From Helicobacter jaachi (lineage in GTDB: Bacteria > Campylobacterota > Campylobacteria > Campylobacterales > Helicobacteraceae), in contig NZ_JRPR02000001.1 of the NCBI RefSeq assembly GCF_000763135.2, forward strand, positions 62,001 to 126,000: DNA of 64,000 nt. Direction: 5' to 3'. The position numbers and the translations under genes were made by a program. This document shows positions 1-64,000 of the stretch, piece after piece. The notes below the pieces were generated by a model. It was not told the origin of the DNA and did not search any database. It saw nothing but the letters and a program-made list of their open reading frames with translations. Positions within the stretch are counted from its first letter, which is position 1; every line of letters begins with the position of its first letter.

Positions 1-1
1 G

Positions 2-628
2 GCGACAGGCTATATATTTACAAAAGATGGTTTTAAAGAGATAAAAAATGAGCCGCCAAATTACACAGGTAGCTTTGAGGAGAAAGAATCAGTTAGGATT
101 CTAAATGAGGAGGCGGACATTGTCTGCACGAATCCGCCTTTTTCTAAAGCGACAGAATATTGGCAACTATTAATTAAAAGTAAAAAGAAATTTATCATTA
201 TCTCAAATATTACAAATTGTGTAAATACTGGGTTTATACCATATTTTGCAAATAAAAAAGCGTGGGCGGGATATAATCGCGTAGATTGGTATTTAAATCC
301 AAAAATGCAGTTAGTGCAGGCTGCTGGGCATTTTTTCACAAATATTACTATCAAAAATAGACCGACTATCAAGCGGCTAAAATTCCTGCCTTTAAATGAA
401 ATACCAGATGTATTTAAAAAATATGATGATAGCGGGACTCTGCTAGTGAATAATAGCTACATTCCAATAGATTATGACAAGCCTTTTGCCGTGTCCGCAA
501 GGCAGATTCTAAATGGTGTGCTAGAGTGCGGATATAAAATCGTGCAACTTACGCAATATGTACCTTATATAAATGAGAAAAAACAATTTACACGTGTTTT
601 GATACAAAAAATAGATGCAGAGGCTTAA
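2..628 (+). CDS. EcoRI-type DNA adenine-N6 methyltransferase, 5' end missing
   Basis: The frame is open from the first bases of the window to the TAA at 626-628, so the N-terminus lies outside. The partial protein of about 208 residues carries DIVCTNPPFSKATEYW, the catalytic NPPF motif of adenine-N6 methyltransferases. It is followed by KKKFIIISNITN and NKKAWAGYN, which resemble the EcoRI modification methylase family rather than Dam or type I/III enzymes. Such enzymes transfer a methyl group from S-adenosylmethionine to adenine in a target site and usually protect DNA from a partner endonuclease. The SAM-binding motif should lie upstream of the window, so completeness and any partner nuclease cannot be judged. 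The gene is convergent with the next one, and a palindromic AGAATCTAGATTCT element separates them. The family call is from recalled motifs. Confidence 0.72.
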   Translation, partial: ATGYIFTKDGFKEIKNEPPNYTGSFEEKESVRILNEEADIVCTNPPFSKATEYWQLLIKSKKKFIIISNITNCVNTGFIPYFANKKAWAGYNRVDWYLNPKMQLVQAAGHFFTNITIKNRPTIKRLKFLPLNEIPDVFKKYDDSGTLLVNNSYIPIDYDKPFAVSARQILNGVLECGYKIVQLTQYVPYINEKKQFTRVLIQKIDAEA

Positions 629-633
629 CTTAC

Positions 634-647
634 AGAATCTAGATTCT
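634..647. repeat. Palindromic AGAATCTAGATTCT element between convergent genes
   Basis: A perfect 14-base inverted repeat lies five bases after the methyltransferase stop codon. It overlaps the stop of the opposing gene, whose TAG (complement of 646-648) is part of the element. It belongs to the dispersed family described under findings and could act as a weak bidirectional terminator. Confidence 0.85.
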
Positions 648-1374
648 ATCCGCGGACATCAAGCAAAGATTCTCTAAACTCATACAATGGCTTAAGATGT
701 GCATCAACCACAATATTGCTTACCTTAAAATGTGGGAGCAAAGAAAGATTTTTCTCTAGCACTGCCTTTGTGCTTTCATATAGCACTTTTACATCAAGTG
801 TATTGCCCTCTTTAAACACACCAATTTCACCCTCGATAATCCCTAAAGTCGGCATTATCGCGCTAAAGCGTATCTTATTTTTGCTTATTTTTTTAAGCTG
901 CAAGACTTCATCTTTTTGGTTAATCACCAAAGTCAGCACGCCATTTTTAAGCCCAAGCAGGAGATTACTTAAAAACAAAAACTCCTCTTTGCTTTGCGCT
1001 TGCGCTAATTTATCCGCCACAAAATCCTTAAATCCCTCAAATATATCGTTATTTTTGCCTAGCTCCTCTAAATCTTGCAGGCTAAATTTAAGCGGCGCGT
1101 GGGCAAAAGATTCTAAGATTTTAGGCTGCGCAATGACATTGCGCAAGGCAATATGCCCCAAACTACTGCGCCCCATTTCCCCCCAATAGCGCTGCCCAAC
1201 GATAAGCTCTTTATGGCTTTTGGTTTGGATTTGCTGCGCGCCAATTTGCAAAAGATACAAATCACCCTTAAGCTTAGCCATAACCTTAATGAGCATAGGC
1301 AGTGAAGCATTATAGGTCGTTGGAGTTTGCGCGCTTTTAAGCGTAGCGGCGATTTTTTGAAGCTTTTCTATCAT
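646..1374 (-). CDS. Conserved hypothetical protein upstream of coaBC overlap partner
   Basis: I do not recognise this 242-residue protein. It has no signal peptide or clear membrane segment and looks cytoplasmic. It has helical stretches (residues 1-40 and 85-150), a central LxxLLxGLKNGVLTLVI segment, and a C-terminal half rich in alternating hydrophobic residues that suggests beta strands. The start lies 2 bases after the coaBC stop, so the two are almost certainly co-transcribed, with this gene second. The stop codon is supplied by the palindromic element at 634-647. The position next to dfp/coaBC recalls an uncharacterised gene at the same place in other Helicobacter genomes, but no function follows from that. 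Confidence 0.7.
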   Translation of the reverse strand: MIEKLQKIAATLKSAQTPTTYNASLPMLIKVMAKLKGDLYLLQIGAQQIQTKSHKELIVGQRYWGEMGRSSLGHIALRNVIAQPKILESFAHAPLKFSLQDLEELGKNNDIFEGFKDFVADKLAQAQSKEEFLFLSNLLLGLKNGVLTLVINQKDEVLQLKKISKNKIRFSAIMPTLGIIEGEIGVFKEGNTLDVKVLYESTKAVLEKNLSLLPHFKVSNIVVDAHLKPLYEFRESLLDVRG

Positions 1375-1376
1375 AT

Positions 1377-2666
1377 TTAAAGCTCATCATAGAATCTTTC
1401 AAACGCGCTAGCAATGGCTAAACTCACATCAAATTTTGAGCCGCTCACTGCTTGAATGTTATTTTGTGTGATAATTTGTATGTGATTTTCCTCGCTGCCA
1501 AAGGGATTATCCGCGCCAATGACATTTAAGCACACCATATCACAATGCTTTTTTGCTAGCATATCGCGCGCGTAATCTTGCGCACTTGCCTCATCGCTTT
1601 CAGCCTTAAAGCCAATTTTAAAAGCACTATGCGCAGGGATAGAATCTAGCACATCTGGTGTTTTGAAGCATTGTAGTTTTAATACATCGCCCACTTGCTG
1701 CTTTTTTAGCTTGCCATTATAGAATCTAGGCGCATAATCTGCTAATGCCGCTGCCATAAACACAATATGTTTATGTGCTTTATCTAGGCTATGAGATGCT
1801 TTTGGGCGCGTTTTAGAGGTTTTAGAATCTGCATTTTTGGCATTTATAGAATCTAGGCGCACATTTAGTGCTTCGTTTGTGGCGCGTGCATAGTCTTGCA
1901 CACTTTGCACCTGCACATATTCCACCCCTAAAGGCAGCTCTAATGCACTGCTTGCGATGAGCTTTACTTGAGCGCCTAGCATATAGAGCGCGATAGCAAG
2001 ATAGCTTGCCTGCTTGCCGCTGCTGTAGTTAGAAATGTAGCGCACGCAATCTATGCTCTCTTTTGAGCCACCACCTGTAACAATCACGGCTCTATTGTGC
2101 CAAAGCGAGCGCGTTTTAGTATGTAAGATTCTGCCTAGCCTAAATATTATCTCCTGCACATTTGCAAGCGCGCCCTCACCCTCATCACCACAAGCAAGTA
2201 ACCCTGCGCGAGGAGGGATAATCTCATATCCTAAACCCGCAAGCTTATGCAGATTTTCCTGTGTTTGGGGAGCATAGAGCATGGTAGTATTCATAGCTGG
2301 AGCGATGATTTTTTTAGCTTGACTAGCTAAAAGTGTGGCGAGCAGGACATTATCAGCCGCACCTATGGCAATTTTAGCAATCGTATTAGCGCTAGCAGGA
2401 GCGACAAGCACCACATCTGCCCATTTTGCATAGCCAATATGATTAACATCATTGCTCCATGATTGATTATGCTCGCATAAAACGACATTGCCGCTTAGGG
2501 CTTCAAAGCTTAAGGGTTGGACAAATTTGCAAGCCTCACTACTCATCACCACCTTAATATGTGCGCCATACTTTCTAAGCTGGGAGATGCAATCAAGTAT
2601 TTTATATGCAGCGATTGAGCCGCTTATGAGGATTAGGATTTTTTGATGGGTAAAAATAGGCCGCAT
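1377..2666 (-). CDS. coaBC: Bifunctional phosphopantothenoylcysteine decarboxylase / phosphopantothenate-cysteine ligase
   Basis: CoaBC joins cysteine to 4'-phosphopantothenate and then decarboxylates the product, two steps of coenzyme A synthesis. The CoaC flavoprotein half covers roughly residues 1-185: an N-terminal LISGSIAAYK strand-loop, the catalytic His at about 77, the PAMNTTML substrate motif with Asn126, and the flap cysteine in GLLACGDEGEG (Cys159). The CoaB half begins at VIVTGGGSKE (about 194), with SNYSSGKQ, MAAALADYAP and GADNPFGSEEN. An SD sequence AGGGAG precedes the ATG. Residues about 267-300 form a low-complexity stretch (around NAKNADSKTSKTRPKA) inside CoaB that I do not recall in other CoaB proteins. 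It contains two copies of the AGAATCT heptamer, one inside a longer TATAGAATCTA context. The total of 429 residues is slightly long for the family. Confidence 0.95.
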   Translation of the reverse strand: MRPIFTHQKILILISGSIAAYKILDCISQLRKYGAHIKVVMSSEACKFVQPLSFEALSGNVVLCEHNQSWSNDVNHIGYAKWADVVLVAPASANTIAKIAIGAADNVLLATLLASQAKKIIAPAMNTTMLYAPQTQENLHKLAGLGYEIIPPRAGLLACGDEGEGALANVQEIIFRLGRILHTKTRSLWHNRAVIVTGGGSKESIDCVRYISNYSSGKQASYLAIALYMLGAQVKLIASSALELPLGVEYVQVQSVQDYARATNEALNVRLDSINAKNADSKTSKTRPKASHSLDKAHKHIVFMAAALADYAPRFYNGKLKKQQVGDVLKLQCFKTPDVLDSIPAHSAFKIGFKAESDEASAQDYARDMLAKKHCDMVCLNVIGADNPFGSEENHIQIITQNNIQAVSGSKFDVSLAIASAFERFYDEL

Positions 2667-2676
2667 TGCTCTCCCT

Positions 2677-2696
2677 TATAGAATCTAGATTCTGTA
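2677..2696. repeat. Near-perfect copy of the TATAGAATCTAGATTCTATA palindrome
   Basis: The element lies between the ferritin stop and the coaBC start. It matches the 20-base consensus with one change (G at 2694) and has a perfect 14-base core at 2680-2693. A further AATCTAGC follows directly, giving overlapping partial sites. Confidence 0.85.
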
Positions 2697-2724
2697 ATCT
2701 AGCATAAGGGAGCTTATTTTGAGG

Positions 2725-3216
2725 TTATTTCACTTGGTCTTTAATAAATCTATCAGCGTGGTAGAGGTCATTGCCATTAGAGCCAATAAGCCTAATTTTA
2801 TCCACTATGCCGCGGAATAAAGCCTCCTCTTCATGCTGCTCTTTGACATACCATTGCAAAAAATTAAATGTCGCATAATCCTTGCTTTGCAATGTGAAAT
2901 CCACTAAATCATTAATAGATTGCGTGATTTTTAGCTCGTGCGCGTAAGTTTTTTCAAACACATCAAGCAATCCTTTAAACTTTGTTTCAGGTGCTGCCAC
3001 TTGCCCAATGCTCACTTTAGAATCTGTTTCATTAAGATAAGTGATTAAACGTTTTGCGTGGTCGCTCTCTTCACCTGCGTGTTGGAACAAAAATAACCCC
3101 GCACCATCAAAGCTATTTTCATAGCACCAAGAGCTCATACTCAAATAGAGATTTGCTGCATACATTTCTTTTGCCACTTGCTCGTTGAGCATTTTTACAA
3201 CTTCTTTTGAAATCAT
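2725..3216 (-). CDS. ftn: Non-haem bacterial ferritin
   Basis: This iron-storage protein oxidises Fe2+ and stores ferric mineral in a 24-subunit shell. The 163 residues form the usual four-helix bundle. All ferroxidase-centre residues are visible at the positions known for E. coli FtnA: Glu17, Glu50, His53, Glu94, Gln127 and Glu130. Length and start match Helicobacter Pfr. The SD is AGGACGG, about 5 bases before the ATG. The upstream gap to pseB (75 bases) is AT-rich and may contain the promoter and an iron-responsive operator, but I cannot define one. Ferritin fits the iron/haem theme of the window, although it is far from the haem genes. Confidence 0.96.
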   Translation of the reverse strand: MISKEVVKMLNEQVAKEMYAANLYLSMSSWCYENSFDGAGLFLFQHAGEESDHAKRLITYLNETDSKVSIGQVAAPETKFKGLLDVFEKTYAHELKITQSINDLVDFTLQSKDYATFNFLQWYVKEQHEEEALFRGIVDKIRLIGSNGNDLYHADRFIKDQVK

Positions 3217-3291
3217 TTTCCGTCCTTTAATGAGAATTTAAAAACGACGGAATTGTAGATTCTATTTCCTAAAATTATCCTTAAAATTTTA

Positions 3292-4305
<1,014 letters not shown>

Positions 4306-6093
4306 TTATTTAACATAGCCTAAGTCTTTAAGCTTATTAGCAATTGTTACAAGTATAGGTCCTCCTGCTACTCCACCGCCACCGCCATGCTCTACTAAAA
4401 TAGTAACGGCATATTGCGGATTTTCATAAGGTAAAAATGCTGTAATCCATGCGTGTGAGCGATGAAAATACTCCATTTCAGATTCTTTAATACGCTTCTG
4501 CACATCTTGAGGGATACCCACCACTTGAGCTGTGCCTGTTTTGCACGCTAGGCTTACTCTTGTGCCTTGTGTGCGAAAATACGCCGTCCCTCCCGGAATA
4601 GAGCAGACTTGATACATACCCTTGCGCAGAACTTCAAGTTTTGACTTTTGCAAATCATTCAGCACATCTTTTGTAGGAAAATCCGCAGGCTTGCCATTAA
4701 AATCCTTAGCAAAATGCGGTGTTACAAGCTTACCAGAAGCGATAAGAGCTGTGTAGCGCGCAATTTGCATAGGTGTGGAGAGAAAATACCCCTGCCCGAT
4801 AGAAGTAGTAATCGTATCCCCTCCATACCACTGCTCACCATATCGCCGCAATTTCCATTCAGGTGTGGGTAATATGCCGCTCACCTCATTTGGTATATCA
4901 ACGCCTGTTGGCTCACCTATACCCATTTGGCGCAATACGCTAGCGATATTTTCAATACCCGTGCGTTGGGAGAGAATATAAAAATACACATCAACAGATT
5001 CTCTAATGGCTTTAATAGCGTCCGAACTCCCATGCCCAGAAGCTTTCCAATCGCGGAATTTGCGATTGCCAAACTCAATAAAAGGAGGCGTTTGGATAGT
5101 GGTGTATTCACTAATGTTGGCAAACTCTAAAAAAGCTAGCACCATACCCATTTTAATCACAGAGCCGGGTGGATAGCGCCCATAGACAAGCTTATTAATA
5201 AGCGGTTTATGCACATTTTGCGTTAATTCTTGCCAGTTTTTACGGCTTATGCCATCTACAAAATAGTTAATATTATACTCCGGATAGCTCCCCGCAGCTA
5301 AAATCTCGCCATTATGCACATTCATAACAATCACAGCCCCAGAGCGATTAATAAACTCCGCATCAATGCTTTCTTGTAATTTTAAATCTAATGAAAGCCG
5401 CAAATCATTGCGCTTTGAGACATTATCTTCTTGCAGGAGTTTAATTTCTTTATACAAAGAGTTAATTTGAGATTTTCTATATCCAGCCTCACCCTGCAAG
5501 TAGTTATTGTAGGTCTTTTCTATGCCCTCTTTGCCAATGACTTTGCTAAATTGTGAAAGCGGATTTTTTTCAATATCTTTATTATTTGCCTTTGCCACAT
5601 AGCCAATCACATGCGATGCCGCGCTTTCATTGGGATAAAATCTTTTCGTATTTGCCGCTACAATTACATACGGAGAGCGCTTCAAATACGCATAAATACT
5701 TAGCATTTGCGCATAAGGCACAAACGGCACAAGCTCCACAGGCACATGATTATAGGCGTGATTATTTTTTGTATAAATGGCAAGGAGATTATCTTTATCA
5801 AGTTCAGGCAAAAAAGAGACAATGCGCGTAATTTCAGATTCTATTACTTGCTTACTGCGTATTTTTGGCATAAGCGAAATGGAAAATCCTATTTCATTAA
5901 TGGCTAAAGGCTCATTATTTCTATCGAGAATAAGCCCGCGCATTGGCACAAGCACTTGGGTTTTTAGCGCATTTTTCTCTGCGAGCTTTTCATAATATTC
6001 GTGGTTTATGACATTCACCACAAAAAGGCGTATGCTAATAATAAGCCACACTAGCACAAAAAACAAAATTAAGATTCTATAACGCAGGCTCAT
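4306..6093 (-). CDS. mrdA: Penicillin-binding protein 2 (peptidoglycan transpeptidase)
   Basis: PBP2 crosslinks peptidoglycan during cell elongation and works with RodA and MreB. The 595-residue protein has an N-terminal membrane anchor (about residues 6-26), the PBP dimerisation domain (about 50-210) and a transpeptidase domain with Ser311 and Lys314 in PPGSVIK, the SxD motif Ser366-Val-Asp368, and Lys518-Thr-Gly in CKTGTAQ. The first base pairs overlap the stop of the upstream MreD-like gene (4-base overlap), so they are translated together. The order PBP2, small membrane protein, EngB, LptA, LptC, KdsC, RlpA, MltD, TatD matches H. pylori HP1565-HP1573 and C. jejuni Cj0652-Cj0644. Confidence 0.95.
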   Translation of the reverse strand: MSLRYRILILFFVLVWLIISIRLFVVNVINHEYYEKLAEKNALKTQVLVPMRGLILDRNNEPLAINEIGFSISLMPKIRSKQVIESEITRIVSFLPELDKDNLLAIYTKNNHAYNHVPVELVPFVPYAQMLSIYAYLKRSPYVIVAANTKRFYPNESAASHVIGYVAKANNKDIEKNPLSQFSKVIGKEGIEKTYNNYLQGEAGYRKSQINSLYKEIKLLQEDNVSKRNDLRLSLDLKLQESIDAEFINRSGAVIVMNVHNGEILAAGSYPEYNINYFVDGISRKNWQELTQNVHKPLINKLVYGRYPPGSVIKMGMVLAFLEFANISEYTTIQTPPFIEFGNRKFRDWKASGHGSSDAIKAIRESVDVYFYILSQRTGIENIASVLRQMGIGEPTGVDIPNEVSGILPTPEWKLRRYGEQWYGGDTITTSIGQGYFLSTPMQIARYTALIASGKLVTPHFAKDFNGKPADFPTKDVLNDLQKSKLEVLRKGMYQVCSIPGGTAYFRTQGTRVSLACKTGTAQVVGIPQDVQKRIKESEMEYFHRSHAWITAFLPYENPQYAVTILVEHGGGGGVAGGPILVTIANKLKDLGYVK

Positions 6094-6578
6094 ATAAACA
6101 TCGCTACTAATATTTCAATTATCATATAATAAAGCATTATCCACACACTAGGCGTGATATTGCTCCCCAACATAGAATCTAGCACACAAGATAATAGATA
6201 AAAGCCCACATATGCTAAGCTTACATAAGTTGCCCTAGCGATGCGTGGAGTATTTAGCACAGCCTGTATGCGTGGGATAATAAGCACATATAGCACTAAG
6301 AATAAGCCTAAAATCATACCCATAGGCAGCCCATTCTCTGCTTCAATAAGCGCCATACCCGCCAGTATGGCTAAAAATCCATAAAAATTATCCTCCTTAT
6401 CAAAGCGCATAAATAAACTAAGACACACGCCAATGAGTGGGGGCAGCCACAGCAGCATACCTGCTGCACTCTCATAAACACATAGCGCAAGAAAAAGCGC
6501 TAAAGCTAGCAGAGTTTGTTTATAAGCGCCACTTCGTCGCATATTGGAAAATGTTTGCATTTGATACAATCCGCCCAT
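6090..6578 (-). CDS. Small integral membrane protein in MreD position
   Basis: The protein has up to 162 residues and four or five hydrophobic segments (about 20-36, 40-55, 68-95, 115-130, 140-160). It lies directly before PBP2, where many bacteria carry mreD. The sequence is too divergent for me to call MreD, but size, topology and position agree. The start is uncertain: the first ATG (6578) would overlap the GNAT gene by 73 bases, and a later ATG at about 6542 (MRRSGAYKQ) leaves a shorter overlap. No strong SD precedes either. Campylobacter Cj0651 is a comparable uncharacterised membrane protein in the same position. Confidence 0.75.
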   Translation of the reverse strand: MGGLYQMQTFSNMRRSGAYKQTLLALALFLALCVYESAAGMLLWLPPLIGVCLSLFMRFDKEDNFYGFLAILAGMALIEAENGLPMGMILGLFLVLYVLIIPRIQAVLNTPRIARATYVSLAYVGFYLLSCVLDSMLGSNITPSVWIMLYYMIIEILVAMFI

Positions 6579-6976
6579 ATTTTTTGATTTGGTAAAAGTG
6601 ATTTCTCTATTATAACAAAACCTAGCCTTTGGAATAAATTAGCCTCATAGGTAAGCACTAAAATCTCTTTCAAGCCTAAATGCCTGCCCTCCTCGCACGC
6701 GCTCTGCACTAATTTACTCCCTAGCCCAAAGCCCCTAAACTCCTTTTTGACTACCAGCGAGCGCACTTCGGCTAAATCTTTAGAATATACATACAAAGCG
6801 CAAAATCCCGCTATCTCCCCACTTTGCTTATAGCGCGCTAAATGATAAGAGCGGATAGCATTTGCCATCTCATCTTCGCTACGCTCTAAAATCACACCAT
6901 TTTTTACCTCAATGCTAACAATGGCGCGCATTTGCTCAATATCAGCTAATGTGGGCTTTGTGATTACAAATTCCAT
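6506..6976 (-). CDS. GNAT acetyltransferase, similar to short N-acetylglutamate synthases
   Basis: This 156-residue protein has a single GNAT fold. Motif A with the acetyl-CoA loop is visible as FRGFGLGSKLVQ (about residues 78-90), preceded by EVRSLVV. The C-terminal part contains a cysteine cluster, IWADCIKCKHFPICDE, like that of short stand-alone N-acetylglutamate synthases (ArgA-like), which acetylate glutamate for arginine synthesis. Other GNAT substrates remain possible. It overlaps engB by 13 bases upstream and the membrane-protein gene downstream, so it is translationally coupled within the envelope operon although its likely job is metabolic. Confidence 0.75.
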   Translation of the reverse strand: MEFVITKPTLADIEQMRAIVSIEVKNGVILERSEDEMANAIRSYHLARYKQSGEIAGFCALYVYSKDLAEVRSLVVKKEFRGFGLGSKLVQSACEEGRHLGLKEILVLTYEANLFQRLGFVIIEKSLLPNQKIWADCIKCKHFPICDEVALINKLC

Positions 6977-7599
6977 GTGCTTAATCCTAACACATACTGC
7001 GCAATACCCTCGCGCAGCTGCGTGATAGAAGTCATTTTATGATGAGTTTTTGTCGCGCTAAAAATATAAGCCCTATGCGCCTTATCTTGTGCTAAATGCC
7101 CTTTAAGCGCGTTTAGCTCGCTTTGCTTAAGCTTATCGGCTTTAGTGTAGATTCTCAAAATATATTGGTCATTATGGCAGATACGCTCAAGCATTTGTCC
7201 CACAGATATATCAATCTCCATTTGCGTATGGCGCGCATCAAGCAAATGCAAGAATAATTTAATAGAGCCGCGCGCGAGCAAAAAATCCATAAGATGTTTT
7301 TGCCATTGCTTTTGCAAAGTCTTGCTTACCTTTGCATACCCAAAGCCGGGCAAATCAATCAAAGTAAGGGGTAAGGGCTGCTTATCTAAAGTCCAAAGCG
7401 AATAGAAAAAATTAATAAGCTGTGTTTTGCCCGGAGTAGAGGAGCTTTTAGCCAATGGCTTATTTAAGAGTGCGTTAATAAGCGTGCTTTTACCTACATT
7501 ACTGCGCCCTAAAAAGACAATTTCAGAATCTACAGGCGGCGGGGCATTAAAAATGCTGCTCGCGCTGCTTAGAAAATGAGATTGCACCACTTGTATCAT
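6964..7599 (-). CDS. engB: Ribosome biogenesis GTPase EngB (YsxC/YihA)
   Basis: This essential TrmE-Era-type GTPase helps late assembly of the 50S subunit. The motifs are G1 GRSNVGKS (31-38), G2 STPGKTQLINFF, G3 DLPGFGYAKV, G4 TKADK and G5 SATKTH. The length of 211 residues is normal. It begins 5 bases after the lptA stop and overlaps the following GNAT gene by 13 bases. Position between lptA and PBP2 is conserved in Helicobacter and Campylobacter. Confidence 0.95.
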   Translation of the reverse strand: MIQVVQSHFLSSASSIFNAPPPVDSEIVFLGRSNVGKSTLINALLNKPLAKSSSTPGKTQLINFFYSLWTLDKQPLPLTLIDLPGFGYAKVSKTLQKQWQKHLMDFLLARGSIKLFLHLLDARHTQMEIDISVGQMLERICHNDQYILRIYTKADKLKQSELNALKGHLAQDKAHRAYIFSATKTHHKMTSITQLREGIAQYVLGLSTWNL

Positions 7600-7604
7600 A
7601 TGCT

Positions 7605-8081
7605 TTACTCACTGGTTTTGTCTTTAGATTCCATAATGAAAGTAATCATGCCCGGCTTTTGGTTAGAGCCTTTAATGAAAGCCTCTTGAGTTTTTGGATT
7701 AAACACAATAATATTGCCTTTAATGGTATTTTGCTTGCCTACTTCCTCGATAATGGCATTATCAATGAGCTGATACTCATCTTTAAGCGCATCATAAATA
7801 GCCTTTGCTGCCTTGCCTTTCATTTCTTTGTCGGGCATTTTGGTGTGAAATCTCACATTGCCTATGGCGGTGTATTTTTGCGGCTGATTTTTTTTATCTG
7901 TTTGGATAATGACCTTATCTGCCCATAGTTTATCCCCGCCCTTAACCACCACCACTTCACCATTAAGCTCTGTAACGCCCTTTTTTAAATCACTTTGGAA
8001 GCTTTTTGCACTCACTTCAAGCTTTTCTTCTACTCCCAAAGCACCTACACATAGCCATAATATCAAGCATATTTTGCGCAT
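7605..8081 (-). CDS. lptA: LPS transport periplasmic protein LptA (OstA-like)
   Basis: LptA forms the periplasmic bridge that carries lipopolysaccharide from the LptBFGC complex to LptD in the outer membrane. The 158-residue protein has a signal peptide (about 1-17, ending ALG-VEE) and the OstA/LptA beta-jellyroll with repeated strand patterns (ELNGEVVVVKGGDKLWADK, YTAIGNVRFHTK, AKAIYDALKDEYQLIDNA). It overlaps the lptC-like stop by 1 base and precedes engB by 5, supporting one operon. Confidence 0.9.
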   Translation of the reverse strand: MRKICLILWLCVGALGVEEKLEVSAKSFQSDLKKGVTELNGEVVVVKGGDKLWADKVIIQTDKKNQPQKYTAIGNVRFHTKMPDKEMKGKAAKAIYDALKDEYQLIDNAIIEEVGKQNTIKGNIIVFNPKTQEAFIKGSNQKPGMITFIMESKDKTSE

Positions 8082-8629
8082 TACTTGCCCCCCATTGCCA
8101 TATCTGCGATTACAGAATCTGCGCGCATATCGCCTTTAAGCGTATCATAATAAATATTTTGCCCTGTGGCTTGCGTATTTTCATTAGCAAAGACAAAATC
8201 CCCTCTGCCTTTAAAACTACGACTTTGATAGTCATACACTCCCCATTTACTCCAAAAGCTTAATCCATCAATGCGCAAGTAATTTGCCCCTTGAGAAAAG
8301 GTATAAAGTCCATTTTTGCTTAACACAAAGGGCGCGTAAATGTATTCATTGAGCTTATTATTGATTTGATTAACAAAAATGTCATAAATTTCCTCATGGT
8401 TTTCAAATCGCAACGCCCTAACCCCCTCCGAAATCGCCCGACAATACTGCGTATCAAGCATATAAAGTGTGAAATTTGATATTTCAATATTTGGTACTTC
8501 TTTGCCAATAGCCTTGTGTGTGGCATTTTCTTGCGTGAAAAATACAATGCTGGCTAAACTTGCAACAAGTAGTGCTATAAAAAATGCGTAGATTCTATAA
8601 GAAATATTTTTCAAGCTTTTTGTCTCCAT
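8081..8629 (-). CDS. lptC: LptC-like inner-membrane LPS transport protein
   Basis: The 182-residue protein has one N-terminal membrane anchor (about residues 10-30) followed by a periplasmic domain with the strand pattern of the LptC/LptA family (LRIDGLSFWSKWGVYDYQ, GDFVFANENTQATGQNIYY). LptC links the LptBFG ATPase to LptA. The gene overlaps kdsC by 35 bases upstream and touches lptA downstream. Family similarity is by length, topology and position more than by clear motifs. Confidence 0.8.
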   Translation of the reverse strand: METKSLKNISYRIYAFFIALLVASLASIVFFTQENATHKAIGKEVPNIEISNFTLYMLDTQYCRAISEGVRALRFENHEEIYDIFVNQINNKLNEYIYAPFVLSKNGLYTFSQGANYLRIDGLSFWSKWGVYDYQSRSFKGRGDFVFANENTQATGQNIYYDTLKGDMRADSVIADMAMGGK

Positions 8630-9089
8630 TGAGTTTTAGCACATCTTCTATCATTTCGCGCACAGCGCCATCTCCGCCGCGCGATTTGAGAATCTTATAG
8701 GCATATTTTTTTAAAGCCTTTGCGCCATTACTTGGCATATAGGCTTTTTTGCAGATTCTAAACATACCTAAGTCATTCAAATCATCGCCTATGCACGCCA
8801 CTTCAGAATCTGCAAGATTAAGTTGTGCTAATAGATTTCTTAGCACTTCTGCCTTATTTTCCACACCCATAAAAATATGTTCTATACCCACTTCAGCAGC
8901 GCGTTTGCGCACGATTTGAGAATCTCTGCCCGTGATAATAGCACTTGGACGCGCTAGATAACGATTCCACACGCTAATAGCTAACCCATCGCGTATATCA
9001 AAGCTCTTTATCTCCTCCCCACTTTGCGTGTAATACACCTTGCCATCGCTTAATGTGCCATCTACATCAAATACTAAAAGCTTAATCAT
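8595..9089 (-). CDS. kdsC: 3-deoxy-D-manno-octulosonate 8-phosphate phosphatase
   Basis: KdsC removes the phosphate from KDO-8-phosphate to give KDO for the LPS core. This 164-residue HAD enzyme without a cap has the nucleophile motif DVDGT (Asp8, Asp10), ITGRDS, and the Mg-binding IGDDLNDLGM near residue 100. It overlaps hisB by 4 bases and the lptC-like gene by 35, matching the LPS theme of the cluster. Confidence 0.92.
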   Translation of the reverse strand: MIKLLVFDVDGTLSDGKVYYTQSGEEIKSFDIRDGLAISVWNRYLARPSAIITGRDSQIVRKRAAEVGIEHIFMGVENKAEVLRNLLAQLNLADSEVACIGDDLNDLGMFRICKKAYMPSNGAKALKKYAYKILKSRGGDGAVREMIEDVLKLNGDKKLEKYFL

Positions 9090-9688
9090 AATACACCTTT
9101 TGTCGATGGAGTGAGGATTCTAGGATTTAAAGTCAGCGCGCGGCGCAAACTCACGCCAAAAGCCTTAAACATCGCCTCAATAATGTGATGCAAATTTTTA
9201 CCCCTTTTTAGCACAATATGCACGCTTAAGTGCGCATTAAAGCTTAGCGCACGGAAAAACTCCTCCACAAGCTCCACATCAAGCTCCCCTACCATACCCT
9301 TAAAGGGCAATTTATACGCATGCGTATCAAAGACTAAAAATGCCCGATTACTCACATCAATATCACACTCTGCGCATGCTTCGTCCATTACTACACTTGC
9401 ATTGCCAAATCGCTCAATGCCCTGCACCGGATAAATCCCTTGAGCTAATGCCTGCCCTAAGAGTATGCCACAATCCTCTACGCTATGATGTCCATCAATG
9501 TGCGTATCACCCTTGCATTGCAAATTTAAATCCATAAGCGAATGCTTAGTGAGTGCTTCTAGCATATGATTAAAAAATCCAACCCCGCTTTGTATATGCG
9601 CATTGCCACTGCCATAGATTGAAAGTGAAAGCGCAATATCTGTCTCTTTGGTTTTGCGTGTAAGCTCTATCACATCTGCATTGTGCAT
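9086..9688 (-). CDS. hisB: Imidazoleglycerol-phosphate dehydratase
   Basis: HisB catalyses the sixth step of histidine synthesis, dehydrating imidazole glycerol phosphate. The 200-residue protein is the monofunctional form (no N-terminal phosphatase). It shows the manganese-binding histidine motifs FFNHMLE and DGHHSVEDCG in the first half and a matching second-half HHIIEAMFKAFG. The SD AAAGGAG lies about 5 bases before the ATG. It is a metabolic gene inserted in the envelope operon, overlapping kdsC by 4 bases. No other his genes are nearby. Confidence 0.94.
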   Translation of the reverse strand: MHNADVIELTRKTKETDIALSLSIYGSGNAHIQSGVGFFNHMLEALTKHSLMDLNLQCKGDTHIDGHHSVEDCGILLGQALAQGIYPVQGIERFGNASVVMDEACAECDIDVSNRAFLVFDTHAYKLPFKGMVGELDVELVEEFFRALSFNAHLSVHIVLKRGKNLHHIIEAMFKAFGVSLRRALTLNPRILTPSTKGVL

Positions 9689-9714
9689 TATCGCTCCTTT
9701 AGTTGTCCTAGATT

Positions 9715-10614
9715 CTAATCACGGATAAAAAATCCCCCCTGAATCTGCGTATTTTTCTTTAAAAAATCGCGTGCCTCTTGCTCGCTTTTAAATCCTCGCA
9801 AAAACACACGATAAATAGGCGCGCCATCAAGCTCAAATTCTTTCATTACACTTTGATATGGCGGCATATGTGAATATCGCTCTTGCGTTATGCGCGCACC
9901 CTCACTGCGCCTAAATGCACCCACTTGAATAGCAAAATCCCCTCCGCTTACAGATTTTGGCGTATTATCTACTTTAAATTCACCGCCGATAATATCATCA
10001 CTCTGCACATTTTGCACATTGCTTTCTTTATTAATCACCCCGCCAAAGCCAATCACTTCTAGTCGCACTTTAGCCGTGCCAACTTTTACCATATCAATAT
10101 CTTGCGCGGCGGCATTGCTTAAATCAATAATGCGTCCCTCCACAAATGGACCTCTATCATTTATGCGCACAATGGTGCTTTTGCCATTTTCGACATTGAG
10201 CACTTTTACGACTGTATTCATAGGGAAAGTCTTATGCGCAGCTGTGTGGGCATACATATTGTAAGTTTCGCCATTTGAAGTTTGCTTTGCATGAAAATCA
10301 GGTCCATACCAACTCGCATAGCCATCAAACTTATCTCCAAGACTCACTTTTTCAGGATAATACCACTTGCCTGCCACTTGATAAGGGCGCATAGTGGCTT
10401 CTTGTATGGCAGGAGATTCTCTCATTGATGTGCCACCAATATTTGGCGTAATACCTTGATTAAACGCATCTAAATCATCAAAACTATCATTAAAGCCTTT
10501 CGCCTTTGTGCCGCTCTCTTGCCCCCATGGCGTGCTTTTCTCCGCACAGCCTAAAAACGCGCCCAAAACACCACAACATAGAGCAAATACACAAAATCTC
10601 ATATATGCTTTCAT
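9715..10614 (-). CDS. rlpA: RlpA-type septal-ring lytic transglycosylase lipoprotein
   Basis: RlpA cleaves peptidoglycan strands lacking stem peptides. The 299-residue protein has a lipoprotein signal with lipid cysteine at about 23 (AFLGC), a double-psi beta-barrel domain (YASWYGPDFHAKQTSNGE to INDRGPFVEGRIIDLS, about 98-175) and a C-terminal SPOR domain (about 222-299) that binds denuded glycan. The start region holds a tandem 10-base duplication (10605-10624) that places a second ATG out of frame just after the SD. The in-frame ATG at 10612-10614 has the better spacing and leads into the signal peptide. It lies 35 bases after mltD. Confidence 0.92.
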   Translation of the reverse strand: MKAYMRFCVFALCCGVLGAFLGCAEKSTPWGQESGTKAKGFNDSFDDLDAFNQGITPNIGGTSMRESPAIQEATMRPYQVAGKWYYPEKVSLGDKFDGYASWYGPDFHAKQTSNGETYNMYAHTAAHKTFPMNTVVKVLNVENGKSTIVRINDRGPFVEGRIIDLSNAAAQDIDMVKVGTAKVRLEVIGFGGVINKESNVQNVQSDDIIGGEFKVDNTPKSVSGGDFAIQVGAFRRSEGARITQERYSHMPPYQSVMKEFELDGAPIYRVFLRGFKSEQEARDFLKKNTQIQGGFFIRD

Positions 10615-10624
10615 ATGCTTTCAT
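10605..10624. repeat. Tandem 10-base duplication at the rlpA start
   Basis: ATGCTTTCAT occurs twice in tandem on the plus strand. Read on the minus strand, this gives two ATGAAAGCAT copies, creating an out-of-frame ATG one base from the SD ahead of the true start. Loss of one copy would bring the true ATG close to the SD, so copy number could alter initiation, but two copies is too few to call it a switch. Confidence 0.7.
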
Positions 10625-10649
10625 ACTCCTTTAGCAATATTATCGCCCA

Positions 10650-11816
10650 CTATCGTCTATCGGCAAGTTTAGCCTTCATAATAGGAATAGTAAGCTTTTG
10701 ATTAGCCACAATACGCGAGCCTTTAATATTATTTACCGCCTGCAGCTCTTTGACTGAAGTCTTATAAGCGCGCGCAATAGAGCCTAGATTCTCACCTTTT
10801 TGCACAATATGCGTGATAAATACTGATTGCTTTTGTTTGCTCTCATCAAAATTTTGCTTAAAAGTGCGCAGTTTATCATAGGGCAAATACACATTGTAGC
10901 GCTTATTCCCCGGAGGCAAAATAGAGCGCGTGAAATGGCGATTGTATTTTTGCAATTCACTTAAAGAGATTTTCGCACTCTTTGCAATGCTACTTAGAGA
11001 AATGCCTCCTTTGACACTCACGCTTGCAATGCTATCTGTCGCGCCACGATTAAGCAAATAGTCCATATTTTGTGATTTTAAAAAATCCACATCATTAAAA
11101 AGCAAGCTCATAGCCAAAATCGTGCGTATGTAATTGCGCGTTTCAGCCGGGATATATTGCGCTTCATCATCTAAGAGCGTCTCTATGCTTTTATCTCCGC
11201 CAGCCTCCTCAATACCTCTTTTTAATCGCCCTAGCCCACAATTATACGCCATCGCAGCCAGATACCACTCGCCTGTAGATTCATATAAGTATTTTAAATA
11301 TTTTATAGCCGCCTCTGTGCTTTTAATAGGGTCTTTGCGCTCATCGATATAATCACTAATCTCTAGCCCCAATCCCCGCGCCGTAGCAGGCATAATCTGC
11401 CAAATCCCTATGGCTTTTGCCTTACTTTTAGCGCTCGCATTAAATTCAGATTCTGCCATAGCAAGAAAGAGGAATTCTTGTGGGATTTGCTCCTTTGCAA
11501 TCATATTTTTAAGCGTGGGGATAAACTCATAGCTATGCTCAAAGCGTTGGGCGAAATACTGCCATTTATCTTGGATTCTCTGTGCTTTTGCATTATCGGC
11601 AATAGCGGTGATAAAGCTCGCACGCACGCCAAATGAGTTAAGCACATTATTAGTATAAGCATTATAAGTCATAGGATAAAAGTCATTATCCTCCGCCACC
11701 GCCACTAGTGCGCAAAAGCTAAGAAAAATCCACGCAAGACAATGTTTGTATGCCCGCTTATAAAAGCTTCCCCTACTTATGCTCCAAAGGCTTGTATTCC
11801 AAAGTGTTTTAAGCAT
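10650..11816 (-). CDS. mltD: Membrane-bound lytic murein transglycosylase D-like, with LysM
   Basis: The 388-residue exported protein has an N-terminal signal or anchor segment (about 24-42) and an SLT domain with catalytic Glu122 in LAMAESEFN, then GIWQIMPATARGLGL and AYNCGLGRLKRGI. Two C-terminal LysM-type glycan-binding repeats follow (about 270-320, diverged, and 338-384, clear). It cuts glycan strands to 1,6-anhydro products. A strong SD (AAGGAGGAG) precedes the ATG. It lies in the conserved tatD-mltD-rlpA order. Confidence 0.93.
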   Translation of the reverse strand: MLKTLWNTSLWSISRGSFYKRAYKHCLAWIFLSFCALVAVAEDNDFYPMTYNAYTNNVLNSFGVRASFITAIADNAKAQRIQDKWQYFAQRFEHSYEFIPTLKNMIAKEQIPQEFLFLAMAESEFNASAKSKAKAIGIWQIMPATARGLGLEISDYIDERKDPIKSTEAAIKYLKYLYESTGEWYLAAMAYNCGLGRLKRGIEEAGGDKSIETLLDDEAQYIPAETRNYIRTILAMSLLFNDVDFLKSQNMDYLLNRGATDSIASVSVKGGISLSSIAKSAKISLSELQKYNRHFTRSILPPGNKRYNVYLPYDKLRTFKQNFDESKQKQSVFITHIVQKGENLGSIARAYKTSVKELQAVNNIKGSRIVANQKLTIPIMKAKLADRR

Positions 11817-11871
11817 CTCTCCTCCTTAGAATCCTACGCCACTTTATTGACCCCATACATTCCCCACGCAT

Positions 11872-12660
11872 TTATAATGCTCCAAAGAGTTCTAAAGCAT
11901 TGCGCGTGCTAGATTCTATAATATCTGCCTCGCTAGTCTCTAGCACTTGCGCGATTTTTTGCATAATAAGTGGAATATAGTGCGGCTCATTGCGTGTGCC
12001 TCGATGAGGGTGAGGCGTAAGATAGGGCGCGTCTGTTTCAAGCACAATGCGTTCCTTTGGGATAAGTGGCAGCACCTCAATAAGTCGCCGCGCGTTTTTA
12101 AAAGTGCATACACCGCCAATGCCATAGTAAAACCGCTCCTGCAAATTGAGCAAGATTCTATCGGCGTTATAGCAATGTAGCACGCCATAAGCTTGTGGAT
12201 AGTTTTGCAAAATATCAAACGCATCAGCGCTTGCCTCCCTAATATGCACAATTAAAGGCTTTTTTAAAGCTATAGATAGCTCAATTTGGGCTATAAACGC
12301 CTCTTTTTGTGCCTGTTTTATATGCTCAATTTCTGCTTGCGTGCCTTCTTTTGGCAAATAGTAATAATCTAAGCCGCACTCGCCGATAGCCACGCATTTT
12401 TTATCCTGCGCAGATTCTATAATTTTTGTCTTATCAAAGCCATTAATATCAGTGGGGTGAATGCCCGCAGCAAAATATATATGCGCATACTCACTAGCTA
12501 TGCGCCGAGCTTTGGGCAGTGTGGTAATATCCGCACCGGGGATAATGACTTTACGCACATTGCTAGCTTTGGCACGCGCGATGACACTTTGTAAATCATT
12601 GTCAAATTGCTCACTATCAAGATGGCAATGCGTGTCTATCATATAATCAAAGTGGCTCAT
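11872..12660 (-). CDS. tatD: TatD-family metal-dependent DNase/hydrolase
   Basis: TatD proteins are TIM-barrel metal hydrolases with 3'-5' exonuclease or D-aminoacyl-tRNA deacylase activity. This protein of about 262 residues has the metal site motif IDTHCHLD near the N-terminus, the loops AGIHP and GECGLDYYY, VHIREASAD and HCYN, and the final Asp in LETDAPYLTP. I prefer the ATG at 12660. A TTG three codons upstream is closer to the AAGGA sequence and cannot be excluded. It is the first gene of the long minus-strand operon and divergent from ribE. Confidence 0.9.
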   Translation of the reverse strand: MSHFDYMIDTHCHLDSEQFDNDLQSVIARAKASNVRKVIIPGADITTLPKARRIASEYAHIYFAAGIHPTDINGFDKTKIIESAQDKKCVAIGECGLDYYYLPKEGTQAEIEHIKQAQKEAFIAQIELSIALKKPLIVHIREASADAFDILQNYPQAYGVLHCYNADRILLNLQERFYYGIGGVCTFKNARRLIEVLPLIPKERIVLETDAPYLTPHPHRGTRNEPHYIPLIMQKIAQVLETSEADIIESSTRNALELFGAL

Positions 12661-12754
12661 CGCGTGCAAAAATCCTTTATGTTATGCTGATTTATGTTAA
12701 AATAAAAGGCAAGATTCTATCATAATTATCTTTATAAAATTTAAGGATTTTTAA

Positions 12755-13396
12755 ATGTTTAGCGGATTGGTTCGAGAAATCGCGCAAGTAAAAAGCTTTT
12801 CGCGCAATACCCTTGCAGTTATAACCACACACAAAGCGCGTATCGGAGATTCTATTGCCATCAATGGCGCATGCCTCACAGCCATAGATTTTTTTAAAGG
12901 TGGCATAGCAATGGAGCTAAGCAAACACACGCAGCAAACTATCGCGCTTGAAAACTACGCACAAGGGCAGCATGTGCATTTAGAGCCAGCGCTACAGGTG
13001 GGCGATAGGCTTGATGGGCATATCGTGCAGGGGCATATTGATGGCGTAGGGCGCGTGAGTGGTATCAAGCATTATGCGCATTCGAGTGATTTTTGGATAG
13101 AATCTAGCAGCCAGATTCTATCTTTTATCGTGCCTAAAGGCTCAATATGCGTGGAGGGCATAAGTCTAACTATTACAGAATCTACGCACAATGCCTTTAA
13201 GCTCACACTTATCCCGCATACCTTGCAACACACGCTTTTTGGGGACTTTAAAGTAGGGCGGCGCGTAAATATTGAGACAGATATTATCACGCGCAGTGTG
13301 GTAAGCACGCTTAAGCATATCCTTGATACGCGAGGTATTACAAATGATGCAAGCCTTACTTGGCGGGAGATTGATAGCATTTCACTAGGATTTTAA
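12755..13396 (+). CDS. ribE: Riboflavin synthase alpha chain
   Basis: The enzyme dismutates two 6,7-dimethyl-8-ribityllumazine molecules into riboflavin and a pyrimidinedione. The 213-residue protein starts MFSGLVREI, typical of the family (MFTGIV), and contains two lumazine-binding repeats (about 1-95 and 96-195) with GDSIAINGACLT and GDRLDGHIVQGHIDGVG in the first and VEGISLTI in the second. The SD TAAGGA lies before the ATG. There is no recognisable FMN riboswitch in the 94-base gap to tatD. The tatD-ribE-flhX order matches H. pylori HP1573-HP1575. Confidence 0.95.
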   Translation: MFSGLVREIAQVKSFSRNTLAVITTHKARIGDSIAINGACLTAIDFFKGGIAMELSKHTQQTIALENYAQGQHVHLEPALQVGDRLDGHIVQGHIDGVGRVSGIKHYAHSSDFWIESSSQILSFIVPKGSICVEGISLTITESTHNAFKLTLIPHTLQHTLFGDFKVGRRVNIETDIITRSVVSTLKHILDTRGITNDASLTWREIDSISLGF

Positions 13397-13420
13397 AGGC
13401 TCTAGATTCTATAAGGGATT

Positions 13421-13705
13421 ATGATGACAAATAAAAAAGCTGTGGCACTCGCCTATAATGCACAAAATGACAATGCCCCGCGGGTCGTGGCAAAGGGCAG
13501 AGATGAGCTAGCATTGCGCATTATCGCAAAAGCGCAAGAATTTGATGTGCCGCTTTTTTGCAATGCCTTGCTTGTGGATTCGCTGCTTTCTTTGCCCTTA
13601 GATTCTCAAATCCCGCCAGATATGTATAATGCCGTTGTAGAAGTATTTGTATGGCTTTTAAAATGTGAAAAAAACGCGCAATTAAGCAAGGATATAGATG
13701 TATGA
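13421..13705 (+). CDS. flhX: FlhB C-terminal-domain homologue (FlhX)
   Basis: The 94-residue protein corresponds to the cytoplasmic C-terminal part of FlhB, the substrate-specificity switch of the flagellar export gate. After a short leader it reads AVALAYNAQNDNAPRVVAKG and DELALRIIAKA, matching the part of FlhB that follows the NPTH autocleavage site, but NPTH itself and all membrane segments are absent. H. pylori HP1575 is such a protein and can replace the FlhB C-terminal domain. It overlaps the next gene by 4 bases. Confidence 0.85.
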   Translation: MMTNKKAVALAYNAQNDNAPRVVAKGRDELALRIIAKAQEFDVPLFCNALLVDSLLSLPLDSQIPPDMYNAVVEVFVWLLKCEKNAQLSKDIDV

Positions 13706-14853
13706 AAAATTTTATACATTTTTTTAAGCGTGAGCTTAATGGATTTATAAATGATAGATTTTCACTTTTCCTTTGCACGCTCGCGCCTTTGCTTATTGGG
13801 CTGTTTATGTGGGGAGTTTTTAACCAAAGTTTTGTGCGGAATATGCCTATTGGTATCGTGGATTTAGACAAAAGCCCATTGAGCAGGGAGCTAGCACAGA
13901 ATCTTGATGCCATACCTGCCCTTAGTGTATCGCGAAACTATGAGAGCTTAGAGCAGGCTAAAGCAGATATAAGCAGTGTCAAAATTTATGCTGTAGTAGT
14001 CTTTCCTAAAGGGCTTGAAATGCATAGCAAAAAGGGCGTAATAACTGAAATTCCTATCTACTACAACGCACAGCTAATCCTTATTGCAAAAGCTATTGAG
14101 GCTTCATTTAAGCAGCTAATCCTCACAAGCAATGTCAAAGCAAAGCTTGCTAAAAATCTCATTCATACCTACAATCTCAATGCCGCCATTGCTAAAAGCT
14201 CGCCCATTCTTAGCCAAATCACGCCGCTTTATAATATCAATAATAGCTACTTGCAGTTTTTGCTTACAGGCATTCTGCCCTGCTCACTTATTATGCTTAT
14301 GATTACTTGCGTGATTAATGCGCTAGCGCGTGATGAGCAAGATGTAGGCTTTATCAAAGGCAAAAAGTCTCAAATGCCAGAGGTGGGTGCGCGAGTGTAT
14401 ATTCTAACCAAAGTATTTGCGTATGTGGCAATCTTTTCGCTGTGGTGGGCGGTGATGATGATGTTTTTTGCCTCACTTGGCTTTGAATGTCGAGGAAGCT
14501 ATGCTACGCTGTATTGCGGTATGTTTTTAACACTGCTTGCCTATGGTGGGGTGGGAGTGTTTGCCTATGCGGTGCTAAGAGACCATACGCGTGCGCTTTC
14601 TGCGGCTGCAATTTACTGCGCGCCTAGCTTTGCCTTTGCAGGTTTAACCTTTCCGGTAAATTCAATGGGAGCTTTTGCAAGCTTTTGGCATAGTATTTTG
14701 CCCATTAGCCACTATTTAAAGCTGTATGTGCAGGTGGCAAACTATGGCTTAGACTTTGCAAGCGTGGCGCGCACGATGTGCGAGATATTGCCTTTTGTGC
14801 TATTTCTTGCTTTTGGGATTATCGTGTATAGAAAAAGGGAGCATATTGATTAA
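13702..14853 (+). CDS. ABC-2 type transporter permease
   Basis: The 383-residue protein has one N-terminal membrane segment (about 20-38), a long extracytoplasmic domain (about 40-180) and five C-terminal segments (about 190-375). This is the YhhJ/YbhS-like ABC2_membrane layout used for drug or lipid export. Sequences such as PIGIVDLDKSPLSREL and FAGLTFPVNSMG are typical. No ATPase, membrane-fusion or second permease gene lies beside it, so partners must be elsewhere. It overlaps flhX by 4 bases and the downstream outer-membrane protein by 8 bases if that uses the TTG at 14846. Confidence 0.85.
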   Translation: MKNFIHFFKRELNGFINDRFSLFLCTLAPLLIGLFMWGVFNQSFVRNMPIGIVDLDKSPLSRELAQNLDAIPALSVSRNYESLEQAKADISSVKIYAVVVFPKGLEMHSKKGVITEIPIYYNAQLILIAKAIEASFKQLILTSNVKAKLAKNLIHTYNLNAAIAKSSPILSQITPLYNINNSYLQFLLTGILPCSLIMLMITCVINALARDEQDVGFIKGKKSQMPEVGARVYILTKVFAYVAIFSLWWAVMMMFFASLGFECRGSYATLYCGMFLTLLAYGGVGVFAYAVLRDHTRALSAAAIYCAPSFAFAGLTFPVNSMGAFASFWHSILPISHYLKLYVQVANYGLDFASVARTMCEILPFVLFLAFGIIVYRKREHID

Positions 14854-15895
14854 ATCGCTTTTTTTAAGGCTCTCACCCCTTATTTTTACTGCAAACTTTG
14901 CTTTTGGCGCGGATATTATTATACCCTTGTATGATGAGGCATTTGGGAGAGATGATGATTATATGGACATTGAAGAGTTTTTAGATTTTTTAAATCTAGA
15001 TTCTATATTACCTCCCTCCGCGCAAGCAGATACAGAATCTGCTAAGCAAAATGCTAGCACTTCTAGCCTATCGCTGCATTATCTTAATGGCTATATGCGC
15101 CACAAACATTTTGATATAACTCTCCATGGGCTAGCGCTAGAATACAACACTATTTTGCTTAATACCCCAAAAAGCGACATCGTGCTAAGCTATAATTTTA
15201 ATGTTGCCAATGCCTCCTTACGCCCGCGCAACGCTCCTTATAATATTTCAAATAGCAATATGGGCTTAATGGGTGTAGATTCTATAGAATCTACGCGGGA
15301 TAAAAGCTCTATTTTAGGCACATTTGCCACACTTGATATGCTGTTTAATCAAACGCACAAAGGCTATCATGCTCTAAGCTTTGACTTTGGCTACTCCACA
15401 GGATTAAAAGGACAAAGCAGTGCGAGCAGCATAAGAGGTGTGAGCGAGTTTGATGAACATTCGCTTATGCTCAATGCTGAATATGGCTATGGCTTTATAA
15501 ATGGGCTTTATACGCTAATCCCATACTTGCGCGTGGAAAGCTATGTATTTTTCCCTAATCGCGCCGCGCGCAGTAACTTTCATCGTCGCATTGATGGGGG
15601 TATGAATGCTATTTTTGGGCTAAAGCACATATGGGATACAAAATGGCTTGAGTTAGGATTAAATATGGGGGCTTTGAGCGATTTTAATATTTCTGGCAAT
15701 AGCGTTGGCGTGCTAGCCAATGGCAACATTGTATATGATAGCGATGGCGTGAGCAATGGGATATTTAGCGAGCTAAGCTTTGGGATTTTGCGCTTTAAGC
15801 ACTTTCATCTCATCGCGCGCACGAATATAGGCTATATGCTCTCCTACTATGAGTTAAATATTCAAAGCGATGTGTCGCTTATGTGGAGGTTTTAA
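14846..15895 (+). CDS. Outer-membrane beta-barrel protein starting at TTG
   Basis: I choose the TTG at 14846: AAGGGAG lies 4-5 bases before it, and translation from there gives a clean signal peptide (KSLFLRLSPLIFTANFAFG, cleavage before ADIII). An upstream ATG at 14756 would add 30 unlikely residues inside the permease gene. The mature part shows alternating beta-strand patterns with many Tyr/Gly/Asn and ends in SLMWRF with a terminal Phe, the usual barrel assembly signal. It resembles Helicobacter outer-membrane proteins in style, but I cannot name a family. A palindromic GTAGATTCTATAGAATCTAC (15275-15294) codes for VDSIEST in its middle. The start overlaps the permease stop, so the two are coupled. 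Confidence 0.75.
   Translation: MIKSLFLRLSPLIFTANFAFGADIIIPLYDEAFGRDDDYMDIEEFLDFLNLDSILPPSAQADTESAKQNASTSSLSLHYLNGYMRHKHFDITLHGLALEYNTILLNTPKSDIVLSYNFNVANASLRPRNAPYNISNSNMGLMGVDSIESTRDKSSILGTFATLDMLFNQTHKGYHALSFDFGYSTGLKGQSSASSIRGVSEFDEHSLMLNAEYGYGFINGLYTLIPYLRVESYVFFPNRAARSNFHRRIDGGMNAIFGLKHIWDTKWLELGLNMGALSDFNISGNSVGVLANGNIVYDSDGVSNGIFSELSFGILRFKHFHLIARTNIGYMLSYYELNIQSDVSLMWRF
15275..15294. repeat. Tail-to-tail AGATTCT/AGAATCT palindrome inside the outer-membrane protein gene
   Basis: GTAGATTCTATAGAATCTAC is a perfect 20-base palindrome within coding sequence, translated as VDSIEST. It is the inverse arrangement of the intergenic palindromes. Confidence 0.9.
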
Positions 15896-15917
15896 GCAAG
15901 AATTTAAAGTATTAAGG

Positions 15918-15923
15918 TATAAT
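15918..15923 (+). promoter_or_regulatory. -10 box of tRNA-Phe promoter
   Basis: TATAAT lies 13 bases before the mature tRNA 5' end, with an AT-rich stretch upstream. Campylobacterota promoters often lack a clear -35, and none is obvious here. Confidence 0.6.
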
Positions 15924-15936
15924 GCGCCTCTTTTGT

Positions 15937-16012
15937 GGCTCGATAGCTCAGTCGGTAGAGCAGGAGACTGAAAATCTCCGTGTCGGTGGTTCGATTCCGC
16001 CTCGAGCCACCA
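15937..16012 (+). tRNA. tRNA-Phe (GAA)
   Basis: The 76-base cloverleaf has acceptor stem GGCTCGA/TCGAGCC, D-arm AGCTCAGTCGGTAGAGC, anticodon stem GGAGA/TCTCC with loop CTGAAAA (anticodon GAA at 15970-15972), T-arm GGTGGTTCGATTCCGCC, discriminator A and an encoded CCA. Confidence 0.98.
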
Positions 16013-16038
16013 TTCTTTAACTCCTCAACTTAAATTTA

Positions 16039-16068
16039 TAGAATCCAACCTCAAAAAACAAGTTGATA
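16039..16068. repeat. 30-base intergenic repeat, copy 1
   Basis: The segment after tRNA-Phe shares an identical 21-base core (16048-16068) with 50701-50721. The agreement extends left to 30 bases with two differences. The left end is an AGAATC half-site. Function is unknown. Confidence 0.8.
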
Positions 16069-16185
16069 GATTAGCTAAAGCTTAAGCTCAATAGCGTGGA
16101 AATTATAGAATCTAAATCACCTCACAAATTTACCTCGCGTTAGATTTATGCACTATGCTTTCATACTTTATCCTAAGGAGCGTAT

Positions 16186-16503
16186 ATGATAGAAAATATT
16201 AATAGCACTAGATTCTATGAGGTGATTAAGCAGGGGTGTTGCGTGGTGGATTTTAGCGCGTCTTGGTGTCCTGACTGCAGGCATATTGAACCTATGCTTG
16301 AGATATTAGACAAAGAATTTGCTGGGAAAGTGAGCATTTATAAAATAAGCTTTGATACAGAATCTACCCTTAAAAATGAACTAAATATCCGCAAAATCCC
16401 CACGCTTATATTTTACAAAAATGCCAAAGAGGTGGGCGAGCGCTTGATTGAGCCGCGCTCTATAGATAGCATTAGAGCAGCCTTTAATGCACTCATTAGC
16501 TAA
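16186..16503 (+). CDS. trx2: Thioredoxin-like protein with CPDC active site
   Basis: The 105-residue cytoplasmic protein has the full thioredoxin fold with active site WCPDC (Cys28, Cys31) instead of WCGPC, and the cis-proline in RKIPTLIFYKN. H. pylori thioredoxin 2 (HP1458) also uses CPDC, and the size agrees. It would reduce disulfides with electrons from thioredoxin reductase. The altered dipeptide usually changes redox potential. The SD TAAGGAG lies before the ATG. It stands alone between tRNA-Phe and the chemotaxis receptor. Confidence 0.88.
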   Translation: MIENINSTRFYEVIKQGCCVVDFSASWCPDCRHIEPMLEILDKEFAGKVSIYKISFDTESTLKNELNIRKIPTLIFYKNAKEVGERLIEPRSIDSIRAAFNALIS

Positions 16504-16635
16504 CACGCATTCCAACTATTTGGCTCAAAGTAAGCAAATAAGCCGCTTTGAGCTATCTTTCATAAATGGATAATATTTATTAATAATATACTTTTACAAG
16601 ATACAATCCTTCAATTTTAATACATTAAGGAGACA

Positions 16636-18306
16636 ATGATGTCTAATGAATTAGCAGTTAAGCCAAAAAAGAGGGCGAGCGTAGGACTTATGCTTGGATT
16701 TGGCTTTGGGGTTTTAATCGTATTTTGCTGCGTTATGGTGTTTATAAGTATTAATCGCGTGAATAGTATTAATACTTCGCTCACACAAATTAATGACATT
16801 AACGCTGTGGCGCAAAGATATGCTATTGATTTTCGTGGCAGTGTGCATGATAGGGCGATTGCTGTGCGCGATGTGGTGCTTATTGGTGATGAGGATAAGC
16901 AGGGCTTGCAGCAGCTTTTGGAGCAAATTAGTAGTTTGGAGAAGTCCTATAAAAGCGCTGAAGATAACATGAAAGAAAAATTTGTAAAAACCAATATGCT
17001 TAATCAAGATGAGCTTACTATGCTGCACAATATAGAATCTGTGCAGGCTAAGAGTATGCCGCTCATCACTCAAGTGCTACAAGCGCGACTTTCGGGGAAT
17101 ATCACAAAGGCTCAAGAGATTTTAAAAACGCTCTCTCCTCAATTTACGCAATGGCTATTTGATATCAATCAATTTATCAATTATGAGGAGCGTGCAAACA
17201 CGGAGCTTACGCAAAATCTAAGAAGTGATGTGGTGGAGTTTAGAATCTTACTTCTAGGGCTTTTAGCGTGTAGTATTGTGTTTGGTGTGATTTTGGCTAT
17301 TGTGATTATACGCCAGCTTTTGCGTATGCTAGGTGGCGAACCACGCGTGGCTTCAAGCATTATTGCAAGGATTGCTAGCGGAAATTTAGCCGAAAAAGTG
17401 ACGTATAAGGGCGAAGATTCTATGCTTGCCTCTATTGCCTCAATGCAGGCAAAACTCAAAGAAATTGTAGAATTTATCACGCACTCATCGCATCAAATCA
17501 ATGATGTAGCCCTCAAAGTATCTCAAGCCTCGCATAAAGCTCAAGACGCAGCACATACACAAATGCAAGGCTCAAAGCAGGTAGTTGAGAAAATCGGGCA
17601 GATGAATAATTCAGTGATTGAAGTATCAAATATCGCTAAGCAAACAGAGCAAAACTCACTAAAAAGTGTGGAAATCTCTACCAAAGGTGTGGAAATCATT
17701 AATGTTACCGCGCAAGAAATTGGCAAAATCACAGAGATGATTAGCTCTTCAGCCGATAATATCCGCGGACTTCAGCAGCAGTCTATGGAAATTGGCGGCA
17801 GCGCTAATCTCATCGCAGAAATTGCAGACCAAACAAATTTGCTTGCCTTGAATGCTGCTATTGAAGCCGCACGCGCAGGCGAGCATGGGCGAGGCTTTGC
17901 GGTGGTGGCAGATGAGGTGAGAAAGCTTGCAGAGCGCACTGCTTCAACCACAGCTGAAATTGCTAATATGATTAAACTTATTCAAGATAGCATAGGCACT
18001 TCTGTTGATGCTATCGAAGCTATTGTGCCTCAAATTGATAAGGGGCAAAAGCTCATTATGGATTCTGTGCAGACATTGCAAGAAATCCAAACTCAAGCTC
18101 AAGATTCACTCCAGCAAGCCAAATCCGTAGCCTCTTCATCAAGTCAGCAAGAAAGCACCATGCAAAGCATTTCAGACGATATGCAGGGCATTTCCTCCCT
18201 TTCACAAGAAACCAGCCTATCGCTTGAAAATGCCAGCAAGACCATTGATGAGCTTGAAAGCATTTCAAACGCGCTAAAAAAATATATGGCTTACTTTAAA
18301 ATATAA
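16636..18306 (+). CDS. Methyl-accepting chemotaxis protein
   Basis: The 556-residue transmembrane receptor has TM1 (about 16-38), a periplasmic four-helix-bundle sensor (about 40-200, 4HB-type), TM2 (about 200-222), a HAMP domain (about 222-275) and a long coiled-coil signalling domain. The conserved hairpin tip reads [20 protein letters not shown] and [16 protein letters not shown] (about 395-437), which contacts CheA and CheW. The ligand is unknown. No CheR-tethering pentapeptide is seen at the C-terminus (KKYMAYFKI). The SD AAGGAGA precedes two adjacent ATG codons. It is likely a single-gene transcript with a candidate -10 TACAAT at 16602-16607. Confidence 0.95.
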
Positions 18307-18323
18307 ACACCACTTTAGACTAA

Positions 18324-19184
18324 CTAGTGCGCCTGTGTATGACGCGCGCTAGGCGCATTAGCAGGGCAGCTATTTTCAAGAAAGCAGCGCAGGGATTTAA
18401 TCTTTTCTACAATGCTAGGACTTACGCGCATTAAAGAGTGCGTTTGCGGATAGAAAAAGATTTGATTATTTTTTGCCGCGTCTAGATTCTGTAATGCGGG
18501 GTTTTGCTCAAGCAAGGTCTTAGAATCCCTTGCTTCAATGCCAAGGATAAGCATATCAGGCTTTGCTTTTAAAATAAACTCACTTGAAATAATAGGGCGT
18601 GCCACTTGACTTTCTGGGGTGAGGTTTTTCACGCCAATCACGCGCAAAATATCAGCAATCACCGAATTATCAGCAAAGCCCATAAGCGGATTGCTAGAAA
18701 ATAAAAATACCGCGCTTTTATTAAGCGGATTTTGTGAGAGCGCGGCTAGCTCTTTTTCTACACGCGCTTTTAGCTCTTCACCTGCTTGCTCTTTATGCAA
18801 GATCTTAGCTAGCTCGGTAATATTTTTTTGTAAATCACTAAGCCTATTTGCCTCTAAATAAAGTGTTTTAATATTTAACTGCTTTAATCTATCCTGCAAG
18901 CCTAGTGAATAGCTGCTCACAATCACAAGCGTAGGCTTAAGTGCTACAATCTTTTCAATAGAAGGATTTGAAAAGCTCCCCACACTTGCAAGCTTACTTG
19001 TTTTCTCCACAGGCGCGATTTGACTTTGCTGCAGATGTGCAATGGCTACAATTTCTTCCCCACTGCCTAGCTCGTAGATAATCTCTACACTTGCAGGGTC
19101 TAGCACCACTAGCCGCTCTTTTGCCACCACCGCACACACAAGGCTTAACACAAGCCCTAAAATCTTAACTACATTCATTAACAC
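18324..19184 (-). CDS. chuD: Haem/iron ABC transporter substrate-binding protein
   Basis: The 286-residue exported protein has a signal peptide (about 3-21) and the two-lobed BtuF/FecB fold: LVVLDPASVEIIYELGSGEEIVAI, ASVGSFSNPSIEKIVALKPTLVI, then the long linking helix. Such proteins deliver haem, siderophore or cobalamin to a BtuC/FecD-type permease. The order permease-ATPase-binding protein, with a HugZ-type haem oxygenase upstream, matches C. jejuni chuZ and chuBCD, so haem is the likely ligand. It overlaps chuC by 7 bases. The substrate is inferred from context. Confidence 0.82.
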   Translation of the reverse strand: MLMNVVKILGLVLSLVCAVVAKERLVVLDPASVEIIYELGSGEEIVAIAHLQQSQIAPVEKTSKLASVGSFSNPSIEKIVALKPTLVIVSSYSLGLQDRLKQLNIKTLYLEANRLSDLQKNITELAKILHKEQAGEELKARVEKELAALSQNPLNKSAVFLFSSNPLMGFADNSVIADILRVIGVKNLTPESQVARPIISSEFILKAKPDMLILGIEARDSKTLLEQNPALQNLDAAKNNQIFFYPQTHSLMRVSPSIVEKIKSLRCFLENSCPANAPSARHTQAH

Positions 19185-19957
19185 TCCTTTGAAATGATGA
19201 TATGAGGCTTACTTTTATGCGTAATCACCTCGCATGCTATACCATAAATCTCTTTTAAAATGCTAGATTCTAAAAGCTCCTCGCTCGCACCCATATAGCG
19301 CAACCTGCCTGCTTTTAAAAACAAGATTCTATGGCAAAAAAGCGCGGCAAGATTGACATCATGCAGCACCGCCACAACGCTAATGCCCTCGTTTTTAATA
19401 AATGCCTCACATTGCCCTAAAAGCTCTAGGGCGAAATTCACATCAAGCGCGCTTGTAGGCTCATCAAGGCAGAGAATCTTTGGCTTTTTAAGCAAGGCAC
19501 GCGCTAAAAGCACTCGCTGAAACTCTCCGCCGCTTAGTGAAAGCACATCGCGATTTAAAAAAGATTCTATATTGAGTGCTTTGGCTACTTGCTCTAGGTC
19601 TAATAAATCTGTGCTTGAATAGCTAGCAAATAAGCCTTTAAGCGCGCTATATCGCCCCATAAGCAGCACATCGCGCACCAAAAGCGGCAGCGTGATATGG
19701 GATTTTTGCGGCACAAAGCCTATAAGTTGGGAGAGCTGCTTAATGCTATAAGTTGCAATAGGCTTAGAAAAAAGCGAAATACTCCCGCTCTGCACAGGTA
19801 AAATACCTAAAATATGCTTTAAAAGCGTGCTTTTGCCTGAGCCATTTGGTCCTAAAATCCCCACAAACTCGCCCTTGCCCACGCTAAAGCTAATATTATT
19901 GAGAATCTGCGCGCCTCTTATGCGAAAGCTTAGATTCTCTACCTTAATTACACTCAT
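19178..19957 (-). CDS. chuC: Haem/iron ABC transporter ATPase
   Basis: The 259-residue ATP-binding subunit is of the FecE/BtuD type. The Walker A motif is GPNGSGKST (36-44), the Q-loop is GFVPQK, the signature LSGGEFQRVLLARAL and Walker B ILCLDEPTSALD, followed by the switch His in VLHDVNLAA. It is placed directly after chuB (no gap) and overlaps chuD. It powers import through the permease pair. Confidence 0.9.
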   Translation of the reverse strand: MSVIKVENLSFRIRGAQILNNISFSVGKGEFVGILGPNGSGKSTLLKHILGILPVQSGSISLFSKPIATYSIKQLSQLIGFVPQKSHITLPLLVRDVLLMGRYSALKGLFASYSSTDLLDLEQVAKALNIESFLNRDVLSLSGGEFQRVLLARALLKKPKILCLDEPTSALDVNFALELLGQCEAFIKNEGISVVAVLHDVNLAALFCHRILFLKAGRLRYMGASEELLESSILKEIYGIACEVITHKSKPHIIISKEC

Positions 19958-20947
19958 TTATACGCCCACGCTAACGCGCCTTGTCTGTAAGGCAAGGTAT
20001 AAAAACACAGGCGCACCAAAAAATGCCGTGATAATGCCAATGGGCAGCTCGACATTAAGCAAACTGCGCGCTAGGGTATCACAACAGAGCAAGAAAACCC
20101 CACCTAAAGCCGTGCAAAGGGGCAGCACAATGGCGTTATTATAGTCTTTGACAAGCAATCGCACGATATGGGGTATCACAAGCCCCACAAAGCCAATAAG
20201 CCCGCTAAATGCCACCGCAAAGCTCACACCAAGTGATGAGGCAATGAGCAGATTGCGCTTAAGCACTTTGGCATTTACGCCAAGATTGCGCGCCTCCTCA
20301 TCGCCGCTAAGGATAATATTCATCTCATATCGTTTAGCATAAAAATAGCCCATACACACCACAAGCGGCACAAGCAGCAAGCCCACCTTATCCCATGAGG
20401 CAAGCCCCAAATACCCCATAAGCCACGCCACAATCTTAAAAGAATTCTCACCAATGTAGTAGATACAAAGCGAAGTAAGCGCGCCAAGAAACGAAGAAAT
20501 CGCAATGCCAATGATGAGCAGTGTAGTGATATTGGCATATTTTTGTAGCTTAAAAATCACTAGACTAAACACTACGCAAAATACAAAGCCAAATATGCCA
20601 AAGTAAAAATCCGCTAGCCCCAAGATATAGGCTACTACCGCGCCAAAGCTCGCCGCAGAAGCAATGCCTATGATATAGGGGTCAGCAATAGGATTTGCAA
20701 AAATGCTTTGCGTTACTGCGCCAGAGGAGGCAAGCAGCATGCCAATAAGAATTGCCATGGCTATGCGCGGCAGGCGCAAATCATATAGAATCTGCCTATC
20801 TACCTCCTCACCACCCCCGCACAGCACGGCAAAAAGTCTTCCTATGCTCCACACCTCATCGCCTAGCGCCATTGCCACAGCCACAGCTATCACATACGCG
20901 CCAAGCACAAAAAGGATAAAAATGATATATCGATTTTTTTGTTTCAT
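19958..20947 (-). CDS. chuB: Haem/iron ABC transporter permease
   Basis: The 329-residue BtuC/FecD-family permease has about nine or ten membrane segments and the family sequences LRLPRIAMAILIGMLLASSGA, FANPIADPYIIGI, LGVNAKVLKRNLLIASSLGVSFAVAFSGLIGFVGLVIPHIVR. It forms the homodimeric channel for ChuC and ChuD. It is the first intact gene after a broken EamA gene. The inferred substrate is haem because of the locus. Confidence 0.88.
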   Translation of the reverse strand: MKQKNRYIIFILFVLGAYVIAVAVAMALGDEVWSIGRLFAVLCGGGEEVDRQILYDLRLPRIAMAILIGMLLASSGAVTQSIFANPIADPYIIGIASAASFGAVVAYILGLADFYFGIFGFVFCVVFSLVIFKLQKYANITTLLIIGIAISSFLGALTSLCIYYIGENSFKIVAWLMGYLGLASWDKVGLLLVPLVVCMGYFYAKRYEMNIILSGDEEARNLGVNAKVLKRNLLIASSLGVSFAVAFSGLIGFVGLVIPHIVRLLVKDYNNAIVLPLCTALGGVFLLCCDTLARSLLNVELPIGIITAFFGAPVFLYLALQTRRVSVGV

Positions 20948-21004
20948 AATAAGCCTTGATAATACTCCCGCTTTTTGGCTTGTAATGCTACGCTATTTTG
21001 TGTT

Positions 21005-21024
21005 TATAGAATCTAGATTCTATA
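21005..21024. repeat. Perfect TATAGAATCTAGATTCTATA palindrome
   Basis: A perfect 20-base palindrome lies between chuB and the EamA remnant. The TAG that ends the remnant reading frame (complement of 21020-21022) is inside it. Confidence 0.95.
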
Positions 21025-21290
21025 TCGCCATGAGAATGACGCCAGCAGTGATTAAAATCGTAGCGATGATGCCCTTTGTATCGAGGCTCTCACCCAAAAA
21101 TATGAGCGCAAAAATTATAGTAATAACCACGCTAAGCTTGTCAATCACTGCTATTTTGCTTACTTCGCCAAGTTGGAGAGCCTTAAAATAGCAAAGCCAT
21201 GCTAGCGTTTATGCCATCAACTCCAAGTTTTGCTAATATTGCTGTGAGAGCGGCAAAAATAGCCGACAAAATAGCAAACACAAGCCACAT
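21020..21290 (-). pseudogene. Remnant of an EamA/DMT-family transporter gene with internal deletion
   Basis: Reading the minus strand from the ATG at 21288-21290 gives MWLVFAILSAIFAALTAILA then KLGVDGINASMALLF and a stop. This is the N-terminus of an EamA (drug/metabolite) transporter. In another frame the DNA continues as LCYFKALQLGEVSKIAVIDK and LSVVITIIFALIFLGE, ending GVILMAI, which is the C-terminus of the same repeat. The middle (about 60 residues in intact relatives) is missing and the two parts are out of frame. The gene is therefore dead, broken by one deletion. It lies between hugZ and chuBCD. Confidence 0.82.
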
Positions 21291-21337
21291 TTTGTTTTCA
21301 CAGATGGTGATTATTGTAAAAAGCTAGCAATTTATGA

Positions 21338-22159
21338 TTAGTGCTTATGCGGATTATGCCCACCATGCCCGTGAGGCGAACCATGTCCATGAGGTGCCTT
21401 AGAGTGTGGATTACCCCCACTGCCACCCACATGCTTAATTTCACCACTTGGCAGAATATCATACGCCTGCCCAAAGCCTTTAACAAAGCGACCTAAACCT
21501 AACTGCAGCTCTACAAGGTGAAAGTCTGTCATTTGGCGAATGGTTTTCACCCCACCAGCTCCACCCATGGCAGATTCTAAAGCATTGAGCGCATGCTCAA
21601 ATTCTTGACTTTCTCGCTCGACAAAGCGTGCATGCGCACGATATTTCAAGCGTTTGCGTAAGATAACGGACTTTGCCTTGCACTCATCTTCAAGGAACAT
21701 CACTTCAATTTTGTTAGGATTTGCAGAAATGCTTTGATAGTGGTCGGCTACTTCGCTTATGTAAATATAGGCTTTATTATCAATTTGAATAAGCGGTGCA
21801 TACGAGATAAGTGCATTGTCGCTTTTATCAATACTAGCGATGATGATTGAACCAAATGTCTTTTTGAATTCTGCAATTTCTTGAGCTACCGCGCTAGCAT
21901 TGGGGGCTTCTGCCCACTGGCATAGAGCGATAATTGCATCTTTGAGTGTGCTTTCACTCGCTTTTTGCGGAAACTCCACACGCAAAGAAACATTATCATT
22001 ATACACAATATCTAAGCCCTCAAAATCCACACCTTTAAGCACAGCATTTTGCACTTCTCCATTAATGAGTGCGCTAGGCTCGCCATATTTTTTACATAGC
22101 CCAATAAGTTCGGCTTGGTGATGGTCGTTCATATGCTGAATGATACTCTGGGGATTCAT
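21338..22159 (-). CDS. hugZ: HugZ/ChuZ-type haem oxygenase
   Basis: The 273-residue protein begins with MNDHHQAELIGLCKKYG (DUF2470-like helices, about 9-100), followed by a split-barrel FMN-binding-like domain (about 100-245), the architecture of H. pylori HugZ and C. jejuni ChuZ. These enzymes open haem to release iron. The C-terminal tail (about 247-273) is very rich in His, Gly and Pro (HGHGSPHGHGGHNPHKH). In HugZ a C-terminal histidine supplies a haem ligand. The long tail may also bind metal. The SD AAGGAG is inside a potential hairpin. Its promoter and leader are described separately. Confidence 0.9.
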   Translation of the reverse strand: MNPQSIIQHMNDHHQAELIGLCKKYGEPSALINGEVQNAVLKGVDFEGLDIVYNDNVSLRVEFPQKASESTLKDAIIALCQWAEAPNASAVAQEIAEFKKTFGSIIIASIDKSDNALISYAPLIQIDNKAYIYISEVADHYQSISANPNKIEVMFLEDECKAKSVILRKRLKYRAHARFVERESQEFEHALNALESAMGGAGGVKTIRQMTDFHLVELQLGLGRFVKGFGQAYDILPSGEIKHVGGSGGNPHSKAPHGHGSPHGHGGHNPHKH

Positions 22160-22444
22160 ATTTGCTCCTTAAGAAAGATTAAGGTTGCACAGAGGCTACC
22201 TTTGGGATTAAGATAGCCTATTTATGCAATCAAACAACAAATAAGGAAGGAAAAAGATGCTTTGCTAACCCACCCAGCCCTACCAAATCGCTAAAGAAAC
22301 GACTTTGTTAGAAAGTTCATCTTAAAAACGAGTGTGATTATAATACATCAAAGCTTAAATATAAATTAATAACCATTCTTAATTATTAAGATTTTAATTA
22401 TTTTCATTTCTACCTTAATTTTGCGCGCCTACGACATATAAAAA
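22160..22444 (-). promoter_or_regulatory. hugZ promoter and structured leader, with possible Fur box
   Basis: On the minus strand a TATAAT -10 box (complement of 22337-22342) would start a leader of about 170 bases. Upstream lies an AT-rich imperfect palindrome, TAATAACCATTCTTAATTAT and on (22367-22388), with TAATAA and TTATTA ends like Helicobacter Fur sites. Just before the gene, TTAAGG (including the SD) can pair with CCTTAA across a 6-base loop (22167-22184). A second stem, AGGCTA/TAGCCT, covers 22193-22219. Regulation by Fur and the hairpins is inference. Confidence 0.5.
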
Positions 22445-23218
22445 TTATATGAGATGAAAGGTCTGCGCTACTTTCCACAATGTGAGCGCAATAGAAAACG
22501 CATATATGCCAATAAGCGCGTAGCGGTGATTTTTGAGCGTGATTTTACTTATAAGATAAATACCAAACGCCACGCCAAACATCGAGGCAATGCCTAAAAT
22601 AATGCCCGCTTTAAAATCAATAAGATTATGTGCAGCCAGTGATAAACTTCCAGAAATGGAAGCAAAAATGATAAAAAAGAGCGAAATAGGCACCACCTTT
22701 TTAGAATTAAAGCCCAAATAATACGCCAAAATAGGCGCTAAAATAAGCCCTCCTCCTATGCCTAAGCTCACAGCAAAAATGCCTGTGATGAAGCCTGCTG
22801 CAATCATAAGCATTTTTTGTTTTTTAGGCTCTGTGATAGGCGGAGTAGGGTTTGCGGTGGTTTTCACATCAAAGATATATTTATAAAAACTCACGCAAGA
22901 AAGCAGCAAAAAGCATAAAAGCAATGTTTGAGAGGAGAGGCTATCTACGATAATGCCGCTAAATGCCGCGCCTATAAGCCCTCCTAAACCTACAAATACG
23001 CCATCTTGTATGGCAAGCTTTTTTTGATAAATATTGATGATTGAGCCAAATGTGGAGGAAAATACCATTTGCATAATGGATATACCAATGGCATACTCCA
23101 TATCTAATCCCAGCAAAAGCAAGCAAGGCACGATGATAACACCTCCACCTATACCAAAAAATCCAGCCGCCGCTCCGCTTATGCAGCCTAAAATAATTAA
23201 AAATGCAACACTCATCAT
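22445..23218 (-). CDS. TauE/SafE-family membrane transporter
   Basis: The 257-residue protein has eight predicted membrane segments in two similar halves, with the family pattern GCISGAAAGFFGIGGGVIIVP near the start and GFITGIFAVSLGIGGGLILAP in the second half. Members move sulfite, sulfoacetate or other organosulfur anions across the inner membrane. The substrate here is unknown. It overlaps the metallophosphoesterase gene by 4 bases. Confidence 0.88.
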   Translation of the reverse strand: MMSVAFLIILGCISGAAAGFFGIGGGVIIVPCLLLLGLDMEYAIGISIMQMVFSSTFGSIINIYQKKLAIQDGVFVGLGGLIGAAFSGIIVDSLSSQTLLLCFLLLSCVSFYKYIFDVKTTANPTPPITEPKKQKMLMIAAGFITGIFAVSLGIGGGLILAPILAYYLGFNSKKVVPISLFFIIFASISGSLSLAAHNLIDFKAGIILGIASMFGVAFGIYLISKITLKNHRYALIGIYAFSIALTLWKVAQTFHLI

Positions 23219-24522
23219 TCCCCCTCTAGTTTTAAAAGCACAATTTCACTTGGAGCTAAAAATCGTATCGCAGGTCCCCAAAATCCCACGCCGCTGCTTA
23301 CATAAAGCTGCGTTTGGCGAGGTTTAGATTCTATATTTTGAGATGTGTGCGTAGATTGTGTATGTTGTGGGAGTTTATAAAGTCCATGCACATAATGTTG
23401 CTCAAGCCACACAAAAAATGAGAGCGGAAATACCTGTCCTGCGTGTGTATGCCCGCATAGCACTAAATCAAAATCACTCACATCATTTTGTCGCACAAAT
23501 TTTGGCTGATGGACTAAAAGCACGCTTGGCTTTTGCGTATTTAAACCCGCTTTAGCCGCTGCTAAATTAGGCTCTTCATACCCAAAGCGCGCGGCACTTA
23601 AATCACTCACTCCTGCTAAGTTTAAATCAGCTAGCTCAATATGTTTATTGTGCAAAATATTAAGATTTAAGGTCTGCAGATGCGCCAAAATTGGCTCTAC
23701 GCCATGATAATATTCATGATTTCCCGCCACATAATACACGCCTTCTGTGCTTTGCAAGGATTTAAGCGGCTCTAAATCTGCTTTAATATTTTCTATCTTA
23801 TCATCGATTAAATCCCCCACAATTACTACCAAATCAGGCTTTAGGGCGTTAATCTTTGCCACCACATCTGCAAGAAAAGCATATCCCAAAGTTTTGCCAA
23901 TATGCACATCAGTTATCATCGCTATGCGCTTTGGCTTTTTTAAGCCAGCTAGCTTTATGCGCACTTCTTTCACGGGTGGGATAGTGAGGGCATTCTTAAA
24001 ACCCTGCACGCTAAAGCACACAAATAAAAGCGCAATGCTTGTATCAATCATACCTTGCAAAAATTTGCGGCGCGGCGTGAGTGGCGAGGCATTTGAAGCG
24101 CTTTGCAGTTTGGGCGAAGCGGATAGAGCATTTTGTGAGGGATTTATAGAATCTAGGCATACTTTTTGAGTTTGGTTACAGCAGGAAGTGGGGCTGCAGC
24201 AGGATTTAGGCACTCCATTGCGCACTAAGATTCTCACACAATCCACGCACAAACACGCCATAAACAAACAATAAGTAAAAATCACGCAAGAGCCAATGAG
24301 CAAAAATCCGCTCGGGCTAAAATGCACATCTCTTACCGCAAACATCGATATTTCCCCGATAGCCAAAAGCAAAAGCAGCGCGATAAAAATCCATTTTGTA
24401 AATGCCCATTTGCGCACAAGGAGGCTATGGCGAATAAAACGCTTGTAAATGTAGAGCTTCATAAGATTTAGAACAATGAAAATTATTCCTATCAATAATA
24501 ATATAAAAACTTTCACCCTCAC
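23215..24522 (-). CDS. Membrane-anchored metallophosphoesterase (YkuE-like)
   Basis: The 435-residue protein has N-terminal membrane segments (about 5-23, 40-62, 72-92), a further segment near 160-175, then a calcineurin-like phosphoesterase domain: TDVHIGKTLG, VVIVGDLIDD, VAGNHEYYHG, VLCGHTHAGQV. YkuE-type enzymes use two metals and act at the membrane, some on phospholipids or UDP-sugars. The start is a GTG at 24522 with AAGGGG upstream. A second GTG two codons later is possible. Residues about 112-122 form a cysteine cluster (CCSPTSCCNQTQKVC) facing the linker, unusual for the family. It is coupled to the TauE-like gene. Confidence 0.85.
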   Translation of the reverse strand: MRVKVFILLLIGIIFIVLNLMKLYIYKRFIRHSLLVRKWAFTKWIFIALLLLLAIGEISMFAVRDVHFSPSGFLLIGSCVIFTYCLFMACLCVDCVRILVRNGVPKSCCSPTSCCNQTQKVCLDSINPSQNALSASPKLQSASNASPLTPRRKFLQGMIDTSIALLFVCFSVQGFKNALTIPPVKEVRIKLAGLKKPKRIAMITDVHIGKTLGYAFLADVVAKINALKPDLVVIVGDLIDDKIENIKADLEPLKSLQSTEGVYYVAGNHEYYHGVEPILAHLQTLNLNILHNKHIELADLNLAGVSDLSAARFGYEEPNLAAAKAGLNTQKPSVLLVHQPKFVRQNDVSDFDLVLCGHTHAGQVFPLSFFVWLEQHYVHGLYKLPQHTQSTHTSQNIESKPRQTQLYVSSGVGFWGPAIRFLAPSEIVLLKLEGE

Positions 24523-24543
24523 CCCTTAAAAATACATCGCAAC

Positions 24544-24565
24544 TTATAGAATCTAGATTCTATAA
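24544..24565. repeat. 22-base perfect palindrome of the AGAATCTAGATTCT family
   Basis: It contains TATAGAATCTAGATTCTATA plus one matching T/A on each side. It lies between the divergent metallophosphoesterase and antiporter genes. Confidence 0.95.
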
Positions 24566-24680
24566 AATAAAATTTATACGCCTTAAATAGCCTTATTTGC
24601 CTTTATTGGAGGCAGAATTATTTCACATTCAAAATAATCATTATTAAATATTTTTAAACGCACAAACTACTTTCCTCATA

Positions 24681-24686
24681 TATAAT
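24681..24686 (+). promoter_or_regulatory. -10 box of the antiporter gene promoter
   Basis: TATAAT follows TTCCTCATA and lies about 48 bases before the proposed start codon. No clear -35 box. Confidence 0.55.
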
Positions 24687-24733
24687 GGCGCGTTTATTTT
24701 TCAATTTTTAAAATTCATACAAAGAGGTGACTT

Positions 24734-26464
24734 ATCGACCCGTATTTAGTTGTATTGTGCGTATTGGCAATGGCTGTGATTTCAGGCATCGTGCTAAGCT
24801 GGCTTAAAATCCCAACTATCATCGGTTACATTCTCACAGGCGTGCTTAGTGCGTATATCTTTGGCTTTCATTTGGAGGATTCTCTAAGCAGTATTGCTGA
24901 ACTTGGCATCGTGTTTTTGATGTTTATGATAGGACTTGATTTTAGTTTTAAAAGCATAAGCGCGATGAAGCAAGAAGTGCTGGTGTTTGGTGGATTGCAA
25001 ATTGGCATTTCTATTGCCTTTTTCTTTATGGCGTGTGCGTATTGTTTGGGATTTGATTTTGCCACTTCTATTATTATTTCTAGTGCGGTAAGCCTTTCAT
25101 CAACGGCAATTGTGCTTAAATTTTTAAATGAAACCTCGCAAACCAAAACGCCCTATGGCAAGGCTTCAATAGGCATTTTAATTTTCCAAGATATTGCAGT
25201 TATCCCTATTTTGCTTATGATTAAGCTTCTAAGCGATAAAGATTCTCACCTATGGGCGCTAATCCTTACTACATTGCTTTCAGCCATTATCCTTTTAGTC
25301 GTGCTTGTGCTGCCCGGACGCATTGTAGCAAAGCTCTTTTTGCGCTTTTCGGCAAATATGAAAACTGATGAAATTTTTGTAGGCGCAGTGTTTTTAATCG
25401 TGCTAGGAGCGGCATACATTAGCAAATCTTTTGGCTTTTCGCTCACACTTGGCGCATTTCTAGCAGGTATGATAATCTCAAACACACCCTATAAATATCA
25501 AGTTTCTTCCGTGATTGTGCATTTCCGCGATATGCTTTTGGGCGTATTTTTTATCACAGTTGGTATGCAAGTTGATGTGATATTTTTATTTAAATATTTC
25601 TTAGTCATTATTGTGCTTGTGGCGTTGATGATGGGGGCAAAGACTTTGCTTATTTTTGTATTTTTATCCTTTTTCAAAGGGCAGCGCGTAGGCTTGCGCG
25701 TGGCACTCTCGCTCTCACAAATTGGAGAATTTTCATTTGCTATATTTTTGCTCGCAAGCCAGCATAAGATTTTAAATCTTAACCTTGATGGCGGGATATT
25801 AAAATTTATTTTTGGGCAGGCATTTTTCTCCCATCTCACTTCGCAAGATATTTATCAATTCCTAACCCTTATGGTGATTTTTTCTATGATTGCTACGCCC
25901 TTTATCCTTGATAAACTCGATAAAATCACAGATTTTCTTCTTGCGTGTATAGGGCGGATTAATCCTTTTAAAAAAGCACAGCCGCAGACAGAAGATGAGA
26001 GCGTGCAGGTCTATGAGCGCGAGGATATGCAAGGGCATATTATTGTATGCGGCTATGGGGAGCTAGGGCGCAATATTGTGCAATATTTTCAGGGCTGTGA
26101 TGCCACTTGTATCGCAGTGGATAAAAACTATAATCGCGTGGAGCAGGGTATTAAGGATAATCATAATGTGCTTTTTGGTGATGTAACGCACAGATATATG
26201 CTTGAGCGATTGGGTGTGAAAGAGTGTGCAGCAGTGATTATTGCCATAGATTCTATGGAGAGTATTCAGGCTATTTGTCAAGAAATTTTAATTCTAGCGC
26301 CTTTGTGCAAGATTATTCTTAAGACAAAAAATTCAGCCTTTGCCGCGCAGATGAAGTCTCAAGGCATTTATGGCGTGGTGCATGAGCGGCGCGAGATAGC
26401 AAAGATTCTAAGCGATTTAGCCCTGCAAGCCATAGCAGAGACGCATATAGAATCTAAAAGTTAA
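24734..26464 (+). CDS. KefB-type cation:proton antiporter with RCK (TrkA-N) domain; probable AUC start
   Basis: The protein joins a CPA2 Na+/H+-exchanger membrane domain (about 12 segments, residues 1-400) to a cytoplasmic NAD-binding RCK domain starting GHIIVCGYGELGRNIVQYF, with Asp in CIAVDKNY and GDVTHRYMLERLGV. It exchanges K+ or Na+ for protons. The start is odd: AGAGGTGA (24722-24729) is ideally placed for codon 24734, which is ATC, followed by GACCCGTATTTA (Asp-Pro-Tyr-Leu). Relatives often begin Met-Asp-Pro. The first standard codon, TTG at 24755, is 25 bases from the SD and would cut into the first membrane helix. I give the ATC start. If TTG is used the protein has 569 residues. Confidence 0.85.
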   Translation: MDPYLVVLCVLAMAVISGIVLSWLKIPTIIGYILTGVLSAYIFGFHLEDSLSSIAELGIVFLMFMIGLDFSFKSISAMKQEVLVFGGLQIGISIAFFFMACAYCLGFDFATSIIISSAVSLSSTAIVLKFLNETSQTKTPYGKASIGILIFQDIAVIPILLMIKLLSDKDSHLWALILTTLLSAIILLVVLVLPGRIVAKLFLRFSANMKTDEIFVGAVFLIVLGAAYISKSFGFSLTLGAFLAGMIISNTPYKYQVSSVIVHFRDMLLGVFFITVGMQVDVIFLFKYFLVIIVLVALMMGAKTLLIFVFLSFFKGQRVGLRVALSLSQIGEFSFAIFLLASQHKILNLNLDGGILKFIFGQAFFSHLTSQDIYQFLTLMVIFSMIATPFILDKLDKITDFLLACIGRINPFKKAQPQTEDESVQVYEREDMQGHIIVCGYGELGRNIVQYFQGCDATCIAVDKNYNRVEQGIKDNHNVLFGDVTHRYMLERLGVKECAAVIIAIDSMESIQAICQEILILAPLCKIILKTKNSAFAAQMKSQGIYGVVHERREIAKILSDLALQAIAETHIESKS

Positions 26465-26500
26465 AGACATTAAATAAGCAAACTTTTAATATTTATAAGT

Positions 26501-26506
26501 TACAAT
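26501..26506 (+). promoter_or_regulatory. Possible -10 box for rpsB-tsf
   Basis: TACAAT follows an AT-rich tract (ACTTTTAATATTTATAAGT). It would give a leader of about 145 bases, which contains a palindromic repeat. Leader control of rpsB by S2 is known in other bacteria, but no conserved element is recognised here. Confidence 0.4.
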
Positions 26507-26536
26507 CGCGCCCTCTGTTTTGCGCAAAATGGCTTG

Positions 26537-26560
26537 TTTATAGAATCTAGATTCTATAAA
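26537..26560. repeat. 24-base perfect palindrome in the rpsB leader
   Basis: It contains TATAGAATCTAGATTCTATA plus two matching bases on each side. It is located between the possible promoter and rpsB, so it would be transcribed as a strong hairpin. Confidence 0.95.
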
Positions 26561-26659
26561 AATGCGCAGCAATTCACACATACCAATCCTTGTAAGGTTG
26601 CAACAAGCGTTGTTAAGGGGTATGGAGGATAAACCAATTACTAACTAAGGAGACACCAC

Positions 26660-27454
26660 ATGGTAACTATGAAAGATTTACTTGAGTGCGGCGTGCATTT
26701 TGGACATCAAACGCGCCGTTGGAATCCAAAAATGAAAAAATTTATTTTTGGCGTTCGCAAAAATATCCACATTATCGATTTGCAAAAGACTTTGCGCTAC
26801 TTCCGCTACACTTACAATATCGTTAAAGAAGCCGCGAGCGAGGGTAAAGTCATTATGTTTGTAGGGACAAAAAAGCAAGCGAGCGAGACATTAAAGCAAT
26901 ATGCAGAATCTGTGAATGTGCCTTATGTGAATTATCGCTGGCTAGGTGGAATGCTCACTAACTTTAGCACCATTAAAAAATCTGTGCGCAAGCTTGAGAT
27001 TATCGAAGAGATGGAATCTAGCGGGCAGATTGACTTGCTCACCAAAAAAGAAAAATTAATGTTGCAGCGAAAAAAAGAAAAGCTTGATAAATATTTGGGC
27101 GGTGTGCGCCATATGAAAAAGGCTCCAGATATGATTTTTGTCATTGATGCAGCAAAAGAAAAGATTGCTGTAGCAGAGGCTAGAAGACTTGGAATCCCCG
27201 TTGTAGCGCCGCTTGATACTAACTGCGACCCCGATATGGTGGATTATCCCATTCCGGGCAATGATGATGCGATTCGCTCTATTCAGCTTTTCTGCAAGGA
27301 AATGACTGAAGCTATTTTAGAGGGGCGAGCGGAGAGCAAAGATGAGCAAAATGAGCAAGGTGAGCTAGTAGAGCCTGCAACAGAGGCAGAAAAGCAAGAA
27401 ATCCTTGAAGAAGTAGCCCTTGAGGTTGCACAAGATTCCATACAGGAGGAATAA
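26660..27454 (+). CDS. rpsB: 30S ribosomal protein S2
   Basis: The 264-residue protein starts [20 protein letters not shown] and has [37 protein letters not shown] and [20 protein letters not shown], all diagnostic of S2. S2 binds the 30S head-body junction and helps recruit S1 and mRNA. The C-terminal 35 residues are an acidic Glu/Gln-rich tail, longer than in E. coli but common in Campylobacterota. The SD AAGGAGA precedes the start. It is followed by tsf after one base, the universal rpsB-tsf pair. Confidence 0.98.
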
Positions 27455-27455
27455 T

Positions 27456-28523
27456 ATGGCAGATATTCCAGCACAGCTTGTAAAGCAACTCCGCGAAATG
27501 ACCGACGCGGGTATGATGGACTGCAAAAAGGCGCTTGTAGAGACTAATGGCGATATTGACAAGGCTGTTGAGTATTTACGAGAAAAGGGCTTGAGCAAGG
27601 CTGCCAAAAAGGCTGATAGAATCGCAAGTGAAGGCGTTGTGAGCGTTGAGGTAGCAAGCGATTATAGCAAAGCAAGTATTATTGAGATTAACTCCGAAAC
27701 AGATTTTGTGGCTAAAAATGACACCTTTAAAGAGCTTGTGGCAAAGACTGCAAAAATCGTTTATGAGCATACGCTCTCCAGTATAGAATCTTTGCATACG
27801 ATGAATGTAGATTCTGTAAAGTTTGAGGAATATTTGCAGCAAAATATTGCTAAAATTGGTGAAAATATCGTGGTGCGACGCGTTTCTAGCCTCAAGGTGC
27901 AAGGCAGCGGTATAGTCAATGGCTATGTGCATTCAAATGGGCGCGTGGGCGTGCTTATTGGTATGAAATATACTAAAGATAGCTCAAAAAGTGCGTGCGT
28001 GGAGTTAGCTAAAAATATTTGTATGCATGCTGCAGCAATGAAGCCTCAAGTATTAAGCTACACCGAGCTTAGCAATGATTTTATCCAAAAAGAAAAGGTA
28101 GCCATTATCGCCGAGCTTAAAAAGGAAAATGAGGAATTTGCGCGGCTTGGTAAGCCATTGCACAAAATCCCTGAATATATTAGCCGCAGCGAGCTTACAG
28201 AATCTGTGTTGAGAGCACAAGAAGAAAAGCTACGAGCAGATTTAAAGGCGCAAGGCAAGCCAGAGGCGATTTGGGATAAGATTTTGCCCGGGCAAATGGA
28301 GCGATTTGTGGCAGATAGCACATTGCTTGACCAGAGAATGACGCTGCTTGGGCAATTTTATGTAATGGACGATAAGAAAACTATCGCTCAAGTGCTAGAG
28401 GCGAAATCTAAAGAGCTTAATGATAATATTGAAATCACCGAATATGTGCGCTTTGAGTTGGGTGAGGGCATTGAAAAAAAGGTGGAGGATTTTGCCGCTG
28501 AAGTGGCCGCACAAATGCAATAA
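27456..28523 (+). CDS. tsf: Translation elongation factor Ts
   Basis: EF-Ts exchanges GDP for GTP on EF-Tu. The true start is the ATG at 27456 after a strong SD AGGAGGA. The 355-residue protein begins MADIPAQLVKQLREMTDAGM with MDCKKALVETNGDIDKAVEYLR (UBA-like domain) and then EGVVSVE, INSETDFVAKN and the two dimerisation subdomains. Campylobacterota EF-Ts is of this long form. It is convergent with the RND pump gene; a palindromic element ends the interval. Confidence 0.98.
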   Translation: MADIPAQLVKQLREMTDAGMMDCKKALVETNGDIDKAVEYLREKGLSKAAKKADRIASEGVVSVEVASDYSKASIIEINSETDFVAKNDTFKELVAKTAKIVYEHTLSSIESLHTMNVDSVKFEEYLQQNIAKIGENIVVRRVSSLKVQGSGIVNGYVHSNGRVGVLIGMKYTKDSSKSACVELAKNICMHAAAMKPQVLSYTELSNDFIQKEKVAIIAELKKENEEFARLGKPLHKIPEYISRSELTESVLRAQEEKLRADLKAQGKPEAIWDKILPGQMERFVADSTLLDQRMTLLGQFYVMDDKKTIAQVLEAKSKELNDNIEITEYVRFELGEGIEKKVEDFAAEVAAQMQ

Positions 28524-28603
28524 GCCTTAAATTTTGTCTTTTGAAACTTAAATCCACCACTTTGTGCGGCATTTAAGCTTGAAGTGGCACATATCCACGC
28601 GGG

Positions 28604-28625
28604 ATATAGAATCTAGATTCTATAT
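28604..28625. repeat. 22-base perfect palindrome at the end of the RND gene
   Basis: It contains TATAGAATCTAGATTCTATA with one matching base on each side. The TAG stop of the RND gene (complement of 28620-28622) lies inside it. Located between convergent tsf and RND genes, it is well placed as a bidirectional terminator. Confidence 0.95.
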
Positions 28626-31600
28626 GTTTATGTGAAATTTTGTCTTTATCCAGTTGCTAAGGGTGGCGAGGTGTGTGTAGAAAATGGGTATGAAAAATAT
28701 GGCGATGAATGTGGCAGCTAGCATTCCGCCGATTACTCCTGTGGCTATTGCATGCCTGCTCAAAGCGCCTGCGCCACTTGAAAAAGCCAAAGGCAATACG
28801 CCTAAAGTGAATGCTAATGAAGTCATTACAATGGGGCGAAAGCGCATTTTTACGGCTCGCACACTTGATTCTATAATGATTTTTCGCATAGTTTTAGAAT
28901 CTAGATTTTGCAAACTAGTAGAATCCCTAGAGCATTCTTGCAACATTGGTAAGTTATTTTTTTCTTTAAGGGGGAGGGGCTTAAATTGCGAAGTCGCTCC
29001 CTCCCCCTTAAAAATCCCCCACCCCGACGACGCTTCCAAAGTTTGCGCTTCGCGCCCATTGGTATTTAATGGCGACAAGGGCGTGCCTTGTCGCATGATA
29101 GAATCCACAATTTTGTGCCTTTCTTGCTCGGCGAATTCCACGATTAAAATGGCGTTTTTGGCGGATAAGGCGATTAAGACTAAAAGTCCCACCTGAAAAA
29201 ACACATCATTCTCAAGTCCGCTAATATAAGTAAATGCAATCGCCCCAAACACGCCAAAAGGCACAGCAGACAGCACCGCTAAAGGCAGCAGCCACTTCTC
29301 ATATTGCGCCACTAAAATCAAAAACACAAATAAAAGCCCAAAGGCAAACGCCACGCCGCCACTGCTAGAGCTTGCGCGCTCTTGATAGCTCGCCCCCGCA
29401 AATGCGATGTCATAGCCGCTAGGCAGCACTTCGCTTGCGACCTCTTCTATCGCTCTCATCGCATCGCTGCTTGAATAGCCAAAATTTAGCTGCCCTATCA
29501 CTTGTGCGGCTGGGAATTGATTGAATCTATTTACGATTTCTGCGCCAATCTTTCGCTCCACGCTTACAAGCGAACTCAAAGGCACAAGCGCGCCACTGCT
29601 TGATTTCACAAAAATATCGCTTAGATTTTGCGGATTTGAGCGATAGTTAGAATCTGCTTGTGCGATAACTCTAAATGTGCGATTAAACGCCTCAAAATTA
29701 TTCACATAAAAGCTACCAAACGCCACTTGCATGGTATTAAACACATCGTTTATCTCCACATTCATAGCCGCTGCCTTTTCGCGATTTACGCGCGCTTCAT
29801 ATTGTGGCGTATCAGCGGCAAAACTCGTTACGACACTGCGCAATTCTGGGCGATTTCGCGCTTTTTCAATTAGCAAATCAGTATATTTTTTTAAATCATT
29901 TAGACTTCCGCCCTCTTTGCTTTGTATAAAAAAATTCACACCGCTAGAATCTAGCCCTATTATCGTTGGCGCTTGAGTTAGCACAAAATGCGCCTTTTCA
30001 TTGCCACTTAATTCATCACTAAGCAAAGCAATCGCCTGCCTATCGCTAATATCGCGCTCATGCCAAGGCACAAGCTTATGAAATCCAATGCCCGCATTTG
30101 ACTTAAAGCCCTGCGCTAGAAAACTATAGCCTGAAATAGTCTGCATTGCCGCAATATAGGGCTTTTGACTAATCACATTAATTAGCTCTTTTTGCACTTC
30201 AATTGTGCGATTTAGACTAGCGCCCTCTGGTAAAATCGTATGCACGAATACAAAGCCCATGTCTTCACTAGGCACAAGGCTTTTAGGCGTCCTTTGGAAT
30301 AAGTCATAAGTCAAATACAGCATCGCGCCCATAAGCACTAGCATAATGCTACCACGTTTTATGCTAGTTCGCACTTTGCGAGTGAAAGAATGCGTGATTT
30401 TATCAAATAGGGCGTTAAATGGATTTAAAATATACTTTTGGGGGAGAGATTTATGCAAACTATGTGGCTTTAAAAACATCGCACAAAGTGCAGGTGTAAG
30501 GCTCAAAGCCACAAGCCCGCTAATTACCACAGAAATGACAATGGTAATGGCAAACTGCCGATAAATCTCACCGCTAAATCCGCTTATGAAACTAACAGGC
30601 AAAAATACCGCCGCAATCACTAGCACGATAGCCACGACTGCACCGCTAATCTCTTTCATAGATTCTATCGTGGCTTCTTTTGCGTCACAGCCTTTTTCGT
30701 GCATTATCCGCTCGACATTTTCTATCACTATAATTGCGTCATCTACGACTATTCCAATGGCTAGAATAAGCCCAAATAAAGTTAGTAAATTGATAGAAAA
30801 TCCCAAAAAATATAGCCCTATAAAAGTGCCTATAAGGCTTACTGGTATGGCAATCACTGGTATTATCATAGCGCGAAAACTGCCTAAAAACAAATAAATT
30901 ACTAAAACTACCAAAATTATCGCCTCAAAAAATGTCTTTTTCACCTCGCTAATAGAGGCTAAAATAAACTCTGTTGGCGCAAAAGGCTTAGCATATTGCA
31001 GTCCATCTGGGAATTTTTTGCTTAAAGATTCTATCACGCTATCGACCGCATTGCTTACTTCTAGCATATTTGCACCCGGCTGCAAAGATACGCGTATGGG
31101 GACAGAGCGCATATCATCATAATAATTATCCGTGACATAATCTTGCGCGCCCAAACTCACTCGCGCAATGTCTTTTAGCCGCAGAGTAGAGCCATCATCA
31201 TTTGCCTTTATAATTATGTTTTCAAACTCGCTTGGAGTGCTTAGTAAGCCCTTTGTGGTAATGGTGTAAGTGAATTCGCTGTGGTTTATAGGCTCAGCAC
31301 CAAACTTACCCGGGGCGAACTGGGCGTTTTGCGACCTTATCTTTTCTATAACTTCTAAGGGCGATAAATTATGATTTTGCAAACTCGCAGGATTTAGCCA
31401 TATCCGCATTGCGTATTTTTCAAGACTCCACAACTGCACATCGCCAATGCCACTAATGCGATTTAGCTCATCAATCACATTTAAAAGCAAGTAATTTGCG
31501 ATAAATAGCTGGTTATGCGCGGGATTTGTAGAGTAAAATTGATAGAATCCGGCGACTGCAGAGCTTTGCTTTCGCACATCAATGCCAAGCCGCTGCACTT

Positions 31601-31964
31601 CCTCTGGGAGCTGTGAAATGGCGGATTGGACGCGATTATTCACATTTACTACCGCCATATCAGGATTTGCCTCTTGCTTAAAAAATATGCTAATAGTCGA
31701 TTCACCGCTAGAATTGGCACTTGTTTGCATGTAAATCATATCTTCTACGCCATTTATGGCAGATTCTAGCACACTCATCACGCTATTGCTAACCACCTCC
31801 GCAGACGCGCCCGGATAGCTAACGCGCACCATCACTTGCGGCGGCGTAACCTTTGGATACTGCTCGATTGGCAGATTATCCATACAAAGCAGCCCAGCAA
31901 TCACTATAACAATGCTAATCACGGCAGAAAACGCCGGCCTTTTAATAAAAAACTGCGAGAACAT
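28620..31964 (-). CDS. RND-family (HAE1) multidrug efflux pump, AcrB/HefC-like
   Basis: The 1114-residue inner-membrane pump uses the proton gradient to push drugs or bile compounds into an outer-membrane channel. It has 12 membrane segments and two large periplasmic loops. The start is FFIKRPAFSAVISIVIVIAG, then DNLPIEQYPKVTPPQV, GLILAIGIVVDDAIIVIENV (the TM4 Asp pair) and RFRPIVMTSLAFTLGVLPLA. The length exceeds the usual 1030-1050 because about 85 residues are inserted between ERHKI (after TM10) and SVRAVKMRF. That insert is low in complexity and encoded by nested inverted repeats (28965-29012 and 29072-29094). No membrane-fusion or outer-membrane partner gene is adjacent, unlike hefABC. 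Confidence 0.93.
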   Translation of the reverse strand: MFSQFFIKRPAFSAVISIVIVIAGLLCMDNLPIEQYPKVTPPQVMVRVSYPGASAEVVSNSVMSVLESAINGVEDMIYMQTSANSSGESTISIFFKQEANPDMAVVNVNNRVQSAISQLPEEVQRLGIDVRKQSSAVAGFYQFYSTNPAHNQLFIANYLLLNVIDELNRISGIGDVQLWSLEKYAMRIWLNPASLQNHNLSPLEVIEKIRSQNAQFAPGKFGAEPINHSEFTYTITTKGLLSTPSEFENIIIKANDDGSTLRLKDIARVSLGAQDYVTDNYYDDMRSVPIRVSLQPGANMLEVSNAVDSVIESLSKKFPDGLQYAKPFAPTEFILASISEVKKTFFEAIILVVLVIYLFLGSFRAMIIPVIAIPVSLIGTFIGLYFLGFSINLLTLFGLILAIGIVVDDAIIVIENVERIMHEKGCDAKEATIESMKEISGAVVAIVLVIAAVFLPVSFISGFSGEIYRQFAITIVISVVISGLVALSLTPALCAMFLKPHSLHKSLPQKYILNPFNALFDKITHSFTRKVRTSIKRGSIMLVLMGAMLYLTYDLFQRTPKSLVPSEDMGFVFVHTILPEGASLNRTIEVQKELINVISQKPYIAAMQTISGYSFLAQGFKSNAGIGFHKLVPWHERDISDRQAIALLSDELSGNEKAHFVLTQAPTIIGLDSSGVNFFIQSKEGGSLNDLKKYTDLLIEKARNRPELRSVVTSFAADTPQYEARVNREKAAAMNVEINDVFNTMQVAFGSFYVNNFEAFNRTFRVIAQADSNYRSNPQNLSDIFVKSSSGALVPLSSLVSVERKIGAEIVNRFNQFPAAQVIGQLNFGYSSSDAMRAIEEVASEVLPSGYDIAFAGASYQERASSSSGGVAFAFGLLFVFLILVAQYEKWLLPLAVLSAVPFGVFGAIAFTYISGLENDVFFQVGLLVLIALSAKNAILIVEFAEQERHKIVDSIMRQGTPLSPLNTNGREAQTLEASSGWGIFKGEGATSQFKPLPLKEKNNLPMLQECSRDSTSLQNLDSKTMRKIIIESSVRAVKMRFRPIVMTSLAFTLGVLPLAFSSGAGALSRHAIATGVIGGMLAATFIAIFFIPIFYTHLATLSNWIKTKFHINI
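28965..29012. repeat. 14-base perfect inverted repeat, G/C-tract rich, inside the RND gene
   Basis: Arms TTTAAGGGGGAGGG (28965-28978) and CCCTCCCCCTTAAA (28999-29012) are exact complements around a 20-base loop, which itself holds GCGA-AG-TCGC. It is in frame in the coding sequence, giving residues around EGATSQFKPLPLKEK. Confidence 0.95.
29072..29094. repeat. 9-base perfect inverted repeat inside the RND gene
   Basis: GCGACAAGG and CCTTGTCGC flank a 5-base loop GCGTG. Two smaller palindromes, GCGCTTCGCGC (29045-29055) and CCATT...AATGG (29056-29072), lie directly beside it, so the whole 28965-29094 region is a cluster of hairpins within the in-frame insert. Confidence 0.92.
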
Positions 31965-31989
31965 TTTGCTTTTCCTTTTTGTGGTTTTA

Positions 31990-32005
31990 TAGAATCTAGA
32001 TTCTA
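31990..32005. repeat. Palindromic TAGAATCTAGATTCTA upstream of the RND gene
   Basis: A perfect 16-base palindrome lies 26 bases upstream of the RND start, flanked by T and A runs. Its position would put it in the 5' leader. Confidence 0.93.
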
Positions 32006-32172
32006 AAAAATTTGAAATTAGAATTGTAAAGCATTAGACTTACTCTAAGTCAAGGGGGAAATGATAGGAAAATACAAAAAAGCGCAGGCAGGGTGGCATA
32101 TCAAATCCAATAATCTTAATAAAATATCGATACAATTAACTTTTATAGAATCTGCAATGTGAAAGGTGAAAA

Positions 32173-33546
32173 ATGGCGAGTAAATTTACACACATAAAAA
32201 AGCTATCTGCTTTAGTAATATCTATGTTTATATGTTCGCAAGGCTTTGGCGCGACAAATAATAGTGCAAAAAATAGCACAAAGCAAAACTCAAAGGAAAG
32301 CACAAAAGAAACTAATTTGCAAGTTATTCACCCAAAAATTGGCACTTCTGTGAGCGCAAAAGATGGCTCTATTACGCTAACTCTCATTGATAAGCGGCAA
32401 AATTACGCTGGGGGCGCCACTCGTGAGAGTGCGATATATTCGCCAAAAAGTGTGAATATCCACCCTGATGGCAGCAGATATTATGTTAATTCTTTGGAGG
32501 GTGGCACGACTATTGTCTTTGATGCAAAGACGAATAATAAAATCGCTAGCATTAGTCACAATATAGGCGCGGCACACGATAATTTATGGAGTGAAGATTC
32601 TGGAATCTATAAATTTACACATTATCCAAAAAATAATCACTTCAAGGGCAAACCTGTAGAATCTACCTTTTCGCACAATGGCAGATATTTGTGGGTGCCA
32701 TACTACAAGCGCTCCTATGACTTAAACGCGCAAGACCCCTCTGCTGTGGCGGTTATTGATACGCAAAGCAATAAGATTATTAAGCTTATGGAGACAGGCA
32801 CGCTACCTAAGATGATTACTACCACGCCTAATGGGAAGATGATAGCCATTTCGCACTGGGGAGATAATACTATCGCACTCATTGACATTAGCAGCGATAA
32901 TCCTAATGATTGGAAGCATATAAAGCGGCTCGTGGTCGATTATATCTTGCCTTTAAACTATCCGCTAGATAAATCCGTAGATAGAGATACTGGCAGCGGA
33001 TACGCGCTTAGAGGCATGGCATTTAGCGAAGATAGCAGATATATGCTTATTGGCTGCATGGGCGGAGGTGGGGGCATTGCTATCATTGACTTGCAAGATT
33101 CTAAATATCTTGGCAGAGTGCTAGGAATGATGCCAAATGTGCGGCATTTGGTCGTAAAAAATGGATATTTGTATCTTAGCATTAATAAAGACGGCTATGT
33201 GCAAAAGGCTAAGATGAGTGACTTTATAGAATCTGTTAAGCACTTAGATGGCAAAACAAAGCAAACTACATTTAAAAATTGGCAAAATGCAAAGGTGGGC
33301 GCTGGCGCTAGGACTATCGCGCTAAGCCCTGATGGCAAATATATTTTTGTGGCGTGTAATAGCGTATCTAAAGTAGCTGTGGTAGATAGTGATAAAATGG
33401 TGCAGATTCTGCAAATTGATGCAGATTCTTTTCCTGTGGGGCTTGATGTGAGCGCTGATGGGAAGTTTGTTTATACCACTTCGCAAGGCAAGGCAAAATA
33501 TGGTGGCGGCAACGCGGTGGATATTTATAGGGTGGATTATAAATAA
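32173..33546 (+). CDS. Secreted YncE-like beta-propeller protein
   Basis: The 457-residue protein has an N-terminal signal peptide (about 8-27, cleavage near QGFGA), a Ser/Asn/Lys-rich linker (about 30-52) and then repeated propeller blades: VNIHPDGSRYYVNSLEGGTT, STFSHNGRYLWVPYYK, MITTTPNGKMIAISHWGDNT, RTIALSPDGKYIFVACNS, LDVSADGKFVYTTSQGK. These are YVTN/cytochrome-cd1-like repeats without c-type haem motifs. The role is unknown. Such proteins are periplasmic or surface associated and may bind DNA, metals or partner proteins. The SD AAAGGTG lies before the ATG. It is divergent from the RND gene. Confidence 0.85.
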   Translation: MASKFTHIKKLSALVISMFICSQGFGATNNSAKNSTKQNSKESTKETNLQVIHPKIGTSVSAKDGSITLTLIDKRQNYAGGATRESAIYSPKSVNIHPDGSRYYVNSLEGGTTIVFDAKTNNKIASISHNIGAAHDNLWSEDSGIYKFTHYPKNNHFKGKPVESTFSHNGRYLWVPYYKRSYDLNAQDPSAVAVIDTQSNKIIKLMETGTLPKMITTTPNGKMIAISHWGDNTIALIDISSDNPNDWKHIKRLVVDYILPLNYPLDKSVDRDTGSGYALRGMAFSEDSRYMLIGCMGGGGGIAIIDLQDSKYLGRVLGMMPNVRHLVVKNGYLYLSINKDGYVQKAKMSDFIESVKHLDGKTKQTTFKNWQNAKVGAGARTIALSPDGKYIFVACNSVSKVAVVDSDKMVQILQIDADSFPVGLDVSADGKFVYTTSQGKAKYGGGNAVDIYRVDYK

Positions 33547-33561
33547 TTATAGAATCTAAAT

Positions 33562-33601
33562 TTATAGAATCTAGCGCGGATTATGTGGCTAGATTCTATA
33601 A
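33562..33601. terminator. Hairpin of two AGAATCT-family arms after the beta-propeller gene
   Basis: The arms TTATAGAATCTAGC (33562-33575) and GCTAGATTCTATAA (33588-33601) pair perfectly over 14 bases with a 12-base loop. The hairpin lies between convergent genes, with T-rich flanks, and probably ends transcription from both sides. A third half-site lies at 33550-33557. Confidence 0.7.
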
Positions 33602-33639
33602 TTTATGCTTTTAAAGGCGTCCTGCGCGTTAAAGCAAGA

Positions 33640-33744
33640 TTATTTCTCTTTTTCTTCTGTGTGTGAGATATTAAGCGCGATAAATTTATAGGCGATAAAT
33701 ATCACCACTGGCCACAAAATAAGCATAAAAATTGCACTTCCCAT
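33640..33744 (-). CDS. 34-residue CydX-like membrane peptide
   Basis: This small reading frame begins at ATG (complement of 33742-33744) with AAGGAG seven bases upstream, 17 bases after the cydB stop. It encodes MGSAIFMLILWPVVIFIAYK, continuing FIALNISHTEEKEK: one membrane helix and a charged tail. Size, topology and position at the end of the cydAB operon match CydX/CioX subunits, which stabilise the haems of cytochrome bd oxidase. The sequence itself is too short for a firm family match. Confidence 0.75.
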   Translation of the reverse strand: MGSAIFMLILWPVVIFIAYKFIALNISHTEEKEK

Positions 33745-33761
33745 TGTTACTCCTTGAAAAA

Positions 33762-34892
33762 TTAATACGCGTGAGTGTCTTTGCTCATTTCATCGCGTGT
33801 GATTTTCACTCTATCAAGCGCGCGCCATACATAAATGATATATGCTAGCACAAAAGGCACTAGCAGGGATACATAGCCCATTACAGAAAGCGTGTAGTAG
33901 CTTGAAGAAGCATTTTGTATAGTGAGCGAGCTTTGCAAATCCGCAATTGATGGGTAAAATGCACTCTGTCCCAAGCCCACATTTAAAAACACCGACATAA
34001 CCACAAGCACGCTTCCGCTGCCTAAGAAAAATATACCCTTTGTGCTTTGTTTAAATACATTAAGATAAATCCCCAAAAGCACCAATACCACGCCCAAAAG
34101 CAGCCCAACAATCAAATAAGGCATGGAGAGAAAGTTATGCAAATACACATAAGGTTGCAGCGCGACTACGCCATTTTCATCTACATAAAAGCCACTTTTG
34201 CAGCAAATCCACGCCAAAAAGCCAAGAATGCAGGGCAAAAACGCAAGTGTAGCCATTAAAATAGCCTTTCTAGCGCGTTTAGCAATTTTTGTATCATTAA
34301 TATTATTTAAAAAATAGCTCGCACCCAAAATTTGGCTCAAAAACACTAAGCTTAATCCTAAGAGATAATTTGCAGGCTCTAATAACGCCTCTAGTCCGCG
34401 CGTTACAACACTCCATTGCACGAAATTATGCTCATTTAGCACAAAATGCGAGCCGCTAAAAAATGTGCTTACCGCTACACCGATTAAAAACACGCCAAAA
34501 ACGCCATTAATCCACAAAAATATCTCATAGGCTTTCTGCCCAAGCACATTGCCCTCTTTTTTGCGGTATTCATAGCTTACAGCCTGAATAATGTAGCAAA
34601 ACAAAATCGCTAGCCATACCCAATACGCGCCGCCAAAGCTTGTGCTATAAAACAATGGAAACGCCGCAAAGCACGCGCCGCCAAACATGACTAAAGTAGT
34701 AAAGCCAAGCTCCCATTTGCGCCCTAGTGAGTTAATGAGCATAGTTTTTTCTAACTCATCTTTAGCTAGCACAAATAGCAGACTTTGCCCACCTTGCACA
34801 AAAAACATAAAAACAAGCAAGCCTGCCAATAAACTTACAATCACCCACCAATATATCTGCAATCCCGCTAAATCAAGTCCAAAAAACATCAC
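33762..34892 (-). CDS. cydB: Cytochrome bd quinol oxidase subunit II
   Basis: The 376-residue protein has eight to nine membrane segments and the CydB pattern: GLDLAGLQIYWWVIVSLLAG at the start, the FVQGGQSLLF region and RKAILMATLAFLPCILGFLA. CydB pairs with CydA in the cytochrome bd complex, which reduces oxygen to water with electrons from quinol at low oxygen. It overlaps cydA by 4 bases. Confidence 0.93.
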   Translation of the reverse strand: MMFFGLDLAGLQIYWWVIVSLLAGLLVFMFFVQGGQSLLFVLAKDELEKTMLINSLGRKWELGFTTLVMFGGACFAAFPLFYSTSFGGAYWVWLAILFCYIIQAVSYEYRKKEGNVLGQKAYEIFLWINGVFGVFLIGVAVSTFFSGSHFVLNEHNFVQWSVVTRGLEALLEPANYLLGLSLVFLSQILGASYFLNNINDTKIAKRARKAILMATLAFLPCILGFLAWICCKSGFYVDENGVVALQPYVYLHNFLSMPYLIVGLLLGVVLVLLGIYLNVFKQSTKGIFFLGSGSVLVVMSVFLNVGLGQSAFYPSIADLQSSLTIQNASSSYYTLSVMGYVSLLVPFVLAYIIYVWRALDRVKITRDEMSKDTHAY

Positions 34893-36454
34893 TTGCCTCC
34901 TTTTAGCGCTGCTATATGATGCTCATCTTCAAAGCCTTTTTTGATACTGCGCACCATAATGCCAATTTCTGCGCAAAGCAAAGTAGTAAAAAGCACAGCA
35001 AAAATGAAAAAAGAAATTTGGATATTAAGGCTTGAAAGCTTTGTGGAGGCAATGCCCACAGGGAGCAAATCCTGTATTGCCCATGGCTGCCTGCCCACTT
35101 CAGCCACAATCCAGCCTGCCTCTGCTGCCACATAGCCAAAAGGTATGGCAATCACGCACAGCCATAGAATCTTGCGGAATTTTTCAATATTATTTGCCAT
35201 AGACAAATACAGCACCACGATAAATAGCACAAAAAACGCACTGCCCAAAGCCACCATGATGTGAAAGCTATAAAATGTAAGCCCAATAGGCGGTATTATC
35301 TCTTCTGGCTTGTCAAAATACCCATAGCCAAAATTGGGCATATTAGATTCTAAAATGCCTTGAGCGATATTCATACGCTCTGTGTCGTTATGCGCCTTTG
35401 CTTCTTTGTAGTCCTTTAGGGCATTAAGAGCGAGCTTGCCGCTTTGGATTCTAGAATCTATGCCCGTTATGCCTTTATCTAAATTCCCATAGAGCAAATC
35501 CTCCACACCCGGCACAAAGCTATTTGGATTGCGATTGCCCAAAATTGAAAGCGCGTAAGGGATAGTTATGTTAAATAAGAAAGTATCTTTGTCATCGCCT
35601 ATTTGTTTTTGTGGATTTAAGATTCCAAAGGCTGTAATGCCCGCGCGATTTTCACCTTTATAAATCCCCTCCATAGCTGCAAGTTTCATTGGTTGGTGTT
35701 GTGTAACTTGATACGCGCTTTCATCGCCGCTAAAAAATAAAAACATAGAAGTGATAAAGCCAAAGCTAGCGCCTACAATAAGGCTCTTTTTGGCTTCGAT
35801 TCTAAAGCGATTTTTGAGCAAATATAGCGCAGAAATACCCATAACAAAAAGCGCAGAAATCACATAGCCGCTTGCCACAGTGTGTAAAAATTTTGGCACA
35901 GCCACAGGGGAGAGCGCTACCTCCCAGAAGCTACTCATTTCATTACGCGCGCTATTAGGATTAAAAATGGTGCCAATGGGATATTGCATCCAGCCATTTG
36001 CTACCAAAATCCAAAAGGCTGATAAATTACTGCCAATAGCCACAAGCCAAGTGGAGAGCAGGTGGAATTTTTTAGAGACCTTATCCCAGCCAAAAAACAT
36101 TACAGCAAAAAATGTAGCCTCCAAAAAGAACGCCATAATGCCCTCAATTGCCAAAGGCGCGCCAAAAATATCGCCCACAAACCAGCTATAATTTGCCCAA
36201 TTCGTGCCAAACTCAAACTCCATAATAATCCCAGTAGCCACGCCAATAGCAAAATTAATCCCAAAAAGCGTGAGCCAAAAGCGCGTGATTTTGCGCCATT
36301 GTGGATTGCCAGTTTTAACATAAATGCTCTCCATAATCGCCACGATAAAAGAAAGTCCCAAAGTCAAAGGCACAAACAAAAAATGATATAAAGCCGTCAA
36401 GGCAAACTGCGCGCGCGCCCAATTCACGCTTGATAAATCATTGAGCATATCCAT
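34889..36454 (-). CDS. cydA: Cytochrome bd quinol oxidase subunit I
   Basis: The start is the ATG at 36454, with AAGGAG 6 bases upstream. An earlier ATG at 36574 has no support and would overlap the upstream gene. The 521-residue protein shows ARAQFALTALYHFLFVPLTL with the haem-ligand His at about 24, FWLTLFGINFAIGVATGIIM, the Q-loop and GRQPWAIQDLLPV, the quinol-site motif. It has about nine membrane helices. The Q-loop is of the long type by total length. It works with CydB, the CydX-like peptide and the DUF4492-like protein encoded around it, and gives high-affinity, cyanide-tolerant respiration suited to a microaerophile. Confidence 0.95.
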   Translation of the reverse strand: MDMLNDLSSVNWARAQFALTALYHFLFVPLTLGLSFIVAIMESIYVKTGNPQWRKITRFWLTLFGINFAIGVATGIIMEFEFGTNWANYSWFVGDIFGAPLAIEGIMAFFLEATFFAVMFFGWDKVSKKFHLLSTWLVAIGSNLSAFWILVANGWMQYPIGTIFNPNSARNEMSSFWEVALSPVAVPKFLHTVASGYVISALFVMGISALYLLKNRFRIEAKKSLIVGASFGFITSMFLFFSGDESAYQVTQHQPMKLAAMEGIYKGENRAGITAFGILNPQKQIGDDKDTFLFNITIPYALSILGNRNPNSFVPGVEDLLYGNLDKGITGIDSRIQSGKLALNALKDYKEAKAHNDTERMNIAQGILESNMPNFGYGYFDKPEEIIPPIGLTFYSFHIMVALGSAFFVLFIVVLYLSMANNIEKFRKILWLCVIAIPFGYVAAEAGWIVAEVGRQPWAIQDLLPVGIASTKLSSLNIQISFFIFAVLFTTLLCAEIGIMVRSIKKGFEDEHHIAALKGGK

Positions 36455-36464
36455 AAATTTCTCC

Positions 36465-36728
36465 TTATTTGTTTGTAGATTTGGTAAGATTATCCATGAC
36501 AAAAGCGCTCTTTGCTTGCTCATCGCCAATGTGTGAGAGATTTTTATCATACACAAATACCTTAAGCAGGGCAAAAATGATAAGGAGCTTTATAATAATC
36601 ACCCTCCATAGCACTTTGCCAAGCTTTAGGTTTCTAAATCCATCAACATACAGCATAATTGCCCTTTTCCAGAATCCCACGCATTCCCTTTGAATAAAAA
36701 TGAGCGATTCTATCAAATTTCTTAGCAT
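36465..36728 (-). CDS. Small DUF4492-like membrane protein upstream of cydA
   Basis: The protein has up to 87 residues with one membrane helix (about 41-59) after MLYVDGFRNLKLGKVLWRVI, the pattern I recall from the DUF4492 family often found upstream of cydA in Campylobacterota and Bacteroidetes. It lies 10 bases before cydA. The start is uncertain: the ATG at 36728 lacks an SD, while an ATG at 36656 follows AAAAGGG. It may help assembly of the oxidase. Confidence 0.7.
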   Translation of the reverse strand: MLRNLIESLIFIQRECVGFWKRAIMLYVDGFRNLKLGKVLWRVIIIKLLIIFALLKVFVYDKNLSHIGDEQAKSAFVMDNLTKSTNK

Positions 36729-36903
36729 TTTATACGCGCAAAATATGTTTTTTGCACAAATTTCTTAAAGCCTTTGGGGTAATAATTATTAATTTATTTT
36801 ACTTTTGGTTTTTTGGTGCAACAATAGCAGTTTTATTTTTGTGTATTTGATTTTTGGCGCGCGCATTTGTGGAGAGGTTTTAGAATCTAAATATGGAGGA
36901 GAT

Positions 36904-39231
36904 ATGTTAGAGCAGTATTTTAGCGGCTTTCACAAGCTTTCACCCCCTGTGAATTCCCTAGATTCTATGCACCCCTTGCTTAAATCCCCACTATGGCAAG
37001 ACACGCTACAAAACACACCCGCTCTCGCTATCATTTTATGCGCCAATAGGCATAATCTTGCGCTTTTTATGCAATGCCCAAGCTTTATGGATTTATTTTT
37101 AGATTCTATGCCAAATATAGAATCTAGCATAGAATCTGCCCTAGAATTTACTTTAGAATCCTTAGAAGCCACTTTGGAAACTGCCCAAACATCAAAAGAG
37201 GAGCGATTTTTTGATAGTTTGCTTACTTTGCAAGCCTATATTATTGAGCAAAATCCTGCTATTTTTGAGGAGTGTTTGCCTATTTTTGCGCGCCTTGAGC
37301 TAGGTGATGTGATAAATAAGGCGCAATTAGAGCTTTTTTCTACGCTTAAAGCCACTAAAAAGACAGCAGATTCTATAAAGCCTATAAAAAGTTTTGATGC
37401 TTTAAGGGAGCAGTTTTTGCCCCTGCATAGCGAGCTTTTAGCGCTTGTCAATCAAGATTATTTAAAAGATATGCTTATAAAAATAGCGCAAAAATACACG
37501 CAGCAGCATTTTTGCATTGCCGTTACAGGCGTGCTTAGCGCGGGCAAATCTACATTTTTAAATGCGCTTTTATCCCAAGACATACTAGGCAGCTCAAGTG
37601 TGCCAGAGACAGCAAATCTTACCATTTTGCGCTATGGGGATAAGCAAAGTGCGAAAGTGTATTTTTGGAGTAAAGAGCAATGGGCGGATTTATGCGCACA
37701 AAGTGCCTTTAGTGCGCATCTTAAGGCATTTATTGATGAGACTTATAGCCATTTTGGAGAGAGTATAGAATCTTTTATCACGCAGCCTAGCCTTGTAAAA
37801 GTAATTGATATAAGCGAGCTTAGTGCTTATACTTCAGCAAATCACCCCAGCAAATTATGCAATCTTATCCAAAAAGTTGAGCTTAGCGTGCCTTTGGCGT
37901 TTTTGCAACATGGCGTAGAGATTGTCGATACGCCCGGGCTTGATGACCCAATCGCTAAGCGCGAGGAGATTACGCGCGAATTTTTGGGGCATTGTGATAT
38001 GCTTATACATGTGATGAATGCCAGCTGTGCGGCGACACAAAAAGATATTGATTTTATTTTAGAATCTTTGCTTGAGCAAAATATATCGCGTATGCTTGTG
38101 GTACTTACGCGCGTTGATTTATTGGAGAGTAAGGATATTGCCGCTTGCCTTGATTACACGCAATCAAGCCTTATTGCGCAGCTTAAAAATGCCCACTATA
38201 AAGGCGATATTCAAGCCATCATTAATCGCATTGATTTTTTGACACTTGCGGGCTATGCGGCACTGCTTCATCGCACAGGTGGGGATACAAGTAATCAAAT
38301 AAGCCTAGAGCAGAGTGGTATCCTTGAGATAGAATCTTACTTGCATAAAATGCTTCTTAGCCATGATAGTCTAAAGGCACGCGATATGCTCTATCTTGCG
38401 TATAAAGGCACTTTGAGCGTGGCACGGGAATTAGAGGAAATATTGCATTTAGAAATGCAGCTTCTCTCAAGTGATAAAGCCAAGCTAGAGGCGTTTATAG
38501 AGCAGATTAAAGCCCAAAATACAGCACTTCTAAAAACATTACAGAATCTAAAATCACATCTTAAAGACCTGCATAGCGAGCTTTTAGCATTTTTGCAATC
38601 CCTTGAGGTGCTTAGTCTCAATGCACTCAATAAATCCACTACTTTGCTTAAAGATAGAATCTTTGAGGATATTAGCTATGGCAGTATGAAAGAAGAGCAT
38701 ATACAAAAAATGATTGAATTTGCGCTCAAAGACTGCTTTGGCGATGTAGGGCGCGAATACAAATATCAGCTTAGCAAAAAGGTAGCGGAGCTAAAACAGA
38801 CACTCAAGCTTGAAAGCGAGGCAAAGCTGCCTCCTATTCACTTTGAGCTTACCCAAAGTGATATTGCTAAGCTTTTGCAAGGGGTTCTGCACGCATTGCC
38901 AAGCCTTTTAAAAACGCATAAAAATAGGCTAAAATCGCGCATTGATGAGCTTTTTGGTAGCCTAACTAGTGCGTTTAAAATGCTTTTGAATGCAAAAAAT
39001 AAAGAGATAAGCGCGATTTTTCTTGCCTTTTTTGATGATATTACACAAGCCCAAATTGCGCATATAAACGCGCAGATAAGCCATAAAGAGCAGATTTTAG
39101 AGCAAAGTATGCAAAACCAAGATGAAAGCAGCAATGAGCAGGCTAAACATATCTTGCAAGAGAAACAAACAAAGCTTGCAAGCATTATAGATGAGCTTTC
39201 CTACGCACTGCATACTATGCAAGGAGACTAA
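36904..39231 (+). CDS. Dynamin-like GTPase, first of a pair
   Basis: The start is the ATG at 36904 after GGAGGAGAT; an earlier ATG at 36805 lacks an SD. The 775-residue protein has a GTPase domain with G1 GVLSAGKST (about 208-216), G2 Thr region SSVPETANLT, G3 DTPGLDD and G4 LTRVDLLE, then long helical stalk segments (about 505-775) typical of bacterial dynamin-like proteins. In C. jejuni two such proteins (Cj0411/Cj0412, DLP1/DLP2) are encoded side by side and form a heterotetramer that tethers membranes. This gene and the next probably do the same. Residues about 60-99 are a Glu/Ser/Leu-rich stretch coded by repeated AGATTCT/AGAATCT heptamers. Confidence 0.88.
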   Translation: MLEQYFSGFHKLSPPVNSLDSMHPLLKSPLWQDTLQNTPALAIILCANRHNLALFMQCPSFMDLFLDSMPNIESSIESALEFTLESLEATLETAQTSKEERFFDSLLTLQAYIIEQNPAIFEECLPIFARLELGDVINKAQLELFSTLKATKKTADSIKPIKSFDALREQFLPLHSELLALVNQDYLKDMLIKIAQKYTQQHFCIAVTGVLSAGKSTFLNALLSQDILGSSSVPETANLTILRYGDKQSAKVYFWSKEQWADLCAQSAFSAHLKAFIDETYSHFGESIESFITQPSLVKVIDISELSAYTSANHPSKLCNLIQKVELSVPLAFLQHGVEIVDTPGLDDPIAKREEITREFLGHCDMLIHVMNASCAATQKDIDFILESLLEQNISRMLVVLTRVDLLESKDIAACLDYTQSSLIAQLKNAHYKGDIQAIINRIDFLTLAGYAALLHRTGGDTSNQISLEQSGILEIESYLHKMLLSHDSLKARDMLYLAYKGTLSVARELEEILHLEMQLLSSDKAKLEAFIEQIKAQNTALLKTLQNLKSHLKDLHSELLAFLQSLEVLSLNALNKSTTLLKDRIFEDISYGSMKEEHIQKMIEFALKDCFGDVGREYKYQLSKKVAELKQTLKLESEAKLPPIHFELTQSDIAKLLQGVLHALPSLLKTHKNRLKSRIDELFGSLTSAFKMLLNAKNKEISAIFLAFFDDITQAQIAHINAQISHKEQILEQSMQNQDESSNEQAKHILQEKQTKLASIIDELSYALHTMQGD

Positions 39232-41070
39232 ATGGCGCAAGATATGTTAGATATGTTTCTTAAGCAATATGCGCAGGCAAAGGCTAAAGCCATTCGTGAG
39301 GGTAATCCGCTCTATGCTCTTATTGATAATGTGCGGGAGACTTTAGGTGCATTTATGCCCCTAGATTCTCAAATGACACATACCTTTGAGAATCTTACCA
39401 AAAGCATACAAGAGCCAATAAAAGTGGCTATCATCGGACAGTTTAGTAGCGGCAAATCGACATTTTTAAACGCACTTTTGGGGAAAGATATTTTGCCAAG
39501 TGGCGTTATCCCCATAACCGCAAAGGTTTGCCATATCGTGTATGGCGCGGATTATAGTCTTGAGCTGCATTATAAAAATGGGCTTATTGTCTCAAAGCCT
39601 ATTGATTTTTTTCATCATATAAGCGATGCACAGAACGCTACAATTGCCTTTTACAAGCTCTATGTGCCGCTTATGTTGCTTAAACATATAAGCTTTCTTG
39701 ACACGCCGGGCTTTAACTCGCAAAACCAAAGTGATACAGAGACGACAAATGCGATTTTACAGAGTGTTGATGGCATTATTTGGCTCACACTCATTGATAA
39801 TGTGGGCAAGCAAAGCGAGAAAGACACTATTGCCCTGCATATCAAGCGCTACGCGAGTAAGAGCCTTTGTGTGCTTAATCAAAAAGATAGGTGTAAAAGC
39901 GCAGATGAGGTAAATACTAGCCTTTCTTATGCTAAAAAGGCGTTTAATGGGCTTTTTGAGGATATTATTGCCATTTCGGCTAAGAATGCTCTTTTAGCTC
40001 ACAGCATAGAATCTGGCACGATAGAATCTAGCCAAGCGCAGGCTTTGAGGGCAGATTCTAATATAGATTCTGTTATGGCTTTTTTACAATTACATATCGC
40101 CCCGCTTGCCGCGCAGGCAAAGGCACATAGGATTAAAAGGCATTTGCGCGCCTACACATTACGCTTTGCTAGGCTTAATCTCCACGCACTTTTGCGTTTA
40201 TCAAGCTTAGAGGCATATTTTTCACACACATTGCAGCAGCTCACGCATAATGCTTTGCAAAGTGCTTTTTATAAACATTTTCCTACACTCTTTGATAGCC
40301 TAAATGACGCGCTTTACGCACTCACACAGCATATTTATAATGCCTTAGAAAAAACTTCTCACACTTTTACTCGCACGCATAAAAAATTTGGCTTAAATGC
40401 AAAATATGTGGAGCAAAAAGAGATTGTAAGCCTCCCCTATAAGCACCTAGCGCGCACATTAAGTGATACAAACTCCCCAACTGCTTGTCATTTTACGCAG
40501 CTAGGCTTTGAGATAATGCACACCGCAGAGGAGTTTAAAGAATTGCTAGAAGCGCATTTACAGCCTATGGAGGCATTTATAAATCAATGGTATGAGCAGT
40601 TTATCCCCCAATTGCAAAATCCACTATTGCGCACGCAGTTAAGTGAGATGGTAAATGCCTTTAATAGCCTTGCGGATACGCATTATGCCGACCTGAAATC
40701 CCACCTTTTTTTATTGCAAAAAATCTTGCATCTTAACTATGATTTATCCCTTAATTTTTGTTTAAACACACTCGCGCTAAGGATAGAAGAATCGCTTGAA
40801 AAACATCGCTCAAACGCAGCCTTGCCGCTTTTTAATCCAAGCCTAGAAAATATCTTTGATGAGCTAAAATATGGCTTTCACTTTCATATCTTGCAGGCAA
40901 ATTTACAAACACAGCCCTTGCACACTAAAAGTATGTGGCATTTTGAGCATGCATACAAACAACTCTTTGCGGAAAAATCTACATTCATTCACGACTACAA
41001 AAAGCGCTACAATGAGAGTTTTATGAGCCTTAAAGCATTGCTCAAGGAGCTAAAATACTTAAAAGTTTGA
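39232..41070 (+). CDS. Dynamin-like GTPase, second of a pair
   Basis: The ATG follows the stop of the first dynamin gene without a gap, so translation is coupled. The 612-residue protein has G1 GQFSSGKST (69-77), G2 PSGVIPITAKV, G3 DTPGFNS and G4 NQKD, then a long helical region. The clean G1 lysine and serine suggest active GTP binding. Together with the upstream gene it should build a mixed membrane-tethering or remodelling complex. It has motif-rich coding near residues 257-283 (SIESGTIESSQ then ADSNIDSV). Confidence 0.88.
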   Translation: MAQDMLDMFLKQYAQAKAKAIREGNPLYALIDNVRETLGAFMPLDSQMTHTFENLTKSIQEPIKVAIIGQFSSGKSTFLNALLGKDILPSGVIPITAKVCHIVYGADYSLELHYKNGLIVSKPIDFFHHISDAQNATIAFYKLYVPLMLLKHISFLDTPGFNSQNQSDTETTNAILQSVDGIIWLTLIDNVGKQSEKDTIALHIKRYASKSLCVLNQKDRCKSADEVNTSLSYAKKAFNGLFEDIIAISAKNALLAHSIESGTIESSQAQALRADSNIDSVMAFLQLHIAPLAAQAKAHRIKRHLRAYTLRFARLNLHALLRLSSLEAYFSHTLQQLTHNALQSAFYKHFPTLFDSLNDALYALTQHIYNALEKTSHTFTRTHKKFGLNAKYVEQKEIVSLPYKHLARTLSDTNSPTACHFTQLGFEIMHTAEEFKELLEAHLQPMEAFINQWYEQFIPQLQNPLLRTQLSEMVNAFNSLADTHYADLKSHLFLLQKILHLNYDLSLNFCLNTLALRIEESLEKHRSNAALPLFNPSLENIFDELKYGFHFHILQANLQTQPLHTKSMWHFEHAYKQLFAEKSTFIHDYKKRYNESFMSLKALLKELKYLKV

Positions 41071-41085
41071 AGCATAGAATCTAGC

Positions 41086-41856
41086 CTAAAGCCCAATAAT
41101 TCCCACGCGCATTTTATTAATCTTAGAATCTTTAATAATATCCACAATTCCTAACGCAAAGTCTGCGTAGCTACCCTTTGACTCGCCTTTAGCATTTACC
41201 TCAAACTCTTCGCCAATAATCTTATAGCGTTTAGTCCTTGCGCCCTCATAGATAAAGTCTGCAGGCGGGCTCACATACACCCAATTTAGCGACTTTTGTG
41301 TGCGTAAATACGCTAAACCCTCCGCAGTAGCCTTTGCCACAGGCAAATACTCGCGCGGAAAGTCCGGGCTATCCATAAGGCGCGTAGTATGGCTTTTGTC
41401 CATATACAGGCTGCCTGCGCCACCAACGACGATAAGACGCGCAGCATTATTTTGCAAAATACCGCTTAAATGCTGAATGTGCGTCTTGTAAAGCTCCAAA
41501 TTGCGCCATTCGCCAAAGGCATCGACAATGGCATCATAGCCTTGCAAATCACTAGATTCTAGCTTGAAAATATCTTTCTGCACAATTTTTATAGAATCTA
41601 GCTTGTTTTTAGTCGCCAAATCCTGCATTTTTTGCGCATTTCGAACTATTGCAGTAACCTCAAATCCCGCATTCACACACTCTTTAGTGATAAGCAACCC
41701 AGCTTTGCCACTTGCCGCTAAGATAGCAACCTTTAGGGGTTTAGATTCTGTATTTTTTGTTTTAAGGGGTTGTTTAGATTCTCCAAGCGCGGGGCTACTT
41801 AGCACGCTTATAATAAGCCCTACAAAGGCTATTCTAAGTATATTTCGTCTATTCAT
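41086..41856 (-). CDS. NAD(P)-binding atypical short-chain dehydrogenase, exported or lipid-bilayer anchored
   Basis: The 256-residue protein has an N-terminal hydrophobic signal-like segment (about 8-24, ending PALGE) followed by an NmrA/YwnB-like Rossmann domain: VAILAASGKAGLLITKE, the dinucleotide motif, then TAIVRNAQKM, YDAIVDAFG and LIVVGGAGSLYMDKS. Such enzymes reduce quinones or act as redox sensors. A signal peptide on one is uncommon; it may be a membrane anchor. The SD AAGGAG precedes the ATG. It is convergent with the dynamin pair. Confidence 0.78.
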   Translation of the reverse strand: MNRRNILRIAFVGLIISVLSSPALGESKQPLKTKNTESKPLKVAILAASGKAGLLITKECVNAGFEVTAIVRNAQKMQDLATKNKLDSIKIVQKDIFKLESSDLQGYDAIVDAFGEWRNLELYKTHIQHLSGILQNNAARLIVVGGAGSLYMDKSHTTRLMDSPDFPREYLPVAKATAEGLAYLRTQKSLNWVYVSPPADFIYEGARTKRYKIIGEEFEVNAKGESKGSYADFALGIVDIIKDSKINKMRVGIIGL

Positions 41857-41910
41857 ACATGCTCCTTGTGCTTTAAAGAATTTGCTTAGTCTTGTTTTTT
41901 AAGAGCCTGC

Positions 41911-43785
41911 CTAGTGAGCAGATTCTATCACCTTTTCAGTCGGCTCATTTTGCGCTGCTGTGGCGTTATTAAGCGTTGTTTTTTCATCTTCTTGCTCTTT
42001 ATATGTATATTTTTCTTTGCCCTTAAATGTGATAATCGCACAATGCGGATACACTTCGATTTTATGGTAAATATTATTTACGCTCTTTAGCAATTTGCCC
42101 GCAGTAGCCGGGATACACTTTGGATTTTCCTTAATTTTCTCAGGGTCCTCGTTATCGGGCAGCTCTATCCACTGCTCTTCAGGGATATTCCCCCAGCCAT
42201 AGTGCTTCATCACCATTCTAATCCAATATTTGCCATCTGTGATTAGCACGAGACGCTTCATAATGCGATTGCTTTTGCTTGAATTCTCCAAGACAGGCGA
42301 ACTCGTAACCCAGCCTTTTACGCGGAAAAGATAATCATCGTAATTTACCTGCTTTGGCAGGGCGTTTGCTAAGTCATTCAGCAAAATTGTGATTCTAAAA
42401 TCTTGATACTCTTTTTGCTTTGCTAACGCGTTACCATAGGCATTTGCAAAGACTATTAGCGACCAAGTGAAAAGGCACACAAAAAGCGAGCTAAGCATAA
42501 AAAGCCCCTTTTGCCCCGCATTGCGCGAGATTAGCTCATTTGAGTTTGTGCGCGAAGTATCCTTGCTCTTATACGCCCAGCCACGCCACGAGCTAACCAC
42601 ATAAATACACAAAATCGCAGCAAAGATTCCAATGCCAATAAATGCGCGCGGACGCGTAAGCGGCTGCTCTAGCAAAAGATAAGTCCCATAGCTAATAGGA
42701 ATGCCGATACTTAGCACCGCCGCACTTAGAATAAGAGACAGCACACGCCCGCCAAAGCCACTCACGCCAAATGGACTACGCCCCTGATACATCGCCGAAA
42801 TCAAAAATAGCACGAGTATCGCTAAAAAGCAAATCTTAAGCCCGCTCCAGCCTATATCATTACTACCAAAGTCATTCCACAAAAAGTCTAAATACATATC
42901 GATATTTTCATAGAATCCACTAAGAAAATTATCCGGCTTCAGCGTCTCCGTGCTAGCCTGCTTATGCGCAAAAGGACGCATTACGATAAACTTAAACACA
43001 CCAAGTGCAAGGGCATAATTAAATAGCGATACGCAGATGAAAATAAAAGTCTTTTTAATCCCAGCATTCGTTTGATTTAGCATAATAAAGGCAAAAAACA
43101 GCACCATAATAAGCTCAATGCCACTACTTGCCTGATAAGTCATACACATACCTAAAGAACACAAAAACGAAACAGGAATATAAGCGCGAATGTGATGGAT
43201 AAAAATAAATGGAATCGTGCTAAATAACACAGATAACGCCATATAAGGCGAGTCAAAGCGAAAGCTTAGCTCCTCTAAAAAGTAAGGAGATAGCCCGATA
43301 GGAATGGAGGCTATGATGCCAAGAATTGTCAAACGCTTTTTATGCGGAATCTCTTGGGCTTCCCAGCGGCTAGTCTCATTTTTCCATATCACTTCACGCA
43401 CGCTCCACACGACAATGACAGAGGCAAGGCTAAGAAAGCCAATCGCTACAAATTGCGTAAGTGGCGCAATATCGCTAAGCACGACGTCCATGTGCATAAG
43501 GCTAGAGAGATAGTAGCTAATGTAGCGGCTAAAATTATCCCATTCCTTATAGCCAATGACGCCGCGCCCCCAATCATCGATGTAATACACATCAGCGCGG
43601 ATAATGGCAGTGATGCCAAGCAGGTAAATAAAAAACGCAAAGCATAAATATTTCCAAAAGCCCTCCGTGCGATAAAACGCCCCAGCCGCCGCTTTAAAGT
43701 CGCTCCAAGTTTGGAGTAGGAGGTTTTTACGAGGTGCGTTGCCTGTATTGTTTTGATTTGTTTGGGTGTATGTTTGATGTGCCAT
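41911..43785 (-). CDS. Glucosyltransferase-family integral membrane protein (Glucos_trans_II-like)
   Basis: The 624-residue protein has about eleven membrane segments. It begins, after a Gln/Asn-rich leader, with the first helix and then DVYYIDDWGRGVIGYKEW, the Asp-Asp motif expected in GT-C type glucosyltransferases that modify O-antigen. A soluble extracytoplasmic domain follows at the C-terminus (about 450-600). It would take a glucosyl residue from a polyprenyl carrier such as the one made by the divergent GtrB-like enzyme. The C-terminus is acidic and low in complexity. The SD AAAGGAT precedes the ATG. Confidence 0.78.
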   Translation of the reverse strand: MAHQTYTQTNQNNTGNAPRKNLLLQTWSDFKAAAGAFYRTEGFWKYLCFAFFIYLLGITAIIRADVYYIDDWGRGVIGYKEWDNFSRYISYYLSSLMHMDVVLSDIAPLTQFVAIGFLSLASVIVVWSVREVIWKNETSRWEAQEIPHKKRLTILGIIASIPIGLSPYFLEELSFRFDSPYMALSVLFSTIPFIFIHHIRAYIPVSFLCSLGMCMTYQASSGIELIMVLFFAFIMLNQTNAGIKKTFIFICVSLFNYALALGVFKFIVMRPFAHKQASTETLKPDNFLSGFYENIDMYLDFLWNDFGSNDIGWSGLKICFLAILVLFLISAMYQGRSPFGVSGFGGRVLSLILSAAVLSIGIPISYGTYLLLEQPLTRPRAFIGIGIFAAILCIYVVSSWRGWAYKSKDTSRTNSNELISRNAGQKGLFMLSSLFVCLFTWSLIVFANAYGNALAKQKEYQDFRITILLNDLANALPKQVNYDDYLFRVKGWVTSSPVLENSSKSNRIMKRLVLITDGKYWIRMVMKHYGWGNIPEEQWIELPDNEDPEKIKENPKCIPATAGKLLKSVNNIYHKIEVYPHCAIITFKGKEKYTYKEQEDEKTTLNNATAAQNEPTEKVIESAH

Positions 43786-44094
43786 AATTTATCCTTTCTT
43801 AGCGCTCACCGAATTTGACTAAAAAGAGCCTAAATTGAGCGCATTGTAGGTTAAAAACTTAAATCTAAGCAAAATTGAAAGTAAAATTAAGCGACTAAAT
43901 TTTGAGATTTATAATTATTTATGCTTAAATTGAGAGCTTTGTAAAATTTGCGTTAAACTTTATATTTGCTCAATGAAGTTGGGCGCATTTGAGGCACTTT
44001 TGGGGCTTTGTGCAGAGTGGGGGGCTGATTGTCATAGTGTTAATTTATCTTTGTAAAAATATGCACTTAATGTAGTTTTATGTAAGGAGTTGCC
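43786..44094. promoter_or_regulatory. Divergent promoter region between the two glycosyltransferase genes
   Basis: The 309-base AT-rich gap contains two similar 18-base direct repeats, TAAATTGAGCGCATTGTA (43831-43848) and TAAATTGAGAGCTTTGTA (43926-43943), differing at two positions and spaced 95 bases. They could be operator sites serving both genes. No gene or RNA is evident. Confidence 0.4.
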
Positions 44095-45372
44095 GTGCAA
44101 AGCGAGCGAAGTGAGCATACAGAGCGTTTGGGTGGCGCAGATTCTAAAAACATAGAATCCAGCAACGCCGCAGGAGATGAAGCAAGCCAAAGTATGAAAA
44201 TCTTACCAAAAATTTCTATTGTCGTGCCTTGCTATAATGAGGAGGTTAGTTTGCCTCGCTTTCTTAATGAGATAACGCGCACGATGAGTAGCATGGGTGC
44301 AAAAGTGCGGGGCTATTTTGGGCTAGAATCTAGTAGCCCTTTTTATGAGCTAATCTTTGTGAATGATGGCAGTAAAGATAGGACTTTAGAGCTTTTAAAA
44401 GAGATGAGAGTCTCGTATAAAAATAGCGATATACAGGGCTTTTTACTTAAAAATGTGGATAAAAGTGTAGATACTCAAAAAGCGAGTTTTAAAAGCGTGA
44501 ATGCAGAATCTAAAAGCACAGATTTTGTAGATTCTAAAAATATAGAATCTAGTGCCGCAAATAGCGTAGATTCTGCTACTCTCAAAGAGAGTGACTTCAC
44601 CATTCGCATTTTCTCCTTTTCGCGCAATTTTGGCAAGGAAGCCGCCATTCTAGCCGGGCTAAAACAAGCTAGGGGCGAGGGCGTAATCCTGCTTGATGCG
44701 GACTTGCAAGACCCTCCTAATTTAATACCGCAGATGATAAATATTTGGCTAGATTCTAAGCGCGATACCAAAGTGATTTATGCGCGGCGCACAACGCGTG
44801 CGGGGGAGAGCAAGATTCGCGCATTTCTTAGCGAGCAGTTTTATCGCGTGAGTAACGCGCTTAGCGAGGTTAAGATTGAGAGTGGCGTGCGCGATTTTCG
44901 GCTTATGGATAGGGAGGTCATCAATTCGCTGCTAAATATGAGCGAGTATCACCGCTTTTCAAAGGCGATGTTTGCGTGGGTTGGCTTCAAACGCCAATGC
45001 CTTGAATACGAGTATATCCCGCATTTTAAGGAGGCGAGTAGCTGGAGCTTTTGGAAGCTGTTTAAATACGCGATTGAGGGCATTGTGAGCTTTAGCACGA
45101 CGCCGCTGCGATTTGCGTTTATTTTTGGCTTTTTGATTAGTGCGATTTCGCTGTGCTATGGGCTTTATCGCTTCATTTACACGCTAATGTATGGCAATCT
45201 CGTGCCTGGCTACCCTAGCCTTATTGTGATAATCACATTCATCGGCGGCATACAGCTCATACTCTTAGGCGTCATCGGCGAATACATCGCCAGAATCTAC
45301 GAGCAAGTGAAAAACCGCCCGATATATATTTTAGAAAACTTAAGTGAGAATTCAGAGGATAAAAAGGCGTAG
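44095..45372 (+). CDS. GtrB-like polyprenyl-phosphate glycosyltransferase (GT2) with inserted segments
   Basis: The GTG start at 44095 has AAGGAG 5 bases upstream. The enzyme transfers a sugar from a nucleotide donor to undecaprenyl phosphate. Core motifs are ISIVVPCYNEEVSLPRFL (about 41-58), FVNDGSKDRTLELL, FSRNFGKEAAILAGL, DADLQDPP, then GVRDFRLMDREV and two C-terminal membrane helices. Two non-conserved stretches stand out: the first 38 residues and an insert at about 112-168. Both contain the same octapeptide DSKNIESS, coded by matching hairpins at 44139-44160 and 44529-44550. The total of 425 residues is about 100 more than usual. It is divergent from the membrane glucosyltransferase, likely its partner. 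Confidence 0.88.
   Translation: MQSERSEHTERLGGADSKNIESSNAAGDEASQSMKILPKISIVVPCYNEEVSLPRFLNEITRTMSSMGAKVRGYFGLESSSPFYELIFVNDGSKDRTLELLKEMRVSYKNSDIQGFLLKNVDKSVDTQKASFKSVNAESKSTDFVDSKNIESSAANSVDSATLKESDFTIRIFSFSRNFGKEAAILAGLKQARGEGVILLDADLQDPPNLIPQMINIWLDSKRDTKVIYARRTTRAGESKIRAFLSEQFYRVSNALSEVKIESGVRDFRLMDREVINSLLNMSEYHRFSKAMFAWVGFKRQCLEYEYIPHFKEASSWSFWKLFKYAIEGIVSFSTTPLRFAFIFGFLISAISLCYGLYRFIYTLMYGNLVPGYPSLIVIITFIGGIQLILLGVIGEYIARIYEQVKNRPIYILENLSENSEDKKA
44139..44160. repeat. Coding hairpin of AGATTCT/AGAATC half-sites, copy 1 in the GtrB-like gene
   Basis: An AGATTCT half-site, the spacer AAAAACAT and an AGAATCC half-site form a stem with a short loop. Translated as ADSKNIESS. Confidence 0.88.
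44529..44550. repeat. Coding hairpin of AGATTCT/AGAATCT half-sites, copy 2 in the GtrB-like gene
   Basis: The same arrangement as copy 1 with two base differences (spacer AAAAATAT and a final T), translated as VDSKNIESS. Extra half-sites lie at 44505-44511 and 44568-44574. Confidence 0.9.
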
Positions 45373-45374
45373 AG

Positions 45375-45396
45375 TGTAGATTCTATAGAATCTACA
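45375..45396. repeat. 22-base perfect palindrome after the GtrB-like gene
   Basis: The core is GTAGATTCTATAGAATCTAC with one further matching pair, followed by six A residues. It begins 2 bases after the stop codon and is the tail-to-tail form of the family. It may end transcription between the convergent GtrB-like and radA genes. Confidence 0.93.
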
Positions 45397-45528
45397 AAAA
45401 ATAAGCAGCCAAGCGGCACAAGCAATAAAAGCGCGCAGCAAAAGCTAGAGTGTGAGGCAATAAGCAGCTAGACAGCAGGATATTGAGTAGGCACAAAGGC
45501 TAAGAGCGCCCTATATCTGCTCACTTCA

Positions 45529-46875
45529 CTATCTGCACCATTCTAAAATCTTGCTTACCTCATTTGCTTCAAAACACTTAAGGCTGGAGGGGGCATTGCT
45601 AGGCTTTTTGGCAAGTATGACTTTCTCAAATCCATAGCTTTGCAGTTCTTTTAGACGTGTATCAATATTGCTTACTTCTCGTATGTCGCCCACAAGCGAG
45701 ACTTCGCCGATAAAGGCAGTTTTCACACTTAAAATACGATTGCGGAAGCTAGAAATTATGCTAGCAATCACGGCTAAATCCGCGCTTGGCTCATTAATCT
45801 TAATGCCACCAGCAACATTGACAAACACATCATATCGCCCCAAAGGTAGCTCGAGCTTGCGCTCTAAGAGAGCTAGGAGCATATTTAAGCGATTAGTATC
45901 AAAGCCTGTGCATGAGCGCTTGGGATAGCTAGATTCACTCACAAGCGCTTGAATCTCAATCACAAGCGCGCGACTTCCCTCCAAAATCACTGCAATGGCG
46001 CTACCCGCTTGGGCATTTTTTTGCGTAAAAAAAAGTCTTGAGGCGTTTTTAGCACTCACTAAGCCATTTTCTTTCATCTCAAAAATGCCTATCTCACTTG
46101 TGGTGCCAAAGCGATTTTTAAAGCCTCTTAGCATTCTTAGTTCTTTGCTTGGGTCGCCCTCAAAATACAGCACACAATCCACCATATGTTCTAAGATTCT
46201 AGGACCGGCAATCGCGCCCTCTTTAGTGATATGCCCGATGATAAAAATGCTAATATTGCGCTCCTTTGCTAGCCGCATAAGTGCGAAAGTAACCTCACGC
46301 ACCTGCGAGATAGAGCCGGGCGCTGAAGTAATGTCGGGCGAATAGATAGTTTGGATAGAATCTATCACGCACATGGCGTAAGATTGGCTATTTAGCGCGC
46401 TTGTAATAATACTTAAATCAATTTCATTAAGCAAAAAAAGCCGCTCGCTTATGGCATTTAGCCGCATAGCGCGCATTTTGATTTGCCCAGCACTCTCTTC
46501 ACCGCTCACATACAGAATCTGCTTTGGCGTCTTTTTGGCAATCTCGCCCACTACCTTTAATAAAAGCGTGGATTTACCTACACCCGGGCTTCCGCCGATA
46601 AGATATAGCCCACCTGGCACAATACCCCCACCTAGCACGATGTCAAATTCCTCTTCATAGGAGGTAAAATGTTCTAAAGTCTCAAAATCTACTTGCGTGA
46701 TAGGCGTGGGTTGCGTGCTTTGCTGCAATATTTTGCTCTCTTTTAGCGTTTGGATTTGAGCAGCCTTAAGCTCAACCAAACTTTCCCAACTGCCGCAATT
46801 GATGCATTTACCGAGCCATTTTGGGCTTTGCCAACCGCAAAATTGACACTCAAAGATAGAGGATTTTTTTGCCAC
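45529..46875 (-). CDS. radA: DNA repair protein RadA
   Basis: RadA is a RecA-like ATPase that drives branch migration in recombination and, in competent bacteria, helps integrate incoming DNA. The 448-residue protein has a zinc finger with Cys10, Cys13, Cys24 and Cys27, a RecA core with Walker A GGSPGVGKSTL and the family motif KNRFG, and a C-terminal Lon-like domain (FVNVAGGIKINEPSADLAVI). It touches ftsY (1-base overlap). The order radA, ftsY, lipoprotein, fthC, rny matches C. jejuni Cj1205-Cj1209. Confidence 0.96.
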   Translation of the reverse strand: MAKKSSIFECQFCGWQSPKWLGKCINCGSWESLVELKAAQIQTLKESKILQQSTQPTPITQVDFETLEHFTSYEEEFDIVLGGGIVPGGLYLIGGSPGVGKSTLLLKVVGEIAKKTPKQILYVSGEESAGQIKMRAMRLNAISERLFLLNEIDLSIITSALNSQSYAMCVIDSIQTIYSPDITSAPGSISQVREVTFALMRLAKERNISIFIIGHITKEGAIAGPRILEHMVDCVLYFEGDPSKELRMLRGFKNRFGTTSEIGIFEMKENGLVSAKNASRLFFTQKNAQAGSAIAVILEGSRALVIEIQALVSESSYPKRSCTGFDTNRLNMLLALLERKLELPLGRYDVFVNVAGGIKINEPSADLAVIASIISSFRNRILSVKTAFIGEVSLVGDIREVSNIDTRLKELQSYGFEKVILAKKPSNAPSSLKCFEANEVSKILEWCR

Positions 46876-47768
46876 TATTGCCCTTCAAAAATGCTATCAA
46901 GCAGCACTTCAACATACTCTTGCGCGTTAAAAGGCACTAAATCTTGCGCCCTCTCACCCACGCCAATATAGCAAATAGGGATATGCAGCCTTTGCACAAT
47001 GCTAAAAATCGCACCTCCCTTACTTGTGCCATCAAGCTTTGTGATGATAATGCCATTAAAATCAATATGTTGCGAGAATGCACTGGCTTGATTGATAGCA
47101 GAACTCCCCTGCGTGCCATCAAGTATGAGAAATTTGCGCAAAGGCAGCTCGCCTAAAGCCTTTTGGCTCACTCTTACAATCTTTAAAAGCTCGTTGTTAA
47201 GATTAGTTTGATTGTGTAGTCTCCCTGCTGTATCGATGTATAGCTCATCAATACCCCTTGCGCGCGCGGCATTAATGCTATCAAAGGCTAGCGCGCTTGG
47301 GTCGTGCATATGCTGCGTGGCAATCACAGGTATGTGAAGTCGCTCACCCCAAAGTTTAATCTGCTCAATAGCAGCAGCACGGAAAGTATCACCCGCTGCC
47401 ATCATCACCTTTTTGCCCTGCGATGAGGCAAGATAGGCAAGTTTGGCAATGGTTGTGGTTTTACCCGCACCATTTACGCCTACAATCAAAGTGACAAGTG
47501 GTTTTATAGAATCTGCACCTTGCGCGGAGGTAGATTCTATATGTTGGCTCTTAATTTGCAGCAGTGGCAGCAGCGCGCCTTTTAGCATATCGCGTGAAAT
47601 GTATTTGGGCAGCGGCTCAAGGATAGATTCTATAAGCTCATATTCAATATCACATTCTATTAAAATTTCCTCTAACTCCTCTTTGGCGCATTTATCTTTT
47701 TTGGAGCTAAGGATAGAGGTGACGTGCTGGGTGGTTTTGTGTAGGGTTTTAGCAAGGGCAGAAATCAT
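46875..47768 (-). CDS. ftsY: Signal recognition particle receptor FtsY
   Basis: FtsY receives ribosome-SRP complexes at the membrane. The 297-residue protein has a short N domain, then G1 GVNGAGKTT (97-105), DTFRAAAIEQIKLW, DTAGRL and TKLDGTSKGGAIFSI. The acidic A domain found in E. coli is missing, as is usual in Helicobacter. It overlaps the lipoprotein gene by 4 bases and radA by 1. Confidence 0.96.
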   Translation of the reverse strand: MISALAKTLHKTTQHVTSILSSKKDKCAKEELEEILIECDIEYELIESILEPLPKYISRDMLKGALLPLLQIKSQHIESTSAQGADSIKPLVTLIVGVNGAGKTTTIAKLAYLASSQGKKVMMAAGDTFRAAAIEQIKLWGERLHIPVIATQHMHDPSALAFDSINAARARGIDELYIDTAGRLHNQTNLNNELLKIVRVSQKALGELPLRKFLILDGTQGSSAINQASAFSQHIDFNGIIITKLDGTSKGGAIFSIVQRLHIPICYIGVGERAQDLVPFNAQEYVEVLLDSIFEGQ

Positions 47769-48424
47769 GGGGCAACTTGCGGCTTTGTGGATTGTGTATC
47801 ATTCTCAAGGCTAGATTCTAAATCCTCTTGCGGCAAGGTTTGCATTTGCTCTTGGGCTTTGGCATCAAGCTGGTCTTGGATTTGATAGCGAATATCTAGC
47901 TCTATCATCTCTTCTGGCACTAAGCCTATGTAGTCAATGACTTTCTCGCCTTGCTTGTCATAGAGGGCCATATAGCTTTGCTTGTCATCTTTATTAAGGA
48001 AATTAAGCAAATTTTTGTCATCTGCTGGCGCGTAGAGCTTAAAGCGGGGATTAATCTTATCAATTTCTTGCTGCAAATGCACAAGCTCATCTTTTGGACT
48101 AATGGCGATAATAGAGATAAATTCTTGATATTTATTGTGCAAATCAAGAATGTGCAATAGCTCATCTTGGCATTCTTGGCAGGTTTTGGAGAGAAAAAAA
48201 AGTAATGTGGGGCGTTTAGTGTCGCTTTGGAAAATGCTTTGGGTTTGGTTGGTTTTAAAGCGTAATGATTCATTTTGTGTATTGACTACTTCAATACTTA
48301 GAATTTTATCCTTGCTGCCACCTTCAAAGCCAAATACATCTTTATCTTTATCCACTTCATCGCTGCATGCGTGAAATCCCAAAGCTAGCAAAAGCACAAG
48401 TATAAGGAGTTTTATCCCTTTCAT
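47765..48424 (-). CDS. Thioredoxin-like lipoprotein
   Basis: The 219-residue protein has a lipoprotein signal with lipid Cys20 (LGFHAC), a TlpA-like thioredoxin domain with CQEC (Cys82, Cys85) after TLLFFLSK, and a Gln/Glu-rich C-terminal tail. The pattern CxxC with flanking SKT suggests a periplasmic thiol reductase or cytochrome-c maturation factor; the partner is unknown. C. jejuni Cj1207 occupies the same place. It overlaps ftsY by 4 bases and is divergent from fthC. Confidence 0.85.
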   Translation of the reverse strand: MKGIKLLILVLLLALGFHACSDEVDKDKDVFGFEGGSKDKILSIEVVNTQNESLRFKTNQTQSIFQSDTKRPTLLFFLSKTCQECQDELLHILDLHNKYQEFISIIAISPKDELVHLQQEIDKINPRFKLYAPADDKNLLNFLNKDDKQSYMALYDKQGEKVIDYIGLVPEEMIELDIRYQIQDQLDAKAQEQMQTLPQEDLESSLENDTQSTKPQVAP

Positions 48425-48477
48425 TGCCTCTCTCCATTCATTCTATTTTTATATCATTATACACAAAAAAAGGATTA

Positions 48478-49104
48478 ATGATTACCAAACAAGACTTTAG
48501 GCGCGCCGCAAAGGCACGATTAGATAAACGCCCCCATTTTGCAGATAAAAGGCTTAATGCCGCGCTGCTAGGCTACATTAAGCGGCGTAGATTCTATAAT
48601 ATCTTGTTGTATATGCCTTTTGGCAATGAAGTGGATATTTCGCCGCTTATCTTTACTTTGCGTAAAAGAAAGTATCGTATTTTCATACCTTATATACAAG
48701 AACTTAGCTTTAAAATGATACCATTGCGAATGCCATTGCGCAAAAATGCCTTTGGTATTTATGAGTCAAATAATTCTATATTGAGTTTAATAAAAGTTGA
48801 TGCGGTGATTATCCCTGTTTTGGGTATTGATAAAAATTTTAAACGAATAGGTTTTGGGAAGGGTATGTATGATAGATTTATCCCCTCTCTCAAGGGCAAA
48901 GCTCATATTATTTTTGTAGCAAGAAGCCCAAATTATATATCAAGCGTGATTACACAGCATTATGATGTGCGGGGAGATTGCTTTTTCACCCCATCAGCTT
49001 TGTGCGTAAGGAAACATAATGGAAGTATGGTATGCGATAGGAAGTATAATCTTTGGCATATTAGTCGGCGTGAGCGTGTATCTTATCACCAAAAAGGTAT
49101 TTAA
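48478..49104 (+). CDS. fthC: 5-formyltetrahydrofolate cyclo-ligase
   Basis: The enzyme converts 5-formyl-THF to 5,10-methenyl-THF with ATP. I choose the ATG at 48478 (AAAAGGA upstream) over one at 48424. The protein of 208 residues has ITKQDFRRAAKARL, LYMPFGNEVDISPLI, and the family signature RIGFGKGMYDRFI. The last ~28 residues are read from DNA that also encodes the start of rny: the two genes overlap by 86 bases. This is long, and the tail is not conserved-looking, so an older stop may have been lost. The order is like Cj1208-Cj1209. Confidence 0.88.
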   Translation: MITKQDFRRAAKARLDKRPHFADKRLNAALLGYIKRRRFYNILLYMPFGNEVDISPLIFTLRKRKYRIFIPYIQELSFKMIPLRMPLRKNAFGIYESNNSILSLIKVDAVIIPVLGIDKNFKRIGFGKGMYDRFIPSLKGKAHIIFVARSPNYISSVITQHYDVRGDCFFTPSALCVRKHNGSMVCDRKYNLWHISRRERVSYHQKGI

Positions 49105-50590
49105 CTCCAATTCTCAAATCATCATCGAGCAGGCTAAAGCCAAAGCAAAAGCCATTGAGTATGAGGCGCAAAAAATCCTTCAAACTCACAAGCTCCAAAT
49201 GAAAGAGGAGCAATTACAGCTTAAACAACACTACGAGCTAGAATCTCACAAATTGCATAAAGATTATGAAGTGCGCCATAATAAGCTTGATAAAGAGGAG
49301 CAGGCGCGCTTAACGCAGTTTCATAATCAACGACATCAGCTAGAGAAAGAAAAGCAAGAAATTGCTGAATTAAAGGTAAGAATCTTGCGCACACAAGGCG
49401 AGCAAGATAAGATTAAGCAAGAATATCAGCAAGCAAAAAAAGATATTTTCAACACCCTTTCTTCATATGTGAAAATGACAAAGGAGGAGGCGACACAGAT
49501 TTTGCTCTCCCACCTTGAAGAGGACTTGGCTGAAGAGAAAGCCTATCTCATACGCCGCTATGAAAAAGAGGCGCGTGATGAGGCTAAAAAGCGCGCAAAT
49601 TATATCCTTGCGCAAGCTACTACCAGATATGCGGGCGAGTTTGCTAATGAACGATTAGTAAATGTCATTAATCTCCCTAATGATGAGCTAAAGGGGCGCA
49701 TTATTGGCAAAGAAGGGCGCAACATTAAGGCTCTAGAGATGATAAGCGGGGTTGATGTGATTATTGATGATACGCCAGGTAGTATTATTCTTAGTTCATT
49801 TAATCTTTATCGGCGCGCCATTGCGACAAAAACTATTGAAAATCTAGTCGAAGATGGGCGCATTCAGCCCTCACGCATTGAGGAGATGTATGAGCGCGTG
49901 AAAAATGAAATGGACGAGCAAATCGCGCAAGATGGCGAAAATATCGTGCTTGATATGGGGCTTGGGTATATGCACCCTGAATTGAAATTTTTGCTAGGCA
50001 AAATGCGCTATCGGGCTTCATTTGGGCAAAATGCGCTAGGGCATTCTATCGAGGTGGCAAATCTTGCGGCTATTATTGCAGGTGAGCTAGGTGGAGATGA
50101 AAAGCTAGCGCGCAGAGCTGGGATTTTGCACGATATTGGCAAAGCCCTTACACAAGAGTTAGGAGGTAATCATGTGGATTTAGGCGTGGAGGTGTGTAGC
50201 CGCTATAAAGAACACCCTGTGGTGATTAATGCTATTAAAGCTCATCATGGCTATGAGGAGATTCAAAGCATTGAATGCGCCGCAGTATGCGCAGCAGATA
50301 CGCTCTCTGCTGCTCGTCCGGGCGCTAGGAGAGAAGTGCTTGAGAATTTTTTGAAAAGAATGCAAGATATTGAAAGTATCGCTATGGATAAAATTGGCGT
50401 AAAGCAAGCTTATGCGATTAATGCTGGGCGGGAGCTAAGAGTAATTGTGCGCGCGGATTTGGTGAGTGATGAAAAAAGCGTGGTGTTAGCGAGAGAAATT
50501 GCTCAAGAGATAGAATCTACGCTGCAGTATCCGGGTGAAATTAAAGTAAGCGTCATACGCGAAATCCGCGCTATTGAGTTTGCGCGATAG
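49019..50590 (+). CDS. rny: Ribonuclease Y
   Basis: RNase Y starts decay and processing of mRNA at the inner membrane. The 523-residue protein has one N-terminal membrane helix (about 5-22), a long coiled coil (about 30-180), a KH domain (GRIIGKEGRNIKALEMISGV, about 222-241) and an HD domain with HDIGKA near residue 368. This is the full-length form. It overlaps fthC by 86 bases. Confidence 0.96.
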   Translation: MEVWYAIGSIIFGILVGVSVYLITKKVFNSNSQIIIEQAKAKAKAIEYEAQKILQTHKLQMKEEQLQLKQHYELESHKLHKDYEVRHNKLDKEEQARLTQFHNQRHQLEKEKQEIAELKVRILRTQGEQDKIKQEYQQAKKDIFNTLSSYVKMTKEEATQILLSHLEEDLAEEKAYLIRRYEKEARDEAKKRANYILAQATTRYAGEFANERLVNVINLPNDELKGRIIGKEGRNIKALEMISGVDVIIDDTPGSIILSSFNLYRRAIATKTIENLVEDGRIQPSRIEEMYERVKNEMDEQIAQDGENIVLDMGLGYMHPELKFLLGKMRYRASFGQNALGHSIEVANLAAIIAGELGGDEKLARRAGILHDIGKALTQELGGNHVDLGVEVCSRYKEHPVVINAIKAHHGYEEIQSIECAAVCAADTLSAARPGARREVLENFLKRMQDIESIAMDKIGVKQAYAINAGRELRVIVRADLVSDEKSVVLAREIAQEIESTLQYPGEIKVSVIREIRAIEFAR

Positions 50591-50691
50591 TTTGTTTTGC
50601 TCGCTTTAAAATGCCTAAAAATCATAGCATTAAGCGCTAGCATCTATAGAATCTAGCCTATAAATTTCGCAGCGTGCTAAAACCAAAATTA

Positions 50692-50721
50692 TAGAATCTC
50701 ACCTCAAAAAACAAGTTGATA
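50692..50721. repeat. 30-base intergenic repeat, copy 2
   Basis: It shares a 21-base identical core (50701-50721) with the segment after tRNA-Phe (16048-16068). Confidence 0.8.
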
Positions 50722-50739
50722 AGCTGCATAAGCAGATTA

Positions 50740-50850
50740 TAACTTTATACTTTAGGCGGCGCAGGGCAATTCACTTGCCCGAAGATAAGACCGCGCGGCT
50801 TTTTATAAAAAAGCAACAGCGCGGATTTATAGAATCTAGATTCTATAAAA
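50740..50850. ncRNA. Possible small structured RNA or double terminator between rny and the MarR gene
   Basis: The stretch holds a hairpin GGGCAA/TTGCCC with a 5-base loop (50764-50780), then an extended hairpin with CCGCGC/GCGCGG outer arms (50791-50796, 50819-50824) and GCTTTTT/AAAAAGC inner arms, then a 24-base palindrome (50826-50849). A -10-like TATACT lies at about 50747. The rest of the 267-base gap has no gene. Orientation and expression are unproven. Confidence 0.35.
50826..50849. repeat. 24-base perfect palindrome of the AGAATCTAGATTCT family
   Basis: It contains TATAGAATCTAGATTCTATA with two more matching bases on each side. It is located 8 bases after the MarR gene's stop codon. 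Confidence 0.95.
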
Positions 50851-50857
50851 TATAGCT

Positions 50858-51334
50858 TTAATTGCAGCGCGGAGATTCTTTAAGATTATCTTGTATGGTT
50901 TGGTACATACACTCAAGCACATCAATGCAGGTGTCAATTTCTTCTTGGGAGAGATTTTTTTGCAGTTGAGCTTCTAGCTTTTTGCGCTTATTTTCTATGA
51001 CATTTAGCACATTTTTCCCGCTTGGCGTGAGTTCAAGGAGCATAGTGCGTTTATCATTTGGCGCTTGTTTTTTAAGGCAAAATCCCTTTGAAATGAGCGA
51101 ATTCACTTCCCGCGAAATGGTGGCTTTATTTTTATGTAATTCTTCAGCGACAAAATTAATATGCGCTTGGGGATTTTCCGCAATAATAAATAATATAATG
51201 CCCTGCTCAAAGCCTAAATTATACGCTTTTAGTTCATTAATGAAAAACACTTGAAAGCAACGCGCTGTTTTACCTATGTGATGTCCTATAAAATGCTGAT
51301 TACATTGCAAGTTTAAGCCTTTAAATTGAGACAT
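50858..51334 (-). CDS. MarR-family transcriptional regulator
   Basis: The 158-residue protein has a winged-helix DNA-binding domain: helix-turn-helix around NFVAEELHKNKATISREVNSL, wing region KKQAPNDKRTMLLELTPSG, and flanking dimerisation helices. MarR proteins repress genes for drug or oxidant resistance and release DNA on ligand binding or Cys oxidation; Cys residues occur at about 11, 26 and 87. The target is unknown. It is divergent from rnpB with 40 bases between the start and the RNA. Confidence 0.88.
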   Translation of the reverse strand: MSQFKGLNLQCNQHFIGHHIGKTARCFQVFFINELKAYNLGFEQGIILFIIAENPQAHINFVAEELHKNKATISREVNSLISKGFCLKKQAPNDKRTMLLELTPSGKNVLNVIENKRKKLEAQLQKNLSQEEIDTCIDVLECMYQTIQDNLKESPRCN

Positions 51335-51364
51335 TTAGTGTAGCGGTATTATAGCAAATTTTGA

Positions 51365-51370
51365 TATAAT
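51365..51370 (+). promoter_or_regulatory. -10 box of rnpB promoter
   Basis: TATAAT lies 4-5 bases before the P1 stem, about where a transcript starting near 51375 needs it. Confidence 0.65.
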
Positions 51371-51374
51371 TTGC

Positions 51375-51797
51375 ACTTAGGCATAGTAGGTGGTTGCTTT
51401 TGGGATACAAAAGAGGAAAGTCCGAGCTACAAAGACAGGATTCCATTTAACAAATGGCTAGGGTAACCTAAGGGAAAGTGCAACAGAAAATAACCGCCGC
51501 GTAAAAGTGAGATGTGGTCTAGATTCTATAAATCATAGCGAGCATTTATAGAATCTAGGTGGCACATCTAAGTTAGATTCTGTAGTGTTATAGAATCTAG
51601 CGCGGTAAGGGTGAAAAGGTGGGGTAAGAGCCTACCGATTTTGCAGCAATGCAAAATGCTATGCAAACCCAATCCGTAGCAAGAAGAGTATGGTTAAGGT
51701 CTTAAAGTTAAACTCTTCGCTTGAGGTATGTTGCGAAACATATCCTAGATAAATAGCCACCCACGACAGAACTCGGCTTATCGCTATGCCTAAGTAT
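51375..51797 (+). ncRNA. rnpB: RNase P RNA
   Basis: This is the catalytic RNA that matures tRNA 5' ends. The P1 stem pairs ACTTAGGCATAG (51375-51386) with CTATGCCTAAGT (51784-51795). The conserved cores are GAGGAAAGTCCGAGCTACA, AGGGAAAGTGCAACAGAAA, AGGGTGAAAAGGTGGGGTAA, GCAAACCCAATCCG and ACAGAACTCGGCTTAT. Between them (about 51510-51600, P12 region by position) lie two hairpins made of the dispersed heptamer family. Hairpin 1 pairs 51519-51533 with 51544-51558 (15 bp) inside an AGATGTG/CACATCT stem. Hairpin 2 pairs 51574-51581 with 51592-51599. A T-run follows the 3' end. Confidence 0.97.
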
Positions 51798-51921
51798 TTT
51801 TTATTTTGACTGCTTTGTGATATTTTAAGATTTTAAAGACTTATTTTATAAGAGATTTTTGCATTAATTTGGAACAAAAGGTGCTTTTAACACAACAAAT
51901 ACTCCAAAAATAGAGGTGAGC

Positions 51922-52434
51922 ATGCAAGATATGTTATCCACTTTTCAAAAGCACATAGGCGAGCCATTCCCCACGCAAGAGAGAAGCTTGCATAAATTTA
52001 GCGAGGATATAAAGGGGGCTAATGAGTTTATTGGTGCTTTGCAAAGCGCGTCTGTGGCGCTAAAAAAGATTCTTAAAAATGCACAAGAGAATGCAAATCA
52101 ATCTGTGCAAGCCATACAAGAAATCGTGCAAAGCGCGTCTTTTATGGGCGTTAAGCTCTTTGATACGCATTTTTCTACAAGGCTTAATGGCAAAACTTAT
52201 GAGCTAAGCATCGACAGCCCTTTGCCGCTTATCCCGCAGGATATTGCTATAGAATCTAGCGCAGATTCTATAAATCCCCTTTGTAATCTCATCGCCTATG
52301 TGGAGGATAAATCTCTAGAAATCGCCCAAATGCTCATCTGCCTAAGTGAAGCGCTAAGCGAGCCTAGCCAAAGTCAATATGATTTTAATAGCTTTAATCC
52401 TCAGGCGTTTGCCCAAATGCTTAAAGGCAAGTAA
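51922..52434 (+). CDS. Helical protein resembling the FliS co-chaperone HP1076
   Basis: The start is the ATG at 51922 with GAGGTG upstream (a GTG at 51916 is closer than ideal). The 170-residue, mostly helical protein has no signal peptide. Its middle, ANEFIGALQSASVALKKILK and ANQSVQAIQEIVQSASFMG then VKLFDTHFS, mimics the helical region and following loop of flagellin and hook-associated proteins. H. pylori HP1076, a flagellar co-chaperone of FliS of about 171 residues with a flagellin-like bundle, is the best match I can suggest; this rests on memory of its general features. It overlaps gltX by 1 base. Confidence 0.55.
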   Translation: MQDMLSTFQKHIGEPFPTQERSLHKFSEDIKGANEFIGALQSASVALKKILKNAQENANQSVQAIQEIVQSASFMGVKLFDTHFSTRLNGKTYELSIDSPLPLIPQDIAIESSADSINPLCNLIAYVEDKSLEIAQMLICLSEALSEPSQSQYDFNSFNPQAFAQMLKGK

Positions 52435-53765
52435 TGCTGCGCTTTGCTCCATCTCCTACGGGGGATATGCACATTGGTAACCTCCGGGCGGCTATTTTTA
52501 ATTACATCATCGCCAAACAAACTAACCAAAAATTCCTAATCCGCATTGAAGATACCGACACTACGCGCAATATAGAGGGCAAGGATAAAGAGATTTTAAG
52601 TCTTTTAAATCTCTTTGGGCTTTTGTGGGATAATCTTGTCTATCAAAGCGATAATTTTGCGCGTCATCGCCAATTAGCAGAATATCTTATTTCGCAGGGG
52701 AAGGCGTTTTATTGTTACTGCTCTAAGGCGTTTTTAGAATCTAAGCGCGAGGAGGCAAAGGCGCAAAAAAGAGCTTTTCGCTATGATGATAGCTGGGCAG
52801 AGCTAGAAAAGAGTAGCAATCCTAAGCCTGTGGTGCGCATTAAGGGTGCGCGCAACGCCATTAGCTTTGTAGATTCTATAAAAGGCAGACTTGATTTTGA
52901 GCCTCAAGAGCTTGATAGCTTTGTGATTTTAAAAGAAGATGGCGTGCCTACTTATAATTTTGCTTGCGCGGTTGATGATATGCTCTATGATATAAGCTTT
53001 ATCGTGCGCGGCGAAGACCATGTGAGCAACACGCCGCGCCAGATTCTAATCCAGCGCGCTTTGGGCTATGAAAAGGAGCTAGGCTATGCGCATTTGCCCA
53101 TTATTTTGGGTGAAAATGGCAGCAAAATGAGCAAGCGCGATAGTGCTTCATCAGTAGCGTGGCTTTTGGGGGAGGGCTTCTTACCTCAAGCTATTATTAA
53201 TTATCTTGTCTCTATGGGTAATCACACGCCTACAGAGGTGTTTAAACTGCAGGATACTTATGCGTGGTTTGATATAAAAAATATCGCTAAATCACCAGTA
53301 AAATGGGACATAAAGAGGCTAAGATTTTTGAATAGGGAGCATTTAAAACTACTTAATGAGCAAGAATTTGCGCTCTTACTTGATAGCAAAGATAGCTCTA
53401 TTGGCGCGCTAGGCAAGCTATTTTTACAAGAGGCTAGCACATTAAATGAAATCCGCGCTAAGCTAGATTCTATCTTTAGCCCAAAATGCATTACGCAAGT
53501 AGAGGACAATCAAAGCTTTGAGGAGCAATGCCGCATACTCTATACGCATTTATGTGAAATGATAGAATCTAATAGCGAGGATTTGCAAGATTATGAGAGC
53601 CTAAAAAACGCACTTATGCAGCGCTCAAAGCTTAAGGGCAAGCAATTTTTTAAGCCACTTAGAATCTTACTCACTAATCACACTCATGGGCTAGAATTAA
53701 ATCAAATGTATCCATATTTGCGCTTTTTCTTGCGCGATATTGTGCGTTTAGATGCTTCAAATTAA
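52434..53765 (+). CDS. gltX: Glutamyl-tRNA synthetase, probably GltX2 (GluGlnRS)
   Basis: The 443-residue class I synthetase has RFAPSPTGDMHIGN (HIGH motif, His13) and KMSKRDSASSV (KMSKS motif, about 231). Campylobacterota carry two such enzymes, and H. pylori HP0643, which is next to HP0644-HP0648 as here, charges tRNA-Gln with glutamate for later amidation by GatCAB. Synteny therefore suggests GltX2. The C-terminal anticodon-binding part is short and has motif-rich patches (LDSKDSSIGAL, MIESNSEDLQD). It overlaps the upstream gene by 1 base. Confidence 0.93.
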   Translation: MLRFAPSPTGDMHIGNLRAAIFNYIIAKQTNQKFLIRIEDTDTTRNIEGKDKEILSLLNLFGLLWDNLVYQSDNFARHRQLAEYLISQGKAFYCYCSKAFLESKREEAKAQKRAFRYDDSWAELEKSSNPKPVVRIKGARNAISFVDSIKGRLDFEPQELDSFVILKEDGVPTYNFACAVDDMLYDISFIVRGEDHVSNTPRQILIQRALGYEKELGYAHLPIILGENGSKMSKRDSASSVAWLLGEGFLPQAIINYLVSMGNHTPTEVFKLQDTYAWFDIKNIAKSPVKWDIKRLRFLNREHLKLLNEQEFALLLDSKDSSIGALGKLFLQEASTLNEIRAKLDSIFSPKCITQVEDNQSFEEQCRILYTHLCEMIESNSEDLQDYESLKNALMQRSKLKGKQFFKPLRILLTNHTHGLELNQMYPYLRFFLRDIVRLDASN

Positions 53766-53773
53766 GGATTAAT

Positions 53774-54070
53774 ATGATACTTGGCACTTTTCTTAGCGCG
53801 CTAGCGTATATCTTAAGTATGCTTATTAATGCGTATGTGTGGATTATTATCATTGCTGCGTTGGTGAGCTGGGTGCGCCCCGACCCATATAATCCTATCG
53901 TGCAGGTGCTTTATCGCCTTACACAGCCTGTGTATGCTAAACTGCGCGCTATTATGCCAACTACCATAGGGGGCATTGACTTTTCACCGCTTATCATTGC
54001 TGTGATATTAAAATTTATTGATTTATTTTTTATCCGCTTGCTTGCCGCATACGCTCATGGATTGGGCTAA
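53774..54070 (+). CDS. YggT-family membrane protein
   Basis: The 98-residue protein has two hydrophobic segments (about 5-30 and 68-92) separated by the family sequence SWVRPDPYNPIVQVLYRLTQ. YggT proteins are small membrane proteins linked to cell division or osmotic tolerance; role here unknown. It overlaps slt by 1 base and follows gltX by 8. Confidence 0.88.
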   Translation: MILGTFLSALAYILSMLINAYVWIIIIAALVSWVRPDPYNPIVQVLYRLTQPVYAKLRAIMPTTIGGIDFSPLIIAVILKFIDLFFIRLLAAYAHGLG

Positions 54071-55698
54071 TGAGAATTTTGCTTTGTTTGCTCATAGGTT
54101 TTAGTGTTGCTAGCGCGCATGGTGACATCACGCTTGCATTTTTAGAATCTAAGCCCAAAGGCTTGGCGCGCGATTTTTATATTTGGCAGTTTTTATCAAA
54201 TGAGCAAACTTCGCTAGAAGATGCGCTTAAGGCTTATAATCTCATTTATCGCAGTAATGCAAAGCTTGATAATCTAATGAGCGCTAAGGGCAAAGTAAGC
54301 GAGCTACCACGCAGGCTGCATTGCCAAAGGCTTAGCTTTGAAGCGCTAAAAAAAGAAGATGCTGCTTGCATAAAAGCTGGGCTAAATTTAGCAAGTATCC
54401 CCACTATGTCGCCACAAGATAGGGCATTTTTGCTTAAAACCTTTCAAAATGACGCAAGTATGAGAAAGCGCATTGAAATTCTAAGCTCCAAGCAGATTCT
54501 AACAAGTATGCTAAATAGCGATGCACAGACATTTGCTGCTATTTTTAATGCATTAAGCATAAAGCAAAAAGAGCGCATTATTAATCAGCGCATTAAACCC
54601 CAATCGCTTAAACGCCTTGCCGATGAGAATAATAGAACTTTTAATCTTATGCTGCAAAAAATTATCGTTACACAAGATAAAAGCTATGAGAAGTTTAAAA
54701 AATCGCTTCTAGGGGCAAAGATTACACACACAGACGCTTACACGCTCTTTATGCTAGGGCTAAATGAAGCTATGCATAAAAAGCCAAAGGCTGCACTTAT
54801 ATATTTTCAGCACTCATATGCGCGCGCTAATAATGCTATGGAAAAAAATCGCGCGCTATTTTGGCAGTATTATCTAAGCAAAGATACAAAAGTATTGCAG
54901 CAGCTTAGCCAAAGCACCTCCATAGATTTATATACTATTTACGCCAATCAAAAGCTCAATGTTGCGCCTAGCTATGAAGTTGTAACAGATTTGGGCAAGC
55001 TCTCAAGCAAAAAGCCAGATTTTGACATCAAAGACCCTTTTCAATGGCAGCTTTTAAAAGATAATCTCGCGCAAATTAAAGATGATAAAGATTTGCAAGC
55101 ATTAAGTAAGCATTTTGCCTATGAGGACACAAGCGCACATTTAGCGTATGTGCTAAACATCATAAATAAATTTAAGATACATTATTTTATCACGCCTTTT
55201 AGCGATAAAATCACTTGGCAAAGTGCGCATGAAAAGGCTTTTACTTATGCTATTGCAAAGCAAGAAAGTATGCTTTTACCCGCGCTCATCTCCACTTCTT
55301 ACGCGCTTGGTATGATGCAGATTATGCCCTTTAATGTCCAGCCCTTTGCGCGTGCATTGAAAAAAGATAATATCACGCTAGAAGATATGTTTAATCCCAT
55401 AACCGCGCTTGAGTTTGGCACATATTATCTTAATGATTTAACCAAAGAATTTAAAAATCCACTTTTTGTGTCTTATGCGTATAATGGAGGACCGGGCTTT
55501 TTGCGCCGCACTTTAAAAACTAAAACACTTTTTATTAAAAATCGCCATTATGAGCCTTGGCTTTCTATGGAGCTTATTCCTTATAGTGAATCTCGCGATT
55601 ATGGTTTTAGAGTCTTAGCAAATTATATTGTTTATCAAGCAAGTTTTGGGAATCATATCAACCTTGAAGAACATCTTAAGCAAACGCTTATCAATTAA
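54070..55698 (+). CDS. slt: Soluble lytic murein transglycosylase
   Basis: The 542-residue exported protein has a signal peptide (about 1-16), a long helical superhelix (U/L-type, about 20-385) and a C-terminal SLT domain: FTYAIAKQESMLLPALIST with the catalytic Glu, YALGMMQIMPFNVQPFA and YAYNGGPGFLRR. It cuts glycan strands and helps cell-wall turnover and flagellar or secretion assembly. The position between the YggT-like gene and galU matches HP0645. Confidence 0.94.
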   Translation: MRILLCLLIGFSVASAHGDITLAFLESKPKGLARDFYIWQFLSNEQTSLEDALKAYNLIYRSNAKLDNLMSAKGKVSELPRRLHCQRLSFEALKKEDAACIKAGLNLASIPTMSPQDRAFLLKTFQNDASMRKRIEILSSKQILTSMLNSDAQTFAAIFNALSIKQKERIINQRIKPQSLKRLADENNRTFNLMLQKIIVTQDKSYEKFKKSLLGAKITHTDAYTLFMLGLNEAMHKKPKAALIYFQHSYARANNAMEKNRALFWQYYLSKDTKVLQQLSQSTSIDLYTIYANQKLNVAPSYEVVTDLGKLSSKKPDFDIKDPFQWQLLKDNLAQIKDDKDLQALSKHFAYEDTSAHLAYVLNIINKFKIHYFITPFSDKITWQSAHEKAFTYAIAKQESMLLPALISTSYALGMMQIMPFNVQPFARALKKDNITLEDMFNPITALEFGTYYLNDLTKEFKNPLFVSYAYNGGPGFLRRTLKTKTLFIKNRHYEPWLSMELIPYSESRDYGFRVLANYIVYQASFGNHINLEEHLKQTLIN

Positions 55699-55708
55699 AG
55701 GAGCTTTT

Positions 55709-56533
55709 ATGATACACAAATGTCTTTTTCCAGCTGCAGGCTATGGCACACGATTTTTGCCCGCGACAAAGGCTATGCCTAAAGAAATGTTGCCTATTTT
55801 GACAAAGCCGCTCATTCAATATGGCGTAGAGGAGGCTTTAGAATCTGGCTGCTATGATATAGGAATTGTTACAGGGCGCGGGAAGCGGAGCATTGAAGAC
55901 CATTTTGATATAAACTATGAGTTAGAGCATCAAATATCTGGCACAGATAAAGAAAAATTGCTTGAAAGCATTAGGCGGCTTACAAGCTCTTGCACATTTT
56001 CATATACAAGGCAAAATGAAATGCGCGGCTTAGGGCATGCTATCCTTACAGGTGAAACACTCATCGGGCAGGAGGCGTTTGCTGTGGTGCTAGCTGATGA
56101 CTTGTGTGCTAATCCTAAGGGCAAGGGCGTGCTTGCTCAAATGGTGGAGTTATACAAAAAATATCGCTGCTCTATTGTCGCTATTGAGGAAGTGGATAAA
56201 AATGAAGTGGATAAATATGGGATTATACAAGGCGAAGAGATAGAATCTAGCGTATATCGTGTGAGTGATATGATAGAAAAGCCTAGCAAAAATAGCGCCC
56301 CAAGTAACCTTGCCATCATCGGTAGATATATTTTAACACCTGATATTTTTGATATTTTGCGCGTTACAAAGCCGGGCAAAAAGGGTGAAATCCAAATCAC
56401 AGATGCGCTTTTAGAGCAGGCAAAGCAAGGTAGAGTGCTTGCATATAAATTCGCAGGCAAGCGCTATGACTGCGGAAGCATAGATGGCTATGTCAAAGCC
56501 ACACTAGAGTTTTATGAGCAGCTTAAACATTAA
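55709..56533 (+). CDS. galU: UTP-glucose-1-phosphate uridylyltransferase
   Basis: GalU makes UDP-glucose, the donor for LPS and glycan sugars. The start is the ATG at 55709 after AAAGGAGCTTTT. The 274-residue protein starts MIHKCLFPAAGYGTRFLPAT then KAMPKEMLPIL, with LADDLCANPKGKG, VEKPSKN-like IEKPSKNSAPSN, and GEIQITDAL. It is followed immediately by a small gene (TAATG overlap). It could supply UDP-glucose for the GtrB-like glucosylation genes of this window (inference). Confidence 0.96.
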   Translation: MIHKCLFPAAGYGTRFLPATKAMPKEMLPILTKPLIQYGVEEALESGCYDIGIVTGRGKRSIEDHFDINYELEHQISGTDKEKLLESIRRLTSSCTFSYTRQNEMRGLGHAILTGETLIGQEAFAVVLADDLCANPKGKGVLAQMVELYKKYRCSIVAIEEVDKNEVDKYGIIQGEEIESSVYRVSDMIEKPSKNSAPSNLAIIGRYILTPDIFDILRVTKPGKKGEIQITDALLEQAKQGRVLAYKFAGKRYDCGSIDGYVKATLEFYEQLKH

Positions 56534-56946
56534 TGTTTAATCTTAGCTTTTATGTCGTTTGCTGGCTGTCATTTTTCCTGCTCTGCTTGCCTGTTATTTT
56601 TAGCGGACTTTTAGCAGTAGCCCTTGATAATGACAAGCAAGATAACCAACCAAGCCGTCTAAGCACACTATCAAGCGAGCTTGATGAATACGCTAATAAT
56701 AAAGAAAAGCTAAAAGCCTTGCTTGATGAGTTTTTAAAAACCTACAAAACCTACCCAAAAGATGGGGAGGAATACAGCCTGTGGCTTGATATTATCTCGC
56801 GCTTTGCGGTGAATATGAATCTTATGGAGGTTGATGAGGTGGTGAATTTCCAAGATACGCTTGAGAGCGCTAATCCCGAAAGCAAGCCAAGCATTAAAGA
56901 AGCCATAGGCAAAGCCCTGCAAAAGCGCGAAAATAAGCAAAAATAG
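56533..56946 (+). CDS. Small membrane-anchored hypothetical protein between galU and murA
   Basis: The 137-residue protein has an N-terminal membrane segment (about 2-28) and a cytoplasmic helical domain (about 45-137) rich in Lys, Glu and Asp, with [20 protein letters not shown]. It is unknown to me, but H. pylori has a hypothetical gene (HP0647) at this place. Translation is coupled to galU by TAATG. Confidence 0.78.
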
Positions 56947-56962
56947 ACAAAGGATTGATGTT

Positions 56963-58228
56963 ATGGATTATTTGCAAATCAGTAAAAGCCCTAACCTTAA
57001 AGGCAGTATTGCTATTTCTGGAGCGAAAAACTCTGCCCTACCTATTCTTGCGGCGACACTTTTAAGCCAAAATCCAGTGAGCATTAGCAATTTGCCCGAT
57101 GTGGCTGATGTGAAAACTTTAGCCAAATTATTAGAGCATTTGGGCGTAAATATCACTTGGCATAATCCAAATAGCCTAACTGCGCAGGCAGAACACATTG
57201 TGCATACTAAAGCCATTTATGATATTGTGCGTAAAATGCGTGCCTCTGTGCTAGTGCTTGGTCCTTTGCTCACGCGCTTTGGCTATTGTGAGGTAAGCCT
57301 GCCCGGTGGTTGTGCCATTGGTGCGCGCCCTGTGGATTTGCACATTAAGGCTATGGAAAAAATGGGCGCAAAGATTGACATTAAAGGTGGCTATATCACT
57401 GCGGAGGCAAAGCATGGGCTAAAAGGAGCGGATATTTTATTTGATAAAATCACCGTTACAGGCAGTGAAAATGTTATTATGGCAGCGGCATTAGCGCATG
57501 GGAAAACGCGCATTATTAATACGGCAAAAGAACCAGAAGTGGTGCAACTCTGCGAGATATTATCTCAAAGCGGCGTGGAGATTGAGGGTATTGGCGGCAA
57601 TGAGCTTGTGATATATGGCACAGGTGGTGAGCTGCTTGATTTTGCACCTATTACGGTTATACCTGATAGAATCGAAGCAGGCACTTATTTGTGCGCAGGA
57701 GCTATTACGCAATCAAAACTCACGCTCACGCATGTCCAGCCCCAGCATCTTGGCGCGATTATGGATAAGCTAGAGGAGATTGGCTTTAGTTTTGAAAAAG
57801 ATGAGCATTCCCTCACTTTGCTGCCTGCTCAAAAGCTTAAATCCTTTGAGATTATCACTACTGAATATCCGGGCTTTCCTACTGATGTGCAAGCGCAGTT
57901 TATGGCTCTAGCCACGCAATGTGAAGGCACAAGCGTGATTGAGGAGCGTTTGTTTGAAAATCGCTTTATGCATGTAAGCGAGCTGCAACGTTTAGGCGCG
58001 GATATCTCACTTAAAGGCAATCATGCTAGCATCACAGGCGTTACGCAGCTTATTGGCGCTGATGTTATGGCAACAGATTTGCGCGCTAGCTCGGCTCTTA
58101 TTATCGCCGCACTTGTGAGCGAGGGGACTACTAATATTCATAGAATCTATCATCTTGATAGGGGCTATGAGCGCATTGAGCATAAACTTAGAGCCATTGG
58201 CGTAAATATACAAAGGCTAAAGAGCTAA
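56963..58228 (+). CDS. murA: UDP-N-acetylglucosamine 1-carboxyvinyltransferase
   Basis: MurA commits UDP-GlcNAc to peptidoglycan by adding enolpyruvate and is the fosfomycin target. The 421-residue protein has Lys22-Asn23 in SGAKNSALP, the active-site Cys117 in [15 protein letters not shown], and [17 protein letters not shown]. Cys rather than Asp at the active site predicts fosfomycin sensitivity of the enzyme. It completes the HP0643-HP0648-like order. Confidence 0.97.
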
Positions 58229-58244
58229 AGGACAAAGGAGCGTG

Positions 58245-58838
58245 ATGAAATATTTTTACATATTTTTATTATGCGTGGGCGTTTTTGGCGCGGATAAAAC
58301 GCAAGCAAAAAGTATGGAATATGATTTACGAATCTCCTACACAGGCGATAAAAAAGCACCCATAACCATTAAAACGCATTATTGCAAAGGCACGACTATG
58401 AAGTGCGGCACACAGACAAAAACCACTAGTGCGGGCATTGTGATTTTTAAAGCGCGCTATGTAGATGACAAATACGATGGCGCGGTAAAGAGTTATTATC
58501 CTAATGGCAAAATACGCGAGGAGCGCACATATAATGTGGGCAAAGAGGAGGGGAAGCGCGTGCTTTACTACCCTAATGGCACGATACAAGCACAGCAGGA
58601 TTATAAGCTAAATAAGCGCGAGGGCGTGGGCAAGAAATTCTATGAAAATGGTGCGCTAAAAATGCAGGTAAATTACAAAGATGATATGCGTGATGGCGTG
58701 CAGCAGGAGTTTAGCAAGCAAAACATACTTATGTATGAGACATTTTATAAAGCCGGTAGAAAGCAGTGGCTCAAGCACTATGACGCGCAAGGCAAGGTCA
58801 TAAAAGAGCAGAATTGCCGCTATGAAGCCTGCTACTAG
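58245..58838 (+). CDS. Secreted MORN/YwqK-repeat protein
   Basis: The start is the ATG at 58245 (AAAGGAG upstream; a GTG precedes it). The protein of 197 residues has a signal peptide (about 1-16) and then four or five repeats of the type YYPNGKIREERTYNVGKEEG, YYPNGTIQAQQDYKLNKREG, FYENGALKMQVNYKDDMRDG. These MORN-like repeats form beta hairpins. The related YwqK family is found in antitoxin-like and envelope proteins. Cysteines occur near the N- and C-termini (HYCKG, MKCGT, QNCRYEACY). It is followed by a paralogue. Confidence 0.82.
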   Translation: MKYFYIFLLCVGVFGADKTQAKSMEYDLRISYTGDKKAPITIKTHYCKGTTMKCGTQTKTTSAGIVIFKARYVDDKYDGAVKSYYPNGKIREERTYNVGKEEGKRVLYYPNGTIQAQQDYKLNKREGVGKKFYENGALKMQVNYKDDMRDGVQQEFSKQNILMYETFYKAGRKQWLKHYDAQGKVIKEQNCRYEACY

Positions 58839-58851
58839 CAAAGGAGCTTTT

Positions 58852-59706
58852 ATGTATAAAATATATATGCTATGTTTAGCCCTAGCGCTTATAGGCTGCG
58901 TGGAGCAAGCGCCAAGCCCCAAAGCAAGCTCAAATAGAGAATCTACGCCGCCAAAGCCACATAAAGAATTAACTGCAGATTCTATACGCACAGAATCTGC
59001 GCGCGCGCAAAAATCATTGCCGCAAAAACCACAGCCAAAACCTCAAAACACCAAAGCCACACCAAAGCCCGCTCCAGAGCCTAAAAACTCATCTCAACAA
59101 AATATAGCGCAAAGCGATACGCAAGTAGCAAGCACTCAAGCCCCAGAGAAAATGGGCGGGGAAATAAGTGGAGAAATAAATGAGGAAGTGAAAGAGGAAA
59201 TAAGCACGCAAGAAGAAAGCAAAGAGGCAATAGAGGAGGCAGAGGCAGGCGAAACAACGCAAGAGGAAGTGCAAGAAAATGGGCAGACTTACAGGGCGGC
59301 TATTACCTACAAGGCAGGCACGAAAATCAAGCATGGCAGCGAGATTCTGTATTATCTCAATGGAAGCATCGCGCAAAAGGCGTTTTATGTCGATGGCAAG
59401 CGTGAGGGGCTATATCAAATGTTTAGCCAACAGGGTGTCTTAATCTATGAGGCGCATTACAAAAATGGGCAGCTTGATGGCTTGTGCCGCCTCTTTGATG
59501 TGGCAAGCGGGCGCTTAAAGAGCGAAATGCACTTTGTAAATGGGCTGCAAGAGGGCGATATGAATATGTATTACCCAAGCGGCAAGCTATGGCATAGCCT
59601 GCAATACAAGCAGGGCAAGAAAGAGGGCGCAGCAAGGGAGTTTGATGAGCAGGGCAAGCTGGTGCGCGAGATTTTTTACAAAGATGATGTGGAGGTAAAG
59701 CGCTAG
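58852..59706 (+). CDS. MORN/YwqK-repeat lipoprotein
   Basis: The start is the ATG at 58852 after AAAGGAGCTTTT, identical to the galU leader. The 284-residue protein has lipid Cys16 (LALIGC), a long disordered Pro/Lys/Ser- and then Glu-rich linker (about 20-145) and a C-terminal repeat domain: YYLNGSIAQKAFYVDGKREG, FSQQGVLIYEAHYKNGQLDG, YYPSGKLWHSLQYKQGKKEG. It looks like a surface or periplasmic scaffold with its repeat domain held away from the membrane. The stop codon TAG begins TAGATTCTATA, a half-site of the dispersed family. It is a paralogue of the upstream gene. Confidence 0.85.
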   Translation: MYKIYMLCLALALIGCVEQAPSPKASSNRESTPPKPHKELTADSIRTESARAQKSLPQKPQPKPQNTKATPKPAPEPKNSSQQNIAQSDTQVASTQAPEKMGGEISGEINEEVKEEISTQEESKEAIEEAEAGETTQEEVQENGQTYRAAITYKAGTKIKHGSEILYYLNGSIAQKAFYVDGKREGLYQMFSQQGVLIYEAHYKNGQLDGLCRLFDVASGRLKSEMHFVNGLQEGDMNMYYPSGKLWHSLQYKQGKKEGAAREFDEQGKLVREIFYKDDVEVKR

Positions 59707-59715
59707 ATTCTATAT

Positions 59716-59746
59716 TTTACACATATTGCGCGTGAATATGTGTAAA
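59716..59746. terminator. Bidirectional terminator between the MORN lipoprotein and tonB genes
   Basis: TTTACACATATT (59716-59727) pairs perfectly with AATATGTGTAAA (59735-59746) around a 7-base loop GCGCGTG. It sits between two convergent genes. The poly-T tracts are short, so strength is uncertain. Confidence 0.7.
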
Positions 59747-59755
59747 GTGCAAATT

Positions 59756-60520
59756 TCACAATCCCTTATTTGCGGATTTATTAATGACAAAATATACAGG
59801 CAGCGTGAATGAAAGCACGCTTTTGCCATTAAGCAAATCATTAGGCGGCTTAGGCAGGGGAGAAGCGCGCTTAAAAAGTGCAACAGATTCAGAATCTAGC
59901 GCGCCATATCCGCTACTTTTGCGCAGGGCGACAAATAAGACATTGCCATTTTCATCAATGCGAATCGCCACAACGCTTGTGCCCTCCTCATTTGCAAGGA
60001 TTGAGGCATTAGGATATTGTTTGTATTTGCTAATATGTGCGGCGAGCAAACCTTGATAAGTTTCTATAATATTTTGAGAATCCCCGCTAACAGGGCTTGT
60101 CACTTTATCTTGTGTGCTTGCTTTGGGTGCAGAAAGCGAAGTATCTTGCGTTTTAGAATCTACATCTTGCGCTACTTGCGCATTTGTGGGCTTAACTTGT
60201 GATTTTTGCTCTTGCTTGATATTTATCTTTTTATCCGCACGCAGGGCAATATTTGATTGCGTGAGGCTTTCTTTAGCTAGGGCTTGTGGGGTTTTAATGC
60301 TTTTACTTGCGCTCACCGCGCTCACAGCAGATTCTGTAGTTTGCTTTTTAAGCTCGCCAATGGGCAAAGTGGTGAAAGTCATCACACTTGCAAAACTTTG
60401 CGCTATTTCTCCGCTCATTCCACCTGTGTCTATATCTTGCGCGGGCTTTTTGTATAGAATCCACGCCACAAATACGCCATGCAACATAATTGAGAAGCCA
60501 AAGCCAAAAGCCCATTTCAT
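59756..60520 (-). CDS. tonB: TonB energy transducer
   Basis: TonB carries energy from ExbB-ExbD across the periplasm to outer-membrane receptors. The 254-residue protein has an N-terminal membrane helix with a His in it (about 5-22, FSIMLHGVFVAWIL), a long periplasmic Lys/Gln/Ser-rich spacer and a TonB C-terminal domain (about 175-245): EGTSVVAIRIDENGNVLFVA, LRKSSGYGALD, and ASPLPKPP. It lies 7 bases after exbD on the same strand. Confidence 0.93.
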   Translation of the reverse strand: MKWAFGFGFSIMLHGVFVAWILYKKPAQDIDTGGMSGEIAQSFASVMTFTTLPIGELKKQTTESAVSAVSASKSIKTPQALAKESLTQSNIALRADKKINIKQEQKSQVKPTNAQVAQDVDSKTQDTSLSAPKASTQDKVTSPVSGDSQNIIETYQGLLAAHISKYKQYPNASILANEEGTSVVAIRIDENGNVLFVALRKSSGYGALDSESVALFKRASPLPKPPNDLLNGKSVLSFTLPVYFVINKSANKGL

Positions 60521-60527
60521 TACTATC

Positions 60528-60923
60528 CTATTTTGCCACTTCTTGAGATAGCGCGATTTTATGGAAGCCCGCTACTTTCACTGCATCAATGATAGCTACT
60601 AGTCGTTCATAAGGCACAGCTTTATCCACATAAAAGTAAATAATGCTTTGCTTATCGCCCTTTGTTTTAGAATCTATGAGCGCGCCTAGGCTTTGCAGGC
60701 TTACTTTTTCCTCATTTACGCTTATTTCCTCTAAATTGATAAATAAAATTATAGGTTTTTTCTCACTATCTTGCGCGGCGGTGCTTTTGGGTAATTCAAG
60801 CTTGACTGAACTTGTAATCATAGGCGCAACCACCATAAAGATAATGAGTAAGACTAGCATTACATCAATAAAGGGCGTTACATTGATTTCGCTTAATTCC
60901 TTTTGCTCCTCGTTTGCAAGCAT
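60528..60923 (-). CDS. exbD: Biopolymer transport protein ExbD
   Basis: The 131-residue protein has one membrane helix with the essential Asp in INVTPFIDVMLVLLIIFMVV (Asp18 by count), then a periplasmic domain. It converts proton flow into TonB movement with ExbB. It follows exbB by 9 bases in the exbB-exbD-tonB operon. Confidence 0.95.
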   Translation of the reverse strand: MLANEEQKELSEINVTPFIDVMLVLLIIFMVVAPMITSSVKLELPKSTAAQDSEKKPIILFINLEEISVNEEKVSLQSLGALIDSKTKGDKQSIIYFYVDKAVPYERLVAIIDAVKVAGFHKIALSQEVAK

Positions 60924-60932
60924 AATTTGCCT

Positions 60933-61730
60933 CTAGTTTTTTTGTGTATTTGCCTGCATAGTGTAAATAGAACGCTCGGCTATGCAGTAAATGTGCGTTA
61001 GGATTTCACTTATTTGTGCATTAAGACTCACACTTAGGCGGATAAGCGCGTTGTAAAATAGCACCGCAGGAATTGCCGCAATAAGCCCAAATGCTGTGGC
61101 AAAGAGTGCTTCGGCGATGCCGGGCGCAACAACGGCTAGAGAGGTATTATCACTTTTTGCAATGCCAATAAATGAATCCATTATCCCCCACACCGTGCCA
61201 AAAAGCCCAATAAAAGGCGCACTAGAGCCAATGCTAGCAAGAATAGCAATCCATTTTTTGGCATTTGCTAGCAGTATGCTGGCACGATGTTCTAAGCGAT
61301 ACTTAATGCGAGATTTGAGATTATTATCATTAAGGCTGCTTTGGCGTATTTCTTGGAGGGATTCATCATATAAAATCTTTGCAAAATGCGTCTTTTGCAG
61401 GCTTTGCTCTTGTGCTTGCCCATTAAATTGTTTAAGTATATGCAAATCATTTTTGCAATATGAAAATATCATCTTAAATTCCACGCATTTTGCTGCAAAC
61501 ACAGCCCAAGTCAGCACAGAAAACGCTATAAGCACGCATATAACGGATTTCACGATAGAATCTGCATTTTTGTATAGCCCTAAAATTGATAAATCATTTT
61601 GATTTGCACTATTTTCTATGGCGCTAGATTCTGTAATGGGCAAAGATTTTGTAACACTATCTTGCGCGCTATCTTGTGGTGTATTAGCATAGGCAAATAC
61701 GCACAAAAACAAAGCAAATAACATTCTCAC
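60933..61730 (-). CDS. exbB: ExbB/TolQ-type proton channel with N-terminal extension
   Basis: The 265-residue protein has a signal-like N-terminal segment (about 2-15, ending AYA), a linker, then three membrane helices in the MotA/TolQ/ExbB fold: VKSVICVLIAFSVLTWAVFA, GSSAPFIGLFGTVWGIMDSF and APGIAEALFATAFGLIAAIPAVLF. The start is either the GTG at 61730 (SD AAGGAGA spaced 5) or the ATG at 61724. The N-terminal extension and signal resemble long ExbB proteins of other Gram-negatives rather than the short Helicobacter form of about 150 residues. Confidence 0.92.
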   Translation of the reverse strand: MRMLFALFLCVFAYANTPQDSAQDSVTKSLPITESSAIENSANQNDLSILGLYKNADSIVKSVICVLIAFSVLTWAVFAAKCVEFKMIFSYCKNDLHILKQFNGQAQEQSLQKTHFAKILYDESLQEIRQSSLNDNNLKSRIKYRLEHRASILLANAKKWIAILASIGSSAPFIGLFGTVWGIMDSFIGIAKSDNTSLAVVAPGIAEALFATAFGLIAAIPAVLFYNALIRLSVSLNAQISEILTHIYCIAERSIYTMQANTQKN

Positions 61731-61789
61731 TTTTTCTCCTTAAATGATGTTGATTGATGTAAATAAACCTCCCAAAGTCTGCTGAAACC

Positions 61790-64000
61790 TTAAAATCTAA
61801 ACATTACGCTTGCTACATATGTGCGCCCTCGTGCATAATTATTCATAACGCCAGCGCCACGCCCTTGATATAGCGTTGCATTAAAGGCATAAAGGGGGTC
61901 TACATAGCGTTTATCCATAAGATTTTGCACTTCTAGCTTTATATCAAAATATTTTGTTGGGCTAAAAGTGGTGTAAATATCCCATAAAAGCGGCATTCTA
62001 GGCAGGTATTCACTATTAAGTTGATACATTTCTTGCCCATCTTGGGTGGTATCACCAGTTGGCGGAATACCCCATAAAATATTATTAAATCCTGTGCGCT
62101 TCGCTCTGCCTGTGTATTTTATAAGTGTGCCTATCGCCAGTTTGGCATTAAAAAAGCGCGCACCAGCATCAAGCGTGCCATAATCTTGTGGTAGCTCTGA
62201 AAAAGGTGTTTGCCCTGTAGATAAAGAGCCTCCGGGTCCAGAGCTGTGAGCATTTGCCTCTGTGGCGGAGCGCATTCTATCTGTATCTTGGTGTGTATAA
62301 TTAAGCCGCACAAAGAAAATACGCGCATCATAGGAAGCTTCAAGCTCCACACCCTTAAATGTTGCCTTGCCATTAAGTGGCAACAATATCCACGAATCTG
62401 AGCTTTGCGCGTATTTAATATAATTATCATATATGTAATTATCTATTTGGCTGTGATAGTATGTGAGTTTAAAACCAAAGGTATCATTAGGTGTAAAAAG
62501 TGCGCGTTTAAAGCTATTAAAGCCAATTTGATAGGTGGTTGCAGATTCTGGCTTGAGATTTGTATTGATGTTTTGATAAAGTGATGGCCAGCTTGGGTCA
62601 CTATCTGCGTAAGTTGCTGAATAAAACATTTCCTGCGGGGTTGGGATTCTATGTGTGCGCGATAGGCTAACAAAGGGGCTAAAAAGCTCATCTAATGATA
62701 GACTAAGCATACTTGATATATTAAATGCATTGCCTTTTTTGCTAAAAAATCCCGCCTCTTTTGGCGAGCAGTAGGCATTAGCCTCCTCACAAGGAGCTTT
62801 TCTGTCTGTGCTAATTTCATAAGAGAGGTAATTTGCATTCACATTAATCCCTACAATTCCATAATTTAGCTCATTATCAAGATAAATGGTTGTAAGTTTT
62901 TGCCTACCCTCTGGAGAGAATCCAAAGCGGAAGTAATAATCCATATCAATGGGTCCATTTGGCGTCTCTGGTGGATAAATAATGTCCCCAAACTCATCGC
63001 GCACAAACTCATCAAAATATCTTGTGTAATTATTGTTTAAAAAATTCACCCCCAAAGTGCTGCTAAAATTTGTTTTTGGTGAAAATGTTAAAAATATCGT
63101 ATTATGCACATCAAGGTTGAGTGCAGTATTTTTAGTCCTGCCATTGAGTTTCCCAATAGGGAAGCTCATCACGCGTGCATTTTTCCCATAAATTTGCTCA
63201 TTATTAGTGCGCGCCGCTAAAATATTAAAATCAATAAAGGGCAAATTGGGCTTAAAGCGGTAGCTGATTTGGCTTGTTTGGGATTGTGTGTTACGCCCAG
63301 CGAGCGTATTATCATAGGTGCGATATTGAGCCAAAATAGAGTGCGCACCATTTTCAAATTCTAGTTTGAGGAGCTGATTTTTAGGCTTTTGTGTGAGATT
63401 TATGGGGTCAAAGGCGGCATTACTGCTTTGGCTAATGGTATTGTGCGAGCCACCAATTTTATAATCTTGTGAAGTTTTGCGCCCACTATATGCCGCAAGC
63501 AAGCCAATATAGCCCTTTTCAAGCTTAACTTTTGTAGACACCGCACCCATGTAGCTATATCCTAGCGCATTTGAGCCATACGAGCCGCGTGCTAGCACAC
63601 CATAAGATTCTCCCTCCATAACGACATCATTTACGCCAATGGTGCGTAAATTCGCGCTTCCCATAAGTGCATTGCCATTGCCACCGCTAAATGTGCCGCG
63701 CTGCATATCTATACCTACAAGCAAATTTTGGTCAATAGTTGCGCCAAAACCTGAAGTTGCTTGAATGCGCCCGCCCGCATTATCAGCACACCAATCGCCA
63801 AGAGGGTGACACCACGAGCCTTGCGTCTCGCTTGTGCCATAAAAGGTTTGTGGCACGCCATCTACCATGGTATTTACCCGCCCAAAGCCGCTCATTCCAC
63901 GAATATTAACCGAAATAGTGCCTTGCGATGGGTCTGCTTGCGTGTAGCCGCCCGGAATACTGCGTATGATATTATCAATATTTTGTGTCGAGCCACTTAT
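61790..64000 (-). CDS. TonB-dependent outer-membrane receptor, N-terminus beyond the window
   Basis: The frame is open to the window edge: before the ATG at 63893-63895 it continues back through IRSIPGGYTQADPSQGTISV and NIRG, part of the plug domain, so the ATG is internal. The plug continues GMSGFGRVNTMVDGVPQTFY, a TonB-dependent receptor pattern. The rest is a 22-strand barrel ending SVMFRF with terminal Phe. A Cys pair, SWCHPLGDWC, lies in the plug and probably forms a disulfide. Its tonB/exbBD neighbours (59 bases downstream to exbB start) would energise it. The substrate is unknown: haem or another iron source is likely from the haem theme of the window. Confidence 0.92.
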   Translation of the reverse strand: MSGSTQNIDNIIRSIPGGYTQADPSQGTISVNIRGMSGFGRVNTMVDGVPQTFYGTSETQGSWCHPLGDWCADNAGGRIQATSGFGATIDQNLLVGIDMQRGTFSGGNGNALMGSANLRTIGVNDVVMEGESYGVLARGSYGSNALGYSYMGAVSTKVKLEKGYIGLLAAYSGRKTSQDYKIGGSHNTISQSSNAAFDPINLTQKPKNQLLKLEFENGAHSILAQYRTYDNTLAGRNTQSQTSQISYRFKPNLPFIDFNILAARTNNEQIYGKNARVMSFPIGKLNGRTKNTALNLDVHNTIFLTFSPKTNFSSTLGVNFLNNNYTRYFDEFVRDEFGDIIYPPETPNGPIDMDYYFRFGFSPEGRQKLTTIYLDNELNYGIVGINVNANYLSYEISTDRKAPCEEANAYCSPKEAGFFSKKGNAFNISSMLSLSLDELFSPFVSLSRTHRIPTPQEMFYSATYADSDPSWPSLYQNINTNLKPESATTYQIGFNSFKRALFTPNDTFGFKLTYYHSQIDNYIYDNYIKYAQSSDSWILLPLNGKATFKGVELEASYDARIFFVRLNYTHQDTDRMRSATEANAHSSGPGGSLSTGQTPFSELPQDYGTLDAGARFFNAKLAIGTLIKYTGRAKRTGFNNILWGIPPTGDTTQDGQEMYQLNSEYLPRMPLLWDIYTTFSPTKYFDIKLEVQNLMDKRYVDPLYAFNATLYQGRGAGVMNNYARGRTYVASVMFRF

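Follow-up and report, generated by a model that had tools for sequence, protein, structure and literature searches.

In the present analysis of a 64-kb window (64,000 nt, the whole stretch of DNA considered here) of the Helicobacter jaachi genome, we find that the RNase P RNA of this species carries two hairpins within its P12 region, both built from AGATTCT, a short word dispersed over the entire genome. We consider that these hairpins represent a tolerant site which was filled by the genome-wide word under an uptake-type pressure, and give this reading a probability of about 0.6. P12 displays, within an essential catalytic RNA, a genome-wide word confined to one changeable part, and the case explains why a word so confined takes on the look of a designed hairpin. 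The word is more worth following than the P12 hairpins themselves.

The rnpB gene, which encodes a type A RNase P RNA of 419 nt, is located at 51378..51796 on the plus strand and is the longest of 117 family matches. It covers the Rfam model RF00010 at full length (model positions 1-367) with a score of 262.5 bits against a cut-off of 100. Core blocks align at high posterior probability and the insertion sits within the P12 brackets of the model, so the core is as normal as in other type A RNase P RNAs and P12 is enlarged and branched; the placement which the first-pass annotation had offered as probable (P12) was thereby confirmed. By Rfam alignment and folding, P12 extends over 51493..51606 (+), closed by pairing of ACCGC at 51493-51497 with GCGGU at 51602-51606. 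The segment 51490-51610 folds at -51.1 kcal/mol (z = -8.0), a value equalled by none of 200 shuffled sequences, and both motif stems appear there as parts of a multibranch P12 and are retained in the fold of the whole RNA.

In the P12 junction, the minimum free energy fold predicts a small 3-bp hairpin (51498..51509, +), followed by motif hairpin 1 (51510..51569, +), in which AGATTCT stands at 51521-51527 (+) and 51550-51556 (-). Its inner stem of 15 bp (51519-51533/51544-51558) is 100% complementary around a 10-nt loop and is enclosed by an outer stem of AGATGTG (51510-51516) and CACATCT (51563-51569), exactly as had been described from the first reading of the sequence. Motif hairpin 2 (51572..51601, +) has the word at 51575-51581 (+) and 51592-51598 (-); a stem was indeed recognised here at the outset, but its extent had been put too short, at 51574-51581/51592-51599, while the actual stem comprises 13 bp including G-U pairs (51572-51584/51589-51601). 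The two hairpins jointly hold four AGATTCT/AGAATCT copies in their stems and are thus truly built from the dispersed motif. However, since the reverse complement of AGATTCT is AGAATCT, differing in the central base, a paired arm shows the word a second time, and the four copies, although correctly counted, correspond to two units. None of the 226 inverted pairs no more than 60 nt apart in 464 kb of the genome forms a longer motif-on-motif stem than stem 1, which argues that the P12 hairpins are more than chance. A scan of genome contigs with the stem-1 hairpin gave a single, unrelated match in Candidatus Yanofskybacteria, in a collection that may lack the records of this species itself. No copy of the whole P12 insert was found elsewhere in the genome, where matches span the motif arms only, and the possibility that the insert is a dispersed whole-unit repeat was rejected on this ground.

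STRR repeats in the rnpB gene of heterocyst-forming cyanobacteria were reportedly described by Vioque in 1997 (NAR 25:3471). As in H. jaachi, a genome-wide dispersed repeat resides there within the RNase P RNA gene; judged from the title and citation of that paper, however, STRR are short repeats in tandem, whereas the 7-bp word forms inverted pairs in P12 with loops between the copies. Passages of PMC4748335 and PMC2858038 cite the STRR of cyanobacterial rnpB.

Comparison of 11 species of the genus showed that the expansion is confined to this species, rnpB being 325-342 nt and the P12 segment 25-41 nt in the ten others, against a P12 segment of 120 nt here (~80-95 nt longer). It could be supposed that the hairpins have a function in this RNase P RNA, where their structure might be under selection because it binds a protein or stabilises the molecule, and their high stability and perfect pairing (z = -8) would fit such a role. 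However, they occur in one species only, the P12s of the congeners are short and unrelated, and P12 has no universally conserved nucleotides and is reported to be sometimes dispensable, for instance in cyanobacteria (PMC2858038), which makes a functional role very improbable; the hairpins are presumably neutral for RNase P activity.

The restriction of the word to P12 is seen throughout the family. When P12 was extracted from 89 family rnpB genes, giving 2,616 nt of P12 and 21,500 nt of remaining RNA, all 14 exact AGATTCT/AGAATCT copies were situated within P12 and none in the remainder (P ~3e-14 under an even spread, relatedness being ignored). These copies belong to ten species from four genera, and they bear out the proposal that the motif becomes fixed wherever structure permits. 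The additional statement of the first-pass annotation, that this always happens in the form of a compensated hairpin, is wrong: a P12 stem with motif facing motif is predicted only for this species and G014, and the other eight of the ten word-bearing species have a single exact copy without an exact partner opposite, namely G031, where the motif faces a one-base variant, and seven species with no motif opposite in the predicted fold; most copies in the genome are likewise solitary. P12 is a tolerated site which the word entered repeatedly, and compensated pairing is not the rule. In the comparison of P12 among related species, which the first-pass annotation had suggested as a check, the hairpins are present within the genus in this species only. 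Long P12s also occur without the word (88 nt in G022 and 45 nt in G146), so that elongation of P12 by itself is ordinary. This variation in word-free species is what might favour ordinary P12 length variation with a fortuitous resemblance to the motif, an explanation already contradicted by the 14 of 14 exact copies in the P12s of ten species and by the recurrence of the stem-2 form at 59 strict sites, and therefore scarcely credible. The intergenic region beside rnpB is non-syntenic in the congeners. Within the 20 kb round rnpB in G014 (L106), words of the kind of GAGTCCCC and AATCCTAC recur ~46 times, probably as a CRISPR array, and in several congeners (L098, L100, L102, L093) runs of ~11-12 C lie beside the gene upstream of rnpB and are possible phase-variable tracts.

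AGATTCT/AGAATCT occurs 186 times in the 64-kb window against 8.45 expected, on both strands. Over 464 kb of the genome there are 1325 copies (2.9/kb), with a near-Poisson distribution (variance/mean 1.1-1.3) and a largest gap of ~2.5 kb. Enrichment is limited to the AGAWTCT form (1325 copies versus 10 of AGASTCT in the same 464 kb), and one-base variants stay near background except GGATTCT (20 vs 4.8). The extended consensus is CTAGATTCTATAA, and AGATTCT in its extended form reads CTAGATTCTATA. Coding copies number 150 versus 20.7 under synonymous codon shuffling and fall mostly in a single reading frame, while the density is about twofold higher in intergenic (5.1-6.4/kb) than in coding DNA (2.6/kb), and highest between convergent genes. 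Inverted pairs no more than 30 nt apart (~124 among the 1325 copies) outnumber direct pairs, chiefly between genes, where 31 inverted and 4 direct pairs lie within 30 nt.

In ortholog alignments, gaps were found at 3.6% of motif sites and 4.3% of random 7-mers, and the motif was conserved at 45% of aligned orthologous loci compared with 17% for random 7-mers, both from a small sample of 14 copies. Since aligned motif sites have no excess of gaps, the word arises by base substitution in place, and the notion that it invades finds no support, either in these alignments or in the search for a second copy of the P12 insert. These data bear directly on a small mobile palindromic element, similar to REP or MITE sequences, which would have inserted twice into P12. 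The strict hairpin TAGATTCTRTA-N1..12-TAYAGAATCTA, of which stem 2 of rnpB (51574-51599) is one example, is present 59 times in this genome and 0-3 times in each of ten congeners, and the pattern favours the extended consensus of this very species; together with the frequent single G arm, the sometimes identical loops and the extra ~80-95 nt of the P12 segment, this would suit an element. On the other hand, flanks and loops vary among the copies and nothing matches beyond the motif arms, no insertion of a unit with defined ends was seen (neither a gap excess nor a whole-insert match), copies in genes arise without gaps, and congeners carry single copies in P12. Looser hairpins (95 here, 30 in G001, 15 in G010 and 4 in G002) follow approximately the square of the motif number in most congeners, by arithmetic on the counts. 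The surplus of strict hairpins speaks for the first-pass interpretation and hints at a hairpin-specific process in this genome, which is possible but unneeded; we regard insertion of such an element as rather improbable. The 59 strict hairpins mostly have exactly one G-containing arm, and never two among those listed; an RNA-level reason for this asymmetry was not adopted, as there is no consistent orientation to genes.

The word extends well beyond H. jaachi. In the whole genome, TAGATTCTA was counted 2162 times against 30 for the reversed control, and in G036 8587 times against 118, a 20-kb sample of the latter containing 155 word copies. Relative to the reversed control, TAGATTCTA is strongly raised in genera g1, g3, g5, g6, g11 and g13. 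The excess is moderate or mixed in g4, g9 and g12 and weak in g2, whereas g10 and g7, the latter probably the genus of the gastric Helicobacter species, stay at the control level or close to it. In most 20-kb samples taken from the positive genera, which are most of the Helicobacteraceae genera sampled, no 7-mer is more frequent than AGATTCT. A literature search returned no report linking AGATTCTA or AGAATCT to a Helicobacter repeat, and likewise none on HIP1-type words. We know of no earlier uptake-type sequence in Helicobacteraceae.

A machinery that might use such a word is encoded in the same genome, where the genes for a secretin, GspE and GspF adjoin near ruvC and, judged from the genes, would provide for a transformation pilus and secretin. 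The cluster (L192:6221-13554) contains GspF, GspE, a secretin of the MshL type, RuvC and two unassigned proteins, and resembles a Campylobacter-type competence locus. A search of 79 genomes detected the GspF family in 75 and missed it only in the four g7 genomes, and in sampled genomes it was present in 44/44 non-gastric and 0/4 gastric members of the family. In g2, g10 and g8, however, GspF is present and the motif scarce or missing. The association of GspF with the motif amounts to a single phylogenetic contrast, one clade being without both, and cannot prove a connection. ComB10/TrbI was rejected as a correlate, since its occurrence across genomes is out of step with that of the motif. This genome also has two N6/N4 methyltransferase genes.

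We give even odds to the proposal that the non-gastric Helicobacteraceae have an unreported DNA-uptake sequence with AGATTCT as its core, maintained through a Campylobacter-type competence machine, and that the P12 of rnpB is a readout of this pressure, with the Campylobacter-type machine and the word both missing in the gastric lineage and a methylated GAWTC possibly recognised. As would be expected of an uptake-type sequence, the word is short, hugely over-represented, found on both strands and chromosome-wide, and placed in permissive positions (within rnpB, P12 only). It shares with the DUS of Neisseriaceae and the USS of Pasteurellaceae the many copies on both strands, the permissive sites, the intergenic excess, the inverted pairs and the T4P-type machinery, but differs in being a 7-bp, near-palindromic and very dense word (2.9/kb). 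For DUS, Frye et al. recorded thousands of copies, permissive sites and inverted pairs at terminators and gene ends (PMC3630211). Closer in phylogeny, C. jejuni imports DNA through a T2SS/T4P system, which recognises the motif RAATTY methylated by CtsM, thus in the same phylum, with the same type of machine and a methylated short A/T-rich site, though the word is different and specificity is reported to reside in the methylation of the site (PMC8468864). Against the uptake proposal, AGATTCT differs from classical DUS in its almost palindromic form, and the GANTC within it leaves room for a role linked to methylation.

HIP1 of cyanobacteria is a highly iterated short palindrome found throughout coding DNA. 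AGATTCT resembles it in this respect, whereas HIP1 is an exact even-length palindrome of other sequence and the word studied here has a central A/T, with a motif-rich relative for which no matching 7-mer methylase is reported. By analogy, AGAWTCT may accumulate because the cell makes use of it as a methylated site or through a role in DNA structure, P12 merely tolerating it. The near-palindromic form and the enrichment of A-GAWTC-T only (1325 vs 10 AGASTCT) are consistent with this, and so is the GAWTC core, a subset of GANTC; as H. typhlonius carries methylation at 99.7% of its GANTC sites (PMC4705304), the core would be methylated. However, none of the eight methylated motifs of the H. typhlonius methylome has AGAWTCT 7-mer specificity, yet G010, putatively H. 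typhlonius, is motif-rich, which weakens methylation as the only cause; H. pylori strains methylate GANTC as well (PMC4705304), yet the gastric genus has no enrichment of the word. We therefore consider such a HIP1-like origin unlikely, if less so than a mobile element.

Our preferred reading, a tolerant P12 filled under uptake-type pressure, would operate as follows. In bacterial RNase P RNA the outer portion of P12 varies freely, and the genome of this lineage would be under continuing pressure to gain AGATTCT, so that copies would emerge and persist wherever the sequence is free, which within rnpB means the outer P12. As P12 presumably must remain a helix, a near-self-complementary AGAWTCT in one arm, if kept paired, would yield a copy in the other arm, and this helix constraint acting on a near-palindromic word would produce clean motif-on-motif stems. 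P12 would thus have grown here from ~30 to ~114 nt and branched with two motif stems, in an order of events that we infer, while the RNA core stayed normal. The pressure is most likely of the uptake type, with a Campylobacter-like T2SS/T4P competence machine giving preference to word-bearing DNA, and the imported DNA might then recombine, so that copies would be gained by substitution and maintained. If this is true, the word would be the first uptake-type sequence known to us in Helicobacteraceae, and uptake specificity, its absence from gastric Helicobacter and inter-species barriers to gene exchange would become directly testable.

The window also contains a structured dispersed element of 148 nt, separate from rnpB and bearing TATAGAATCT at both ends (50690..50837, +), with a partial copy at 16037-16113 (+). 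Elements of this kind range from 131 to 169 nt with TATAGAATCT at either end, and where copies stand in tandem, neighbours have the boundary motif in common (L147:2527-2935). A covariance model of the element matched this genome 99 times, against 23 matches for G007 and 0-2 for other congeners; the hairpins are variable but compensated, 7 of 27 predicted pairs having changes on both sides that preserve the pair. An Rfam search yielded no counterpart of the element. The P12 hairpins were also considered as fragments of it, which was rejected as no match of the element model overlaps P12 even when E values as high as 1 are admitted. Back-to-back intergenic palindromes on AGAATCTAGATTCT, in pairs with a spacing of 7, occur at window positions 24548, 26542, 28608, 31991, 50831 and others; 464 kb contain 16 of them, half of which (8) fall in the 64-kb window, and they are possible terminators. 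Finally, an inverted repeat with perfectly matching 14-bp arms, TTTAAGGGGGAGGG/CCCTCCCCCTTAAA, lies at 28965-28978 / 28999-29012 and has no relation to AGATTCT.
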